DNA from: an uncultured Muribaculaceae bacterium
GTDB lineage: Bacteria; Bacteroidota; Bacteroidia; Bacteroidales; Muribaculaceae
Assembly: GCA_947178505.1 (NCBI GenBank)
Contig: CAMWYR010000001.1
Coordinates: forward strand, 1-64,000
Reading direction: 5' to 3'
DNA length: 64,000 nucleotides
Of the stretch, positions 1 to 64,000 are shown one piece after another. Numbering within the stretch: the first letter of the stretch is position 1; each line of letters opens with the position of its first letter. A program made the position numbers and the translations under genes. The notes under the pieces were generated by a model. It saw only the letters and a program-made list of their open reading frames with translations. It was not told the origin of the DNA and made no database searches.

Positions 1-432
1 AATATAATCAAACTCGTTAATTTTAATCCTTTTACAATATTTTTAATTACTTTTACAAAATTTTGAATAAAATTATAACATTTTTTATTTATTAACGTTT
101 GCAATATATAACTCTTAAATTCTCTATTATATGTAAATAACTTCTAACTTCCACTTAATGATACGTTACTGGATTTATTGTTATTTAATAATCTTGCAAT
201 TATTACACCTTCGATAAATTCAAAACTTGTTTCGTTTGGCCTGATGAACACTCATTTTAGTTGCCGCAACCCCCAATCTTAAACTCATAATTCCAATTTT
301 TCAATAGATTGTAATGAATTTATTGATTTCATGACAATTCGTCATCTGAAGATTTGGATTGAGTAAAGATCTTCTGCTTCACAAATTGTGAATATCGTAC
401 AATCACCCACAAATGAATTAATCTAACTAAAA

Positions 433-1920
433 ATGAAAAAATTTATTTACTTATTCCTGTGCATGAGTATTCTGGCTTCCTGCCAGGAGGATCTTCTTAA
501 AATAGAAGAAGTCCATAATAAACTTGAATCTTCTATCTATAAAGAGGATGATATGCAAAGAATCAAGCTATCCTCTACTGAAGAACTAAAAAATCTTATT
601 AGTCAAATGGATCCCGATGGCTTATCAACACGCACCTTAGTCGATGTAGAATACTCCAATGGGGATAAAGAGTTTATCTCTTTAATTGAAGCAAACAGAT
701 TGGAAGTAATGTCCTCCCTAACTAAAGAGCAGTTAGATTCTCTTGAGAGAGATGAAGATGAATTAGAATTTTGCCCAACTGATTCAATAATAGCAGATAT
801 ACAGTTCGCCCAGTTACTTAATGCCAATCGAACCATTCAGGTAGGAGAATACGTATATATGTATCTAAACAATGGCGTGTTAATTACTGATGAAAAGAAT
901 GCGCCAAAGTTGAAGGATGTGGCGCCGATTGCCAAAAGGATACCGGCTACTCCAGAAAATCAAGGCTCCATGATAAAAGTAGCGCCAGATATGAACTTGT
1001 ATCTTATGGTTTATGACCTTAAGACTTTCGATGATAATTCGTGGGGCGGAGGTGGTGGAAGTGGCACCGGCCCCAACGAACCCGGAGAAAATAAAAGTAA
1101 TGCCCAACCCATATATCTTTCCAATGGAGTTGTGATACCTGGATCCGATATTCGAGAGTGGGAGTATTATCAGAAAGGTGATGGGAATTGGGTCCACCAA
1201 GTCGTAACCGGGATTTTTGGCCGTAACATCGTTGCACGCTGTAAATTTAACAATCATAAACAATTAAACCTCAATTTTTATGATCAGAACTATTTGATTT
1301 ACGCTAATATAGGAACGAAATTGAAGATGCAAAAGAAAGTCTGCGGAATTTGGTGGAATATAAAGGCTGAAGAAATGGAGCACGGTTGGGAAACTGTTTC
1401 GATTAAATATTCTGTGCCCGCACCAATTCACCCTTCTACCTTTACGCACCCCGATATGCCGGGTGCTACTGCAACAGTCGAGCATCCATTTCCATTCTCC
1501 AACGAGAACATAGTCTTATTTCACATACCATTCATAGATTATGATTTCACCTCTAAGGATGTGAACAAAGCATTCAAAAAAGCTGCAGAAAAGGCATATA
1601 ATGCTGCCTCTGCATGGGCAAAGAAAAAAGTTGGGTCTCCTGACAACATGGGATTAACATGTACTGACGGAAAAGATGTTTACATTGTATACGGACCTTA
1701 TCGTATAAATGCTAAAAATAGAAGATCACTTGAATCAAAATTCTACTCAAAATGGTTTTCGGGAGAAGTAATGTTTACATTTTCCATTGAAAATTCGATA
1801 AAACTAAAAAACATAAAATTTAGTCTTAATGACGGTGTGGAATTGTATCGGGGTTCTGTATTTGGGGCCATTAAATATAAAGGAAGATGGTTAGGTGCCC
1901 GCCTATATAAAAATCAGTAG
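433..1920 (+). CDS. hypothetical surface lipoprotein with Gly-rich linker
   Basis: 495-aa ORF; lipoprotein signal MKKFIYLFLCMSILASC; GGGGGSGTGPNEPGEN linker between two apparent domains; no family recognised. Confidence 0.75.
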   Translation: MKKFIYLFLCMSILASCQEDLLKIEEVHNKLESSIYKEDDMQRIKLSSTEELKNLISQMDPDGLSTRTLVDVEYSNGDKEFISLIEANRLEVMSSLTKEQLDSLERDEDELEFCPTDSIIADIQFAQLLNANRTIQVGEYVYMYLNNGVLITDEKNAPKLKDVAPIAKRIPATPENQGSMIKVAPDMNLYLMVYDLKTFDDNSWGGGGGSGTGPNEPGENKSNAQPIYLSNGVVIPGSDIREWEYYQKGDGNWVHQVVTGIFGRNIVARCKFNNHKQLNLNFYDQNYLIYANIGTKLKMQKKVCGIWWNIKAEEMEHGWETVSIKYSVPAPIHPSTFTHPDMPGATATVEHPFPFSNENIVLFHIPFIDYDFTSKDVNKAFKKAAEKAYNAASAWAKKKVGSPDNMGLTCTDGKDVYIVYGPYRINAKNRRSLESKFYSKWFSGEVMFTFSIENSIKLKNIKFSLNDGVELYRGSVFGAIKYKGRWLGARLYKNQ

Positions 1921-2190
1921 TCGAATCTACTGATTAATGACCAATCCAGGTCTTATTTCTAATTAGTTCCAAATATTTAATGGACGAATAACACGGCGTA
2001 ATTTTGCCTATTTATCTGAAGAAAGGGTGAAGTAAAGGGAATTTTACCATCGAATAAAAAAATAAAGATACAAATAGAAACGAATTTTTATCGTTAAAGA
2101 TTCTCTCTTTGCTTTTCTACTCAGATATTGATTAATTATTCGTCGCTCCTTATTAAGATTTACATTATTAAAAACATTAATAAATTAAGC

Positions 2191-2784
2191 ATGAGCAATA
2201 AAACAAATGTGATCATAACCATCATTCTATCCATATTAGCGTGGTGGCCGTCGGAGGCCTCGGCGGAGAGTCAGGTTGTGCAGATGATGGAGGGTGAGAT
2301 TAGAGCAGGATTCACCACTCCGCTTGGGTCTTACGGTGGCCACGGTCTGATGCCTGGACATGGAGAAATTGGATTTACCTTTGGGCTTGAGGGGCGCTAC
2401 AATATCAAGGGAACCCCTTGGGACTGCGGTATAGCTTTAGATTTGTCAGGAGCATATTGGCGATTTGATAACGTGTATGGAAATGGATCCGAAATTCGAC
2501 AGACAAACCGTACTCTCGGGTTTGCAGCGGTAGGTGACTATAATTTCAGACAGGGAAAGAAAGTCAATCCATTTGCAGGTGTGGAATTAGGTGTAGCATA
2601 CAATGATGTTGTCGGCATCGTTTATCGCCCATCAGGAGGTACTTCCATGCTTTTTGCACCCCGCATTGGAGTGGAATTGGTGCACCATATCCGACTTATG
2701 GCGCGGTTGAATATTTGCCGCAAAGGGTACAATAACTTTGCACTCACCATTGGATTTGTAATCGGCGGACGACCCAAGAAATAA
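2191..2784 (+). CDS. outer-membrane beta-barrel-like protein (paralog 1)
   Basis: ORF 2128..2784; likely start at 2191 (MSNKTNVIITIILSILAWWPSEASA signal peptide); alternating beta-strand pattern; paralogous to the next gene. Confidence 0.75.
   Translation: MSNKTNVIITIILSILAWWPSEASAESQVVQMMEGEIRAGFTTPLGSYGGHGLMPGHGEIGFTFGLEGRYNIKGTPWDCGIALDLSGAYWRFDNVYGNGSEIRQTNRTLGFAAVGDYNFRQGKKVNPFAGVELGVAYNDVVGIVYRPSGGTSMLFAPRIGVELVHHIRLMARLNICRKGYNNFALTIGFVIGGRPKK
2239..2298 (+). repeat. 60-bp perfect direct repeat, copy 1
   Basis: gcgtggtggccgtcggaggcctcggcggagagtcaggttgtgcagatgatggagggtgag, identical to 2875-2934. Confidence 0.95.
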
Positions 2785-2829
2785 GAGTATCAGGTACATT
2801 ATACACACAGCTTATTGGCAACCAATATT

Positions 2830-3423
2830 ATGAAAAAAATAAGTAGGGTAATAGTAATGCTATTATGTATGATTGCGTGGTGGCCGTCGGAGGCCTCGGC
2901 GGAGAGTCAGGTTGTGCAGATGATGGAGGGTGAGCTTCGTCTTGGCTTAGGCTTACCTCTTGAGTCTTATACCGGATATGGCAATGTGCGTGGACATGGA
3001 GAATTAGGATTATGTTGGGGTATTGAGGGACGCTATAATTTCAAGGGAACTCCCTGGGACTGCGGTCTCACCTTTGAAATGTCGCCGGCAATCCGGAGAT
3101 TCAACAACCCTCTGAACGATGGTTATGACCGACACCTGGCAAACCGCATTATCGCCTTGGCTGCGGTCGGGGATTACAATTTCATACAGGGCAAGAAAAT
3201 CAATCCGTTTGTCGGCGTGGAATTAGGAGTTGCGCACAATGACGTGCAAAGCGACAGTTTTCCGACATGGGGAGGTTCTACCTCCATGCTTTTCGCTCCC
3301 CGCGCAGGCGTGGAATTTGTGCATCATATCCGACTTATGGCCAAGTTCAATATATGCCGCAAGGGATACAACACCTTTGCACTCAGCATAGGCTTTGTGG
3401 TCGGCGGCCGCCCCAAGAAATAA
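2830..3423 (+). CDS. outer-membrane beta-barrel-like protein (paralog 2)
   Basis: ORF 2815..3423, likely start ATG 2830 (MKKISRVIVMLLCMIAWWPSEASA); same layout and C-terminal motif FAPR.GVE.VHHIRLMA as paralog 1. Confidence 0.75.
   Translation: MKKISRVIVMLLCMIAWWPSEASAESQVVQMMEGELRLGLGLPLESYTGYGNVRGHGELGLCWGIEGRYNFKGTPWDCGLTFEMSPAIRRFNNPLNDGYDRHLANRIIALAAVGDYNFIQGKKINPFVGVELGVAHNDVQSDSFPTWGGSTSMLFAPRAGVEFVHHIRLMAKFNICRKGYNTFALSIGFVVGGRPKK
2875..2934 (+). repeat. 60-bp perfect direct repeat, copy 2
   Basis: Identical to 2239-2298; covers the end of the signal peptide and the mature N-terminus of paralog 2. Confidence 0.95.
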
Positions 3424-3438
3424 GGAAACTTCTGTTAT

Positions 3439-3495
3439 GCTCCATCCACTAAAAATCCGCCGCCCTGGTATTAAGAAATTTTAGTGGATGAAGCC
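3439..3495. repeat. dispersed palindromic repeat, copy A
   Basis: gctccatccactaaaaatccgccgccctggtattaagaaattttagtggatgaagcc; inverted ends gctccatccactaaaa/ttttagtggatgaagc; second copy at 32429-32516. Confidence 0.85.
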
Positions 3496-3522
3496 TAAGT
3501 TGTCTGACATTGATAACTATTT

Positions 3523-4080
3523 TTACAAAATATTTTCTGCGTTATGAAATAAACCGCAGATGAGTGTGAGATACTCAGGGAGATAACCGTCATCACTCCA
3601 TAGCAATGGGAAACCAAATAGTTCAGTGGCTGTCTTCCCGAGGTCGAAACCGTATGATTCAAGTGAGGGTCTCACCAATTCTGGATGCCGGCACGGTTGA
3701 TTGTCAAGCCTTGAACAACTGCCTTCGGGACAATAAAGGCAACTTCCGGCGTAAGCAAAAGCCTTTCCTCCGTATTTCATTTCCATATCCCGTAGTATCT
3801 TTTCGATGCGCAGACGTTCCGGGCGAAAGAATCGGTTTACTTGCGAGAAAGGGATTCCCTTTTCATCGGGCATAATCTTGGTAGCCACTAAAAACAAATT
3901 GGTGTACTGACGCAGTTCCGCCATCGTATCATGCGAAAACGGAGGACAGACCCATACCTTGCCATAATTCCGACATTCTTTGCAATACTTTATAAAACAT
4001 TCGGAATTACTGAATCTACGTATATATTCCGCTGTGGATATGGTTGCTGTAAAATCCTGTACCTGATATGTAAATTTCAT
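3523..4080 (-). CDS. DUF2284-type predicted metal-binding protein
   Basis: Cys-rich: ECFIKYCKECRNYGKVWVCPPF...YAGSCLYCPEGSCSRLDNQPCRHPELVRPSLESYGFDL; ATGA overlap with upstream ABC ATPase if start is 4080 (ORF extends to 4095). Confidence 0.8.
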   Translation of the reverse strand: MKFTYQVQDFTATISTAEYIRRFSNSECFIKYCKECRNYGKVWVCPPFSHDTMAELRQYTNLFLVATKIMPDEKGIPFSQVNRFFRPERLRIEKILRDMEMKYGGKAFAYAGSCLYCPEGSCSRLDNQPCRHPELVRPSLESYGFDLGKTATELFGFPLLWSDDGYLPEYLTLICGLFHNAENIL

Positions 4081-4829
4081 TTCCTGTTCTGCCATAGCAA
4101 TTCTTCAAAGCTCACCTCCGGGGATGAGAATAATCTTTGTATATGCCCGCTATTCACCATTTCTGTTACTGAAAGATGATGAAGCGCACCATTATCCACG
4201 AGAGCGATACTGTCACACATACGTAGTGCCACATCCAGCTCATGAGTGGAGAACAGAATACATTTGCCGCTGACGTGTGCAAGGGTGCGGAGAAGCGAGA
4301 CGAGTTCATAACGGTTGGGCATATCAAGGAAGGAGGTGGGTTCGTCAAGCAGCATTACAGGCGTGTCCTGCGCCAAAGCCCGTGCGATCATAATACGCTG
4401 GCATTCTCCGTCGCTCATGGTGTCCATTGTACGCTCGGCATAATTTTCCATCCCTACCGAGCTAATGGCGTCCATCACAATGTTTCTGTCTATATCCTGC
4501 ATCCTGCCTATCCAGTTGGTGTAAGGAGCACGACCAATGGCTACAACGTCCACGCATCGCATATTGGGAATCCGTGTGCGTTCTGTCGTGACAAATGCAA
4601 GAGACTTGGCAAGTCCTCCGGGAGAAAGTGAGCGTAAATCCTTGCCGTCAAGTATTATATCCCCCGAATATTGTCTGTTCAATCCGGCAATGGCTCTCAA
4701 AAGGGTCGATTTGCCTGAACCGTTGCGCCCGATAAGAGCAGTCAGTTGTCCATTGTCGAAAGATGTGTTTACCTTATCGAATAGAATACGGGAGCCGTAA
4801 CATATTGAGAGATTCTTGAGTCGTATCAT
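4077..4829 (-). CDS. btuD: ABC transporter ATP-binding protein, FecE/BtuD type
   Basis: Walker A GRNGSGKST, signature MSDGECQRIMIARAL, Walker B VMLLDEPTS; part of riboswitch operon. Confidence 0.85.
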   Translation of the reverse strand: MIRLKNLSICYGSRILFDKVNTSFDNGQLTALIGRNGSGKSTLLRAIAGLNRQYSGDIILDGKDLRSLSPGGLAKSLAFVTTERTRIPNMRCVDVVAIGRAPYTNWIGRMQDIDRNIVMDAISSVGMENYAERTMDTMSDGECQRIMIARALAQDTPVMLLDEPTSFLDMPNRYELVSLLRTLAHVSGKCILFSTHELDVALRMCDSIALVDNGALHHLSVTEMVNSGHIQRLFSSPEVSFEELLWQNRK

Positions 4830-5827
4830 CTGGTAACGGATTTATTGCGAAGCACCACCCACACTACCACAGGGATACCGAGCAATGCGGTGATGGCATT
4901 GACAGGCAGTGTGAATATCTTGGAAACGAGGTCGCAGAGCAGCAGGACGGAAGCTCCGGTAAGAACTGTTCCGGGAATGAGGATGCGATGGTCGCTGTTG
5001 TCAAAGAGCATTCTTGTGACGTGTGGCATGGCGAGACCGATAAAGCCGATTGGGCCGCAAAAGGCAGTCACCGTTCCTGCAAGCAATGTCGTTGACAGAA
5101 ACAGAAGTCCACGTGAGCGCCGGATATTCAGCCCCATAGTTACGGCATATTCCTCACCGAAAAGGAGCAGATTGAGCGGTTTGATAGTTACTACTGCCAA
5201 AGCCAATCCCATCATCACGGCCGGGAGGAGGATATAAAGTTGGGATAGCGTAATATCTCCTAGCGACCCCATTGTCCAGATGACAAAAGCCTTTAGCGAT
5301 TCCTCCTTGCTGAGATACTGCAGAATCTGTACTATCGCACCGACTCCCGACGAGAACATCATGCCGAGAATGAGGATCACCATAATATCCTTGATACGGT
5401 GTCCAACGGCAGCGATAACGATGAGAACAACCGCAGCCCCGATCCATGCGGCTCCGGCAATACCAAGTGAGGCAAAGGAAGCCGAAAGACCGAATAGAGG
5501 CGCACCGAGAATGAACAGAGCCACACCGAGACTTGCGCCCGAGCTTATGCCAAGGACGTATGGCCCTGCAAGCGGATTACGGAAAAGTGTCTGCATCTGA
5601 AGTCCACTCACTGATAATGCAGCTCCTGCCAGTAGGGCGACAATAGCTTTAATGAGACGAATGCTGAGAATGATTTTTGCAGTTGTCCGGGGACATTCTC
5701 CACCGGTAAGAGCCGCCCACACATCGCTCAACGGCACAGCGACAGCCCCCACTGACAGATCCAGCATGAACAGGAAGAGTGTGAGGGCTGCCAGAACAAT
5801 GAAAAGAATAGATGCTCTTGTTCGCAT
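4826..5827 (-). CDS. btuC: FecCD-family ABC permease (BtuC-like)
   Basis: 333 aa, multiple TM segments; GLQMQTLFRNPLAGPYVLGISSGASLGVA and PIGFIGLAMPHVTRMLF motifs of the FecCD family. Confidence 0.88.
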   Translation of the reverse strand: MRTRASILFIVLAALTLFLFMLDLSVGAVAVPLSDVWAALTGGECPRTTAKIILSIRLIKAIVALLAGAALSVSGLQMQTLFRNPLAGPYVLGISSGASLGVALFILGAPLFGLSASFASLGIAGAAWIGAAVVLIVIAAVGHRIKDIMVILILGMMFSSGVGAIVQILQYLSKEESLKAFVIWTMGSLGDITLSQLYILLPAVMMGLALAVVTIKPLNLLLFGEEYAVTMGLNIRRSRGLLFLSTTLLAGTVTAFCGPIGFIGLAMPHVTRMLFDNSDHRILIPGTVLTGASVLLLCDLVSKIFTLPVNAITALLGIPVVVWVVLRNKSVTR

Positions 5828-5838
5828 TTCCGTAATTT

Positions 5839-6996
5839 CTATTTCAGTTGCTTGTAATATACGAAATCTTCTTCAACGAGTTCCGGATGGAAGATTTTTA
5901 CAAGATCGCGCAGTAGAATATCGGGATTTACAACAGCTGATTCGTAATAGTCGTTACCGCCTGCGGCATTTGTCTTCAGATTGTTGTTCCATACATAGCC
6001 GTTACGGAAGCATCGTGTGTCGGAAAACTTCGGGCATGATTTCCTGAGTTCATCGAAAGAGTTAGCCATACCGACATTAAGCCACATGTCCGCCTCGGAA
6101 GTCAGCTTATACGCTTCTTCAAGGTCGATAGGCAGCGAAGCATTGCCGGTGTTCTTCTTATAAATATAGTCGCCTCCGGCATCCTTGATAAGCCGGGCCA
6201 CATAGCTTTCGGTGGAAGGCATAAACCAGGAGTCTCCATAGGGCGTGTTGAGCATTACGGAGGGAGCATCGAGCACGGTATCGGCGACTCTCTTTTTAAG
6301 TTCATTGTACCTGACTGGGATGCCGCCAAAAACCTGTTCGCCTTCTGTACGTTTTCCGACGACCTCGGAAAGAGCTACCATCCATTCGGCTTTGCCAAGC
6401 GGTGATTCTTCAAGATAGTCACCGACATACATAAACGGTATTCCCAGTTCGTTGAGTTTCCCTTCCATCGAGCTTGCACCGTTCACTCCGTATAGGAGGA
6501 CAAGATCCGGGTCGAGAGAAATGAGCAGTTCGTAATTGATGTTCCCTTCATAGCCTACGTCACCGATACTGTCACGGTTAGCGGCGATGACCGGATTGGA
6601 AATATAGTCGATGCCGGAAACACCTGCCACACGCCCGGCTTCCCCAACAGCATCGAGCATAGCTATATGAGTGGAAGACATAGCCACAATACGCGAAGCA
6701 TCGCCCTCGAGTACCTGACCAATGAATCCTTCGGGAGCAGACTCACCGCCTCTTGCTATGAAGAGTTGAGTGGTTATGCTGTCCGCACCCTGCCACGGAT
6801 TAGTGACAGTAATGATGGAGCTTTCATATCCGTCAGCCCCCTTAATACTGAATCCGGAGGCATATTCAGGGGTATAGAGCTGATGGCTGAAATCGCTGAT
6901 AGAAGCGGTCTTTTTACCATTACAGGCAGCCATCAAAACGATGAACAGGCACAGACTGATGAAAGATTTTATTCTATTAACTTTCATATTTATCAT
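5839..6996 (-). CDS. btuF: ABC transporter periplasmic binding lipoprotein (BtuF-like)
   Basis: Lipobox LFIVLMAACNG; substrate-binding fold motifs (DPDLVLLYG, WLNVGMANSFDELRKSCPKF); adjacent to permease and ATPase. Confidence 0.85.
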   Translation of the reverse strand: MINMKVNRIKSFISLCLFIVLMAACNGKKTASISDFSHQLYTPEYASGFSIKGADGYESSIITVTNPWQGADSITTQLFIARGGESAPEGFIGQVLEGDASRIVAMSSTHIAMLDAVGEAGRVAGVSGIDYISNPVIAANRDSIGDVGYEGNINYELLISLDPDLVLLYGVNGASSMEGKLNELGIPFMYVGDYLEESPLGKAEWMVALSEVVGKRTEGEQVFGGIPVRYNELKKRVADTVLDAPSVMLNTPYGDSWFMPSTESYVARLIKDAGGDYIYKKNTGNASLPIDLEEAYKLTSEADMWLNVGMANSFDELRKSCPKFSDTRCFRNGYVWNNNLKTNAAGGNDYYESAVVNPDILLRDLVKIFHPELVEEDFVYYKQLK

Positions 6997-8393
6997 GGGA
7001 TAATAATTTTATGAGTTTTATTTTCATTCCTCCAGAAGTAAATTCCTGAATTCAAATGATCCCATTTTCCAAATTCCACTTTTTCCGTAATTATAATTCC
7101 TTGAAGATTATAAAGAATACCAGAATCAGAGACATTTTGAGTTTGAATATCTTCAATACCAGAAATAGGCTGAGACTTGGGGAAAAGAGGGAGCGACGGA
7201 AACCAATAATTCATAATCATTTCATAATCGCGAATTTTTTCTCCTTGTGGAGAATAACGCCGAGTAATATATGTTGGAGTCCCGAATTCGTGGTAGAGTG
7301 CCATGTAAATTTCATCAGATATAGGATGAACGCCTATAGCACAACCATATAGTTTCCAATTAGCACCTTCTTCTTCCAAATCAATAAACAAGGTTTGTTT
7401 TCTTGTATCGCAGTCGAACTTATATATCTTTGTTCCGGTAAACCACCTATTGGGTCCACCTTTCCAGTAAAGGCAATTCTGAACCGTCGAGGCCACAAAC
7501 GCGTCCGGTGTCCACGCATACCAAGAGTTAGATGGCGGATACATTCCTTCAGGAATATCTATTATTTCATAGGTCAGTGTTTCGGGGTCTAACCGAACAA
7601 TATAATTCAGAAAAGCCCCTGTTCCTTGAAGATTCTTAGCGATAGAAAGCCAAAGGGAGCCGTCCTTAGATTTAACGATAGACCCTATCCCGGCTCCCTC
7701 TTGTACGATATCCATAGAAAGAGTCTGAGTAACTTTGTCAATTACAGGGTCAACAACAAGAAGTCCGAATTGCTGATGAGCGACGAAAATTTTACCGGCT
7801 GCAGCCACCATCATACCGGACTGACCGTGATATAACGAACCGGTTGGGTCGGTATTGGGCTTATCGTTATCTCCTCCCGCATTTGGATTAGCAGAACCTT
7901 CGACTTGCCCGGTGACTGTATAAGTATCGAGGTCAAAAATCCATACTCCATTACTTGTGGAAATGTAGCCTTTGTGTTCATCGACACCAACAAATCCTCT
8001 GCCATCGCATTGCGCTCCCGAAGGATCTATAAGACTTTGCTGATGCAAAATTTTCATAGTTTTTGCATCAGCAACAGTAATACGTCCACCAGTTATACTT
8101 GCTCCGGGGTCTTTATCCTGTTTGGCGATAAGATATAATTTGTCATTCCATATCGCTCCATACTGGTTTGTACAGCCAAGTTCCATACCGGGATTTTCCG
8201 CCTGTATTATTCGGTATTTCCAAAAATTGCCTTCAGGGTCATCCGGCAAAAGGTAATTGACGGTGGAGTTCTGGTGTCCGTACCAATCCTCATTAACCCA
8301 GATAATGCCTTGGGAATAATCCGCCTCCTGAGCGGCAATGGAAAAAGCCATTACCGTCAGGATAGCAGATATTGAAAATCTTTTCAGTTTCAT
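6993..8393 (-). CDS. DUF5074/YncE-like beta-propeller protein with T9SS-like C-terminal tail
   Basis: 466 aa; signal peptide; propeller region paralogous to the C-terminal half of the next gene (VNEDWYGHQN...NPGMELGCTNQYGAIWNDKLYLIAKQ); tail SGILYNLQGIIITEKV...LNSGIYFWRNENKTHKIIIP. Confidence 0.78.
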   Translation of the reverse strand: MKLKRFSISAILTVMAFSIAAQEADYSQGIIWVNEDWYGHQNSTVNYLLPDDPEGNFWKYRIIQAENPGMELGCTNQYGAIWNDKLYLIAKQDKDPGASITGGRITVADAKTMKILHQQSLIDPSGAQCDGRGFVGVDEHKGYISTSNGVWIFDLDTYTVTGQVEGSANPNAGGDNDKPNTDPTGSLYHGQSGMMVAAAGKIFVAHQQFGLLVVDPVIDKVTQTLSMDIVQEGAGIGSIVKSKDGSLWLSIAKNLQGTGAFLNYIVRLDPETLTYEIIDIPEGMYPPSNSWYAWTPDAFVASTVQNCLYWKGGPNRWFTGTKIYKFDCDTRKQTLFIDLEEEGANWKLYGCAIGVHPISDEIYMALYHEFGTPTYITRRYSPQGEKIRDYEMIMNYWFPSLPLFPKSQPISGIEDIQTQNVSDSGILYNLQGIIITEKVEFGKWDHLNSGIYFWRNENKTHKIIIP

Positions 8394-11300
8394 TACTTAA
8401 TAATAACTTTAGAACTGAAATTGGAATCAGATTTCAGAATGTAGATACCTTGATGGCCTCCAAAATCAAAGACGTATCGTTCGGCATCGACTCTGAAAGA
8501 ATTAACCATACGTCCGGCAACATCATAAACAGTAAACGATTTACCATTAAAACCGTTTATATAAATTCGCTGACCATCGCAAGTTATTGATTTTGATTCA
8601 GACGTTACATCGTTGATGCCGGTAGAAACATCGCTTACTTTTACTTCCACTGTCTTGCTTATCATTCTTCCATTGGATTCTGCAGCAAGGGTAAAGAAGT
8701 GACTACCTATTGAATGAGGAATTACTTTCAGTTGTTTTCCTGTTAAAGAAACCTCTGCGGATGGCTCATCATTATTGTCATCCAACATTATAGGGGTGTC
8801 GAGAAGTGAAATCTTGATATTATTGTCAATGTTATCACGGTCTGAGATAATTTCAGACAAATCAAGGACCTTTTCTCCGTCGGTAGTATTGACTGCAATT
8901 TCCTCCAGGTCAATTACGACATCATACTTATCCGGGAAGATAGCAAACGACTGGAACCAGTAATATGGTCTGAGGGCTATTGTTCGAACAATCTCAGCGG
9001 TTTCAGGATTTACAAAATGAGTCCAGTTATAACGATAGTGACCGGATGCGGAATCTTCAGTTGTCATAACAATAAGTTCCCCTGAACGGTCGTCATAACG
9101 TAATGTGCCGTAAGTTTTTTGTTTAACGCGAGAGTTAGAACCGGTAAGATTAGCAGCTTCCATATCAAATACCAGTTTAATTTCGCTTGCCGGTGTGCCA
9201 ACCTCCCATTGGTAATACTTATCCTTAGCTGAGCCACCGGCAATACCACCTCCGGCAGAGAACCAGATGCAGTTTGTAGTGTGGCTTCCAACAAATGGCG
9301 TATTTCGCCAAGCACCCCATGAACAGGTTGGATACGCCATTCCATCAGGTAATGTAATACTTAAATCGTCGTTAATTTCAAGGGTTTCAGGATTAATGCA
9401 AGTAAATACACCCCGACCACTTTCAGTTGACGCAATCCATATATTTCCATCGGCAGTCTGAGTTATACCTTGAACTGTTGTAAAAGGATAATTCTTTACA
9501 ACTTGATCGGTTTCCGTATTAATGGCAAATGCGCCGGTAGCTTGCTTGATGCCGAATACATATTTACCGGCATGAACCATATCTCCAATCTGACCGGAAT
9601 ACAAATCAGCTCCGGCAGAACCGGATTCATCAAAAGCAGTAATTTTCCCAATGACCTTAATCTCGTCAATATTTACAATATAGATACCATTAGAAGTGCC
9701 AACATAAACTTTATCGGGTGTTGCACCAACAACGGCACGTCCATCAGCACTCTTTGTTTCATCTCCAAACATAAGGTCATCTATTGAACCTTGCCGTTTA
9801 AGTGTTTTAGCGTCAGCGATAACAACTCTACCACCTCCGGGCAGCGGGTCTCCGGCATCGACAGCCTGTTTTGAAACCGCAATAAGTTTATCAGCCCATA
9901 TTGTAGCATATTGAGAAGTACAGCCAAATGACATACCGGGATTTTCACGTTCATAAACCTGATACATCATTTCACCTTCGGGGGTAATGTAGTTCATACC
10001 ACCGTTTGTGTGTCCAAACCATTCTTCATTAAGAACAAATGTACCATCGATATATCCATTTTCAAGCGGGGTCCTGTCTTGTTCTTCAACTTTTACGGTA
10101 TAGGTTTTAGTGATATTGCTGCCGTCTGTTGATGTAAGTTTGAGAGTACATTCACCAGCACGGTGTCCGCTAAGTTCATAGAACTGAATGCGAGTATTGT
10201 ATTCGTCCCAGTAATTCACTTTGTACATCGAAGCAATCATCTCATCTTTTGATGAACCTGCACCTTCCAGTGTTACATTGAAATCGGGTATATCCGCATC
10301 CGCAGGAATCGGGTCGGCAATTACCCCAATCATCTGTTTGGGGTTGAGAAAAATCACATCGCCTTCAACACCTTTAATTGCAAAATCAGTTACCGGATGA
10401 CGAAGTGTTGAAACAATATCAAACGAGGCATTTACTTCCGGATTCCAAGTGGAAGACACTGTAATCGTAGCACTACCGGGAGTTTTGGTTGTCTTTATTG
10501 CAGTTGCGTTTGCTGTTGCAATCTTACTGTCGCTTGTTGAGTAAGTAAGTGCCGTGTATGTTGCATTATCAGGATAGATTGTTATGAGATTCTCAATCGT
10601 GGTATTGAGAGGTGCATCAATAGATGATTCAGAGAATTCAATTCGTTCAATAGGAATTTCAGGTGGCAGCAATGTGAAGTGACATACATTACTATAAGAA
10701 TATGAAGCACCCTTTCCGGTACGTACCCTAACATGGATATAAAGTTCCCCGGCTTTATTGCCTTTATATGTCAGCTGACCGAAGTTTGAGGCACCTGTAC
10801 CTATGCTTGAAACGATGTCATTAGAAGTGGATGAAGTTTCCTGTAAATTATCCGTGCGTCTATACCACGAATAATTGATAGCATCATAAACTTCATCCCT
10901 TTGGACAAATACCGGAATATAATTTTTATTGTCAGAAAGTGAATATGTGAGTTTATCGGGAATAACAGCACAAGTCTCATGAACTGCAGGGAGATATAGC
11001 AGATAGTCGGGGATTTGATTGTCGGCACATGATAACATTAGGCAGTCTTCAAATTCGGTCAGATGCCAATCGCCACTGGTACACGTGTCGTCACCCGAAT
11101 TGTTAAAAATACCGTCTCCGTCTGCGTCTATGCTGAGCGTATTCCCTTCAAGGGAGAAAGCTCTGTCGCTCTCGAGAATACTTAGTACCTCTGATGCGGT
11201 GGGTATCTCTGAGTTGAAGCATAGACTCAGCACAACATTGTCAATCTTATCGGGGTTGCCAAAGCGCACGATGAGCGGAAGTCTTGCATTGCCTGTGCCG

Positions 11301-12163
11301 ACAGTGCGCGTGCACTTGGAAGCATCGATTTTTTGTGTTAATAGACGACCGGGCATATAGATAATATCTCCATCTTCGCACGGTGCGACACCTTCACCCA
11401 TGCCTCCTACCATCGCACTCTCAAATTGTGTAAAGCTCCATCCATCAACAGCACCATCAACGAGTGTGCGACCGGTAAATCCGCTTCCGGAATACATCCA
11501 GTCTTGTGAAGGGGAATTGGCGCACCAATAACTCCAATATCCTTCATACCAAGCCGAGAGCCATTTCGGTTCGTAGGGTGTTATTCCACCGCGATTTTCG
11601 GTGTCGGTATCGATATCCCAGCAGTCGTAGTCGTATGCAGGATAGCCATATTTCCCATAATCAAAGGGATGCTGAATGTAATGAGAACCTGCTATTGCTT
11701 GTTCTATGGCTTGTTGTGCCAATGCGGGAGCGTTATCACCCGGTGCCTCTGTCTGACCCATGAAAGAGTTGACATTGTAGTAGTCAAAGTTGATGAACTC
11801 AAAGTCCTTAGCCTTTTCAAAATTGAAAAAGACGTGGTTGAGTACATCTTGATTCAGACTGTAGCCGACACCACAAAGAGTGCTTCCCATACTTCCTGTG
11901 TATTGAGTCAGCATTGACAGACGAGATGAATTGGCACATATTGCCTTCATCATAGTTTCACCGGTTGGAGTTTCTCCGTTCTCCCAGCGATAGCCCCATA
12001 CGTAAGAGTCAGAGCCGTAGGTGTCGCCGTTGTACTGGATAACAAGAGCGGCACGATTGGGACCTGTTCCGGTCCAGTTCCGGATTTTGTCGAAGTCTAT
12101 CGGGTGAGCCATCGCTGTCATGACCGATAAACCGATTGCTAATGAGAGTAGTTTCGTTCTCAT
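8393..12163 (-). CDS. large multidomain surface protein: unique N-terminal domain, Ig-like modules, DUF5074/YncE-like propeller, T9SS-like tail
   Basis: 1256 aa; signal peptide MRTKLLSLAIGLSVMTAMA; Ig-like IERIEFSESSIDAPLNTTIENLITIYPDNATYTALTYSTSDSKIATAN; propeller LNEEWFGHTNGGMNYITPEGE; tail FTVYDVAGRMVNSFRV...GIYILKSDSNFSSKVIIK. Confidence 0.8.
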   Translation of the reverse strand: MRTKLLSLAIGLSVMTAMAHPIDFDKIRNWTGTGPNRAALVIQYNGDTYGSDSYVWGYRWENGETPTGETMMKAICANSSRLSMLTQYTGSMGSTLCGVGYSLNQDVLNHVFFNFEKAKDFEFINFDYYNVNSFMGQTEAPGDNAPALAQQAIEQAIAGSHYIQHPFDYGKYGYPAYDYDCWDIDTDTENRGGITPYEPKWLSAWYEGYWSYWCANSPSQDWMYSGSGFTGRTLVDGAVDGWSFTQFESAMVGGMGEGVAPCEDGDIIYMPGRLLTQKIDASKCTRTVGTGNARLPLIVRFGNPDKIDNVVLSLCFNSEIPTASEVLSILESDRAFSLEGNTLSIDADGDGIFNNSGDDTCTSGDWHLTEFEDCLMLSCADNQIPDYLLYLPAVHETCAVIPDKLTYSLSDNKNYIPVFVQRDEVYDAINYSWYRRTDNLQETSSTSNDIVSSIGTGASNFGQLTYKGNKAGELYIHVRVRTGKGASYSYSNVCHFTLLPPEIPIERIEFSESSIDAPLNTTIENLITIYPDNATYTALTYSTSDSKIATANATAIKTTKTPGSATITVSSTWNPEVNASFDIVSTLRHPVTDFAIKGVEGDVIFLNPKQMIGVIADPIPADADIPDFNVTLEGAGSSKDEMIASMYKVNYWDEYNTRIQFYELSGHRAGECTLKLTSTDGSNITKTYTVKVEEQDRTPLENGYIDGTFVLNEEWFGHTNGGMNYITPEGEMMYQVYERENPGMSFGCTSQYATIWADKLIAVSKQAVDAGDPLPGGGRVVIADAKTLKRQGSIDDLMFGDETKSADGRAVVGATPDKVYVGTSNGIYIVNIDEIKVIGKITAFDESGSAGADLYSGQIGDMVHAGKYVFGIKQATGAFAINTETDQVVKNYPFTTVQGITQTADGNIWIASTESGRGVFTCINPETLEINDDLSITLPDGMAYPTCSWGAWRNTPFVGSHTTNCIWFSAGGGIAGGSAKDKYYQWEVGTPASEIKLVFDMEAANLTGSNSRVKQKTYGTLRYDDRSGELIVMTTEDSASGHYRYNWTHFVNPETAEIVRTIALRPYYWFQSFAIFPDKYDVVIDLEEIAVNTTDGEKVLDLSEIISDRDNIDNNIKISLLDTPIMLDDNNDEPSAEVSLTGKQLKVIPHSIGSHFFTLAAESNGRMISKTVEVKVSDVSTGINDVTSESKSITCDGQRIYINGFNGKSFTVYDVAGRMVNSFRVDAERYVFDFGGHQGIYILKSDSNFSSKVIIK

Positions 12164-12194
12164 GATTGATTTATTTATTAATTAAAGAAATATG

Positions 12195-13388
12195 TCAAGG
12201 ATTAGGGATGGATGGGAGTGATATATGTAGATCTTGTGCGCGACTTAGTTCAGTTGATGTTTCTCCGAGCCAACCGCAGTATTGGTTTACTCCGGTATAG
12301 ACACGAATAAAATCAACTCCCGGAAGATTGACACGGTTTCCTTTGGCATCAACAGCCCAAGAAATATCAAAGGAATTAAGTTCTGAATATTCATTTGGGT
12401 GGTTATCCACATATCCCCAAGGGTAACTATATAAGACATAATAGGCGCCATATCCACTTATATCTTCACCATTGTTTGCAAGAAGTGATCCATAAAATCT
12501 GAGTTCCGATGCGTCAACCCATTTAGGGAAATAGTCTTGATTGTGGAATACGTTCTTTGCCATATATCCCTCAATTCCATTATTATCAACCCAGCGGATA
12601 TAATAGACATCGTCGAGACTGTTATCTTCGTCCTCAACAATTTGTCTGTTTGGATCGGGGCGGTAGTAAGTTAATGAATAATCGTGTTTTGTCATAGGAG
12701 AGTAATATTCACTACCTGCAATTTCATACCACTCATCGTCCGGAATGCCATTACAGTTAGTGTCATAACTAACCATAACTATACCCGGCTCAGATGAGCC
12801 ACCTTTTTTTTCAGGTTGAAGTAGTTCATAAAAACAGTTGCCCCATATTCTGAAATCTTTTTCTCCGGGGATATTTATGACAGTATGGTCAAACCCAAAT
12901 GTCACATACCCACCAAATCCACCTAATGAAATCATAATATCATTAGTACCTGAAATTGATTCTTCTGCTTTTTGAAGGATTGACTCATAGGTGTCGCCCT
13001 CCTCATATCGAGGCATTTCATTAATAAATTGACCCGGAGCCGGACAATATTCATATACTTTGCATATATATGGGCTATATTCTATTTCTTCGTGAATGAC
13101 ATGGATAGCGAAAGAAAAATCATATGGAGTTTCCGAATCCAGAATCTTTAACTCCAAATTATATGTCCCTTCTTCTGACGCAAGAAATATATAATCCTTT
13201 GAATTACTCACCAATGCCCCGTTTATATACCATTCGTAACTTTGGCCGGTCAATGCGGGACGCAAATCGAGCTTCTGCATACGCGGTATATAATAAACAT
13301 CATCTATTCCAAGATTAACCATCGGAATATCGCTGCTACAAGCAGAAAGTATAAAGCAAGTTATGAAAGCTATTAATAAATTCTTCAT
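12195..13388 (-). CDS. surface lipoprotein with PKD-like domain
   Basis: ORF 12195..13439; start at 13388 (MKNLLIAFITCFILSACSS) overlaps the upstream stop as ATGA; PKD-like YEWYINGALVSNSKDYIFLASEEGTYNLELKI; DTNCNGIPDDEWYEI metal-site-like loop. Confidence 0.75.
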   Translation of the reverse strand: MKNLLIAFITCFILSACSSDIPMVNLGIDDVYYIPRMQKLDLRPALTGQSYEWYINGALVSNSKDYIFLASEEGTYNLELKILDSETPYDFSFAIHVIHEEIEYSPYICKVYEYCPAPGQFINEMPRYEEGDTYESILQKAEESISGTNDIMISLGGFGGYVTFGFDHTVINIPGEKDFRIWGNCFYELLQPEKKGGSSEPGIVMVSYDTNCNGIPDDEWYEIAGSEYYSPMTKHDYSLTYYRPDPNRQIVEDEDNSLDDVYYIRWVDNNGIEGYMAKNVFHNQDYFPKWVDASELRFYGSLLANNGEDISGYGAYYVLYSYPWGYVDNHPNEYSELNSFDISWAVDAKGNRVNLPGVDFIRVYTGVNQYCGWLGETSTELSRAQDLHISLPSIPNP

Positions 13389-14536
13389 TTTGATAAAAAT
13401 GTTATATGCGCCGGAATATCCCCGGTCCTGACACTCCATTTTTTATATCCTTCAGGAGAAAAGCAATACAGCGTTCCGGATGAAACATAATTTTTGGCAT
13501 CCGTTACGAATATGTCTCCGGTTTCGGGATGAACAGCAATGCCGTAAGGTATGGATATTTCTTTTTCAGTACCATCTTTAATGAAGCTGTCAGATACAAT
13601 CTGCTTTGTTCTTATGTCAATGACTCCATATGTGATAGTATTTGAGGCACTATAATTGTTCCACTCGGTGGCATAATAATACATATAGTCTCCATATATA
13701 GCCATATTGGAGCAAGCCACAGGAATAGTGTCCGTCACTACCATTTGATTAAATCCGGGTTTCTTTTGCATCACATACAAACGTGAGGGTCTTGTTTGGT
13801 AATCACCTCTCGAAGTAATCCATAATTTATTATAGCGGTCTTTTTTAAGACGATGGAGGTTTATGCCGACAGGTATCTGCTGAACTTGCTTGAAGTCGAC
13901 CATTTGGATTACAGATACTGTATTGTCGTAGTTAGGCGCACGATAGCCACCTGAATTTGCTACATACATATAGTCATCAACAACCTCCATTTCTTCGGGC
14001 TGATATCCGACAGATACTTTTCTTGTAATTCCTAAAGAGAGTGTATCAACCTCATAGACTGCTCCTTTGGGAGCATTCGGGTCAATCAAAACCGGACCGA
14101 CGTAAGAACTTACGTATGCCTTACCTCGATGAAATCTGATATATCTGCAATTAGGTATGTCAATTTGTCCAAGTCTAACTCCGGAGTGAGCATCAAGAAC
14201 TTCAACTTTATGAGAGCAATTGACAACGATATACAGTTTGCTCCCATATATTCCAATATCGTTGCCGACATCTCCAAGTTCTTTAATAACATTAGGGTTG
14301 CGTTCAGCATAAAAATTGCGGGAGTATAATCCGGTATGATAGTCATAAAAATCTAATGTACATTTATTAGACCCCATGTTTCCTTCATTTACCAAATAAA
14401 AGCCGCGTATTGAGGTTTCTTTATTTTCATCGCCAATAATTTCATACTCCGAGGGCACCACAAGTTCGTCCTCACGACAACTTGTGGCGACCATCAGGAG
14501 TGGCAGAAAATATAAGAAAATTTGTTTTGTTGTCAT
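13385..14536 (-). CDS. btuG: YncE/DUF5074-like beta-propeller lipoprotein, BtuG-like
   Basis: Lipobox LLMVATSCRED; repeats such as VEVLDAHSGVRLGQIDIPNCRYIRFHRGKAYVSSYVGPVLIDP; lies directly after the TonB receptor behind a B12 riboswitch, as in known Bacteroides btuB-btuG loci. Confidence 0.72.
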   Translation of the reverse strand: MTTKQIFLYFLPLLMVATSCREDELVVPSEYEIIGDENKETSIRGFYLVNEGNMGSNKCTLDFYDYHTGLYSRNFYAERNPNVIKELGDVGNDIGIYGSKLYIVVNCSHKVEVLDAHSGVRLGQIDIPNCRYIRFHRGKAYVSSYVGPVLIDPNAPKGAVYEVDTLSLGITRKVSVGYQPEEMEVVDDYMYVANSGGYRAPNYDNTVSVIQMVDFKQVQQIPVGINLHRLKKDRYNKLWITSRGDYQTRPSRLYVMQKKPGFNQMVVTDTIPVACSNMAIYGDYMYYYATEWNNYSASNTITYGVIDIRTKQIVSDSFIKDGTEKEISIPYGIAVHPETGDIFVTDAKNYVSSGTLYCFSPEGYKKWSVRTGDIPAHITFLSK

Positions 14537-16521
14537 ATTTCTACAGTAAGAGTAAATCTGTAATTACGTTTTGGCATCGGGTAGTTGAGAATTACATCAT
14601 AATCTTGACTAAGAAGATTGTTAATTTCAATCAGTCCACGAAGGCTAACACATCCCAACTTAAAATCCTTACTCAAGGAAACATCCGAAGTGTACCATGG
14701 TTGGGTATAGTTATACCTGATATTCTCTTGTTGATTGTATCGTTCTCCAACATATATCCAAGAGTAATTAAGACCCCAACCTTTCCACTGAGCATTTACA
14801 ACTGCTGCTCCGGAATGGCGAGGTATATACGGAATCTGATCTCCGTAATAATTATCGGACGGATTAGTTATATCTATTGCCCGTTGAAAAGTATATTGTG
14901 CGCGGACTGTAAGATATAAATCACGATATGGATTTAGTGTCAAAAGTCCGGTAACATCAATCCCTCGAATATCAACAAGACCAAGATTAAGCATGGTCCA
15001 TCTGAATTGCTGACCTTTTGGATATGCCACAATCTTATCTTTCACTCTATTGTAATATATATCAGCACTAATTCGAACGGCTGATATAAGGGAAGTAGAG
15101 TTATGATCATATAAAAAACCAAGATTATATTGTGTAACTCTTTCAGGTGAAAGTTGAGAATTGCCCATATCTGCGTAATACAAATCATTAAATGTAGGCA
15201 TTCTGAACGATTGCTTATAAAATATCCTAATAGAAAAGTCTTTGTTTCGTAGAGGGTAGCCATTCATGAATATGGCAGGAGAGAATACATGTTTATCAGC
15301 CGGTGCCTTTTGTCCTCTAATTTTATCATGAATGAATGTGCCAAGAGCACTTGCTTGAATTTTAATACGATTAAAGTTCAACGCAGTAGCCGCTGATAAA
15401 TATTGTGATATTCTGTCAGGTTTCACAAATCCATATACATCCGCATCAAGAGTGTTCCACATAAAATCATAGCTTGCTGATGCACTCCAAAAATTTGTTA
15501 TTTCATACTCATTTGCAGAGGAAAAATAAATCTCCTTTTGCTTATAGAGATTGTCTATTTTTATCTGCTTGTCATCGTTGTTTACGTAGTGAGTGCGATA
15601 AAAAGCGTATTTGATATTATTTAAGGTTGTGAATTTTCCGAAATATCCGGTATAGCGACCTTGTGCAAATGAGTTGGTATCCCATATACGTTCCCCCCTT
15701 CGCCATACATTATTAACAATTGCTCCGGGGACCCCTCGCTCTGAATTATAATTATAAACTTTGAAATTCCAAGAACCTGAGTTTAGGTTGCCATGAGTAT
15801 TCCACTCAATTCGAGTGGCATTTATATCTCCGTTCTGTCTAACCGCTGTAGTATCATAGGCAAGTTCTCCGGCGGGATTAACTCTACGATAACGGAATTT
15901 ATACTTACCACTTGAATTAATCCACTCTGTACTTAAAGACGTAGAAATTCTCTCACTAAGTTTCAGCTCAATCATAACAGAAGGGTTTAATAAATCAAAG
16001 GAGCCGGTACGAACTGTGGCTCTTGCATGGTAATTTTCCCTATCATAGAACACCGGAGTCCGAGTCCTCATATATATGGTGCCGGCGGATCCAAAATCTT
16101 TAGCAGGTTGCAATATTTCGCTTTTTTGACCATTGTAGAGTGATAAAGCTTCAATATTATCAAGAGAAAACTGACCTAAATCTATTTGACCGTTCTGTGC
16201 ATTACCGAGTTCCACTCCATCATAAACAACACCCGTATGGTTTGTACCCATAGACCGAATATTGACAGTTTTGATTCCGCCAACGCCACCATAATCTTTT
16301 ACTTGAACACCAGAAAAATAACGCAAAGCATCCGCGACACTGTTGCTGTTTAATCGATGTAGTTCTTCACCCGACAGTGTTTGTGCCGGTATAATATCTT
16401 CATTAGGTTTTCGCGCAATTACCTCTACTTCCTTTAATTGATGAGAAAGGGAGTCGAGCGGAGTGTCTGCAAATACATCAATACTGATGCAAAGTAACAC
16501 TAATGAATAGATATATTTCAT
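14533..16521 (-). CDS. btuB: TonB-dependent outer-membrane receptor, BtuB-like
   Basis: 662 aa; plug domain VADALRYFSGVQVKDYGGVGGIKTVNIRSMGTNHTGVVYDGVELGNAQNGQIDLGQFSLDNIEAL; C-terminal beta-barrel; directly downstream of cobalamin riboswitch. Confidence 0.88.
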   Translation of the reverse strand: MKYIYSLVLLCISIDVFADTPLDSLSHQLKEVEVIARKPNEDIIPAQTLSGEELHRLNSNSVADALRYFSGVQVKDYGGVGGIKTVNIRSMGTNHTGVVYDGVELGNAQNGQIDLGQFSLDNIEALSLYNGQKSEILQPAKDFGSAGTIYMRTRTPVFYDRENYHARATVRTGSFDLLNPSVMIELKLSERISTSLSTEWINSSGKYKFRYRRVNPAGELAYDTTAVRQNGDINATRIEWNTHGNLNSGSWNFKVYNYNSERGVPGAIVNNVWRRGERIWDTNSFAQGRYTGYFGKFTTLNNIKYAFYRTHYVNNDDKQIKIDNLYKQKEIYFSSANEYEITNFWSASASYDFMWNTLDADVYGFVKPDRISQYLSAATALNFNRIKIQASALGTFIHDKIRGQKAPADKHVFSPAIFMNGYPLRNKDFSIRIFYKQSFRMPTFNDLYYADMGNSQLSPERVTQYNLGFLYDHNSTSLISAVRISADIYYNRVKDKIVAYPKGQQFRWTMLNLGLVDIRGIDVTGLLTLNPYRDLYLTVRAQYTFQRAIDITNPSDNYYGDQIPYIPRHSGAAVVNAQWKGWGLNYSWIYVGERYNQQENIRYNYTQPWYTSDVSLSKDFKLGCVSLRGLIEINNLLSQDYDVILNYPMPKRNYRFTLTVEI

Positions 16522-16559
16522 TATTCAAGTTAGAAGGTTAATACTCAGAAAATAAAAAT

Positions 16560-16594
16560 CCCGTCTGTGTACTAACATAATGTACGCAGACGGG
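16560..16594 (-). terminator. intrinsic-terminator-like hairpin in the riboswitch leader
   Basis: cccgtctgtgtac/taacataat/gtacgcagacggg, 13-bp arms with one mismatch; minus-strand RNA continues into atttttatttt; lies between aptamer and btuB start. Confidence 0.7.
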
Positions 16595-16689
16595 AAATAT
16601 GTATTAACCTCTTAACGAGTGTCAAATGACTTCAAGCCTCCAATATTTGGCTTTATAAGCTGCCCATAATCCCGCAGGCACATTCATGT

Positions 16690-16905
16690 TTACGGCAAAG
16701 GCAGGTCTTCTGACTTATCCCAATCTATTACGCCTTCTCAAGACTAAACAGGCTCAATGACTTAGTGCAATAGACTTTGGTATAGGATTCACAGCAGCGG
16801 GTACTGTCCCGGATTCTCACCGGATTCCCTTTTAAATCTCCTGAATATTGGGCACTTCTCACAAATGCCTTTATTCAATTTCTCACTCTTGAGAAAAAGG
16901 AGATA
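16690..16905 (-). promoter_or_regulatory. cobalamin (B12) riboswitch
   Basis: Minus strand contains GGGAATCCGGTGAGAATCCGGGACAGTACCCGCTGCTGTGAATC and the B12-box segment GATAAGTCAGAAGACCTGCCTTTGCCGTAAAC, then GTGCCTGCGGGATTATGGGCAGC; upstream of btuB-like gene. Edges approximate. Confidence 0.95.
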
Positions 16906-16917
16906 CCATTGCGACAG

Positions 16918-16925
16918 CAAAGATA
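16918..16925 (-). promoter_or_regulatory. Bacteroidetes -7 element (TATCTTTG) for the B12 operon
   Basis: Plus-strand caaagata = minus TATCTTTG just upstream of the riboswitch; matching -33 weak. Confidence 0.55.
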
Positions 16926-17023
16926 CAAATAAATTTTCACATATCGGCCTCTTTTCAAGAAAGTTTTTCAGTCTGAGTGCGATAACTTCTTCAACTTCTT
17001 CATATATATTTAGTTTTCCCTTA

Positions 17024-17040
17024 GGCTCCAGCCACTAAAA
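17024..17040. repeat. possible solo half-site of the palindromic repeat
   Basis: ggctccagccactaaaa, one mismatch from the arm ggctccatccactaaaa of the 3.4/32.4 kb repeats. Confidence 0.4.
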
Positions 17041-17110
17041 CTTGAGGGAGTATAAAACCAAAAGTCTCTAATATCAGTTATATAGAAAAAAACACTGACT
17101 ATATCTTGAC

Positions 17111-19450
17111 ATGAAAAATCACATATTGTTAGCTTTGGCTTTAGGGCTGACCGGAGCCTACGCAGAAGCCGCCTATCTTACTCCCGAACAAGCATTGAAC
17201 CGTGCGACCCGCCAAGATGGTCCTGAACGCATCTCAGCGACGTCCCACATCTCCCCCACTCTGCAACAGATTGTAGGGAATCTCTACGTGTTTGATGCGG
17301 GCAACGGCTTCATGATCCTTCCAAATAATGATCAGGCGCCTGCCATACTCGGTTATTCTGACAGCGACAGTTTCGAGGCCGGCATTCCGGCTCTTGAATG
17401 GTGGCTCGGGTTTTATAACTCCCAATTACAGACCCTTGAAGCGCAGGCTGACGGAGCCAAGCGATCCACCACAAAAAGAGCTGCTCGGCCTGAACGCGCT
17501 CCCATTGCTCCACTCACTAAAACACGCTGGAATCAGGACGCACCCTATAACGACCAATGCCCCGAACTCAACGGAGAGCGATCGGTGACGGGATGTGTCG
17601 CCACTGCAATGGCTCAGGTGCTCAAATATCATGCGTGGCCCGAAAAAGGTGTCGGGGAGCATAGTTATAACTGGAAGCATGGGGGCCGCGAACTCTCATT
17701 CGACTATGGAGCCACAACCTTCGACTGGGCCGACATGACCGACACGTATAACTCAGAAAGCACTGCTAAGCAACGCGAAGCTGTATCGACACTGATGCTC
17801 GCATGCGGAATCAGCGTTGATATGAATTATTCTCCCGATGAGAGTGGAGCCTCCACAATCGTGATGGGACAGTCGCTTATCGAATACTTCAACTACGACA
17901 AATCGCTCTGGATGCCCGCGCGGTCATACTATGACCTCTACGAATGGGAAGATATGATCTACGCCGACCTTGCCGATGGACTCCCGGTGCTCTACGCGGG
18001 TCAGGGCACTGCAGGAGGACATCAGTTTATCTGCGACGGCTACAGCTCCGACGGCTATTTCCACTTCAACTGGGGCTGGGGAGGAATGAGCAACGGTTAT
18101 TTCCTCCTCACCGCTCTCAACCCTGAGTCGTTAGGTATAGGTGGCGGAGCCGGTGGCTTCAATGCCGACCAGCAGATTGCACTCGGCGTCCGTAAGCCCA
18201 CGGAAGGCTCCGATTATACATATGTGATGTACAACGGCCGTGACTTCTCCACGACCGCGACCGGCGCTACTCCAGGCACCAATGTGCGTTTCGACGGGTT
18301 CTTCCTTAACGGAAGCCTCGCCGAACTTCCCGACGGTTCGCTGCTCGGAGTCAGAATCCAGAGCAGTGAAGATGATAGCTACGATCATTACTTTGAATCG
18401 TTTGCCATTGCCAAACTCCCCGTCTATATGGGCTACAGCACCGATATCCTCCGTTTTCCTCAGCTTGAGGCGGGAAATTACACCATCACCCCTGCCTACT
18501 ACATCAACGGTAAGTGGGAACCCATGCGTTCCGGCATCGGAAGTCTCGGCGAAGTGCTCGCGACTGTGGATGAGAATGGCAACGCAACCTTCGGCTCTCC
18601 TACCCTTCCGACAATTAAAGTCACTGAAATCAATGTTCCGGCCACAACTTATGTTTCACGCGACTTCCCGATGACGTTCAAGGCGGTCAACACGTTCAGC
18701 CGGGAATATATCGGTAACATCACGCCTGTGCTGCTTGATGATGAGGGGAATATCGTCGCTCAGTCGGAATATGTTCCGCTTGATGTGGTGAGCGATTCAG
18801 AAGAGGAAGTCACCGGCTACGTGGGACACTTCGTGGCAGTAACCGACTCGGAAAGTTCGCAGCAGAAGGCCTCCGCCACAATCACACCCGGCACTTACTC
18901 ACTCGTGTTTGTAGACTCGAAGGGCAACGCTGTCAGCGAACCGCAGCAGATGGAGGTAGCCGCTGATCCGGGCCCCGGACGACTCGATGTAACAGGACTC
19001 AGCATGCCCGACGGCACATCGCTCACCGACCCGACAACCGTAGATTATAAGATAGATGTTGACTGCACATCGGGCTATTTCACATCGCGTGTTTATGTCT
19101 TTATATTCCCGGGCAACGGCGGATCATCCCTCACTTCCGGAGGCAGTGAGATGCTATATCTTGAAGATGGTGAACATGCCACTGCCACTACCCACATTGA
19201 CTTATCGAGCTTACCGACCGGGCGTTACTTCGCCATGGCTGCCTGCGACAATGGCTCGGGGCTGGCACTTACCGGCCCGCGTGTATCATTCGAGATAACA
19301 CATGTCATAACCGGAGTTGAGACCATTACCGACTCAGTGACCGATCTCCCGGAGAATTGCGAGATCTACGATCTGCAGGGACGCCGTTGCAATCTGCCGC
19401 TTGATCCCGGAATCTATGTGGCGGGCGGCCGGAAGATAATCGTCAGATAA
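17111..19450 (+). CDS. C10-family (streptopain-like) cysteine peptidase with T9SS-like C-terminal tail
   Basis: 779 aa; catalytic Cys motif SVTGCVATAMAQVLKYHAWP; catalytic His region GGHQFICDGYSSDGYFHFNWGWGG; N-terminal propeptide; tail EIYDLQGRRCNLPLDPGIYVAGGRKIIVR. Confidence 0.9.
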   Translation: MKNHILLALALGLTGAYAEAAYLTPEQALNRATRQDGPERISATSHISPTLQQIVGNLYVFDAGNGFMILPNNDQAPAILGYSDSDSFEAGIPALEWWLGFYNSQLQTLEAQADGAKRSTTKRAARPERAPIAPLTKTRWNQDAPYNDQCPELNGERSVTGCVATAMAQVLKYHAWPEKGVGEHSYNWKHGGRELSFDYGATTFDWADMTDTYNSESTAKQREAVSTLMLACGISVDMNYSPDESGASTIVMGQSLIEYFNYDKSLWMPARSYYDLYEWEDMIYADLADGLPVLYAGQGTAGGHQFICDGYSSDGYFHFNWGWGGMSNGYFLLTALNPESLGIGGGAGGFNADQQIALGVRKPTEGSDYTYVMYNGRDFSTTATGATPGTNVRFDGFFLNGSLAELPDGSLLGVRIQSSEDDSYDHYFESFAIAKLPVYMGYSTDILRFPQLEAGNYTITPAYYINGKWEPMRSGIGSLGEVLATVDENGNATFGSPTLPTIKVTEINVPATTYVSRDFPMTFKAVNTFSREYIGNITPVLLDDEGNIVAQSEYVPLDVVSDSEEEVTGYVGHFVAVTDSESSQQKASATITPGTYSLVFVDSKGNAVSEPQQMEVAADPGPGRLDVTGLSMPDGTSLTDPTTVDYKIDVDCTSGYFTSRVYVFIFPGNGGSSLTSGGSEMLYLEDGEHATATTHIDLSSLPTGRYFAMAACDNGSGLALTGPRVSFEITHVITGVETITDSVTDLPENCEIYDLQGRRCNLPLDPGIYVAGGRKIIVR

Positions 19451-19495
19451 GACCCTCGGGGCGCGCCCTTCCCGAAATATTAATTCAGTGAAATA

Positions 19496-20740
19496 TTAGT
19501 CTACGCGCATCGCCTCTGCGGGGGAGATGCGCGCTACGTATCTTGAGGGGATTATAAGGCTCAGATAAATAATAAGAATGCATGCAGCATTCAGAATCAA
19601 AATACTCTCTAAGGGCAGCTCAACAGGCACATAATCTATGTAATAGGAATCGGGGTCGAGCGGAAGGAAATGCCATTTTGCCTGGGCCCAAAGGAAAGCC
19701 AACATAAGTACGTTGCCGATGAGCATGCCAATAAGCGCCACCTTCAGCGCGAGATAGACGAATATATGGCGCACTGCCCTGAGCGGCGCACCCAATGCGC
19801 GCGTAATGCCGATTACACGCTGCTTGTCGAGAATGAGAATCAGCATGCCGGAAATCAGCGTGGCGATAGCCACGATAGTCATCAGCACAAGCACTACGGC
19901 CACATTTGTGTCGAGCAGCGAGAGCCAGTTGAAGTAAGCCGCCCCCTGATTGAGAGCGTTATCGATCGCATAATTACGGAAGAGTTCGCCATCGGCCGTG
20001 GCCTGCACGAGTCGGTCGCGCAGACGCAGCGTGAACTCATCCGTACGCGAGAAATCATCTGTCTGAATCTGAATGCTCGTGCCTTGACCGGACTTGAGAT
20101 CGGCCATTGCCTGCACGAGCGGAAGCGCACCGAAGGTTATCACATCATCATAAGCGTCAAAATGAGAATTATAGATGGCAGCAACTTCCAGACGCCTCAC
20201 GCGCACATCGTTCGTAAGGAAATACGTATCAACCTTATCGCCAACCTTAAGGCCGAGCTGACGCGCGGCATTGCACGATATCACTATCTTCTGCTGCTGA
20301 TCCTCCGCTGAATAGTCAGGCATTTTCCCCTCCTCGATGTTGCGGCGCACGAACTCCCGCGCCGCTTTCCCGTCGAGACTGCGCAGATAAATGCCCTTGA
20401 AGTCATCTTGCGTCTTGAAAATCGCCGGCACCGACAGTTGCAACGTATAATCCGTGATATACTCCTCCTCGTCAAGTATTTTCGCGAGAGTCGGAGTTAG
20501 ATTGACAACTCCTTCCTCCGGCGCATCGGAGGTAGATTTCGTATAAAGGGAAATATGAGAGTTAAAACCAGTGATTTTATCCCGGATTTCCTTCTTGAAA
20601 CCGGAAACAATCGCAATAGAAGCCAGCATCACTGCAATAGAGAGCGCCACTGCAGCCACTGACACCTTCAGAGCCGGACTACTCCGGCGTCCGTCGGTAG
20701 AGAGTGAGAGTCTTCTTCCTAAATACCAACTGACATTCAT
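19496..20740 (-). CDS. LolC/E-type FtsX-like ABC permease
   Basis: N-terminal MNVSWYLGRRLSLSTDGRRSSPALKVSVAAVALSIAVMLASIAIVSGFKKEI; C-terminal FtsX domain; ORF extends to 20779 but ATG 20740 likely. Confidence 0.85.
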   Translation of the reverse strand: MNVSWYLGRRLSLSTDGRRSSPALKVSVAAVALSIAVMLASIAIVSGFKKEIRDKITGFNSHISLYTKSTSDAPEEGVVNLTPTLAKILDEEEYITDYTLQLSVPAIFKTQDDFKGIYLRSLDGKAAREFVRRNIEEGKMPDYSAEDQQQKIVISCNAARQLGLKVGDKVDTYFLTNDVRVRRLEVAAIYNSHFDAYDDVITFGALPLVQAMADLKSGQGTSIQIQTDDFSRTDEFTLRLRDRLVQATADGELFRNYAIDNALNQGAAYFNWLSLLDTNVAVVLVLMTIVAIATLISGMLILILDKQRVIGITRALGAPLRAVRHIFVYLALKVALIGMLIGNVLMLAFLWAQAKWHFLPLDPDSYYIDYVPVELPLESILILNAACILIIYLSLIIPSRYVARISPAEAMRVD

Positions 20741-20775
20741 ATCTTTGTTCAATAATGCGTTACATCTTCGTGCGG

Positions 20776-22962
20776 TCACGCCTTCACGAGCCGCAGACCG
20801 ATTCGGCGGCGGGCTGTCTCCACTTCTTCAACCTCCACTTCAATCTGCTGGCCGAGATGAAGCACGTCTGACACCGCAGCGACCCTACGTCCGAGGCGTG
20901 AGATATGAAGAAGTCCGTTTTCCTTAATACCCAGATCGACAAACGCGCCGAAGGCCGTGATATTTACTACTTTTCCAGGCAAGGTCTGCCCCACGCAAAC
21001 ATGTTCGAAACTCTCCACTCCGGGTATGAACGCAGCCGATGCATCCTCATCGCGCGGGTCGCGCCCCGGTTTGCGAAGTTCGCTGACTATATCGCGCATA
21101 GTTTCAAGGCCGCCGACACCCTCTTTTGCCAGCGCCTCCACATCAATGCTGTCGAGCAGCGCCTTATTAGCAGGGAGCTGTTCCGGCTTCGCACCGACCG
21201 ACGCCGCCATACGGCGCACAAGCGCATAGCTTTCGGGATGTATACCGGTGTTGTCGAGGGGTTCATCACCATCAGTGATGCGCAGGAAGCCCGCAGCCTG
21301 CTCGAAAGCCTTGTCGCCAAGCCTCGGCACATTCTTCAGTTCGCGTCGCGAGCGGAACGGACCATTGATTCCGCGATATTCTACGATCTTCTCAGCCAAT
21401 GCGTGCCCTATACCCGACACATACTGCAGCAGGCTCACCGAGGCTGTATTGACGTCGACACCTACCGCATTCACACAACTCATAACCGTAAAATCGAGCG
21501 CATCCTTCAGACGCGACTGATCGACATCGTGCTGATACTGCCCCACTCCGATTGACTTCGGATCTATCTTGACGAGTTCGGCAAGCGGATCAATCAGACG
21601 CCGACCGATCGAAACGGCACCCCGCACCGTCACATCATAGTCCGGGAACTCCTTTCGTCCGATTTCGGAAGCCGAATAGACCGAAGCGCCATCTTCGCTA
21701 ACTACGAAGATCGCCTCCTTAGGAAGGATACCTGAATTCTTTAGAAACTGCTCCGTCTCACGAGAGGCAGTTCCACTTCCGAGCGCGACGGAATCGAGTT
21801 TATAACGGTTTACGAGCCTCTCCACTACAGCGTGAGCACCCCGGATATCGTTGCGCGGAGCCGTGGGATAAATCACGTCGTGGGCAAGAAGATTTCCCTG
21901 AGCATCAAGGGCTGCGACCTTGCAGCCGGTGCGGTAACCGGGGTCAATGGCGAGAATCCGGCGTCCGCGCAACGGCGAGGCAAGCAAAAGCTGACGCAGA
22001 TTATCGGCAAATATATCGATAGCCACCCGGTCTGCCTCTTCCTTCAGTTGCTCCGAAATCTCCGTCTCTACCGACGGGCGCAGAAGCCGTGAAGCCGAGT
22101 CGGCCACGGCGGCCGCCACAAGCTTCGCGCAGTCGCGGGAGGCCTGACGCGGGATGAAAGCATCCTCCAGGGCGACGCCCAGGCGGCTGTAACGGTCGTC
22201 GAGCGTATATTTCACTTTCAGCAGGCCCTCACGCTCGGCCCTTCGCAGGGCCAGATACTGATGCGAGGCCATACGCCTTACGCTCTGTGCGAATTTAGCA
22301 TACTGCGCGAATGGGGATGCGGCAAGCACATCGCTCTTACCTCTCGCCGGCGCCGCTTCAAGCACGCCGTTGCGACGGTAATCATTACGCGTTATATTAC
22401 GCAACCGCGGGGATTCAGAGGCCCATTCGGCTATGATATCCGAGGCTCCGGCCAACGCGTCGTCAACACTCTCCACGCCATTCTTCCCTACAAACTGCTG
22501 AGCCGAACAGCTGCAGTCGGCAGTGCGTCCGGCCATGATGATGGCGGCCAGCGGTTCGAGACCTTTCTCACGCGCGGCTGTAGCACGCGTGCGCCGTTTC
22601 GGTTTGAAAGGTGAATAGATATCCTCTATCTCAGCAATGGTGCCGGCCTTAGCAAGCATATCGGAGATACGAGGGGTCATCTTTCCTGCCTCCGTTATAG
22701 CATTACCCACGAATTCACGTCGGACCATAAACTCTCGGATACGCTTTAGAGCCGTCTCGACGGCGCGCACGCCAACCTCATCCATACCTCCGGTCAGTTC
22801 CTTACGATAGCGGCTGATGAATGGAATCGTGGCTCCATCTCCGAGCAGGGCTATCACCGCCTTTACCACTGTGGCCTTCTGACCCGAAGCCTCAGCAACG
22901 CGTCTCACAAGTTCTTCTTCCGGATTCTGTGAATCCTTATTTTTTGATATTGCTTTTTCCAT
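20776..22962 (-). CDS. tex: Tex-like RNA-binding transcription accessory protein with S1 domain
   Basis: YSPFKPKRRTRATAAREKGLEPLA; RRILAIDPGYRTGCKVAALD; SVSLLQYVSGIGHALAEKIVEYR; S1 region GKVVNITAFGAFVDLGIKENGLLHIS; likely start MEKAISKNKD at 22962. Confidence 0.93.
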   Translation of the reverse strand: MEKAISKNKDSQNPEEELVRRVAEASGQKATVVKAVIALLGDGATIPFISRYRKELTGGMDEVGVRAVETALKRIREFMVRREFVGNAITEAGKMTPRISDMLAKAGTIAEIEDIYSPFKPKRRTRATAAREKGLEPLAAIIMAGRTADCSCSAQQFVGKNGVESVDDALAGASDIIAEWASESPRLRNITRNDYRRNGVLEAAPARGKSDVLAASPFAQYAKFAQSVRRMASHQYLALRRAEREGLLKVKYTLDDRYSRLGVALEDAFIPRQASRDCAKLVAAAVADSASRLLRPSVETEISEQLKEEADRVAIDIFADNLRQLLLASPLRGRRILAIDPGYRTGCKVAALDAQGNLLAHDVIYPTAPRNDIRGAHAVVERLVNRYKLDSVALGSGTASRETEQFLKNSGILPKEAIFVVSEDGASVYSASEIGRKEFPDYDVTVRGAVSIGRRLIDPLAELVKIDPKSIGVGQYQHDVDQSRLKDALDFTVMSCVNAVGVDVNTASVSLLQYVSGIGHALAEKIVEYRGINGPFRSRRELKNVPRLGDKAFEQAAGFLRITDGDEPLDNTGIHPESYALVRRMAASVGAKPEQLPANKALLDSIDVEALAKEGVGGLETMRDIVSELRKPGRDPRDEDASAAFIPGVESFEHVCVGQTLPGKVVNITAFGAFVDLGIKENGLLHISRLGRRVAAVSDVLHLGQQIEVEVEEVETARRRIGLRLVKA

Positions 22963-22979
22963 AGAAATTGTTGCGGCTA

Positions 22980-22987
22980 CAAAGATA
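22980..22987 (-). promoter_or_regulatory. Bacteroidetes -7 element upstream of tex
   Basis: Minus TATCTTTG with a TTG about 21 nt upstream. Confidence 0.5.
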
Positions 22988-23289
22988 ACAAAAAAGCGCG
23001 ACAGCGCCCAATCTGTTAAAAGAGATAACACACGGCCTACTCATAGATTAACAAATACTAAAAAAGTAAATAAATATAAAGATACTCAACAGAGAGCGCT
23101 CCTATACGTTTTACTTATACAAAGCAATATGGATGATTCATTCAAGGATTCGTGAGAATGTTTGCATGATAAAGTTTAGTTAGATATAGTTTATAGTGGA
23201 ATCGCGAATGGGCCGCAGCAATGCGACCCATTCATTTTTTATAATCCTTCGCGAATTTTAAAATTTAGTTTGTTAAGATGGTGTAATAA

Positions 23290-23320
23290 TTGTCTACCCG
23301 ACATAATTATATTATATTTG
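23290..23320 (+). promoter_or_regulatory. Bacteroidetes sigma promoter (TTG-N20-TATATTTG) for thrE genes
   Basis: ttg at 23290-23292 and tatatttg at 23313-23320. Confidence 0.65.
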
Positions 23321-23414
23321 TATATGAAATTCAGGATGTGATCAACCCCGCACAGTACAACAGGGGAGTGCCTCTCTTCATCGAACCCGATAAATAATAT
23401 GTAAACAAATAATT

Positions 23415-24194
23415 ATGCAAGTATACGACTGCGGGAAGCCCGACGTGAACCGGGCCGCAGATTTCTTTTCGGAGTATGCCGTTGAACTGTTCGGAAGCGG
23501 ATGCACGTGTATCAGGCTTGAGAAGAACATCCAGCGGATCGCTTCGTCGCTGGGCATGAATGTGGAGTTCAGCGTTCTGCCGCGCCATATCCATCTTACG
23601 GTAGGAAACGGCACGGAGTGTACGACGCGAGTGGTGCGTATCCGCGAACTCCCCATCAGTTTCGCGCGCATCACCGATCTCAGCCGGCTCTCGTGGGAAA
23701 TCGCCGACGGAAAGATACCGTTTGATGAGGCCTACGACATCATGCCGCGAGTGTTCAGGAGCCCGTCGGTGCAGCCACGTCTACTGGCACTCTACGTTGC
23801 AGTGGCCAACGCGGCATTCTGCCGTCTCTTTTCGGGCGATATCATAGCGATGTGCGCGGTGTTTGTCGCAACTTACCTCGGGTTCCGGCTAAAGCAGATA
23901 CTGACTTCCCAGCATGTCAACTTCAAGCTGACGGTGCTTATTTGCGCGTTTGTCTCGTCAGTGATAACTGCTCTTTCCGGACTGTCCGGCTTCGGTGCCA
24001 CTCCGCAGATTGCCGTGGCTACGAGCGTGCTCTACCTCGTGCCTGGCATTCCGTTCATCAACTCTTTCTGCGATTTCCTCGACGCACATTATCTCTGTGC
24101 TTTCGGACGCCTGATGCACGCGCTTATCATCCTGTGCTGCCTCTCTCTCGGTCTGCTCGCCGGAATGCTTCTTATGAATCTATCAATGTTCTGA
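23415..24194 (+). CDS. threonine/serine exporter, ThrE N-terminal-type subunit
   Basis: 259 aa; cytosolic N-terminal domain with ECTTRVVRIRELPISFARITDLSRLSWEI, then TM helices with NAAFCRLFSGD and VLYLVPGIPFINSFCDFLDAHY. Confidence 0.85.
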   Translation: MQVYDCGKPDVNRAADFFSEYAVELFGSGCTCIRLEKNIQRIASSLGMNVEFSVLPRHIHLTVGNGTECTTRVVRIRELPISFARITDLSRLSWEIADGKIPFDEAYDIMPRVFRSPSVQPRLLALYVAVANAAFCRLFSGDIIAMCAVFVATYLGFRLKQILTSQHVNFKLTVLICAFVSSVITALSGLSGFGATPQIAVATSVLYLVPGIPFINSFCDFLDAHYLCAFGRLMHALIILCCLSLGLLAGMLLMNLSMF

Positions 24195-24201
24195 TGCCGT
24201 T

Positions 24202-24693
24202 ATGAATGAAGTAATCACAGGTCTTATCCAGGATGGAATATTTGCGGCTTTGGCCGCCCTCGGCTTCGCAGCGATCAGCAACCCTCCCCGCCGTGCCTAC
24301 ATATGGTGCGCGGTAATCGCCGCCGCGGGCCACTCGCTCCGCTTCAGCCTGATGCAATGGGCTCACTTTCACATCGTTGCGGCAAGCTTCTGCGCCGCTC
24401 TCCTGATCGGCCTCCTTGCCGTGCTTCTTGCTCCTCGCATCAAGGTGCCGGCAGAGACGGAGCTATATCCTGCCCTTCTTCCCATGATTCCGGGCATTTA
24501 TGCCTACAAGACTTTCGCCGCCATAGTGATGTGCATGCACTATAGCGGCGAGCAGGATTTCCAGCATTATTTCTATCTTTTCGCCAGCAACGGCCTCACC
24601 ACGTTCTTCATCCTTATGGCGATGGTGCTTGGAGCGACGATACCGATGTTCGCATTTCAGCGTCTCTCATTCCAAGCCACGCGTCAGCTGTAG
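24202..24693 (+). CDS. threonine/serine exporter, ThrE C-terminal-type subunit
   Basis: 163 aa membrane protein; FAAISNPPRRAYIWCAVIAAAGHSLRF, ALLPMIPGIYAYKTF. Confidence 0.83.
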   Translation: MNEVITGLIQDGIFAALAALGFAAISNPPRRAYIWCAVIAAAGHSLRFSLMQWAHFHIVAASFCAALLIGLLAVLLAPRIKVPAETELYPALLPMIPGIYAYKTFAAIVMCMHYSGEQDFQHYFYLFASNGLTTFFILMAMVLGATIPMFAFQRLSFQATRQL

Positions 24694-24743
24694 ACACGCC
24701 GTCCGGGTATTACGCATAGCTGGCAGATGATGATGCCGGAGCA

Positions 24744-25952
24744 TCACATCTGCTCGTAATCTTTTGCGAGACCTCCGGTGCCCGTTTCCTTGTAAAGCGA
24801 CGGCAGATCGTGGCCCGTCTCCTTCATCACCTTAACGAGTTTATCGAAGCTGACACGGTGCACGCCATCAGTAAAGCTTGCGTATATATTGGCGTCGAGC
24901 GCACGGGCCGCGGCGTATGCATTTCGCTCGATGCATGGAATCTGCACGAGTCCGCACACGGGGTCGCATGTCATGCCGAGGTGATGTTCCAGACCCATTT
25001 CGGCTGCATATTCAATCTGAGCGGGGCTCCCGCCGAAAAGTTGACTTGCGGCCGCTGCAGCCATAGCACATGCTACCCCCACCTCTCCCTGACAACCGAC
25101 GTCGGCGCCCGATATCGAGGCATTGTGCTTCACGACGTTGCCGACGAGTCCGGCAGTGGCGAGCGCGTGGAGCATCTGTCGCTCCGAGAAGTTGCGGCTC
25201 TTCCACAGATGATAGAGCACGCCGGGAAGCACGCCGCTTGAACCGCATGTCGGAGCAGTGACGATCACGCCTCCCGAGGCATTCTCCTCGCTGACGGCGA
25301 GAGCGTATGCGAACACGAGTCCACGACTCTTGAGATTGTCGCGATAGCCTCCCGCCTTCACATAATAGTTAAGGGCCTTACGCTTCAGATTGAGCGGACC
25401 GGGAAGACGGCCATCGGTATTGATGCCTCGCTCCACAGCATTCTTCATCGCCAGCCACACCTCGCGCAGATAATCGTAGATTCCCTCTCCCTCGCAGTGC
25501 TCCACATATTCCCAGTAACTGTGGCCGGTGCGTTCGCAGTAGTTCATGATCTCGGTCATCGTGTTCATCGGATATATCTCCGGCGATGCCTCATGCTCCA
25601 TACCCTCATATTCGAGCGCTCCCCCACCGACGGAAAAGACAGTCCACTCGTCTTCAGGCAGTCCGGCCGAATTCAAGGCCACGAACTTCATTCCGTTCGG
25701 GTGGTAAGGAAGAAATTCTTCGGGACGCCATACGAACGTCACGGGGATATTGGCCTGCGCAAAGACGTCGTGAATGGCAATGTCAGTCATGTGACCCTTT
25801 CCCGTGGCGGCAAGGCTTCCGTAGAGAGTCACTTCCACTGATTTAGCGCCCTTGTTGCGCTCTACAAACATCTCGGCAGCCTTACGCGGCCCCATCGTAT
25901 GCGACGATGAGGGCCCTGTGCCGATCCTATATAATTCCTTTATTGATTTCAT
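24744..25952 (-). CDS. sdaA: L-serine ammonia-lyase, iron-sulfur-dependent single-chain form
   Basis: N-terminal IGTGPSSSHTMGPRKAAEMF; VTAPTCGSSGVLPGVLYHL; HHLGMTCDPVCGLVQIPCIERNA. Confidence 0.93.
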   Translation of the reverse strand: MKSIKELYRIGTGPSSSHTMGPRKAAEMFVERNKGAKSVEVTLYGSLAATGKGHMTDIAIHDVFAQANIPVTFVWRPEEFLPYHPNGMKFVALNSAGLPEDEWTVFSVGGGALEYEGMEHEASPEIYPMNTMTEIMNYCERTGHSYWEYVEHCEGEGIYDYLREVWLAMKNAVERGINTDGRLPGPLNLKRKALNYYVKAGGYRDNLKSRGLVFAYALAVSEENASGGVIVTAPTCGSSGVLPGVLYHLWKSRNFSERQMLHALATAGLVGNVVKHNASISGADVGCQGEVGVACAMAAAAASQLFGGSPAQIEYAAEMGLEHHLGMTCDPVCGLVQIPCIERNAYAAARALDANIYASFTDGVHRVSFDKLVKVMKETGHDLPSLYKETGTGGLAKDYEQM

Positions 25953-25967
25953 GGTAACCGGTTATTA

Positions 25968-27194
25968 TCAGAAGAAAAAGTAAGCAACCGCAATAGCTGC
26001 AATCGCTCCCGAAATATCAGCCAGGAGAGCATATCCGGCGGCATATCGTGTGCGCGAAACGCCGACCGAGCCGAAGTAGACGGCCAGAATGTAGAATGTT
26101 GTGTCGGTCGAGCCTCGCACCGCCGCCGCAAGCTTACTGACAAATGCGTTGGGGCCGTTGGCCTTCATCACATCAAGCATCATCGCGCAACTTCCGCTGC
26201 CGCTGAGGGGCTTCATGAGCATGGTGGGGAGCGCACCGACCCACTGCGTATCGAACCCGCAGAAGGCAACACCCTTCTCCACCCAGACCGTGAACACATC
26301 AAGCGCCCCGGATGCACGGAACATACCTATGGCCACAAGGATGGCCACAAGATAGGGAATGATCATCACCGCAGTCTTGAATCCATCTTTTGCCCCTTCA
26401 ATGAACACGTCGTATACGCGCAGTTTGCGACGGATCCCGGCGATGAGGAACGCGATGATGACGAGAAAGAGAATGACGTTGGCCCCGAACGTGCTGTAGA
26501 TCTGCACCTTATCGGCCGGCATCCGGGAGAACACCCACGTGACGCCCGCTACAAAGGCCGCGATACCCGCAAGCCATGTGATGAGCACGGCATCCATGCG
26601 TATACGCTGGCGGATGCAGAGAGCAGTGAGGCCTACGAGCGTGGCCACAGCCGTGGCTATAAGGATCGGAATGAACACATCGGTAGGATTGGCCGCACCA
26701 CCTTGCGCACGATACATCATGATGCTTATGGGAAGCAGGCAAAGCCCCGAACTGTTAAGCACAAGAAACATAATCATGGCATCCGTGGCCGTATCCTTCT
26801 TCTCATTCAGACTCTGCATCTCCTGCATGGCGCGGAGCCCCATCGGAGTGGCGGCGTTGTCGAGACCAAGCATATTGGCCGAGATGTTCATGAATATGGC
26901 GCCCATCGCCGGATGTCCTTTTGGAATGCCAGGAAACAGACGGGAGAAAAACGGACTGATGAGACGGCCGAAGCATTCGATCACGCCTCCCCTCTCACCG
27001 ATTTTCATTATTCCCATCCAGAGAGTGAGCACTCCGGTGAGCCCGAGCGATATTTCAAAAGCGAAGGCCGCCTGATCGAACGAGGCATTCATCACGTCGC
27101 TCCACACCTGAAGGTCGCCGGCAAATATAGTGCGGCCGAGCGCCATGAGGAACGCGATCGCGAAGAAAGCGATCCAGATCCAGTTGAGCACCAT
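25968..27194 (-). CDS. nucleoside-recognition/SpmA-SpmB-like fusion membrane protein
   Basis: 408 aa; MNISANMLGLDNAATPMGLRAMQEMQ (SpmA) and KPLSGSGSCAMMLDVMKANGPNAFVSKLAAAVRGSTDTTFYILAVYFGSVG (SpmB). Confidence 0.88.
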   Translation of the reverse strand: MVLNWIWIAFFAIAFLMALGRTIFAGDLQVWSDVMNASFDQAAFAFEISLGLTGVLTLWMGIMKIGERGGVIECFGRLISPFFSRLFPGIPKGHPAMGAIFMNISANMLGLDNAATPMGLRAMQEMQSLNEKKDTATDAMIMFLVLNSSGLCLLPISIMMYRAQGGAANPTDVFIPILIATAVATLVGLTALCIRQRIRMDAVLITWLAGIAAFVAGVTWVFSRMPADKVQIYSTFGANVILFLVIIAFLIAGIRRKLRVYDVFIEGAKDGFKTAVMIIPYLVAILVAIGMFRASGALDVFTVWVEKGVAFCGFDTQWVGALPTMLMKPLSGSGSCAMMLDVMKANGPNAFVSKLAAAVRGSTDTTFYILAVYFGSVGVSRTRYAAGYALLADISGAIAAIAVAYFFF

Positions 27195-27200
27195 CGGGCG

Positions 27201-28319
27201 TCAGATCTTGCGGATACCCATTATCTGGCGTACGTCGCGGAGGGTTTCCGCAGCGACCTCACGCGCACGCTCTGCTCCCTGACGCACGACGCGCGAAAGA
27301 TATTCCTCGTTGCTGCGGATATCAAGGATGCGCTCCCGGATCGGCAGGGTCACCTTGAGGATATCCTCGGCCAGCTGCTTCTTGAGGTCGCCGTAGCGGA
27401 TTGAGCAGTCGGCATAGGCATTCTTGAAATGCTCGAGCGTGTCGGGGGTCGACACGAGCTCCATGAGCGTAAAGAGGTTGCGTATCGGTTCTGACACTTC
27501 CTGATTCGGCTCCTTCGGGCCTTCGTCGGTCACTGCACGCATCACCTTCTTTCGGAGAGTCTTCTCATCGTCAATGAGATAAATGCAGTTGCCCTCGCTC
27601 TTGCCCATCTTGCCGGAGCCGTCGAGACCGGGCACCTTGATGCTGTGGTCGCCGAAGTTAAAGTTTACGGGTTCACCGAAATAGGGTGTCTTGTAGAATG
27701 AGTTGAAGCGGCGTGCGAAACGGCGCGTGAGCTCGAGATGCTGCTCCTGATCCTTACCTACGGGCACGAAGTCGGCATGATGGATGAGAATATCGACAGC
27801 CATCAGCGTGGGATATGTAAGGAGACCTGCATTTACTCGCTGGTTGGTCTGGTTACCGATGATCTGCTTCTCAATGCCGTCATCATCGCTGTCGGACTCG
27901 GGGGCTGAGATGCCGAGTGCCTTGCGGGCCTTATCCTTGAAGGAGGCGGTGCGCATAAGTTCGCCGATGCCGACGTGCATGTTCATGAGCAGATACATTT
28001 CCGAAATCTCGGGCACATCGCTCTGCACATAGATAGTGTTTTTCTCAGGATCGAGACCTGCGGCGAGATATTCGGCGAGAATGTCTTTAACATTCTCGTG
28101 AAGCATCTTGGGGTCGGGATGAGTGGTGAGGGCGTGGAGATCCGCCACGAAATAGCGGCAGTCGTAGTCGTCCTGCATGCGAACGAACTTATTGAGTGCG
28201 CCATAGTAGTTTCCGAGATGCAGGTTGCCGGTGGCACGGATTCCGCTCAATACTATTTTCTTACCGTCTTTACCCTTACCAGTCTGTTCGGGAGCCGGTG
28301 TATTATTGTTATCGCTCAT
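27201..28319 (-). CDS. trpS: tryptophanyl-tRNA synthetase
   Basis: LSGIRATGNLHLGNYYGAL, VPVGKDQEQHLELTR, KMGKSEGN (KMSKS-like). Confidence 0.94.
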   Translation of the reverse strand: MSDNNNTPAPEQTGKGKDGKKIVLSGIRATGNLHLGNYYGALNKFVRMQDDYDCRYFVADLHALTTHPDPKMLHENVKDILAEYLAAGLDPEKNTIYVQSDVPEISEMYLLMNMHVGIGELMRTASFKDKARKALGISAPESDSDDDGIEKQIIGNQTNQRVNAGLLTYPTLMAVDILIHHADFVPVGKDQEQHLELTRRFARRFNSFYKTPYFGEPVNFNFGDHSIKVPGLDGSGKMGKSEGNCIYLIDDEKTLRKKVMRAVTDEGPKEPNQEVSEPIRNLFTLMELVSTPDTLEHFKNAYADCSIRYGDLKKQLAEDILKVTLPIRERILDIRSNEEYLSRVVRQGAERAREVAAETLRDVRQIMGIRKI

Positions 28320-28371
28320 GAATAGGTCAATATTATGACGGTCGGAGCCGTCGGGTTATCAAACCGCAAAT

Positions 28372-29370
28372 TTAGCAATTTTTTCCATTCTCTCCAATAG
28401 CAGGCGAATCGTTTTGGTGCGATTCGAGTTGCTGATGATGCTTGTGAAGCTGCCAGGAGTTGAATACGTTGTGCCAGATACTGTAGAAGCCGCCGACGAG
28501 GGCAGTTACGGGAGTGAAGAATGTATATCCGAGCCATATTGCGAACACAGTGTTCTTCTGCCCCATCGACTGACCGGCAGTGATATGGTCGCCGTACCGG
28601 TGTCCGACCCATCGGCCGAGGGCGAACTGAGCCATGCAGCAGATAAAGGAGATGCCTATGAGCCAGAGCTGGGTTGATACGGCGACGGTGGAATGCCAGA
28701 TGCTTCTGGTGGTCACGGCGATTGCCAGAGAGAGGGAGAATGCCCAGATGTAGAAAGACAGGTCGGGATAGCGGTCGAAATAGCTGACCATGCGTGGCAG
28801 CCAGCGACGGGAGGCCATTGCGCATGCCAGCGGCAAGAGCAGCAACGGGAACACCTTTACGAGAATGCGCCAGGCAGCCTGCCACACGTTAAGATCCGGA
28901 TTTGGATGCACGAAGGGCATAAGAGCCGGAATGAGCAGAGCAGCTACGAGATTGATCAGGATCGTGTAACTCGTGATGTCGCTTACATTGCCTCCAAGCT
29001 TCCGGGTGACGACGGCGCCTGCAGTTGCGGTGGGGCATATCATGCAGAGCATGGCTCCTTCAAGCACGATACGCATAGGGCTATGGGGCATGGCGATGAG
29101 CAGACAGCCTATGCCGATAAAAAAACCGGTCTGCAACAGCAGGATCCAGAGATGCCAGCTTCGCAGGCGCAGATCGCGGGGATTGACGCGGCAGAACGAC
29201 AGATAGAGCATCGTGAAAATGAGGACCGGCTGGATAATGCCGATACCCTCAGTCACGATGCCATGGAGCGCAGCCGGAACGGGCAGACTGATGTAGACAA
29301 AATAACCGAGCACGCCAAGCAGAATGGCGAAAATCAGCGCCCATTCCTTCAGAAAACCGATGAGTTTCAT
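28372..29370 (-). CDS. bile acid:sodium symporter (BASS)-family transporter
   Basis: Start assigned at MKLIGFLKEWALIFAILLGVL (29370); the upstream extension to 29835 is low-complexity and overlaps another gene; multi-TM with MICPTATAGAVVTRKLGGN. Confidence 0.78.
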   Translation of the reverse strand: MKLIGFLKEWALIFAILLGVLGYFVYISLPVPAALHGIVTEGIGIIQPVLIFTMLYLSFCRVNPRDLRLRSWHLWILLLQTGFFIGIGCLLIAMPHSPMRIVLEGAMLCMICPTATAGAVVTRKLGGNVSDITSYTILINLVAALLIPALMPFVHPNPDLNVWQAAWRILVKVFPLLLLPLACAMASRRWLPRMVSYFDRYPDLSFYIWAFSLSLAIAVTTRSIWHSTVAVSTQLWLIGISFICCMAQFALGRWVGHRYGDHITAGQSMGQKNTVFAIWLGYTFFTPVTALVGGFYSIWHNVFNSWQLHKHHQQLESHQNDSPAIGENGKNC

Positions 29371-29419
29371 TAGGGGATAGTGGGTGAAAGGAGCGGAGAG
29401 AGCAACGTCAGAGAGGGGT

Positions 29420-29986
29420 TCAGCGAAGTTTATATGCGGCCTGACGACGATAATCGTCTGCACGGCGCTGTGCATCGTGAGCCTTCGCAGCATAGCGTTG
29501 ATGCTGGGCGTATTCCTTATCTGCACGACGGGAATAGCGGTCGGCCATACGGTAATCGCGGCGGTCGGCTGCGCGGCGTGCGTCACGGCGGTACATTTCG
29601 GCGGCGCGCAGGCATTCCGTAGACTGATGGCGGTAGCGATCAGCCTGACGCTGATAGTCATCGGCCTTACGCAGTAATTTCTCTGCCTGACGGCGGTTGC
29701 GTTCGTGAGCTTTATCGTTGAAATTATGCGACGTGCCCCCGGGACGTGGGGCGCTCGTGCCGCCGGGACGGTAAGAATTACCTGGATGATGCTTATTCTC
29801 TCCCGGTCGCGACGGCTTATTCTCCTGACGTCCATTGGTCGAGGCCGACCGATGAGAAGTGGTAGTCACTGTGGAAGTCTTCGTCTTTGCGGCAGCCTCA
29901 AATGGGGCGACCGCACAGGCGACGGTGGATGTGAGCAGGACCGATATCGCGCCCTTTCGCAGTAATGTGAGGAGTGTGCTATTCAT
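29420..29986 (-). CDS. secreted Arg/His-rich coiled protein of unknown function
   Basis: 188 aa; signal peptide; low-complexity PGG/His segment, then repetitive ADxYRRQA-like helical segment. Confidence 0.65.
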   Translation of the reverse strand: MNSTLLTLLRKGAISVLLTSTVACAVAPFEAAAKTKTSTVTTTSHRSASTNGRQENKPSRPGENKHHPGNSYRPGGTSAPRPGGTSHNFNDKAHERNRRQAEKLLRKADDYQRQADRYRHQSTECLRAAEMYRRDARRAADRRDYRMADRYSRRADKEYAQHQRYAAKAHDAQRRADDYRRQAAYKLR

Positions 29987-30109
29987 GTGTGTTCAGTTTT
30001 TCTTCGGAAATCGGAAACCCGAAATCCCGTGAATCTTTATATATATGAACCCGATATCGGGGAAAAGTTTAGATAAGTCCGTAAAAAAATAAATTTAGGG
30101 TCAGAAATC

Positions 30110-30448
30110 TCACTTAATTCGCCGTGGCAACTCGCTGATAATGTGGCGCACGGCAGCAATCGGATGAGTGAACATCATGCGGGGGCCTGCATAGCGCATC
30201 ACACTTCTCATCTTCTCACGCTCGGCGGGGCGGTAGCAATGAATCTTGCATTGACGGCAGCTTGGCTTCGCCTCACCGTGCGGACAACAGTCAAGACGCG
30301 TCAGCGCATACTCGAGAAGACGCGCACAGTCACCGCAAAGCTTATCTCCACGATACGCAGAGGCCTTCTCCCGATGATTCGCGCTGCAGTACATGCCGAT
30401 CATCAGTCGGATTGTAGATTTCTGATTAGCGATACGTCCCATCCTCAA
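30110..30448 (-). CDS. YgbA_NO (nitrous oxide-stimulated promoter) family protein
   Basis: 112 aa; MIGMYCSANHREKASAYRGDKLCGDCARLLEYALTRLDCCPHGEAKPSCRQCKIHCYRPAEREKMRSVMRYAGPRMMFTHPIAAVRH. Confidence 0.88.
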   Translation of the reverse strand: MRMGRIANQKSTIRLMIGMYCSANHREKASAYRGDKLCGDCARLLEYALTRLDCCPHGEAKPSCRQCKIHCYRPAEREKMRSVMRYAGPRMMFTHPIAAVRHIISELPRRIK

Positions 30449-30957
30449 TTCCGGCTTTTATCTTCAGCGGCCTCTGCATCGCCAGCGGCTGCGATCTTCT
30501 CGCGCTCGAGCCGTCGGCGCACGATTATCCGGGCGAATTCCTCGGGAAGACGCACATTATATAAATCGTAGGCAGCATCAAAGAGGGGCGCGATCTGCTC
30601 GGGAGTAAATCCTGCGATGCCACAGCCTATGGGGGTGATAAGGAACGTGGTCTGATCCCATTCGGTAGCGAGCCTGATGAATTCATCGACGTACGGACGA
30701 ATATCATCAGGCCCTCCGTGCATCGTGGGAATGGCGTACGACCGACCCTGCATACCGACCCCGTTGCCCCATTCGGCTCCGAAGTGATTGAGTGCGAACC
30801 GAGCTGCACCGCCGGCGTGATGACCGGCAAGATTACTTCCGAACACAAACACTTCATCCTCTCCAAGACTGTCGATGTGCCGGGGTGTGAATTTGCGGCC
30901 ACCAAGTGCCCGCGTGATTTCCTCGTCGCTGACGAGAGGCTGATTTTTCGAAGACAT
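30445..30957 (-). CDS. macro-domain-like (A1S_2505/phage-associated-type) protein
   Basis: VFVFGSNLAGHHAGGAARFALNHFGAEWGNGVGMQGRSYAIPTM...FLITPIGCGIAGF; 4-bp overlap with the YgbA_NO gene. Confidence 0.72.
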   Translation of the reverse strand: MSSKNQPLVSDEEITRALGGRKFTPRHIDSLGEDEVFVFGSNLAGHHAGGAARFALNHFGAEWGNGVGMQGRSYAIPTMHGGPDDIRPYVDEFIRLATEWDQTTFLITPIGCGIAGFTPEQIAPLFDAAYDLYNVRLPEEFARIIVRRRLEREKIAAAGDAEAAEDKSRN

Positions 30958-31060
30958 AGCTATAATTATTAACCCGAAGCCGTTCGTTACGGCTTTACTG
31001 AATTATACTCCTAATTAATCTGAAGACAACAAATTCTGTCCAATCGCACGATGGCACAGT

Positions 31061-32305
31061 CTAAGCGATATCAAAACCGATATCCCGAATCAGTGCCTCG
31101 GCGGAAGCGCGGTCGTGCTCACCGGCAACGGAGGCTGTACCCGCACTGAGGTTGACCGTCACGGAATCCACACCGGGGAGTTTTGAAAGATTTCTCTCCA
31201 CCGATGCCTGGCAGTGGGGACACGTCATGCCTTTGATGCGGTATGTTGTGACGCAGGCCGACGAATCCTCCGGGAGCTTCTGCTCCTTTTCAGGGATGAA
31301 AGCAAGCACAAGAAGAAGCAGAAGTATGCCGGAGCAGATAGTGGAAAAAAGAGGAAGCTCGTGATGACAGGCATGTCCCAAGGCAGTTCCCGGGAGCAAG
31401 AACAGCGAACGGGGCAGCAGATAATCAATGGCGATGCCGAAGAGCATGGCGCCAATTGAAATGGCTGTCACATAGAGCGCGGCGGCCCGACGCCCCATTG
31501 TGCGAGAAATTACCGTGACAGATGCAAAGTTGGCGGCAGGTCCGGCCATCAGAAGGACAAGCGCCGCACCGGGCGACAGGCCTTTTAGCATCAGTGACAT
31601 TGCAATCGGAATCGAACCGGTGGCGCACACATACATCGGCACGGAAATAACGAGCATTGCGAGCATCGCGAGCAACGGATGATCACCGAGGGCCACAAGA
31701 AAATCTTCTGGCACAAACATTGCGATCAGCGCTGCAATCACAAGTCCGAGCATCAGCCATTTGCCGATGCTGCGCAGAAGGGTGTGGAAGCCATAGACAA
31801 GCGTATCCCTCACCTTGCCGCCAAATGTTGCAGGGCGCTCATCCGGGATTTCTCCCTCGACAACCGCGACTGTATCAGGAGTATCTGCGGAGCCTTCAGC
31901 TTCCTTTTTCTCAGCTTTACCCATGAGCCAGCCTCCGCCGAGGGCTGTTACGAGCGCCGCCACGGGACGAATAACAGCGAAGGCCGGACCGAGTAGAGAA
32001 TATGTGGCCGAGATACTGTCGACTCCGGTCTGCGGAGTGGCTATGAGGAAGGAGGTGGTGGAGGCTTTCGATGCTCCGGAACGACGCATGGCGACAGCCG
32101 TAGGAAGCACCCCGCAGGAACATAACGGCAGTGGAACTCCGATCATGGCAGCCTTGAACACGGAAGAGAAACCGCGCCCTGACAGATGGCGGTTCATAAG
32201 CTTCGCCGGCACAAAGGCATGCAGGATGCCGGCTATGAGAAGCCCTAACAGTATGTAGGGCGACATCTCATTGAGTATATTGAGAAGGGTGTATATCAGT
32301 GTCAC
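31061..32305 (-). CDS. SO_0444-type Cu/Zn efflux permease with C-terminal HMA domain
   Basis: VPLPLCSCGVLPTAVAMRRSGASKASTTSFLIATPQTGVDSI; HMA motif IKGMTCPHCQASVERNLSKLPGVDSVTVNLSAGTASV. Confidence 0.88.
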   Translation of the reverse strand: MTLIYTLLNILNEMSPYILLGLLIAGILHAFVPAKLMNRHLSGRGFSSVFKAAMIGVPLPLCSCGVLPTAVAMRRSGASKASTTSFLIATPQTGVDSISATYSLLGPAFAVIRPVAALVTALGGGWLMGKAEKKEAEGSADTPDTVAVVEGEIPDERPATFGGKVRDTLVYGFHTLLRSIGKWLMLGLVIAALIAMFVPEDFLVALGDHPLLAMLAMLVISVPMYVCATGSIPIAMSLMLKGLSPGAALVLLMAGPAANFASVTVISRTMGRRAAALYVTAISIGAMLFGIAIDYLLPRSLFLLPGTALGHACHHELPLFSTICSGILLLLLVLAFIPEKEQKLPEDSSACVTTYRIKGMTCPHCQASVERNLSKLPGVDSVTVNLSAGTASVAGEHDRASAEALIRDIGFDIA

Positions 32306-32428
32306 GAAATATGTTGATTAGCCAAGACTTTTCTCCCGAAGTCTTTGGCAAAATGATTAATTTAAAGCGGCCTGACAGGCCTTTATTCCTACAAATATAA
32401 TACGTTTGGGCGCCAATTCCAAATTTTG

Positions 32429-32516
32429 GGCTCCATCCGCTAAAAATCCGCCGCTCTGGCATTAAGAAATTTTAGTGGATGGAGCCTTAGTGGATGGAGC
32501 CTTAGTGGATGAAGCC
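32429..32516. repeat. dispersed palindromic repeat, copy B, with 15-bp tandem amplification of one arm
   Basis: ggctccatccgctaaaaatccgccgctctggcattaagaaattttagtggatggagcc, then ttagtggatggagcc and ttagtggatgaagcc. Confidence 0.85.
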
Positions 32517-32556
32517 TAATTGGATGTCGCTATTACCGGTGTAAGACGGGAAATCC

Positions 32557-35208
32557 TTATTTCTTAAACAGGCGCACAAGCTCACCGATCCAGAGCACAA
32601 GAGACGTGGCACCGATAATCACGAGCCAGTCGGTAATGCCGAGGGGAACGACGTTGAAGAATTCTCCGCCGACCGACACGATGAGCACCTGACCGAAAAG
32701 GATAACAAGCGCAATCAGAAGGAAGCCACCGCAGTTCTTGAAGTGGAATGCCGAGCGACCGGTCTCGAAAGCGCGGGCGTTGAACATATTCCAGAACTGG
32801 AGGAACACGAAGATAGTGAAGAAGAGCGAAAGCTCGACGGGAGTTAGCGTCGGGACAGATGTCTGCGGATTGAATGAGAAGATGTTGAGCACGCTCGTCA
32901 CGTCATAATGCTCGAAGATATAGAGCAGGCCGAGGAGAAGGAGGAAGAAGATTCCGCCGACACCAATGATCGAACCCCACATCGGGCGGTTGATGATGAA
33001 GGCTTCGCGCGAACGGGGCTTATCTTTCATCACAGATTTCGAGGGAGGAAGTGAGGCGAGAGCCATGGCGGCAAATGTATCCATAATCAGGTTAACCCAG
33101 AGCATCTGCGTCACCGTAAGGGGGGATTCCGTGCCCATGAATGCGCCAAAGAGCACGATAAGACATGCGGCGACGTTCACAGTCATCTGGAAGAGGATGA
33201 AGCGCTGAATATTCTGGAATAGAGAGCGTCCCCACATTACGGCGCGTCCGATTGAGGAGAAGGAGTTGTCGACAATGGTGATGTCAGAGGCCTCCTTCGC
33301 CACTGAAGTGCCGTCGCCCATTGAGAGGCCTACATGCGCAGCCTTGAGAGCAGGGGCATCGTTGGTGCCGTCGCCCGTAACGGCCACGACCTCATTATTA
33401 CCCTGGAGGGTCTCCACGAGGCGCTTCTTATCGAGCGGGCGGGCACGGGCGATAATCTTGATATCCCCTACCCTATTCTTAACTTCCTCATCGCTGAGCG
33501 CTTCAAATTCCACGCCGGTGATGATGTTGAGGTCATTATCCGTGGCATCGTTCCAGAGTCCGATCTGCCGGCCGATTTCCTTAGCAGTACCAGGAGTGTC
33601 GCCGGTGACGATCTTCACCTTAATACCGGCGTCAGTGACTTCGCGCACGGCATCGGGCACATCGGCACGCACGGGATCGGATATTGCGGTGATTCCGAGG
33701 AATGTAAGCCGCTTCGCAGCCACCTTACCGTCAACGATCGTTGCTTCTCCGTCTGCAAGTTCCTGGAATGCGAAGCCGAGAGTACGCATCGCCATGTTTT
33801 GATATTCGAGCAGCTGAGCATCGATTTCAGCCTTAGAGACTCCGGCTGTGTCGGTGCACATACCGTAGATGATCTCGGGCGCACCCTTGACATAGAGAAT
33901 TCGCTTGCCCGTGGATGAATTGACCACCGTGGCCATATACTTGCGCTCGGTTGAGAAAGGCAGTTCTTCAAGGCGGGTCACTTTTTCGCGGAGAGCAAGG
34001 TAATCGACTCCTCGCTTCTCGAGCCATAGGAGAAGTGCACCCTCTGTGGGATTACCCAGCACCTCGATCTTCTCACCGCTCTTGTCGAGCTGGGCGGTGG
34101 AGTTGACAGCGATACCCTCTTCAAGCACATCATTGTCGGGGTTGCCGTAGAACTTCGTCTCATAGACGGTCATCTGGTTCTGAGTCAGCGTGCCGGTCTT
34201 ATCCGTACAGATCACGGTAGTCGCGCCCATTGTCTCGCAGGCGTGCATCTTGCGCACGAGATTGTTGGTCTTGAGCATGCGCCGCATCGAGTATGCGAGC
34301 GAGAGCGTCACCGCCATAGGAAGACCTTCGGGTACAGCCACTACCACGAGTGTGACGGCGATCATAAACGTCTGAAGAAGATAAGCGATGAACGTTACCC
34401 ATTCGAAGTCAACATTGATGAAATACATCACGATACGGCCTACAACGATCGCAACTGCAAAGATGTAGGAGATTTTCGTGATGAGGTCGCCGAGGCCGTC
34501 AAGCTGCTCATTGAGCGGAGTCTTCACGCTGTCGTCGATCTGCGCGGCCTTGAACACCTTACCGTTTTCCGTGGCGTCGCCGACGGCGGTGACCTTCATG
34601 ACGCCATGACCCTCCATCACTTTCGTTCCGCGCTTGGCCGTATTGGAAGGATATGTGGCATCGGGATCAAATTCCTCTGCGACGGTCGTCTTGTGGCAGA
34701 TGGGTTCGCCAGTGAGTGTTGATTCGTCGATGTTGAGCTGCACGGCCTCCAGAAGTTCTCCGTCGGCAGGCACCTCCTCGCCCGTGTTGAGGATAACGAT
34801 ATCCCCTACCACAACGTCTTTTCGTGGCACCTGGGTCATGTTACCGTCGCGCACCACCTGCACCGGCTCGTCGTCATTAACCTGATTGAGCAGCGCGAAC
34901 TCCTTGTCGGCCTTAAGCTCGAAAATGAATGCGAGCCCCGTGGCGAGCAAAATCGCGATGAAGATGCCGAGAGGCTCGATGAATACACCGGCATCCTTGT
35001 GGAGACCCCAGTATTCATAGCAGGAAATACCTATCGAAAGAGCACCCGCAATCAGCAGGATGATAATCAGCGGATCGCCGAATTTCTCTAAGAAGCGGCT
35101 CAGTAACGATTGCTTCTCGGCAGGAGTCAGGATATTGACTCCATACTTCTGTCTGCTCTCGGCCACCTGTGCGCCGGTCAGACCTTCGTAATGTTGGGTT
35201 TGTGCCAT
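32557..35208 (-). CDS. calcium-translocating P-type ATPase (PMCA type)
   Basis: 883 aa; phosphorylation motif CTDKTGTLTQNQM; TGDGTNDAPALKAAHVGLSMG; AVPEGLPMAVTLSLAYSMRRM. Confidence 0.93.
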   Translation of the reverse strand: MAQTQHYEGLTGAQVAESRQKYGVNILTPAEKQSLLSRFLEKFGDPLIIILLIAGALSIGISCYEYWGLHKDAGVFIEPLGIFIAILLATGLAFIFELKADKEFALLNQVNDDEPVQVVRDGNMTQVPRKDVVVGDIVILNTGEEVPADGELLEAVQLNIDESTLTGEPICHKTTVAEEFDPDATYPSNTAKRGTKVMEGHGVMKVTAVGDATENGKVFKAAQIDDSVKTPLNEQLDGLGDLITKISYIFAVAIVVGRIVMYFINVDFEWVTFIAYLLQTFMIAVTLVVVAVPEGLPMAVTLSLAYSMRRMLKTNNLVRKMHACETMGATTVICTDKTGTLTQNQMTVYETKFYGNPDNDVLEEGIAVNSTAQLDKSGEKIEVLGNPTEGALLLWLEKRGVDYLALREKVTRLEELPFSTERKYMATVVNSSTGKRILYVKGAPEIIYGMCTDTAGVSKAEIDAQLLEYQNMAMRTLGFAFQELADGEATIVDGKVAAKRLTFLGITAISDPVRADVPDAVREVTDAGIKVKIVTGDTPGTAKEIGRQIGLWNDATDNDLNIITGVEFEALSDEEVKNRVGDIKIIARARPLDKKRLVETLQGNNEVVAVTGDGTNDAPALKAAHVGLSMGDGTSVAKEASDITIVDNSFSSIGRAVMWGRSLFQNIQRFILFQMTVNVAACLIVLFGAFMGTESPLTVTQMLWVNLIMDTFAAMALASLPPSKSVMKDKPRSREAFIINRPMWGSIIGVGGIFFLLLLGLLYIFEHYDVTSVLNIFSFNPQTSVPTLTPVELSLFFTIFVFLQFWNMFNARAFETGRSAFHFKNCGGFLLIALVILFGQVLIVSVGGEFFNVVPLGITDWLVIIGATSLVLWIGELVRLFKK

Positions 35209-35233
35209 ATTAAGCTATTTCTGTTTTATGTTG

Positions 35234-35241
35234 CAAAGATA
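35234..35241 (-). promoter_or_regulatory. Bacteroidetes -7 element upstream of the P-type ATPase
   Basis: Minus TATCTTTG about 30 nt upstream of the start; -33 weak. Confidence 0.45.
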
Positions 35242-35283
35242 AGTTAAATAAGCGAATTATTAACTATCCTGCAATATTGCAGA

Positions 35284-35320
35284 CGAAAAAAACCGGACCC
35301 CGAAAGTATCGGAGTCCGAT
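35284..35320 (-). terminator. rho-independent terminator of the rpoBC operon
   Basis: Minus-strand cggactccgatactttcggggtccgg followed by ttttttt; just downstream of rpoC. Confidence 0.85.
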
Positions 35321-35382
35321 TGTATTCATTATTTACGCTTCATAACGAACTAAATTTGCTACGGAGCGTATGTTTCAGCAAA

Positions 35383-39708
<4,326 letters not shown>

Positions 39709-39727
39709 GTTGTTGTTCCTATATTGA

Positions 39728-39762
39728 TCCGCCGGGCCTTCGGGCTCCGTAGGCCCGGCGGA
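39728..39762. other. 12-bp perfect-stem GC hairpin in the rpoB-rpoC intergenic gap
   Basis: tccgccgggcct/tcgggctccgt/aggcccggcgga; no U-tract on the minus strand. Confidence 0.75.
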
Positions 39763-39783
39763 AGGATTGTTGGTGTAATTTGA

Positions 39784-42700
39784 TTAGTCGAGAGTGATGC
39801 TCAGACCTAAGCCGCGAAGCTCATGGAGAAGCACATTGAGCGATTCAGGGATACCGGGGTTGGGCATAGGTTCGCCCTTGACGATAGCCTCGTATGCCTT
39901 GCTTCGGCCAACAACGTCGTCAGACTTGATGGTGAGGATCTCCTGAAGAATGTGGGCTGCGCCGAACGCCTCGAGCGCCCATACCTCCATCTCTCCGAAA
40001 CGCTGACCACCGAACTGTGCCTTACCACCGAGCGGCTGCTGCGTAATGAGAGAGTACGGACCGATTGAACGGGCGTGCATCTTATCCTCAACCATGTGGC
40101 CGAGCTTAAGCATGTAGATCACGCCTACGGTAGCCGGCTGGTCGAAACGGTCGCCGGTGCCGCCGTCGTAAAGATATGTCTTGCCATAGCGCGGAAGGCC
40201 TGCCTTGTCGGTCCATTCGTTGAGGTCGTCGAGCGACGCACCATCGAAGATAGGAGTCGAGAACTTCTCGCCGAGTTCGCGTCCGGCCCAGCCGAGCACG
40301 GTCTCGAAAATCTGTCCGAGGTTCATTCGAGATGGTACACCCAGAGGGTTAAGCACGATATCTACCGGCGTACCGTCTTCGAGGAACGGCATGTCTTCCT
40401 GACGAACAACGCGAGATACGATACCCTTGTTACCGTGACGACCTGCCATCTTATCGCCGACACCGATCTTACGCTTCTTGGCGATATAGACCTTGGCCAT
40501 CTTCATGATTCCCGAGGGGAGCTCATCACCGATGGTAATGTCAAGTTTCTTGCGGCGAAGCTCGCTGTCGATTTCCTTCGACTTGCGCATATAATTGGTG
40601 ATAAGCTTAGCCACCATCTTGTTGATGCGCTCATCATCAGTCCAGCCCGACACGTTCACGGTCTCATAATCGAGGTTTGCGAAGTCAACGTTGTTGAATG
40701 AAGCGCCCTTCGGCACGATATCAACGCCGATGAAGTCGGTGACGCCCATGGATTCCATTCCCTTGAGGAGGGTCTTCATCTTGTTCACCATAACGGCGCG
40801 GAGCTCATCCTGACGCTTTGCGTATTCAGCCTCCAGCTCTTCGGGCACGACATTTGCGCCGGCCTTGCCGCCTTTTTTCTTGACCGCCTTCTCGAAGAGG
40901 TTGGTGCCGATCACGACGCCCTTGAGCGACGGAGTGGCCTTGAGCGATGCATCCTTGACGTCGCCTGCACGGTCGCCGAAGATGGCGCGAAGAAGTTTCT
41001 CTTCTGGAGTGGGATCAGACTCACCCTTTGGGGTGATCTTACCGATCATGATATCACCGGGAACGACGTATGCACCCACACGGATGATACCGCGCTCGTC
41101 GAGGTCTTTTGTAGCATCCTCGCTGACGTTGGGGATGTCGGAGGTGAGTTCCTCCATACCGCGCTTTGTCTCGCGCACGTCGAGAGTATATTCATCCACA
41201 TGCACCGAAGTGAGGATATCCTCGCGCACCATGCGCTCGTTGAGCACGATAGCATCCTCATAGTTGTAACCTTTCCAGGGCATGAACGCCACCTTCAGGT
41301 TGCGGCCGAGGGCGAGCTCTCCCTTCTCAGTCGAGTAGCCTTCGGTGAGGATATCACCCTTGTCAACACGCTGGCCCTTGTTACAGATCGGACGGAGGTC
41401 GATAGTGGTGCTCTGGTTAGTACGGCGGAACTTAGGAATCTTATATTCCTTTACGGCTGATTCAAATTCAACGAATTCTTCATCTTCCGTACGGTCGTAG
41501 CGGATGCGGATCACTGTGGCATCCACATATTCGATCACACCGGGGCCTTCGGCCGTGATCTGCGTGCGTGAGTCGCGGATAAGCTGGCCTTCGATGCCGG
41601 TGCCGACGATAGGAGCCTCACTGCGGAGCAGAGGCACAGCCTGACGCATCATGTTCGATCCCATGAGCGCACGGTTGGCATCATCATGCTCAAGGAAGGG
41701 AATGAGCGAGGCTGCGATTGAGGCGATCTGAATCGGCGCAACATCCATGAGGTTGAGCTGATCGGGCGCAACAATCGGGAAGTCGGCATCCTGACGGGCC
41801 TTGACACGATCGTTAACGAACGAACCGTCATCGTTTACAGGAGCATTACCCTGAGCGATCATCTTACCCTCCTCCATCTCGGCAGTAAGGTAAACGACAT
41901 CGTCGTTATTGAGGTCGACAACTCCATTGTCTACCTGACGGTAGGGAGTCTCGATGAAACCGAGGTTGTTGATCTTCGCGTAAACGCAAAGCGAGGAGAT
42001 CAGACCGATGTTGGGACCTTCAGGGGTCTCGATCGGACAGAGTCGGCCATAGTGTGTATAGTGCACGTCTCGAACCTCGAAGCCGGCGCGCTCACGCGAA
42101 AGACCACCGGGACCAAGGGCCGAGAGACGGCGCTTGTGAGTGATTTCGGCCAGAGGGTTGGTCTGGTCCATGAACTGCGAAAGCGCATTGGTGCCGAAGA
42201 ACGTATTGATTACGGCAGAAATAGTCTTTGCATTGATAAGGTCGATGGGTTTGAACACCTCGTTATCGCGCACGTTCATCTTCTCGCGGATAGAACGTGA
42301 GATACGGGCCAGACCGACACCGAACTGATTGTAGAGCTGCTCGCCTACCGTACGGACACGACGGTTGCTGAGGTGGTCGATATCATCGACTTCGCTCTTG
42401 GCGTTGATAAGCTCAATGAGATATTTGATGATTGCAATGATGTCCTCACGGGTAAGCACCTTCACATCCATAGGAGTCGAAAGATCGAGCTTCTTATTGA
42501 TACGGTAACGGCCTACCTCACCGAGGTCATAGCGCTTCTCCGAGAAGAAAAGGCTCTGGATCACCTCACGAGCAGATGCGGCATCCGGTGGATCAGCATT
42601 ACGCAGCTGGCGATAGATGTACGTCACAGCCTCCTGCTCCGAGTTGGAAGGATCCTTCTGAAGTGTATTGAAGATGATGCTGTAGTCGACTGCGCTCACG

Positions 42701-43599
42701 TTCTCTTTCTCAAGAAGAATGGAGGAAACTCCACTTTCGAGAATGGCATCAATATTCTGATCCGTGATTTCTTCGCCGCGCTCAACGATGACTTCATTAC
42801 GCTCAACGGTAGTGACCTCACCTGTATCGGGATCTACGAAATCTTCGACGCTGGTCTCCATAACACGGCCGGCGAGCTTGCGACCCTTCACCTTCTCGAG
42901 GTTGGTCTTGTTGACCTTGATTTCCTCGGCAAGGTCGAAGATCTGGATGATATCCTTATCAGATTCGAATCCGATGGCACGAAGAAGAGTAGTTACGGGA
43001 AGTTTCTTCTTACGGTCGATGTATGCGTACATGACATTGTTGATGTCAGTAGCGAACTCAATCCAGCTTCCACGGAAAGGAATAATACGGGCAGAATAGA
43101 GCTTGGTGCCGTTAGCATGAACACTGTTGCCGAAGAAAACGCCCGGCGAACGGTGAAGCTGCGACACGACAACGCGCTCAGCACCATTGATGATAAATGT
43201 GCCCTGATCAGTCATGTAGGGAATAGGCCCAAGATATACATCCTGAATGATAGTCTCGAAATCCTCATGGTCAGGGTCGGTGCAATAAAGCTTTAATTTG
43301 GCTTTAAGAGGCACACTATAAGTAAGGCCACGTTCCAGACATTCGTCGATGGAATATCTGGGAGGGTCGATATAATAGTCGAGAAACTCGAGCACGAAGT
43401 TGTTGCGGGTGTCTGCAATAGGGAAATTCTCTGCAAACACCTTGTACAGTCCCTGATTCTTACGTTCTTCAGGGGGAGTGTCGAGCTGCAAGAAGTCGCG
43501 GAAAGATTTCAGCTGAACTTCAAGGAAGTCAGGAAACGGCAGCGGATTCTTGATCGACGCGAAGTTGACGCGCGGCTTTTCGATTAAATTTGCTGACAT
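39784..43599 (-). CDS. rpoB: RNA polymerase subunit beta
   Basis: [43 protein letters not shown]; likely start [17 protein letters not shown] at 43599 (ORF to 43680). Confidence 0.98.
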
Positions 43600-43868
43600 T
43601 TGGTGTAATTTAAAATTCTTTGGGCTAAAACTGTCACCTAAAACTGAGCTGGTACCCCAAGCAAATGTGTAGGGACACAATTATCGCGCCTAAAACTATT
43701 TACGAATCTTAACAAAACATAAAAAAGCTTCAGGCAGCGAATCTCAACGCTTGTTCCACTTCACGGAGGAGGCTCACTTCGCAGAAGAGAAAAGATGTCG
43801 TACGCAAAATGTGCATACTGATGTGGGAAGGAGAGAAGGAAAATTAAATAAAGGTATCGGATATAGAT

Positions 43869-43909
43869 AAATAGGTTAAGAACGCAGAGAATGCGCTCTT
43901 AACCTATTT
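43869..43909 (-). terminator. strong hairpin between rplL and rpoB (possible attenuator/processing site)
   Basis: aaataggttaaga acgcagagaatgcgc tcttaacctattt; 13-bp outer stem plus inner cgca/tgcg. Confidence 0.65.
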
Positions 43910-43926
43910 AGGGTAATAAGGATATC

Positions 43927-44301
43927 TTATTTGAGCTCAACCTCGGCACCAGCCTCTTCGAGCTGCTTCTTCAGGCCCTCAGCGTCAGCCTTGGGAAGAC
44001 CTTCCTTAACAACGCTGGGAGCGCCGTCAACGAGTTCCTTAGCCTCCTTGAGGCCGAGACCTGTAAGCTCCTTGACGAGCTTAACGACAGCGAGCTTGCT
44101 TGCACCGGCAGCCTTGAGGACTACGTCAAACTCAGACTTCTCCTCAGCGGCGGGAGCGCCTGCTGCGGGACCAGCTGCAACTGCTACTGCTGCTGCGGCC
44201 GGCTCGATGCCGTACTCGTTCTTAAGGATCTCTGCGAGTTCGTTAACTTCCTTAACGGTGAGGTTAACAAGCTGTTCTGCAAATGCTTTCAAATCTGCCA
44301 T
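43927..44301 (-). CDS. rplL: 50S ribosomal protein L7/L12
   Basis: [71 protein letters not shown]. Confidence 0.98.
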
Positions 44302-44336
44302 TTCTGTATGTATTTTTTTGAATTTTTAAACTTAGA

Positions 44337-44861
44337 TTACGCTTCTTTTTTGGAAAGAGTCTCGAGAATGCCATGAAGCTTGTTGGCACCAGACTGAAGT
44401 GAGCTGATAACGTTCTTCGCAGGCGACTGAAGAAGTGCAACGATATCTGCGATGAGTTCGTTCTTGCTCTTGATGTTAGCGAGTGCTTCCAAAGACTCCT
44501 CGCCTACATATATAGATTCCTCGACGAATGCACCCTTGAGAGCAGGAAGTGTCTCCTTCTTCTCACGGAACTTCTTGATAAGTTTCGCGGGAGCGTTGCC
44601 AACATTGCTGAGAAGCAGTGTGGTCTCGCCGTGGAAAAGATCGTAAAGACCGGAATAGTCGACTTCGCTTGCTTCCATCGCCTTCTTGAGAAGCGTGTTC
44701 TTTACGCAAAGCATTTTTACGTCGGCTCCAAAACATGCGCGACGGAGCGCGCTTGTCTTTTCGGCATTAAGGCCGGCTGTCTCTACGAGATATACGCAGC
44801 TGTACTTAGCCAGCTCGTCGCCAATCTTGGCAATTACAAGTGCTTTATCTTCCTTTTTCAT
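44337..44861 (-). CDS. rplJ: 50S ribosomal protein L10
   Basis: 174 aa; position between rplA and rplL; VKNTLLKKAMEASE. Confidence 0.95.
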   Translation of the reverse strand: MKKEDKALVIAKIGDELAKYSCVYLVETAGLNAEKTSALRRACFGADVKMLCVKNTLLKKAMEASEVDYSGLYDLFHGETTLLLSNVGNAPAKLIKKFREKKETLPALKGAFVEESIYVGEESLEALANIKSKNELIADIVALLQSPAKNVISSLQSGANKLHGILETLSKKEA

Positions 44862-44877
44862 TTTGTTTCATTTAAAA

Positions 44878-45573
44878 TTACTCGGCAACTGTCTTAGGCT
44901 CGACTTTCACGCCGGGACCCATAGTGCTTGAAAGATAAATACTCTTGATATATGCGCCCTTCGAAGTGGCGGGTTTCAGCTTGATAAGCGTGTTGATGAA
45001 CTCCTTTGCGTTGTCAGCCATGTTGTCGGCAGAAAACGATACCTTGCCGATAGATGCGTGAACGATACCGGTCTTATCTACCTTGAAGTCGATCTTACCC
45101 TGCTTTACTTCCTTCACTGCCTTTGCAACGTCCATTGTCACAGTGCCGCTCTTGGGGTTAGGCATCAGGCCGCGCGGACCGAGGATACGACCAAGAGGGC
45201 CAAGCTTACCCATCACAGAAGGCTGAGTGATGATGACATCAACATCTGTCCAACCTTCCTTGATCTTCTGAATGTATTCATCAAGACCAACATAATCAGC
45301 ACCGGCTTCCTTGGCAGCGGCCTCAGCATCGGGATTGCACAACACGAGAACCTTAACCTCCTTACCCGTTCCGTGGGGAAGCGAAACAACGCCACGCACC
45401 ATCTGATCGGCCTTACGGGGGTCAACTCCGAGGCGTACGTCGATGTCGAATGAAGCATCAAACTTCTCAAATGATGTTTCCTTCACTTTCTCGGCTGCCT
45501 CTTTAAGTGAATAAGACTTCCCGGGTTCAATCTTCGATAAAGCCAACTTTTGATTTTTTGTCAGTTTTCCCAT
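44878..45573 (-). CDS. rplA: 50S ribosomal protein L1
   Basis: [57 protein letters not shown]. Confidence 0.98.
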
Positions 45574-45586
45574 TTTTCAAAGATTT

Positions 45587-46030
45587 TTAGATGTTTTCAG
45601 GGAAGTCCCCTTTCACGGTGATACCCATGCTTCTTGCTGTGCCTGCAACCATACGCATTGCAGATCCTAAAGTAAAACAGTTCAAATCGGGCATCTTGTC
45701 CTCAGCAATTGTCTTTACCTGATCCCAGCTGATCTCTGCTACCTTCTTACGGTTAGGCTGTGCAGAACCGCTCTTGATCTTAGCGACCTCCTTGAGCTGC
45801 ACTGCTACCGGCGGAGTCTTTACGATAAAGTCGAAGCTCTTATCCGTGTAGTAAGTGATGACTACAGGAAGAACCTTACCGGCCTTATCCTGGGTGCGGG
45901 CATTGAACTGCTTGCAGAATTCCATGATATTGATACCCTTGGAACCCAGCGCAGGACCTACCGGAGGCGAGGGATTAGCTGCGCCACCCTTAATCTGCAA
46001 TTTGATCTGTCCAGCAATTTCTTTTGCCAT
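45587..46030 (-). CDS. rplK: 50S ribosomal protein L11
   Basis: [38 protein letters not shown]. Confidence 0.98.
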
Positions 46031-46099
46031 TGTTCTACTTTCTTTAATTGATTGGTTTTTTGTCGCGAGTTGCTCAGTCGTCGCGTAACATCGACTTCC

Positions 46100-46657
46100 T
46101 TACTCTCTTTCGACCTGGGAATTCTCCAGCTCCAAATCAGTGGGGCGGCCGAATATCTTGACCTCCACCTTGATTTTCTTCCTGTCAGAGTTAACTTCCT
46201 TGATCACGCCCGAGAAGCCGGAGAAAGCTCCAAACGTCACCTTTACGGGCTCACCGACAATGAACTCATCGACTGACTCAACATCAGGCGTCAGCATCTC
46301 ATCAGCTGTGCCAAGCATCTTTTTAACCTCGACTTCACGCAGCGCCATAGGATCGGAATTCTTGGCGCGACCGCGCAAAAAATCAATGACATTAGTCGTG
46401 TTGCGGAGCTCGTAAATCACTTCACCTGTAAGTTCTGCCTCAACAAAGACATAACCCGGATAAAGATTGCGCTCCTTTAGCACTTTCTTGCCATTGCGCG
46501 TGGTATAAACCTTCTGCGTGGGAATCAAGACCTGTCCTACATAGAGTCCGAGATCGGTATTCTTGATTGCAGCATCAAGCACCTCTTTGACCTTGGCCTC
46601 CTTACCCGAGATGGCACGCAATACGTACCAACTCTTCTTGTTACCAGCTTCAGCCAT
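46100..46657 (-). CDS. nusG: transcription termination/antitermination protein NusG
   Basis: WYVLRAISGKEAKVKEVL; LYPGYVFVEAELT; KOW region FIVGEPVKVTFGAFSGFSGVIKEVN. Confidence 0.96.
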   Translation of the reverse strand: MAEAGNKKSWYVLRAISGKEAKVKEVLDAAIKNTDLGLYVGQVLIPTQKVYTTRNGKKVLKERNLYPGYVFVEAELTGEVIYELRNTTNVIDFLRGRAKNSDPMALREVEVKKMLGTADEMLTPDVESVDEFIVGEPVKVTFGAFSGFSGVIKEVNSDRKKIKVEVKIFGRPTDLELENSQVERE

Positions 46658-46678
46658 TGAAATCCGCGTTAGATAGGT

Positions 46679-46870
46679 TTAAAAATTGATACTGTAAATT
46701 AACTCCATCAGTTTAGAGAAAACCTGATCAACAACCCAGATAAAAACCGCCAGGATGATGGAAGCTATCAACACCAGCACCGAGCTGTTTATCAGAGCTT
46801 TCTGAGATGGCCAGGAGACTTTGTAGACTAACTCGTCGTAGCTCTCCTTAATATCCTTGAATAATTTCAT
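46679..46870 (-). CDS. secE: preprotein translocase subunit SecE
   Basis: 63 aa; KESYDELVYKVSWPSQKALINSSVLVLIASIILAVFIWVVDQVFSKLMELIY. Confidence 0.93.
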   Translation of the reverse strand: MKLFKDIKESYDELVYKVSWPSQKALINSSVLVLIASIILAVFIWVVDQVFSKLMELIYSINF

Positions 46871-46886
46871 TTTTACTCTGTATTGG

Positions 46887-46959
46887 CACGGGAAGAAAGA
46901 CTCGAACTCTCGACACCCGGTTTTGGAGACCGGTGCTCTACCAACTGAGCTATTCCCGT
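46887..46959 (-). tRNA. tRNA-Trp (anticodon CCA)
   Basis: acgggaatagctcagttggtagagcaccggtctccaaaaccgggtgtcgagagttcgagtctttcttcccgtg; cloverleaf intact, discriminator G. Confidence 0.95.
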
Positions 46960-46965
46960 ATATCA

Positions 46966-46992
46966 GGGAGCCATCGAGCCACGATGGCTCCC
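46966..46992 (-). terminator. hairpin between tuf and tRNA-Trp
   Basis: gggagccatcg/agcca/cgatggctccc, 11-bp perfect stem; no clear U-tract. Confidence 0.5.
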
Positions 46993-47017
46993 CGTATTAA
47001 TTAGCTATTGAGATTAA

Positions 47018-48205
47018 TTAATCGTCGATAACTGCTGTGATCTGACCTGAACCTACAGTGCGGCCACCTTCGCGGATAGCGAAACGAAGACCCTGGTCCA
47101 TTGCTACCGGAGTGATGAGCTTAACGTCGATCTCAACGTTGTCACCGGGCATCACCATCTCTACACCTTCCGGAAGAGTAATCTCACCGGTTACGTCGAG
47201 CGTACGGATGTAGAACTGAGGACGGTACTTGTTGTGGAACGGAGTGTGACGACCACCCTCTTCCTTCTTAAGGATGTAGACCTGAGCCTTGAAGTGATCG
47301 TGAGGCTTAACCTGTCCGGGGTGGCAGATTACCATACCACGCTTAACCTCATTCTTGTCGATACCACGGAGAAGGAGACCTACGTTATCACCAGCCTCAC
47401 CCTCATCGAGGAGCTTGCGGAACATCTCGACGCCAGTTACAACTGACTTCTTGTCTGCACCGAGACCGAGGATCTGTACTTCGTCACCAACCTTTACGCG
47501 ACCAGCCTCGATACGACCTGTAGCAACTGTACCACGACCGGTGATCGAGAATACGTCCTCAACAGGCATAAGGAAGGGCTTATCAACATCGCGGGGAGGC
47601 AGCGGAATCCAGTTGTCGACAGCATCCATGAGCTCCATTACCTTGTCTACCCACTGTGCCTCACCTTCGAGAGCACCAAGAGCAGAACCGCGGATAACGG
47701 GAGTGTTGTCACCGTCATATTCATACTGAGAAAGGAGGTCGCGCATATCCATTTCAACGAGCTCGAGCATCTCCTCATCGTCTACCTGGTCGCACTTGTT
47801 CATGAAGACAACAAGACGGGGAACGTTCACCTGACGGGCGAGAAGGATGTGCTCGCGAGTCTGGGGCATCGGACCGTCAGTTGCGGCTACCACGATGATA
47901 GCACCGTCCATCTGAGCAGCACCTGTTACCATGTTCTTCACATAGTCAGCGTGTCCGGGGCAGTCTACGTGGGCGTAGTGACGATTCTGAGTCTGATACT
48001 CAACGTGTGCAGTGTTGATTGTGATACCACGCTCTTTTTCCTCAGGAGCGTTGTCAATTGAATCGAATGAACGAAGCTCTGAAAGACCTTTTTCTGCGAG
48101 CACCTTAGTGATGGCAGCAGTAAGAGTCGTCTTACCGTGGTCCACATGGCCGATAGTACCGATGTTCACATGCGGTTTGGTTCTTTCGAATTTTTCTTTA
48201 GCCAT
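47018..48205 (-). CDS. tuf: elongation factor Tu
   Basis: [18 protein letters not shown]; 395 aa. Confidence 0.98.
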
Positions 48206-48262
48206 AGTCTTAAACTATATTTTTGTGTTGTTAGATTTTCTTGCGTCTCGAGAAGAGAGGCC

Positions 48263-48337
<75 letters not shown>

Positions 48338-48342
48338 AGTTG

Positions 48343-48415
48343 AGCGGAAGACGAGGTTCGAACTCGCGACCCTTAGCTTGGAAGGCTAATGCTCTACCAA
48401 CTGAGCTACTTCCGC
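48343..48415 (-). tRNA. tRNA-Gly (anticodon TCC)
   Basis: gcggaagtagctcagttggtagagcattagccttccaagctaagggtcgcgagttcgaacctcgtcttccgct. Confidence 0.95.
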
Positions 48416-48422
48416 ATTGGTG

Positions 48423-48505
48423 TGGGTGGTGATGGATTCGAACCACCGAAGGCGTAAGCCAGCAGATTTACAGTCTGCCCCATTTGGCCACTCTGGTAAC
48501 CACCC
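48423..48505 (-). tRNA. tRNA-Tyr (anticodon GTA)
   Basis: gggtggttaccagagtggccaaatggggcagactgtaaatctgctggcttacgccttcggtggttcgaatccatcaccaccca; long variable arm. Confidence 0.95.
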
Positions 48506-48510
48506 TTGAG

Positions 48511-48584
48511 AGCCTCTTGTCGGATTCGAACCAACGACCCCGAGATTACAAATCACGTGCTCTGGCCAACTGAGCTAAAGAGGC
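48511..48584 (-). tRNA. tRNA-Thr (anticodon TGT)
   Basis: gcctctttagctcagttggccagagcacgtgatttgtaatctcggggtcgttggttcgaatccgacaagaggct. Confidence 0.95.
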
Positions 48585-48626
48585 ATTGATTTTCACTGAT
48601 CTTAGGTTGTCAGCGAATTTCGAGTG

Positions 48627-48658
48627 CAAAGTTAAAACAAAAATTTTAACCACGCAAA
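48627..48658 (-). promoter_or_regulatory. Bacteroidetes promoter (TTTG-N20-TAACTTTG) of the tRNA-tuf operon
   Basis: Minus strand TTTGcgtggttaaaatttttgtttTAACTTTG upstream of tRNA-Thr. Confidence 0.75.
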
Positions 48659-48740
48659 TATTTAGTAAAAAAAATTCATTATTTTTTGTTTCGTTGATGT
48701 TACCACGCCTTATCCCACTCTTATTTACTTTATTTCACAA

Positions 48741-48776
48741 ATGGCCGGACTCCCCCGCTGGAGGAAATCCGGCCAT
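48741..48776 (-). terminator. hairpin terminator downstream of glmS
   Basis: atggccgga ctcccccgctggaggaaa tccggccat. Confidence 0.65.
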
Positions 48777-48818
48777 CCGCTATTTCTTTGACAGGGGCTT
48801 TCGCCCGATAGTTCTATT

Positions 48819-50663
48819 TTATTCCACAGTCACTGACTTCGCCAGATTGCGGGGCATATCGACGTCCTTACCCTTATTGATCGCAATATAATAGGAAAGG
48901 AGCTGCAGGGGCACCGACGTAATGATCGGAGTCAGACATTCGGGCATGTCGGGCACTTCGAGAACATGGTCGGCAAGGTTGCGGATCACTGTGTCGCCCT
49001 CGCTCACTATGGCAAGGATGTTGCCTCCGCGCGCCTTCACCTGCTGCACGTTGCTCACGATCTTTTCGTACAAATGATCCTGCGGGGCGATTATGACCGT
49101 AGGCATCTCCTGATCTATCAGTGCGATGGGACCATGCTTCATCTCAGCAGCCGGATATCCCTCGGCATGGATATAGGAAATTTCCTTAAGCTTCAGGGCA
49201 CCCTCGAGAGCCACGGGATAGCTGTAGCCGCGGCCGAGATATAAGAAGTTGCGTGCATAGGTGTAGATCAGCGAGAGGCGTTCGATCTGATCGCTGAGCT
49301 TAAGCACCTTCTTAACATAGGAAGGAATCTTCAGGATCGACTTTCCAATCTCGGCAATCTGCTCTTCGGTCATGGTGCCGCGAAGCTGCGCAATAGCAAG
49401 CGAGAGCAGCGTGAGGACCATCACCTGGCCGGTGAAGGCCTTGGTAGATGCAACGCCGATTTCCGGCCCGACGTGAATATAACATCCAGAATAAGTCTCA
49501 CGCGGAATTGAACTACCCACCACGTTGCTGATGCCGAACACAAAAGCTCCGGCGCGCTTCGCAATCTGAATGGCGGCGAGCGTATCGGCGGTCTCTCCTG
49601 ACTGAGAGATGGCGATCACGACATCATCGGGAGTAATCACCGGGTTTGAATAGCGGAACTCACTGGCGTATTCCACCACAACCGGGAGCCGGCACATATC
49701 CTGGATGAGATATTTACCGAGCAGTCCGGCATGCCATGACGTGCCGCACGCAACGATCACGATTCTCTTGGCGTTGAGGAATTTCTCCTTGTTGTCGTTG
49801 ACACCGTTGAGATTGATGCGCGTACCGTCGGCCACTACACGTCCGCGGATACAGTCGCGAAGGGTCGAGGGCTGTTCGAATATCTCCTTGAGCATGAAGT
49901 GAGGATAACCGCCCTTCTCGAGCTGGGATATCGACATCTCAAGCTTGGTGACATCAATCTCGGTTTCCTCGTTATCAAGATTAGTGACCTTAAGCGGCTC
50001 ACCGCGGCGAATCACTGCAATCTCACCATCCTTAAGATATACACAGTCTTTGGTATATTCCACGAAGGGCGACGCATCGGAAGCGAGGAAGTATTCATCC
50101 TCCCCTATTCCTATCACGAGTGGACTCGACTTGCGGGCTGCGATGATGGTGTCGGGATTATCTTTCTCCACTACGGCGATAGCGTAAGCCCCCACTACCT
50201 GGTGAAGCGCTTCATTTACAGCCTGAAGGAGAGAGCAGTTGTTAGTGAGACGAATATATTCGATGAGCTGAGCGAGCACTTCTGTGTCTGTTTCCGAATG
50301 GAATTTACAGCCGTGCTGCTCAAGCGCATCCTTAAGCACCTTATAATTTTCGATCGTACCGTTGTGAACGATTGCTATATTGCCATCTTCAGAAAAGTGA
50401 GGATGTGCATTTGTATCGGACGGTTCGCCGTGGGTAGCCCAACGGGTATGTGCGATGCCGACAGTGGCATCTATATCCTTATCGGCGCAGAAAGATTCCA
50501 GATTGCTTACCTTGCCTTTTGCTTTAAATACATTAATCTTACCGTCGCGTCCGACAAGAGCCACGCCGGCGCTGTCGTAACCGCGATATTCGAGTCGATG
50601 AAGGCCTTTGATGAGAATGTCGTATACGTTGCCATTCCCAAGATACCCTACGATTCCACACAT
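48819..50663 (-). CDS. glmS: glutamine-fructose-6-phosphate aminotransferase (isomerizing)
   Basis: N-terminal MCGIVGYLGNGNVYDILIKGLHRLEYRGYDSAGVAL; two SIS domains; C-terminal NLAKSVTVE. Confidence 0.97.
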   Translation of the reverse strand: MCGIVGYLGNGNVYDILIKGLHRLEYRGYDSAGVALVGRDGKINVFKAKGKVSNLESFCADKDIDATVGIAHTRWATHGEPSDTNAHPHFSEDGNIAIVHNGTIENYKVLKDALEQHGCKFHSETDTEVLAQLIEYIRLTNNCSLLQAVNEALHQVVGAYAIAVVEKDNPDTIIAARKSSPLVIGIGEDEYFLASDASPFVEYTKDCVYLKDGEIAVIRRGEPLKVTNLDNEETEIDVTKLEMSISQLEKGGYPHFMLKEIFEQPSTLRDCIRGRVVADGTRINLNGVNDNKEKFLNAKRIVIVACGTSWHAGLLGKYLIQDMCRLPVVVEYASEFRYSNPVITPDDVVIAISQSGETADTLAAIQIAKRAGAFVFGISNVVGSSIPRETYSGCYIHVGPEIGVASTKAFTGQVMVLTLLSLAIAQLRGTMTEEQIAEIGKSILKIPSYVKKVLKLSDQIERLSLIYTYARNFLYLGRGYSYPVALEGALKLKEISYIHAEGYPAAEMKHGPIALIDQEMPTVIIAPQDHLYEKIVSNVQQVKARGGNILAIVSEGDTVIRNLADHVLEVPDMPECLTPIITSVPLQLLSYYIAINKGKDVDMPRNLAKSVTVE

Positions 50664-50746
50664 ATCAGATGTAAGTTTTATGTTTGAAAATCATTAAAAT
50701 TGGAACGTCGTTCTAATTTTAAACGCAACTATTATGAAAATAGTAT

Positions 50747-50785
50747 AAAAAAACGCCTTCCCGGTTAAGGGAAAGCGTTTGTATC
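50747..50785 (-). terminator. terminator downstream of the lipoprotein gene
   Basis: Minus aaacgctttcccttaaccgggaaggcgttttttta. Confidence 0.75.
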
Positions 50786-50799
50786 AGTTTGTTTACGCA

Positions 50800-51321
50800 T
50801 TAGTCTACTGCCACGCCGTCGCCTGTTGAGATCACGCCGGTTGTGTCGGTTGTGGTAGTCGACGGCATCTGCTCAATCATACCCACTGCATTGGGATCGG
50901 AGAGATTAGCTCCTGCTCCGCCGGGAAGGGGGAAAGCCTGGTATTTGGCATATTCGTTCACCTTTTTCTCATTGTCACTGCCGATCTGGTTCATATCGGC
51001 CTGCGCCAGTGCGATGCGGAAGGGGTCGATGTAGACGTATTCACCATACAGATTGGCGAGGTCATTGACAGCGTCATTATACTCGGCAGTGGAGTCATTG
51101 GGCTGTGAGTTGATCACGTCATAATATTTCTGAGCCTTCTCGGCATATTTGCCGCAATAGTCAATCATGGTAGTGTAGTCGGCCTCGGAGAGTTCAGACT
51201 TTTCCGAGATCTTCTTTGCTACGTCGGCATCGGTGGGAAGATTGGCGCTACAAGATGCCATCACCGCTACCAGGAATGCTCCGAGAAATGTCTTCTTGAG
51301 AATGGAGAGTGTCTTTTTCAT
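50800..51321 (-). CDS. hypothetical lipoprotein
   Basis: Start MKKTLSILKKTFLGAFLVAVMASCSA at 51321; C-terminal Thr-rich tail; ORF extends to 51369. Confidence 0.75.
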   Translation of the reverse strand: MKKTLSILKKTFLGAFLVAVMASCSANLPTDADVAKKISEKSELSEADYTTMIDYCGKYAEKAQKYYDVINSQPNDSTAEYNDAVNDLANLYGEYVYIDPFRIALAQADMNQIGSDNEKKVNEYAKYQAFPLPGGAGANLSDPNAVGMIEQMPSTTTTDTTGVISTGDGVAVD

Positions 51322-51368
51322 AATTTTTGTTTTATAGGTTATAATGAAGTTCGTGGTTTGACGGCGCA

Positions 51369-52019
51369 TCAGAACGTGTCGCCTAACGGGGAGACTGCAG
51401 GCTCCCGCAGTTTATAGAGCAACATCTTGCGAAGCTGCGGATTGTTGTCGACAATTTGTGAGAATTCCCAATGCTGGCCGGCCTCATCGCGAAGCATTGT
51501 GGAAGTGGTGTCAACATCGGTCAGATTCCATGTCAGCAGGATGGTCTTAATCTTAAGGGCCTTAAGCTTGCGCACGAGCATCTGATGATCGGCATCGCCC
51601 GTGATGAGCACTACGTAGTCGAAATGACGGAAAGTGGCCAGTTCGTAGGCCTCGAGCGCAAACCATACGTCGACGCCTTTCTCAAGCACTTCGGTGGTGC
51701 CGTCGCGCTCCACCTCACGCAGATGCTTGTAATGGAACACAACGTCATTTTCAATGAGTGAATCCTCGAATTTACGCTCATTGTAAAGCAGGTGCTTATC
51801 GTAGGCTTCCTTTACGCGGAAACGGCCCCGGAAATAGTGAGCCTCCGTAATCTGACAATCAGAGATATTTATGCCCTCCTGCATGGCCAGCTCCGAGCAT
51901 ATGAACTCAAAGAGTGAACTCACGCGAATAATCGAGCGGTCGCGGGCTTTGAGCGCACGGTTTACTTTCGCATAATAGCCGCCATCAATGAAGACGCCTA
52001 TCGATATATAGTCATTCAT
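51369..52019 (-). CDS. NYN-domain (LabA/PIN-like) putative nuclease
   Basis: SIGVFIDGGYYAKVNRALK; acidic motif FDYVVLITGDADHQMLVRKLKALKIKTILL. Confidence 0.85.
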   Translation of the reverse strand: MNDYISIGVFIDGGYYAKVNRALKARDRSIIRVSSLFEFICSELAMQEGINISDCQITEAHYFRGRFRVKEAYDKHLLYNERKFEDSLIENDVVFHYKHLREVERDGTTEVLEKGVDVWFALEAYELATFRHFDYVVLITGDADHQMLVRKLKALKIKTILLTWNLTDVDTTSTMLRDEAGQHWEFSQIVDNNPQLRKMLLYKLREPAVSPLGDTF

Positions 52020-52172
52020 AGATAAAAAGTCTGAATATCTTCAAAATTACAATGCGGAGCGGCGATAAAAAGTTCATGCCGCTCCGTATTTAAAGTGAGT
52101 TTACTGGATATTCCGTTTCAGATTCCCTTCTATGCATGAATCATTGAATCCAACGGCTCGTGAAGCCGGCTC

Positions 52173-53630
52173 TCAGGCGTCAGCGAGGTTTCTGAGAATC
52201 TCGGCGAGCAAGTCGTAGCATTCCTTCACGCTGGGAATGTAGGCTTTCTCACCGGGAGAGTGGATATCCTTTAATGTCGGACCGAAACTTACCATGTCGA
52301 GGTCGGGCATTTTCTCAAGGAAGAGGCCGCATTCGAGGCCGGCATGGAGTGCCTCCACTTTCGGATCCTTGCCGAAAAGCTTACGGTAGCTTTCCTCGGC
52401 CACCTTAAGCACGAGCGAGTTGGGATTCGGTTCCCAGCCGACGTAGGCATCGTCGAAAGTCACCTCCGCTCCTATCATTTCAAACAGAGCGGCGATGCGG
52501 TCGGCGATCTCATCACGGCGCGAATCAATCGAACTGCGCTGATGGACTGTGATCTGCATCGTGCTGTTCTCAAGCATTGCGACGGAAGCGAGATTATCTG
52601 AAGTCTCCACCAGTCCGGGAATTGCATCCGACATTCTCTGCACACCCCCCGGGCATGAGAAAAGCGCGGCAATGATGTTGTGAGCCAACTGAGTCTCGAT
52701 TATCTCATGGCGCGGCTTCACCTCATTCAACTCAAGCCGGAAGTCAGGATTTTCGGATGCACCATATTCAGCCTGCAGGGTCCTATAGAATTCAGCAGCA
52801 AAGGCGGCGAAAGCTTCGGCATCTTCCCTTGCCACAAATACGACTGCCTTGGCATCGCGCGGAATGGCGTTGGCGAGTCCGCCTCCCTCGAAGTATGAGA
52901 GTTCGAGGGGTGTACGGCGGTCGGCCTCCCAGAGGAAGCGGGCCAGCTGCTGATTAGCGTTGGCGCGGCCGAGATTTATCTCCATTCCGGAGTGTCCTCC
53001 CTTCAGGCCACCGAGCTCAACTTCATAGCATACGCCGTCGGGAGCGGACTGCATGCGCAGCGGCAGTGAGACATTGGTGATCTTACCTCCGGCACAACCG
53101 ATCACGAGCGAACCCATCTCTTCGGAGTCAAGGTTGAGAAGTATCTTTCCGGTCACGAAACCGGGTTGCAGTCCGTTAGCACCGATAAGGCCCTGCTCTT
53201 CGTCGACCGTCAGGAGCACCTCAAGCGGACCATGCACCATATCGGGATCGATCAGAGCCGCCATGCCTAAAGCACACCCGAGACCATTGTCGGCGCCTAA
53301 AGTGGTGCCGTTCGTACGAACCCAGTCTCCGTCGACCACAGTCTCAATCGGGTCAGTGAGGAAGTCGTGCTTTACGTCGGGGCGCTTCTCAGCCACCATA
53401 TCCTGATGACCCTGTAGAATAACTCCCGGGGCATTCTCATGGCCCGGAGTCGCAGGCACGCTCATCATCACGTTGCCAACCTCATCTGCCTTGGCCTCAA
53501 TTTTATGTTTTGCGGCCCAGCCGAGCAGAAACTCGCGCATCTTGTCGAGATGATGCGTCGGACGGGGCACTTTTGTGATCTGGTCAAAAATCTCCCACAC
53601 GAGGGTGGGCTTCAGGTCTGTGATTTTCAT
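52173..53630 (-). CDS. pepD: aminoacyl-histidine dipeptidase (PepD family), copy 1
   Basis: 485 aa; LKPTLVWEIFDQITKVPRPTHHLDKMREFL; ILQGHQDMVAEK; TTLGADNGLG; LHAGLECGLF. Confidence 0.92.
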   Translation of the reverse strand: MKITDLKPTLVWEIFDQITKVPRPTHHLDKMREFLLGWAAKHKIEAKADEVGNVMMSVPATPGHENAPGVILQGHQDMVAEKRPDVKHDFLTDPIETVVDGDWVRTNGTTLGADNGLGCALGMAALIDPDMVHGPLEVLLTVDEEQGLIGANGLQPGFVTGKILLNLDSEEMGSLVIGCAGGKITNVSLPLRMQSAPDGVCYEVELGGLKGGHSGMEINLGRANANQQLARFLWEADRRTPLELSYFEGGGLANAIPRDAKAVVFVAREDAEAFAAFAAEFYRTLQAEYGASENPDFRLELNEVKPRHEIIETQLAHNIIAALFSCPGGVQRMSDAIPGLVETSDNLASVAMLENSTMQITVHQRSSIDSRRDEIADRIAALFEMIGAEVTFDDAYVGWEPNPNSLVLKVAEESYRKLFGKDPKVEALHAGLECGLFLEKMPDLDMVSFGPTLKDIHSPGEKAYIPSVKECYDLLAEILRNLADA

Positions 53631-53640
53631 AATGTATTAT

Positions 53641-54360
53641 TTATTTTTTATTGCTTTTATAACGCTGATAGGCAGCCGCCATTTTGGTGTGGTAGCCACG
53701 GCGGGCGTAAGAGGTGCCGTTGTATCTTTTCGCAAATCCGGCCCAGTCTTTCTTGCGGAGAAATTCCACCATATTGGAGTTGGTGATGAATTTGGCGAAT
53801 AGTTCGAGCTGAGCGAACTCCGACTGCGACATGAGCTTCACAAACTCATCTACCGACTTGCACCCGCAGGTCTTGTAGTTGAACCCTCCGATCTGGAACA
53901 TTCCCCAGAATGTGCCCATCAGTGCTCCCTGTCCGTTCTTGTGGGCGGCATTGACTAGAAGTGTCCATTCCTGCTTTGCATACCCGGTCAGTCCGGAGGG
54001 AACCTTCATGTGCTTATATGGTTTCTTGTCGACAGCCTTGGGAGCATATACCCTGTACATGGCCGGATCGAAATTGATGGTGGGCACGCCGGGTTGCGAG
54101 AAGCCGTGCATCGTCTTGCCGGCCTCAATCTCCACCACAGCCTTGATTGCGGCCACTTCCACTCCAAGCTGCTTAGCCACGAGCCGGAAGTCGGCATCCG
54201 TCAGACGCGTGTAGCGCGAGTCCTTATCCTCCGCCGGCTCTTCAAGAACGGCGTCAAGCACACTGAGCACCGGGTCGGATGTCGACGGCTCGGCGCCATG
54301 AGCGCAGACCGCCACTACCCACATATATATGGGCAGGAGCAGCTTTGCGTTCAGTTTCAT
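53641..54360 (-). CDS. secreted N-acetylmuramidase-like (DUF3380) protein
   Basis: Signal peptide; VAAIKAVVEIEAGKTMHGFSQPGVPTINFDPAMYRVY; GALMGTFWGMFQIGGFNYKTCG; WAGFAKRYNGTSYARRGYHTKMAAAYQRYK. Confidence 0.82.
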   Translation of the reverse strand: MKLNAKLLLPIYMWVVAVCAHGAEPSTSDPVLSVLDAVLEEPAEDKDSRYTRLTDADFRLVAKQLGVEVAAIKAVVEIEAGKTMHGFSQPGVPTINFDPAMYRVYAPKAVDKKPYKHMKVPSGLTGYAKQEWTLLVNAAHKNGQGALMGTFWGMFQIGGFNYKTCGCKSVDEFVKLMSQSEFAQLELFAKFITNSNMVEFLRKKDWAGFAKRYNGTSYARRGYHTKMAAAYQRYKSNKK

Positions 54361-55814
54361 GCCTCCGCCACTTTCTCGAGCACGCGCGCGAGGTGTTTCC
54401 AGAATTTCTCAACCGTCGGAATGAGAAGTTTTTCGTCGGGAGAATGCACTCCTGTCATCGTCGGGCCGAAGCTCACCATATCCAGATCAGGATACTTGCT
54501 GAGGAAGAGTCCGCATTCAAGCCCGGCGTGGATTGCCTTGATGGCCGGACGCACGCCAAAGAGTTCTTCGTAGGCATCGGCAGAGATCTTCATTATGGGT
54601 GATTTCATATTGGGAGCCCAGCCGGGATAGCCGTCGCTGTGATATACCTTCGCTCCGGCAAGCTGGAAGTGAGCCTCAACCTGACCGGCCACATCATCCT
54701 TGCGGCTTTCCACTGATGAACGCTGGGAAGTCGTGATGCGCACGAGATTTTCATCTATCATCTTCACTGCCGCAAGATTGGTGGAAGTCTCCACGAGACC
54801 CTCAAGATCATGACTCCATGAGAACACTCCGTGGGGCGCTGAATAAATCGCACGCACGAGACGGATTGACGTCTCGGAATCAATGCAGAATTCCGGACGC
54901 TCGGCTGCCTCAACTGTGAGTTCCATTGAGGGCTCGATGCCCTTATATTCGTTAATGATGGCAGTGTGATATTTCTTTAGATATTTCTTAAGTTCCTCAT
55001 GATGGTCGCTGTGAACGCCGAACACTGCATGAGCCTCACGCGGAATCGCGTTGCGCAGATTGCCTCCTTCGATCTCACACACGGTGATATCCCATTTCTG
55101 AGAGCACTCCCAGATGAAGCGGGCGATTATCTTATTTGCGTTCGCACGGCCCAGATGGATATCGGAGCCTGAATGGCCACCGAGAAGACCCGAAACGGAT
55201 ACCCGCATATATGAGAAATGTTCGGGCGTGCAGCTGCGCTGATAAGTGAAATCAGCCGTGGTATCGATGCCGCCGGCACATCCCACGAATATCTCCCCGT
55301 CGTCTTCAGAGTCCATATTGATGAGGAGCTTGCCCGAGATCATATCCTTGCCCAGATTCTCGGCACCTTCAAGGCCGATCTCCTCATTGATCGTGAACAG
55401 AGCCTCGAGCGGACCATGCTTAAGCTCCGGATCAATCATCGCCGCCATGGCAGCAGCTACGCCGATACCGTTGTCGGCGCCGAGGGTCGTCCCGCGCGCC
55501 TTCACCCAGTCGCCGTCTACGTAGGTGTCGATAGGATCTTTGCTGAAATCATGATTACAGTCGCTGTTTTTCTCGCAGACCATATCCATGTGCGACTGAA
55601 GCACAACGGTGGGCGCATTCTCGTGGCCCTTGGTGGCGGCCTTCTTCATAACGACGTTGCCAACTTTATCCGTCTTGGCCTCGATACCGTGATCAGCGGC
55701 AAACTTCAAAAGAAACTCGCGGATTTTTTCCTCATGGCATGAAGGACGCGGAATCTTGGTCACTTCATCAAAGCATTTCCAGATTAATTCCGGTTTAAGG
55801 TCTTTTACTTCCAT
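54357..55814 (-). CDS. pepD: aminoacyl-histidine dipeptidase (PepD family), copy 2
   Basis: 485 aa; LKPELIWKCFDEVTKIPRPSCHEEKIREFL; VLQSHMDMVCEKN; TTLGADNGIGVAAAMA; IHAGLECGLF. Confidence 0.92.
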   Translation of the reverse strand: MEVKDLKPELIWKCFDEVTKIPRPSCHEEKIREFLLKFAADHGIEAKTDKVGNVVMKKAATKGHENAPTVVLQSHMDMVCEKNSDCNHDFSKDPIDTYVDGDWVKARGTTLGADNGIGVAAAMAAMIDPELKHGPLEALFTINEEIGLEGAENLGKDMISGKLLINMDSEDDGEIFVGCAGGIDTTADFTYQRSCTPEHFSYMRVSVSGLLGGHSGSDIHLGRANANKIIARFIWECSQKWDITVCEIEGGNLRNAIPREAHAVFGVHSDHHEELKKYLKKYHTAIINEYKGIEPSMELTVEAAERPEFCIDSETSIRLVRAIYSAPHGVFSWSHDLEGLVETSTNLAAVKMIDENLVRITTSQRSSVESRKDDVAGQVEAHFQLAGAKVYHSDGYPGWAPNMKSPIMKISADAYEELFGVRPAIKAIHAGLECGLFLSKYPDLDMVSFGPTMTGVHSPDEKLLIPTVEKFWKHLARVLEKVAEA

Positions 55815-56043
55815 ATCTAAATTTTACAAGTTATATTTTTCCGAATAAATTCCGATAAAATTGGCGTGGAAACGACCATGAAAAGGCATTGTCTAAGGCT
55901 TCGGGCCGCTCCATCATTTTCAAAGTTAACAAAATATTTGCAGATATCTATCCTATCTGACGAATTTTTAATTAAATTTGCAATTAAAAGAGGGAATAAC
56001 TCTCCCCTACCCTATAAATTAACCGGAACAAATATTAAAAAAA

Positions 56044-56190
56044 GTGAAATTTACGTTGATTGTAACGATAATTTTAGGAATATCATTACTTTTGCTTTTC
56101 GTTTGTCTCGGTGGCAAGAGAGGAGAGAGACGACACCATTGTCATCATGCTCCCACTAAGCCCCGGAAAACTGAAGAAACAGAATCATAA
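56044..56190 (+). CDS. putative 48-aa membrane microprotein with His/Cys-rich basic tail
   Basis: Read by eye from GTG 56044: MKFTLIVTIILGISLLLLFVCLGGKRGERRHHCHHAPTKPRKTEETES*; one TM helix then charged tail; ends 9 nt before the next gene; absent from the ORF track. Confidence 0.55.
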   Translation: MKFTLIVTIILGISLLLLFVCLGGKRGERRHHCHHAPTKPRKTEETES

Positions 56191-56199
56191 CATCATAAA

Positions 56200-56802
56200 A
56201 TGAAAAAAGTTTACAGATACGCCGCCATAGCCATGGCGCTTCTTATCGCAGGTGGCACGGCGGCTTGCAGCCAGGATAAAGACCAGGCTAAGACCAACGC
56301 ACCGGCAAAGGCTAAGTCGGAGAAGACCGCACCTGCGCTTCCCAATTACAGATATGTCGATCTGGACACTATTCTGAGCCGCTATAATCTCGCCAAGGAT
56401 TATAATGAGGAAATGCTGCGCATGCAGAATAATGCTGAAAGCCAGATGAAGCAGCATGAAAATAAAATCAAGAACTTCGCCAACACCGTGCAGCATAAGA
56501 TGCAGAACAACGGGTATCTGAGCGAGGAAGCCTATAAGAGCGACGAGAACAAGATGGCCAATCTTCAGAATGAAGCGCAGAGAAGCATGCAGAACCTTCA
56601 GTCGAACCTCGCCCAGGCTGCGGAAAACGCGCAGAAGACAATCAACGACTCTATCAACGCATTCATCGAAAACTACAACAAGACTCGGGGCTACGACGCT
56701 ATCTTCTTCAAGGCCGCAACTCTCCACATTAATCCTGCTCTTGACATCACCGATGAAGTCGTCGAGGGTCTCAACGCCCGATATAATAAGGTAAAGAAAT
56801 AA
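56200..56802 (+). CDS. OmpH/Skp-like periplasmic chaperone-type lipoprotein
   Basis: Lipobox LIAGGTAACSQ; YRYVDLDTILSRYNLAKDYNEEMLRMQNNAESQMKQHENKIKNF coiled coil. Confidence 0.82.
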   Translation: MKKVYRYAAIAMALLIAGGTAACSQDKDQAKTNAPAKAKSEKTAPALPNYRYVDLDTILSRYNLAKDYNEEMLRMQNNAESQMKQHENKIKNFANTVQHKMQNNGYLSEEAYKSDENKMANLQNEAQRSMQNLQSNLAQAAENAQKTINDSINAFIENYNKTRGYDAIFFKAATLHINPALDITDEVVEGLNARYNKVKK

Positions 56803-56919
56803 CTGTCGTCTCTGACAAAATTCAACCCTTACCTTCGGGGCGGAAAAATAAAAATCCGTTCAGGATTGTTCTAAAGATGGGAGCGCTTGCGTTCCCATCT
56901 GACGTATATACCCGATGAC

Positions 56920-58185
56920 ATGATAGAAGATAACATTATAAATAAGGAAGAAAACGAAAAGACGGTGCTCGTTGGCCTTGCCACGCGCATGCAGAATGAA
57001 GCCAAGACTGCAGAATATCTCGATGAGCTTGCGTTTCTGGCCGAGACGGCCGGCGCCGAGCCGGTGGCACGCTTCACTCAGAAACTCGATTATCCCAACC
57101 CGCGCACTTATGTTGGCACGGGAAAATTGGAGGAAATCCGCCGGTATGTGGAGGATAATGAGATCGGCCTCGTGATTTTCGATGACGAACTGTCGTCGAA
57201 GCAGGTGGCCAATATCGAAAAAGAACTTAAAGTAAAGATTCTTGACCGCACAAGCCTTATTCTGGATATTTTTGCCAAGCGCGCACAGACGGCCACGGCA
57301 CGTACACAGGTGGAACTGGCCCAGTACCAGTACCTGCTTCCGAGACTCACCCGCATGTGGACTCACCTTGAGCGTCAGCGAGGCGGTATCGGTATGCGTG
57401 GACCCGGTGAGACTCAGATCGAGACCGACCGCCGTATAATTCTTGATAAGATAGCGCGCCTTAAGGAAGAACTCGTGGCCATCGACAAGCAGAAGGTCGT
57501 GCAGCGTAAGAACCGCGGCAAGATGACGCGTATCGCACTGGTAGGCTATACCAACGTGGGCAAATCTACGCTGATGAATCTCCTGAGCAAGAGCGACGTT
57601 TTCGCCGAGAATAAACTTTTTGCAACGCTCGACACGACGGTGCGTAAGGTCGTGATCGAGAATCTGCCGTTCCTTCTCTCGGATACAGTCGGCTTCATCC
57701 GTAAGCTCCCTTCGCATCTGGTCGACTCGTTCAAATCAACGCTTGATGAAGTGCGCGAGGCTGATGTGCTGGTGCACGTTGTCGACGTGAGTCATCCTAA
57801 TTTCGAGGAGCAGATCGAGGTAGTGAATAAGACGCTTGCCGATGTTTGCGGTTCGGCTCAGAAGCCTATGATTATGGTGTTCAATAAGATCGATGCCTTC
57901 ACTTATACTCCCAAGGATGACGATGATCTCACGCCGGCAACCCGCGAGAATCTCTCGCTCGACGACTTCCGTAACACCTGGATGAGCCGCATGGACAATA
58001 ATTGCGTCTTCATCTCGGCGAAAGAGAAAATCAACATCGACGAACTGAAAGCCATGCTCTATCAGAAGGCGAAAGAAATTCACACACAGAGATTTCCCTA
58101 CAACGACTTCCTTTATCAGAAATATGATGAGGACGGCGATCCGGAAGTGGAAGACGCTGAAATTCTGGAGGAATCTGCGGATTGA
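56920..58185 (+). CDS. hflX: GTPase HflX
   Basis: RTYVGTGKLEEIRRYV; RGGIGMRGPGETQIETDRR; GYTNVGKSTLMNLL; DTVGFIRKLP; likely ATG 56920 (ORF opened at TTG 56887). Confidence 0.95.
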   Translation: MIEDNIINKEENEKTVLVGLATRMQNEAKTAEYLDELAFLAETAGAEPVARFTQKLDYPNPRTYVGTGKLEEIRRYVEDNEIGLVIFDDELSSKQVANIEKELKVKILDRTSLILDIFAKRAQTATARTQVELAQYQYLLPRLTRMWTHLERQRGGIGMRGPGETQIETDRRIILDKIARLKEELVAIDKQKVVQRKNRGKMTRIALVGYTNVGKSTLMNLLSKSDVFAENKLFATLDTTVRKVVIENLPFLLSDTVGFIRKLPSHLVDSFKSTLDEVREADVLVHVVDVSHPNFEEQIEVVNKTLADVCGSAQKPMIMVFNKIDAFTYTPKDDDDLTPATRENLSLDDFRNTWMSRMDNNCVFISAKEKINIDELKAMLYQKAKEIHTQRFPYNDFLYQKYDEDGDPEVEDAEILEESAD

Positions 58186-58247
58186 TGTCTCCGCTCTTTC
58201 TGCATAGAATGCGTTCTTCGAAAGTTAAAGAAAGAAAGGATTTTGAC

Positions 58248-59993
58248 ATGACTGAAAATACATCCCGGCGCCGCCCGCTGATGTGGTGGGAACAACGCAA
58301 GCTTGAAAACAACGGCTGTTATTCAGCCGACTGGAGTCTCGTGCGTATATGCGACGATACGGATCTTGATAATATTCGCAACGTAGAATTTGTGGGAGCC
58401 GTGTCACTCGGACTTGTCGACGGCTCCGAAGGGGCGAGTATCCAGAATGCACGCCTCGAAAACTGCATGATCGGAGATAATGCCACGATCCGCAACATCG
58501 GCTCTCACCTGCGCAACTGCATTGTCGGTCCCGGAGCGCGTATAGTCGACACGGGCTTGGTGGAATTTGAAGCGGAAGCGATGTGCGGTATCGGCACGGA
58601 AGTGAGCGTGCTTGATGAAACGGGCTCGCGGGCCGTGAGAATATATCCGGGCATGAGTGCGCAGGCCGCACTGCTTATGGCGCGGGCTCCGAAATGGAAC
58701 GAACGTCACATGCTCCCCCGACTGGAGCAAAAGTTTGACAATGAGATTCCACGCCATATAATCGGGGCAAATTCCGTGGTGGAAGGTTGCGGTGCATTGA
58801 TAAACGTGTGTGTGGCGCCGGAAGTAAAGGTTGTTGGCGCCCGCCATCTCCGCAACGGCATGATCATCAATAATGCAGCCCCGGGGAGGTGTCTGGCTTC
58901 AGTGGGCAGCGGTGTCGATGCCGAGAACTTCATCATCGAGGATGGCGTTGCCGACAGCGGCGTCATTCTGCGCAACTGCTATGTGGGCCAGGGCGCGATG
59001 CTTGAGAAGGGCTTCACAGCCCATGATTCGCTCTTCTTTGCGAATTGCTCGCTTGAGAACGGCGAGGCGTGTGCGTTGTTTGCCGGTCCGTATACGGTGA
59101 GCATGCATAAGTCATCTCTTCTTATCGGCTGCCAGACATCATTCATGAATGCCGGAAGCGGCACGAATCAGAGTAACCATATGTATAAGCTCGGACCGGT
59201 ACACTGGGGCATACTCGAACGCGGCGTAAAGACGAGTTCGGATTCTTATCTGATGCTCGGTGCGAAAATCGGAGCTTTCTCTCTGCTGATGGGGCAACAT
59301 AAGACCCATCCTGACTCTTCGCAGTTCCCCTTCAGCTATCTTTTCGGAGATGAGAAAGGCGCCACGGTGGTAGTGCCGGGTGTAATGCTCCGCAGTTGCG
59401 GATTGCTGCGCGACGAGAAGAAGTGGCCCACGCGCGACCGTCGCCTCAAGCGTAAGCTTCCGATGCGCGACAGAATTATCTTCAATGTGCTCAGCCCGCT
59501 TACGGTGGAGAATATGCTGACGGCTATCGACGTAATCGATATGCTGCTCACGCGCCCGGCCGATGATGACCGTTATCTCCGGTATCGCGGCATGAAATTC
59601 ACCAGGGCTTCCCTCGAACGTGCCCGCCACATGTACCAACTTGCGATCTACAAGTATCTGTCTATGCGCCTCGGCGACGGCCCCTTCCCCGAAGCTGCGG
59701 GTCAGGAGGCTACGCAGTGGGTGGATATCGCCGGGCTTCCGATGCCCAGGCCGCTGATGCAAAAAGCCATGGAGACCTCATCGCTTGAGGAGATGGAGGA
59801 GATTTTCGACAAGGCATACAATGACTACGCACGGCTGGAAATGGAATGGATCGGTACGCGCTTCGGTGAGAGCTGGAGGCGCCCGACAGAGGTGATTGCC
59901 GATTATGCAGCTGAATTCGATCGGATGATTGAGGAAGACCGCACCCGCTATCTTGAGGACCTGAATGCGCAGAATGAGATGCTGGCTCTCTGA
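58248..59993 (+). CDS. DUF4954 family left-handed beta-helix/hexapeptide-like protein
   Basis: LMWWEQRKLENNGCYSADWSLVRI; hexapeptide-like NCMIGDNATIRNIGSHLRNCIVGPGARIVDTG; start MTENTSRRR at 58248. Confidence 0.85.
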   Translation: MTENTSRRRPLMWWEQRKLENNGCYSADWSLVRICDDTDLDNIRNVEFVGAVSLGLVDGSEGASIQNARLENCMIGDNATIRNIGSHLRNCIVGPGARIVDTGLVEFEAEAMCGIGTEVSVLDETGSRAVRIYPGMSAQAALLMARAPKWNERHMLPRLEQKFDNEIPRHIIGANSVVEGCGALINVCVAPEVKVVGARHLRNGMIINNAAPGRCLASVGSGVDAENFIIEDGVADSGVILRNCYVGQGAMLEKGFTAHDSLFFANCSLENGEACALFAGPYTVSMHKSSLLIGCQTSFMNAGSGTNQSNHMYKLGPVHWGILERGVKTSSDSYLMLGAKIGAFSLLMGQHKTHPDSSQFPFSYLFGDEKGATVVVPGVMLRSCGLLRDEKKWPTRDRRLKRKLPMRDRIIFNVLSPLTVENMLTAIDVIDMLLTRPADDDRYLRYRGMKFTRASLERARHMYQLAIYKYLSMRLGDGPFPEAAGQEATQWVDIAGLPMPRPLMQKAMETSSLEEMEEIFDKAYNDYARLEMEWIGTRFGESWRRPTEVIADYAAEFDRMIEEDRTRYLEDLNAQNEMLAL

Positions 59994-60081
59994 ATGAGAA
60001 AAAGGTTGGTTATCTCACCTTTTTCTGCAGGTATTCAATTACAAACCGCTGAATATTTATTAATTGACATTGGATAGTGTT

Positions 60082-61032
60082 ATGGCAAAGATATATGAAA
60101 GTCTGACAGAACTTGTGGGTAATACTCCCCTTCTGGAAGTGAAGGCTATTGAAAGGGATGAGAATCTGAAGGCGAGAGTGCTCTTGAAGATTGAAGCCTC
60201 TAACCCCGGAGGAAGCGTTAAGGACCGGGCGGCTCTGGCTATGATCGAGGCCGCAGAGAAAGATGGCCGGCTTAAACCGGGGTCGGTAATCGTGGAGGCT
60301 ACAAGCGGCAACACCGGTATCGGTCTGGCATGGGTGGCATCCGTAAAGGGCTACCGGACAATCATAACGTTGCCCGATACGATGAGCAAGGAACGCCAGA
60401 ATCTTCTGAAGGCTCTTGGAGCTACGCTGGTGCTTACCCCCGGCGCGGAAGGCATGAAAGGCGCGATCAGGAAGGCTGAGGAGATCCGCGACACGACTCC
60501 CGGTGGTATTATCCTCCAGCAGTTTGAGAATCCGGCCAATCCGGAAATTCATCGTCTCACGACAGGCGAGGAAATCTGGCGCGATACTGACGGAGAAGTT
60601 GACTTTCTTGTCGCCGGCGTGGGCACCGGTGGCACCCTGAGCGGATCGGCCGAGGCTCTTAAGGCACATAACCCTGCCGTAAAGGCCGTTGCTGTCGAGC
60701 CTACCGGTTCTCCGGTGCTGTCGGGTGGTAATCCCGGGCCTCATAAGATTCAGGGAATCGGAGCGGGATTCATTCCCGCCAATTATCATTCCGACGTAGT
60801 AGATGAAGTGATTCAGGTCACCGACGAGGAGGCCGTGCTCGCTGCCCGCCTGCTCGCTCAGAAAGAGGGTCTCTTAGCCGGAATTTCTTCCGGCGCCGCT
60901 CTGAGCGCTGCCCTGAAGCTGGCGCGCCTGGAAGAGAATGCCGGAAAGACCATTGTGGCTATTCTCCCCGACACAGGCGAACGCTATCTCTCCACCGTTC
61001 TTTTCGACTTCGATTCATATCCGGAGAAGTAA
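60082..61032 (+). CDS. cysK: cysteine synthase A
   Basis: EASNPGGSVKDRAALAMIEAAE; ATSGNTGIGLAWVA; GVGTGGTLSGSAEAL. Confidence 0.95.
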   Translation: MAKIYESLTELVGNTPLLEVKAIERDENLKARVLLKIEASNPGGSVKDRAALAMIEAAEKDGRLKPGSVIVEATSGNTGIGLAWVASVKGYRTIITLPDTMSKERQNLLKALGATLVLTPGAEGMKGAIRKAEEIRDTTPGGIILQQFENPANPEIHRLTTGEEIWRDTDGEVDFLVAGVGTGGTLSGSAEALKAHNPAVKAVAVEPTGSPVLSGGNPGPHKIQGIGAGFIPANYHSDVVDEVIQVTDEEAVLAARLLAQKEGLLAGISSGAALSAALKLARLEENAGKTIVAILPDTGERYLSTVLFDFDSYPEK

Positions 61033-61076
61033 GCGGGCGGCAATCAATTTTTCATCTACTCCTAACTACCCTACAC

Positions 61077-62045
61077 ATGATTGATATTAAGAATTATAAA
61101 GATCGCATCCTGAACGGAGGCCGGCTGACGGCGGAAGAAGCGCTTTCACTTGCTGACATTCCGGAGTCGCAGCAGGAAGAACTGTGGGCTGCTGCTGAAG
61201 AAATCACCGCAGCCTTGTGCGACAAGACGTTCGACTCATGCTCGATTGTCAATGCCCGCTCGGGCCGCTGCCCGGAGAATTGCAAGTGGTGCGCCCAGTC
61301 AGCTGCCTATAAGACTTCTGCAGATGTATATCCACTAATCAGCGAGGATGAGTGCGTGAAGGCCGCCGACATGAACCGCGAGGCGGGCATCAGGCGTTTC
61401 TCGCTCGTAACGAGCGGACGCAAGATGCAAGGGCGCGATCTCGAGCGCGTGTGCGGCTACTACCGTACGCTCCGGGAGCGTGGCGGACTTGAGCTTTGTG
61501 CGTCAATGGGATTGCTTGATAAAGAAGAACTTGAGAAACTCTATCAGGCAGGCGCCACGCGCTATCATTGCAATCTGGAAGCAGCCCCCTCCTACTTCGG
61601 CGAATTATGCGACACGCATACCGTAGAGGATAAGATCCGCACGCTGCAGGCAGCGCGTGAGATAGGATTTGAGGTTTGCAGCGGAGGAATCATCGGAATG
61701 GGCGAAACGCGTCGCCAACGCATTGAGCTCGCACTCGAGCTGCTGCGCGTAGAGCCCCACTCCATCCCGATTAACGTGCTCTGCCCGATTCCCGGCACAC
61801 CGCTGGAGAATCAGGAGTCGCTTCCCGATGAGGAAATCCTCAACACGCTCAGTTTCTTCCGCTTCATTCACCCCACCAAGACACTGAGATTTGCCGGAGG
61901 GCGGGCGAAACTTCCCCGCGAGGTGCAGCTACGCGCGATGCACATCGGCATGAACGGCGCCATCATGGGCGACATGCTCACCACCATCGGCTCAAAAGTG
62001 GCCGAAGACCGCCAGCTCATCTCCGAAGCGGGCTACACCTACTGA
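61077..62045 (+). CDS. bioB: biotin synthase (radical SAM)
   Basis: NARSGRCPENCKWCAQSAAYKT (CxxxCxxC); GIIGMGETRRQRIELALEL; FAGGRAKLPREVQ. Confidence 0.95.
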   Translation: MIDIKNYKDRILNGGRLTAEEALSLADIPESQQEELWAAAEEITAALCDKTFDSCSIVNARSGRCPENCKWCAQSAAYKTSADVYPLISEDECVKAADMNREAGIRRFSLVTSGRKMQGRDLERVCGYYRTLRERGGLELCASMGLLDKEELEKLYQAGATRYHCNLEAAPSYFGELCDTHTVEDKIRTLQAAREIGFEVCSGGIIGMGETRRQRIELALELLRVEPHSIPINVLCPIPGTPLENQESLPDEEILNTLSFFRFIHPTKTLRFAGGRAKLPREVQLRAMHIGMNGAIMGDMLTTIGSKVAEDRQLISEAGYTY

Positions 62046-62068
62046 TTCCCTCCCCCTTCCGGAAACAC

Positions 62069-62108
62069 AAACGATCTCTCTGCGCTCCACGCCGCAGAGA
62101 GATCGTTT
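62069..62108 (+). terminator. terminator downstream of bioB
   Basis: aaacgatctctctgcg/ctccacgc/cgcagagagatcgttt, 16-bp perfect stem. Confidence 0.8.
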
Positions 62109-62128
62109 ATATTGAGATTGATTATTTC

Positions 62129-62164
62129 CCGTTATGAATCCGGAATCCGTTATGAATCCGGAAT
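62129..62164 (+). repeat. 18-bp tandem duplication in the bioB-valS intergenic region
   Basis: ccgttatgaatccggaat x2 (62129-62146, 62147-62164). Confidence 0.9.
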
Positions 62165-62203
62165 AGCGATATAGGCAGACTTTTGCCCATATCGCTATTA
62201 TAT
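62163..62203. terminator. second convergent hairpin between bioB and valS
   Basis: aatagcgatat aggcagacttttgccc atatcgctatt, 11-bp perfect stem. Confidence 0.6.
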
Positions 62204-62220
62204 TTTAGGTGTTCCGTTGA

Positions 62221-64000
62221 TTATTTCTGAAGCTGCGCGAGCGACGCACGGATTGTCGCGAGTTTTTCTTCTGCGTCGGCTTTCTTCTTGCGCTCTACGG
62301 CAACTACGGCCTCAGGGGCATTGGCTACGAAGCGCTCGTTTGCCAGTTTTTTTTCTACACCGGCGAGGAACTTCGTGTAGTACTCAAGATCTTTATTCAG
62401 CTTGGCTATCTCTTCCTCGATGTTTACCTTGCCTTCGAGCGGGATGGAATATTCCACCTTGCCTACGATAAAGCCTGCGGCTGTCGGATCCTTCTCCTCT
62501 ACAACTGAGATTTCCGACACGTTGCCCATCTTGCTGATGATTGAGTCGAGAGAGCCATTGTGAAGCGACTGAACATTCAGACGCAACGCCTCCTTCTGGG
62601 GAATTTGCTTCTGCTTGCGGACCGTACGGATTCCGGCCACTACTTCCTTGAGATGCTCGAAATCTGAAAGGAGCTGCTCATTCACTTCGGCAGGCGTCGG
62701 AATCTGAGCATACATGATGCTCTCACCGGGCTTGCGCTCGGCAAGGTGCTGCCAGAGTTCTTCGGTAATGAAGGGCATGAAGGGATGGAGCAGACGCAGA
62801 AGCATGTCGAAGAAGCGGATGGTCGCATCAAACGTCGTGCGGTCGATGGGCTGGCCGTATGCAGGCTTGATCACTTCAAGGTACCACGACGAGAACTCAT
62901 CCCAGAAAAGGCGATAAAGAGCCATAAGCGCTTCCGAGATTCGGAACTTCGACATAAGGTCGGCCATTTCGGCCATAGTGGCGTTAAGGCGGGCATCAAA
63001 CCATTCTACTGCCAGGCGAGAACTTTCAGGCTGCTCAGCATCAGCCACCTCCCAGCCCTTGATAAGGCGGAAGGAATTCCATATCTTGTTGCAGAAATTA
63101 CGGCCCTGCTCGCAGAGTGAATCGTCGTACATTATGTCATTACCCGCGGGAGCCGCAAGGATAAGGCCCATGCGCACTCCGTCGGCTCCGAACTTCTCGA
63201 TGAGCTCAAGGGGATCGGGAGAGTTGCCCAATGACTTCGACATCTTGCGTCCGATCTTGTCACGCACGATGCCGGTGAAGTACACATTCCCGAAGGGCTT
63301 GGCATCAGCAAATTCGTAACCGGCCATAATCATTCGGGCCACCCAGAAGAATATGATATCCGGACCCGTCACGAGGTCTGCCGTCGGATAATAGTATTTG
63401 AACTCCTCGTTGCCGGGATCAAGGATTCCGTTGAACAGAGAGAGAGGCCAGAGCCATGAAGAGAACCATGTGTCTAGACAGTCAGGATCGCGGTGGAGAT
63501 CGTCGAGCGTGAGCGATGCATTGCCTGTCTTCTCGATTGCCTTCAGCAGTGCCTCTTCCTCTGACTCGGCCACAACATAACCTCCGTCGGGGAGATGGTA
63601 GGCCGGAATCCGATGTCCCCACCAGAGCTGACGCGAGATACACCAGTCTTTGATATTTGTCATCCAGTGGCGGTAGATATTACGGAACTTCGAGGGCACG
63701 AATGAGATGTCGCCGTTCTCCACGGCGTCAAGCGCAGGCTTCGCGAGCGATTCCATCTTCACGAACCACTGCATCGAAAGCTTAGGCTCAATCACGGCAT
63801 CAGTGCGCTCAGAATGGCCTACCTTATTGACATAATCCTCTACTTTTTCCACGAGGCCGGCAGCCTGAAGATCTTCCATAATCTTCTTACGCACCTCAAA
63901 GCGGTCCATACCGACATACATTCCGCCGGCCTCTGAGATCGTACCGTTATCATTAAATATGTCGATCGAAGGCAGATTATATTTATCGCCGAGCATATAG
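62221..64000 (-). CDS. valS: valyl-tRNA synthetase, partial (5' end beyond the window)
   Basis: [46 protein letters not shown]-terminal coiled coil; ORF open to window end. Confidence 0.94.

Follow-up and report, generated by a model that had tools for sequence, protein, structure and literature searches.

The window analysed here, a stretch of 64,000 nucleotides, carries a nine-gene run on the minus strand, from 16521 to 3523, in which the genes overlap or nearly touch and a gene for a DUF2284 protein comes last. The leader contains a cobalamin riboswitch aptamer (RF00174, 16683..16874, minus strand; cmscan 81.6 bits, E=1.5e-18), the only cobalamin riboswitch found in a search of the whole genome. 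The first two genes, like all those that follow, lie on the minus strand and encode a BtuB1-like TonB-dependent corrinoid receptor with Pfam Plug and TonB barrel domains (14533..16521; best PDB match 8blw_A, 'Vitamin B12 transporter BtuB1', E=6.9e-128) and a BtuG1-like surface beta-propeller lipoprotein with a DUF5074 domain (13385..14536; 8blw_B, YncE/BtuG1, E=1e-39). These closest PDB matches belong to one structure, 8blw, that of BtuB1 and its partner BtuG1 from B. thetaiotaomicron. There follow a putative surface lipoprotein with a PKD-like domain (12195..13439; PF16820 borderline, with co-occurrence in B12 operons of relatives), a large secreted protein with a DUF5074 propeller and a T9SS sorting tail (8393..12163; PF16819 E=1e-88, TIGR04183), a DUF5074 propeller protein (6993..8393; PF16819 E=2.5e-117), a BtuF-like periplasmic binding protein (5839..6996; PF01497 E=1e-22), a BtuC-like permease (4826..5827; PF01032 E=1e-74) and a BtuD-like ATPase (4077..4829; PF00005 E=3.6e-30). 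BtuF, BtuC and BtuD are assigned from Pfam matches and do not reach the NCBIfam equivalog cut-offs, the best such matches being BtuC PRK03784 for the permease and the corrinoid ABC ATPase PRK09536 for the ATPase. A riboswitch leader, BtuB with an adjacent BtuG, and BtuFCD on the same strand are the features of a Bacteroidota cobamide uptake operon, and all are present; the riboswitch and the homology of BtuB and BtuG to solved structures verify the proposal, made in the sequence-only reading, that the DUF2284 gene is the terminal gene of a B12 uptake operon. The GC content of the operon (3523-16521) is 42.7% (40.6% in the surface genes) against 52.9% in the rest of the window. Comparison with relatives shows exchange of the surface module and about 90% identity in btuFCD–DUF2284.

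Read from its first ATG, the DUF2284 gene occupies 3523..4095 on the minus strand and encodes 190 aa. An alternative start at the second ATG (M6) gives 3523-4080 (minus strand), and these are the coordinates that had been reported earlier, with the strand omitted; the open reading frame is real. At this second start the ATG forms an ATGA overlap with the stop codon of btuD (...AGGAAATGAAA), which ends at 4077, just as the earlier claim of a start codon overlapping the btuD-like stop had it. Both start codons are also found in close relatives. The dN/dS ratio of the gene in Muribaculaceae pairs is 0.09-0.11, comparable to those of btuC, btuD and btuF, and orthologues that are 90-92% identical occur in other genera. 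The gene is under purifying selection, and the low ratio (about 0.1) together with these orthologues puts the reading frame far beyond chance. Just downstream lies a strong hairpin (3430..3525, minus strand; inverted repeat CATCCACTAAAA/TTTTAGTGGATG; MFE -26.2 kcal/mol, z=-4.4), which is probably the transcript end between convergent genes; a simple scan for terminators gave none. The sequences that converge on the operon end, at 2128-2784 and 2815-3423 on the plus strand, are a tandem duplicate of a gene for a small outer-membrane beta-barrel protein.

The match of the protein to PF10050 (DUF2284) scores 76.8 bits, well above the Pfam curated cut-off of 25 bits (E=2.1e-21), and bears out the family named in the sequence-only reading. 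It represents a divergent Bacteroidota branch of the family, scoring 77 bits compared with 141-158 for four other order-level members. The protein has nine cysteines (33, 38, 41, 50, 119, 122, 127, 135 and 180), so the earlier count of at least ten was slightly high; both cysteine motifs quoted with it are present letter for letter. In an alignment of 62 homologues seven of these cysteines are invariant, spaced in the window protein as C-x2-C-x8-C-P-P (38, 41, 50) and C-x2-C-x4-C-x7-C (119, 122, 127, 135), and Cys33 and Cys180 are not. Also fixed are Arg129, Arg142, Ser144, Leu145, Glu146, Gly149, Trp166 and Pro173. A similar cysteine pattern is apparent by eye in high-scoring members of the family (L034-L036). 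PF10050 is described as a 'predicted metal-binding protein', and the window protein has the same seven cysteines and CPP motif; two papers that name DUF2284 give no function for it. The seven invariant cysteines suggest a metal centre, most likely Fe-S in an anaerobic host, with a structural zinc site as a further possibility. On inspection of the N-terminus (MAEQEMKFTYQ...) no signal sequence was seen, and we therefore infer a cytoplasmic location.

Searches of the PDB by sequence, with the single protein and with a 62-row profile, gave no match, Pfam families beyond DUF2284 gave weak chance matches only, and no known reductase showed a significant sequence or fold match. AlphaFold2 models were made for the window protein (pLDDT 89, pTM 0.85) and its B. 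xylanisolvens counterpart (pLDDT 92, pTM 0.88). For neither did Foldseek return a significant PDB match among the top 50 listed, and a Foldseek search against viral models gave nothing. Structures of CblD/MMADHC, whose fold is a modified nitroreductase fold, do recur in the two lists at TM-scores of 0.31-0.41 (6x8z in one; 5a4r, 6x8z and 5cv0 in the other); with E-values of 1.4-4.7 and an rmsd above 10 Å, we take this likeness as a lead only. The models place strands at residues 10-20, 66-76, 111-114 and 176-184 and a long helix at 87-108; CblD/MMADHC is described as having a four-stranded antiparallel sheet and one long helix (PMC4705923). The PDB profile search and Pfam revealed no sequence homology between the CblD/MMADHC family and DUF2284.

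A scan of GTDB species genomes yielded 80 DUF2284 loci (L numbers stand for individual loci throughout), for each of which identity to the window protein was measured. A locus was counted as B12-linked if it had a B12-uptake gene within 5.5 kb or a cobalamin riboswitch in the fetched flank. Among the 48 loci with at least 46% identity, a B12-uptake gene lies within 5.5 kb in 31 and a cobalamin riboswitch nearby in nine more, giving 40/48, whereas none of the 32 loci below 46% has either. The 46% split was set after the data had been seen, and the tree gives broadly the same grouping. Three of the eight unlinked loci above the split have short or missing flanks (L062 lacks the upstream flank; those of L065 and L092 are about 3 kb). 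For a random gene, proximity to a B12 locus would be expected in roughly 1-2% of cases, judging from one to three such loci per genome of 2-4 Mb. The B12 link of the nearest DUF2284 branches is thus strong.

The family at large behaves differently. Within the window's own family PF10050 occurs in 17/99 genomes; two of these genes, at about 90% identity, lie directly behind btuFCD, two more close ones are on contig edges, and those at 32-48% identity lie elsewhere. In a sample of the order, PF10050 was found in 11/295 genomes and a btuC relative in 217/295; the ten other DUF2284 genes are not near btuC among the matches listed, and none occurs in 20 sampled btuC regions. High-scoring DUF2284 genes have other neighbours. 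A tie of the whole family to B12 was accordingly rejected, on the order survey (0/10 others near a listed btuC) and on the 32 unlinked loci. Also rejected, after the GTDB scan and the tree, was an impression from the family sample that the linkage reflects one recent transfer. A plasmid search with a high-scoring member gave no match. The count of DUF2284 neighbours of btuFCD proposed in the sequence-only reading therefore has two outcomes, clear linkage in the nearest branches and none in the family at large. The idea that the protein handles imported corrinoid is supported by linkage across several families and operon layouts, but only for these branches. Given the 17/99 family genomes that have the gene, the 217/295 order genomes with btuC and the 20 btuC regions that lack DUF2284, the protein is accessory and not essential to B12 use.

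The position of the gene within B12 loci varies. It follows btuD in the Muribaculaceae branch, in the Bacteroides/Phocaeicola/Butyricimonas branch and in three further loci (L074, L098, L115). In Alistipes it can follow btuFCD-thrE1-thrE2-DUF6064 (L071, L076). It is found behind btuF alone (L079, L094), behind btuG (L078), behind DUF5074 genes (L067, L070) and directly behind btuB (L096, L099, L100 and L058, the last lacking btuFCD); in L057 an intact DUF2284 gene stands behind btuF and btuD remnants. Because the gene is kept in layouts without btuCD or btuFCD, its tie is to the B12 operon and not to the ABC transporter, and this persistence, with no evident signal sequence, fits a cytoplasmic role beyond transport. 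In one Alistipes locus (L069) cobA (PF02572 E=2.9e-62) is divergent from the DUF2284 gene, with a cobalamin riboswitch between them facing cobA, and a second cobA lies near DUF2284 in another (L086). In the tree, B12 linkage is spread over several branches (Muribaculaceae; Alistipes; Bacteroides with Butyricimonas; other Rikenellaceae), with proteins from the families Muribaculaceae, Rikenellaceae, Bacteroidaceae and Odoribacteraceae. Unlinked are a clade beside ribD and a Prevotellaceae-rich clade; unlinked clades such as the ribD clade keep the same seven cysteines. Deep support in the tree is uneven and several deep branches are weak, so the tree does not settle how often linkage arose independently. 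The thrE1-thrE2-DUF6064 genes (threonine/serine exporter halves and DUF6064) lie upstream of DUF2284 in five loci (L068, L071, L076, L086, L107).

Some of these loci are mobile. An 11-kb operon block is shared at 99.2-99.97% identity by B. xylanisolvens, Phocaeicola coprocola, P. faecicola, B. bouchesdurhonensis and Butyricimonas (L087-L091), five species of three genera, and is 95% identical in B. faecalis; near-identity across the five species is, on the sequences, the mark of recent transfer. The block (L087-L091, L084) ends in short repeats. Judging from the translations, the Duncaniella muris operon borders on two integrase genes and on genes of the transfer type; genes of both kinds stand beside DUF2284 in L059. 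Mobile B12 loci are already known, such as BoCTn, cited in PMC11005914. Degraded copies of the gene occur in close relatives, with a frameshift in L063 and an in-frame stop in L026/L062.

What might such a protein do? Because a corrinoid is adenosylated in the Co(I) state, a cyano-, hydroxo- or alkyl-cobamide that has been taken up must first be stripped of its upper ligand and reduced. The window genome contains a PduO adenosyltransferase and an enzyme with a B12-binding domain, and should therefore need Co(I) corrinoid; a genome search found no CobA. Since its closest relatives are encoded among or next to the B12 uptake genes of many other gut Bacteroidota, the DUF2284 protein probably prepares imported B12 for use. 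The reading that we tentatively favour, as one that could well prove correct, is that it is a cytoplasmic metalloprotein of cobamide acquisition, probably of the Fe-S type, which strips the upper ligand from the imported corrinoid and/or reduces it before adenosylation. BtuCD would deliver the corrinoid to the cytoplasm, the metal centre held by the seven invariant cysteines would remove the upper ligand (e.g. cyanide) and/or reduce Co(III) to Co(II)/Co(I), and the product would be supplied to an adenosyltransferase, of the PduO type in the window genome and CobA in Alistipes. The cytoplasmic location, the kind of metal, the binding of corrinoid and the reaction are all what we infer, and the earlier wording, 'Fe-S-based reduction or upper-ligand removal', is the most economical version. 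Such a step fits a cytoplasmic, metal-binding, riboswitch-controlled protein placed at the BtuCD exit and paired elsewhere with cobA. The accessory distribution suggests that the protein makes the use of scarce or ligand-blocked cobamides broader or faster and is not essential. Since DUF2284 as a whole shows no B12 linkage and the seven cysteines persist in unlinked clades, the chemistry of the protein may be a general one.

The mobility of the loci raises the question of whether the gene is merely a passenger there, with no role of its own. Transfer of 11 kb at near-identity between species, the integrase and transfer-type genes that adjoin DUF2284 in L059 and the lower GC content of the operon would all suit a passenger. 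Two degraded copies aside, however, the gene evolves at a dN/dS of about 0.1, and it is retained where its neighbours are absent and in several distinct layouts and branches, so that a passenger is very improbable. It is also rather unlikely that the protein senses metals or redox state, or handles metals in a general way, and is co-regulated with B12 uptake without ever touching the corrinoid. Such a role would accommodate the unlinked clades, which share the cysteine set beside ribD and other genes, and the NCBIfam entries in which DUF2284 domains are fused to methyltransferase-type selenoproteins (NF041536, NF045648), but would leave it unexplained that the nearest branches alone are kept in B12 operons, in many layouts, and that the gene is paired with CobA.

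Two further alternatives let the protein act on the corrinoid in another way. It may be an escort and not a redox enzyme, with a metal site that is structural. In that case it would bind the corrinoid as it leaves BtuCD, possibly through a Cys-Co bond, and pass it on to B12 enzymes or the adenosyltransferase, a role that CblD (MMADHC) plays in human cells. MMADHC/CblD entries are the only ones in the Foldseek lists (top 50 listed for each of the two models) with both TM-scores above 0.3, and the gene follows btuCD yet is kept without it; MMADHC is also reported to form a Co-S bond through a Cys loop (PMC13376404). At TM-scores below 0.5, and with the E-values and rmsd given above, there is no significant fold match. 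The seven invariant cysteines, moreover, suggest a metal centre, and to our knowledge CblD has no multi-Cys metal site; we regard a pure escort as unlikely. Alternatively, the protein could be the metal-containing partner subunit of a Dph6-like PP-loop ATPase in corrinoid modification, for example side-chain re-amidation or remodelling. In 8/80 loci (L066, L068, L069, L078, L082, L086, L095, L102) the DUF2284 stop is adjoined or overlapped by a Dph6-like gene (PF01902 E=3e-35). Such a gene is found there in L018 and L042 too, but it is absent from the window operon and from most linked loci, which makes this partnership distinctly doubtful. The Dph6-like gene at the 3' end of DUF2284 belongs to Alistipes and relatives and is possibly a corrinoid side-chain amidase.

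Removal of the upper ligand and reduction, the step that we favour, would have counterparts elsewhere. RamA/RACE corrinoid activators and cob(II)alamin reductases supply corrinoid cobalt with electrons of low potential, as the DUF2284 protein would; they are of different families, with no Pfam overlap, and resemble DUF2284 in proposed function only. Human CblC/CblD (MMACHC/MMADHC), which process and escort B12, would be alike in the proposed step (upper-ligand removal and hand-over) and, in the models, in the weak recurring resemblance to CblD. A bolder version, which we consider improbable as a whole, would make the B12-linked branch of DUF2284 the cytoplasmic factor for B12 processing that is missing in gut Bacteroidota. 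It would correspond to CblC/CblD but contain a metal, perhaps on a CblD-like fold, would take off the upper ligand and hand the corrinoid over to the adenosyltransferase, and would be a competitive trait carried from host to host by mobile B12 loci. Gut Bacteroidota compete strongly for B12, and in the literature we found no explanation of how they process cobamides after import (decyanation, reduction and hand-over to the adenosyltransferase). The comparative argument ties DUF2284 proteins to this step and is testable in culturable species such as Duncaniella muris DSM 103720 and Bacteroides xylanisolvens XB1A, where a growth phenotype that depends on the cobamide upper ligand is predicted.

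The window operon is of the same type, in its riboswitch control and mobility, as the Bacteroidota B12 loci with BtuB/BtuG/BtuH/BtuJ or on BoCTn described in portions of PMC10404256, PMC12751083 and PMC11005914, and the DUF2284 gene is not described in those portions. In operon 2 of B. thetaiotaomicron, BtuX (BT_1949) lies directly after btuD, has no signal peptide and showed a 5.8-fold change in cells in cobamide-limitation proteomics (PMC12751083). Compared by position and description only, BtuX holds the same slot as the DUF2284 gene, and both proteins lack a signal peptide. The GTDB scan listed matches to the DUF2284 branch in other Bacteroides but not in B. thetaiotaomicron, so BtuX may be a different protein. 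If BtuX is a DUF2284 protein, the slot already has a name.

Several minor observations concern the surroundings of the family. In the ribD-adjacent clade (L108-L111, L121, L122, L125, L126, L128, L134), the DUF2284 gene immediately precedes ribD (riboflavin biosynthesis) and B12 genes are absent from the vicinity. In a further locus (L161:7061-15312), a high-scoring DUF2284 gene has a small Cys-rich gene behind it and, a few genes upstream, others that resemble larB/larC/larE (nickel pincer cofactor), judging from the translations only. A contig binned as Lachnoclostridium (L064) carries a BtuB/BtuG operon and is probably mis-binned Bacteroidota DNA. Seven loci on the minus strand (L072, L075, L077, L080, L081, L083, L085) have a small gene behind a cobalamin riboswitch; it encodes about 125 aa (MNILLYGV.AEIAERIAERY...) and matches no Pfam family, and similar genes occur in L068 and L082.
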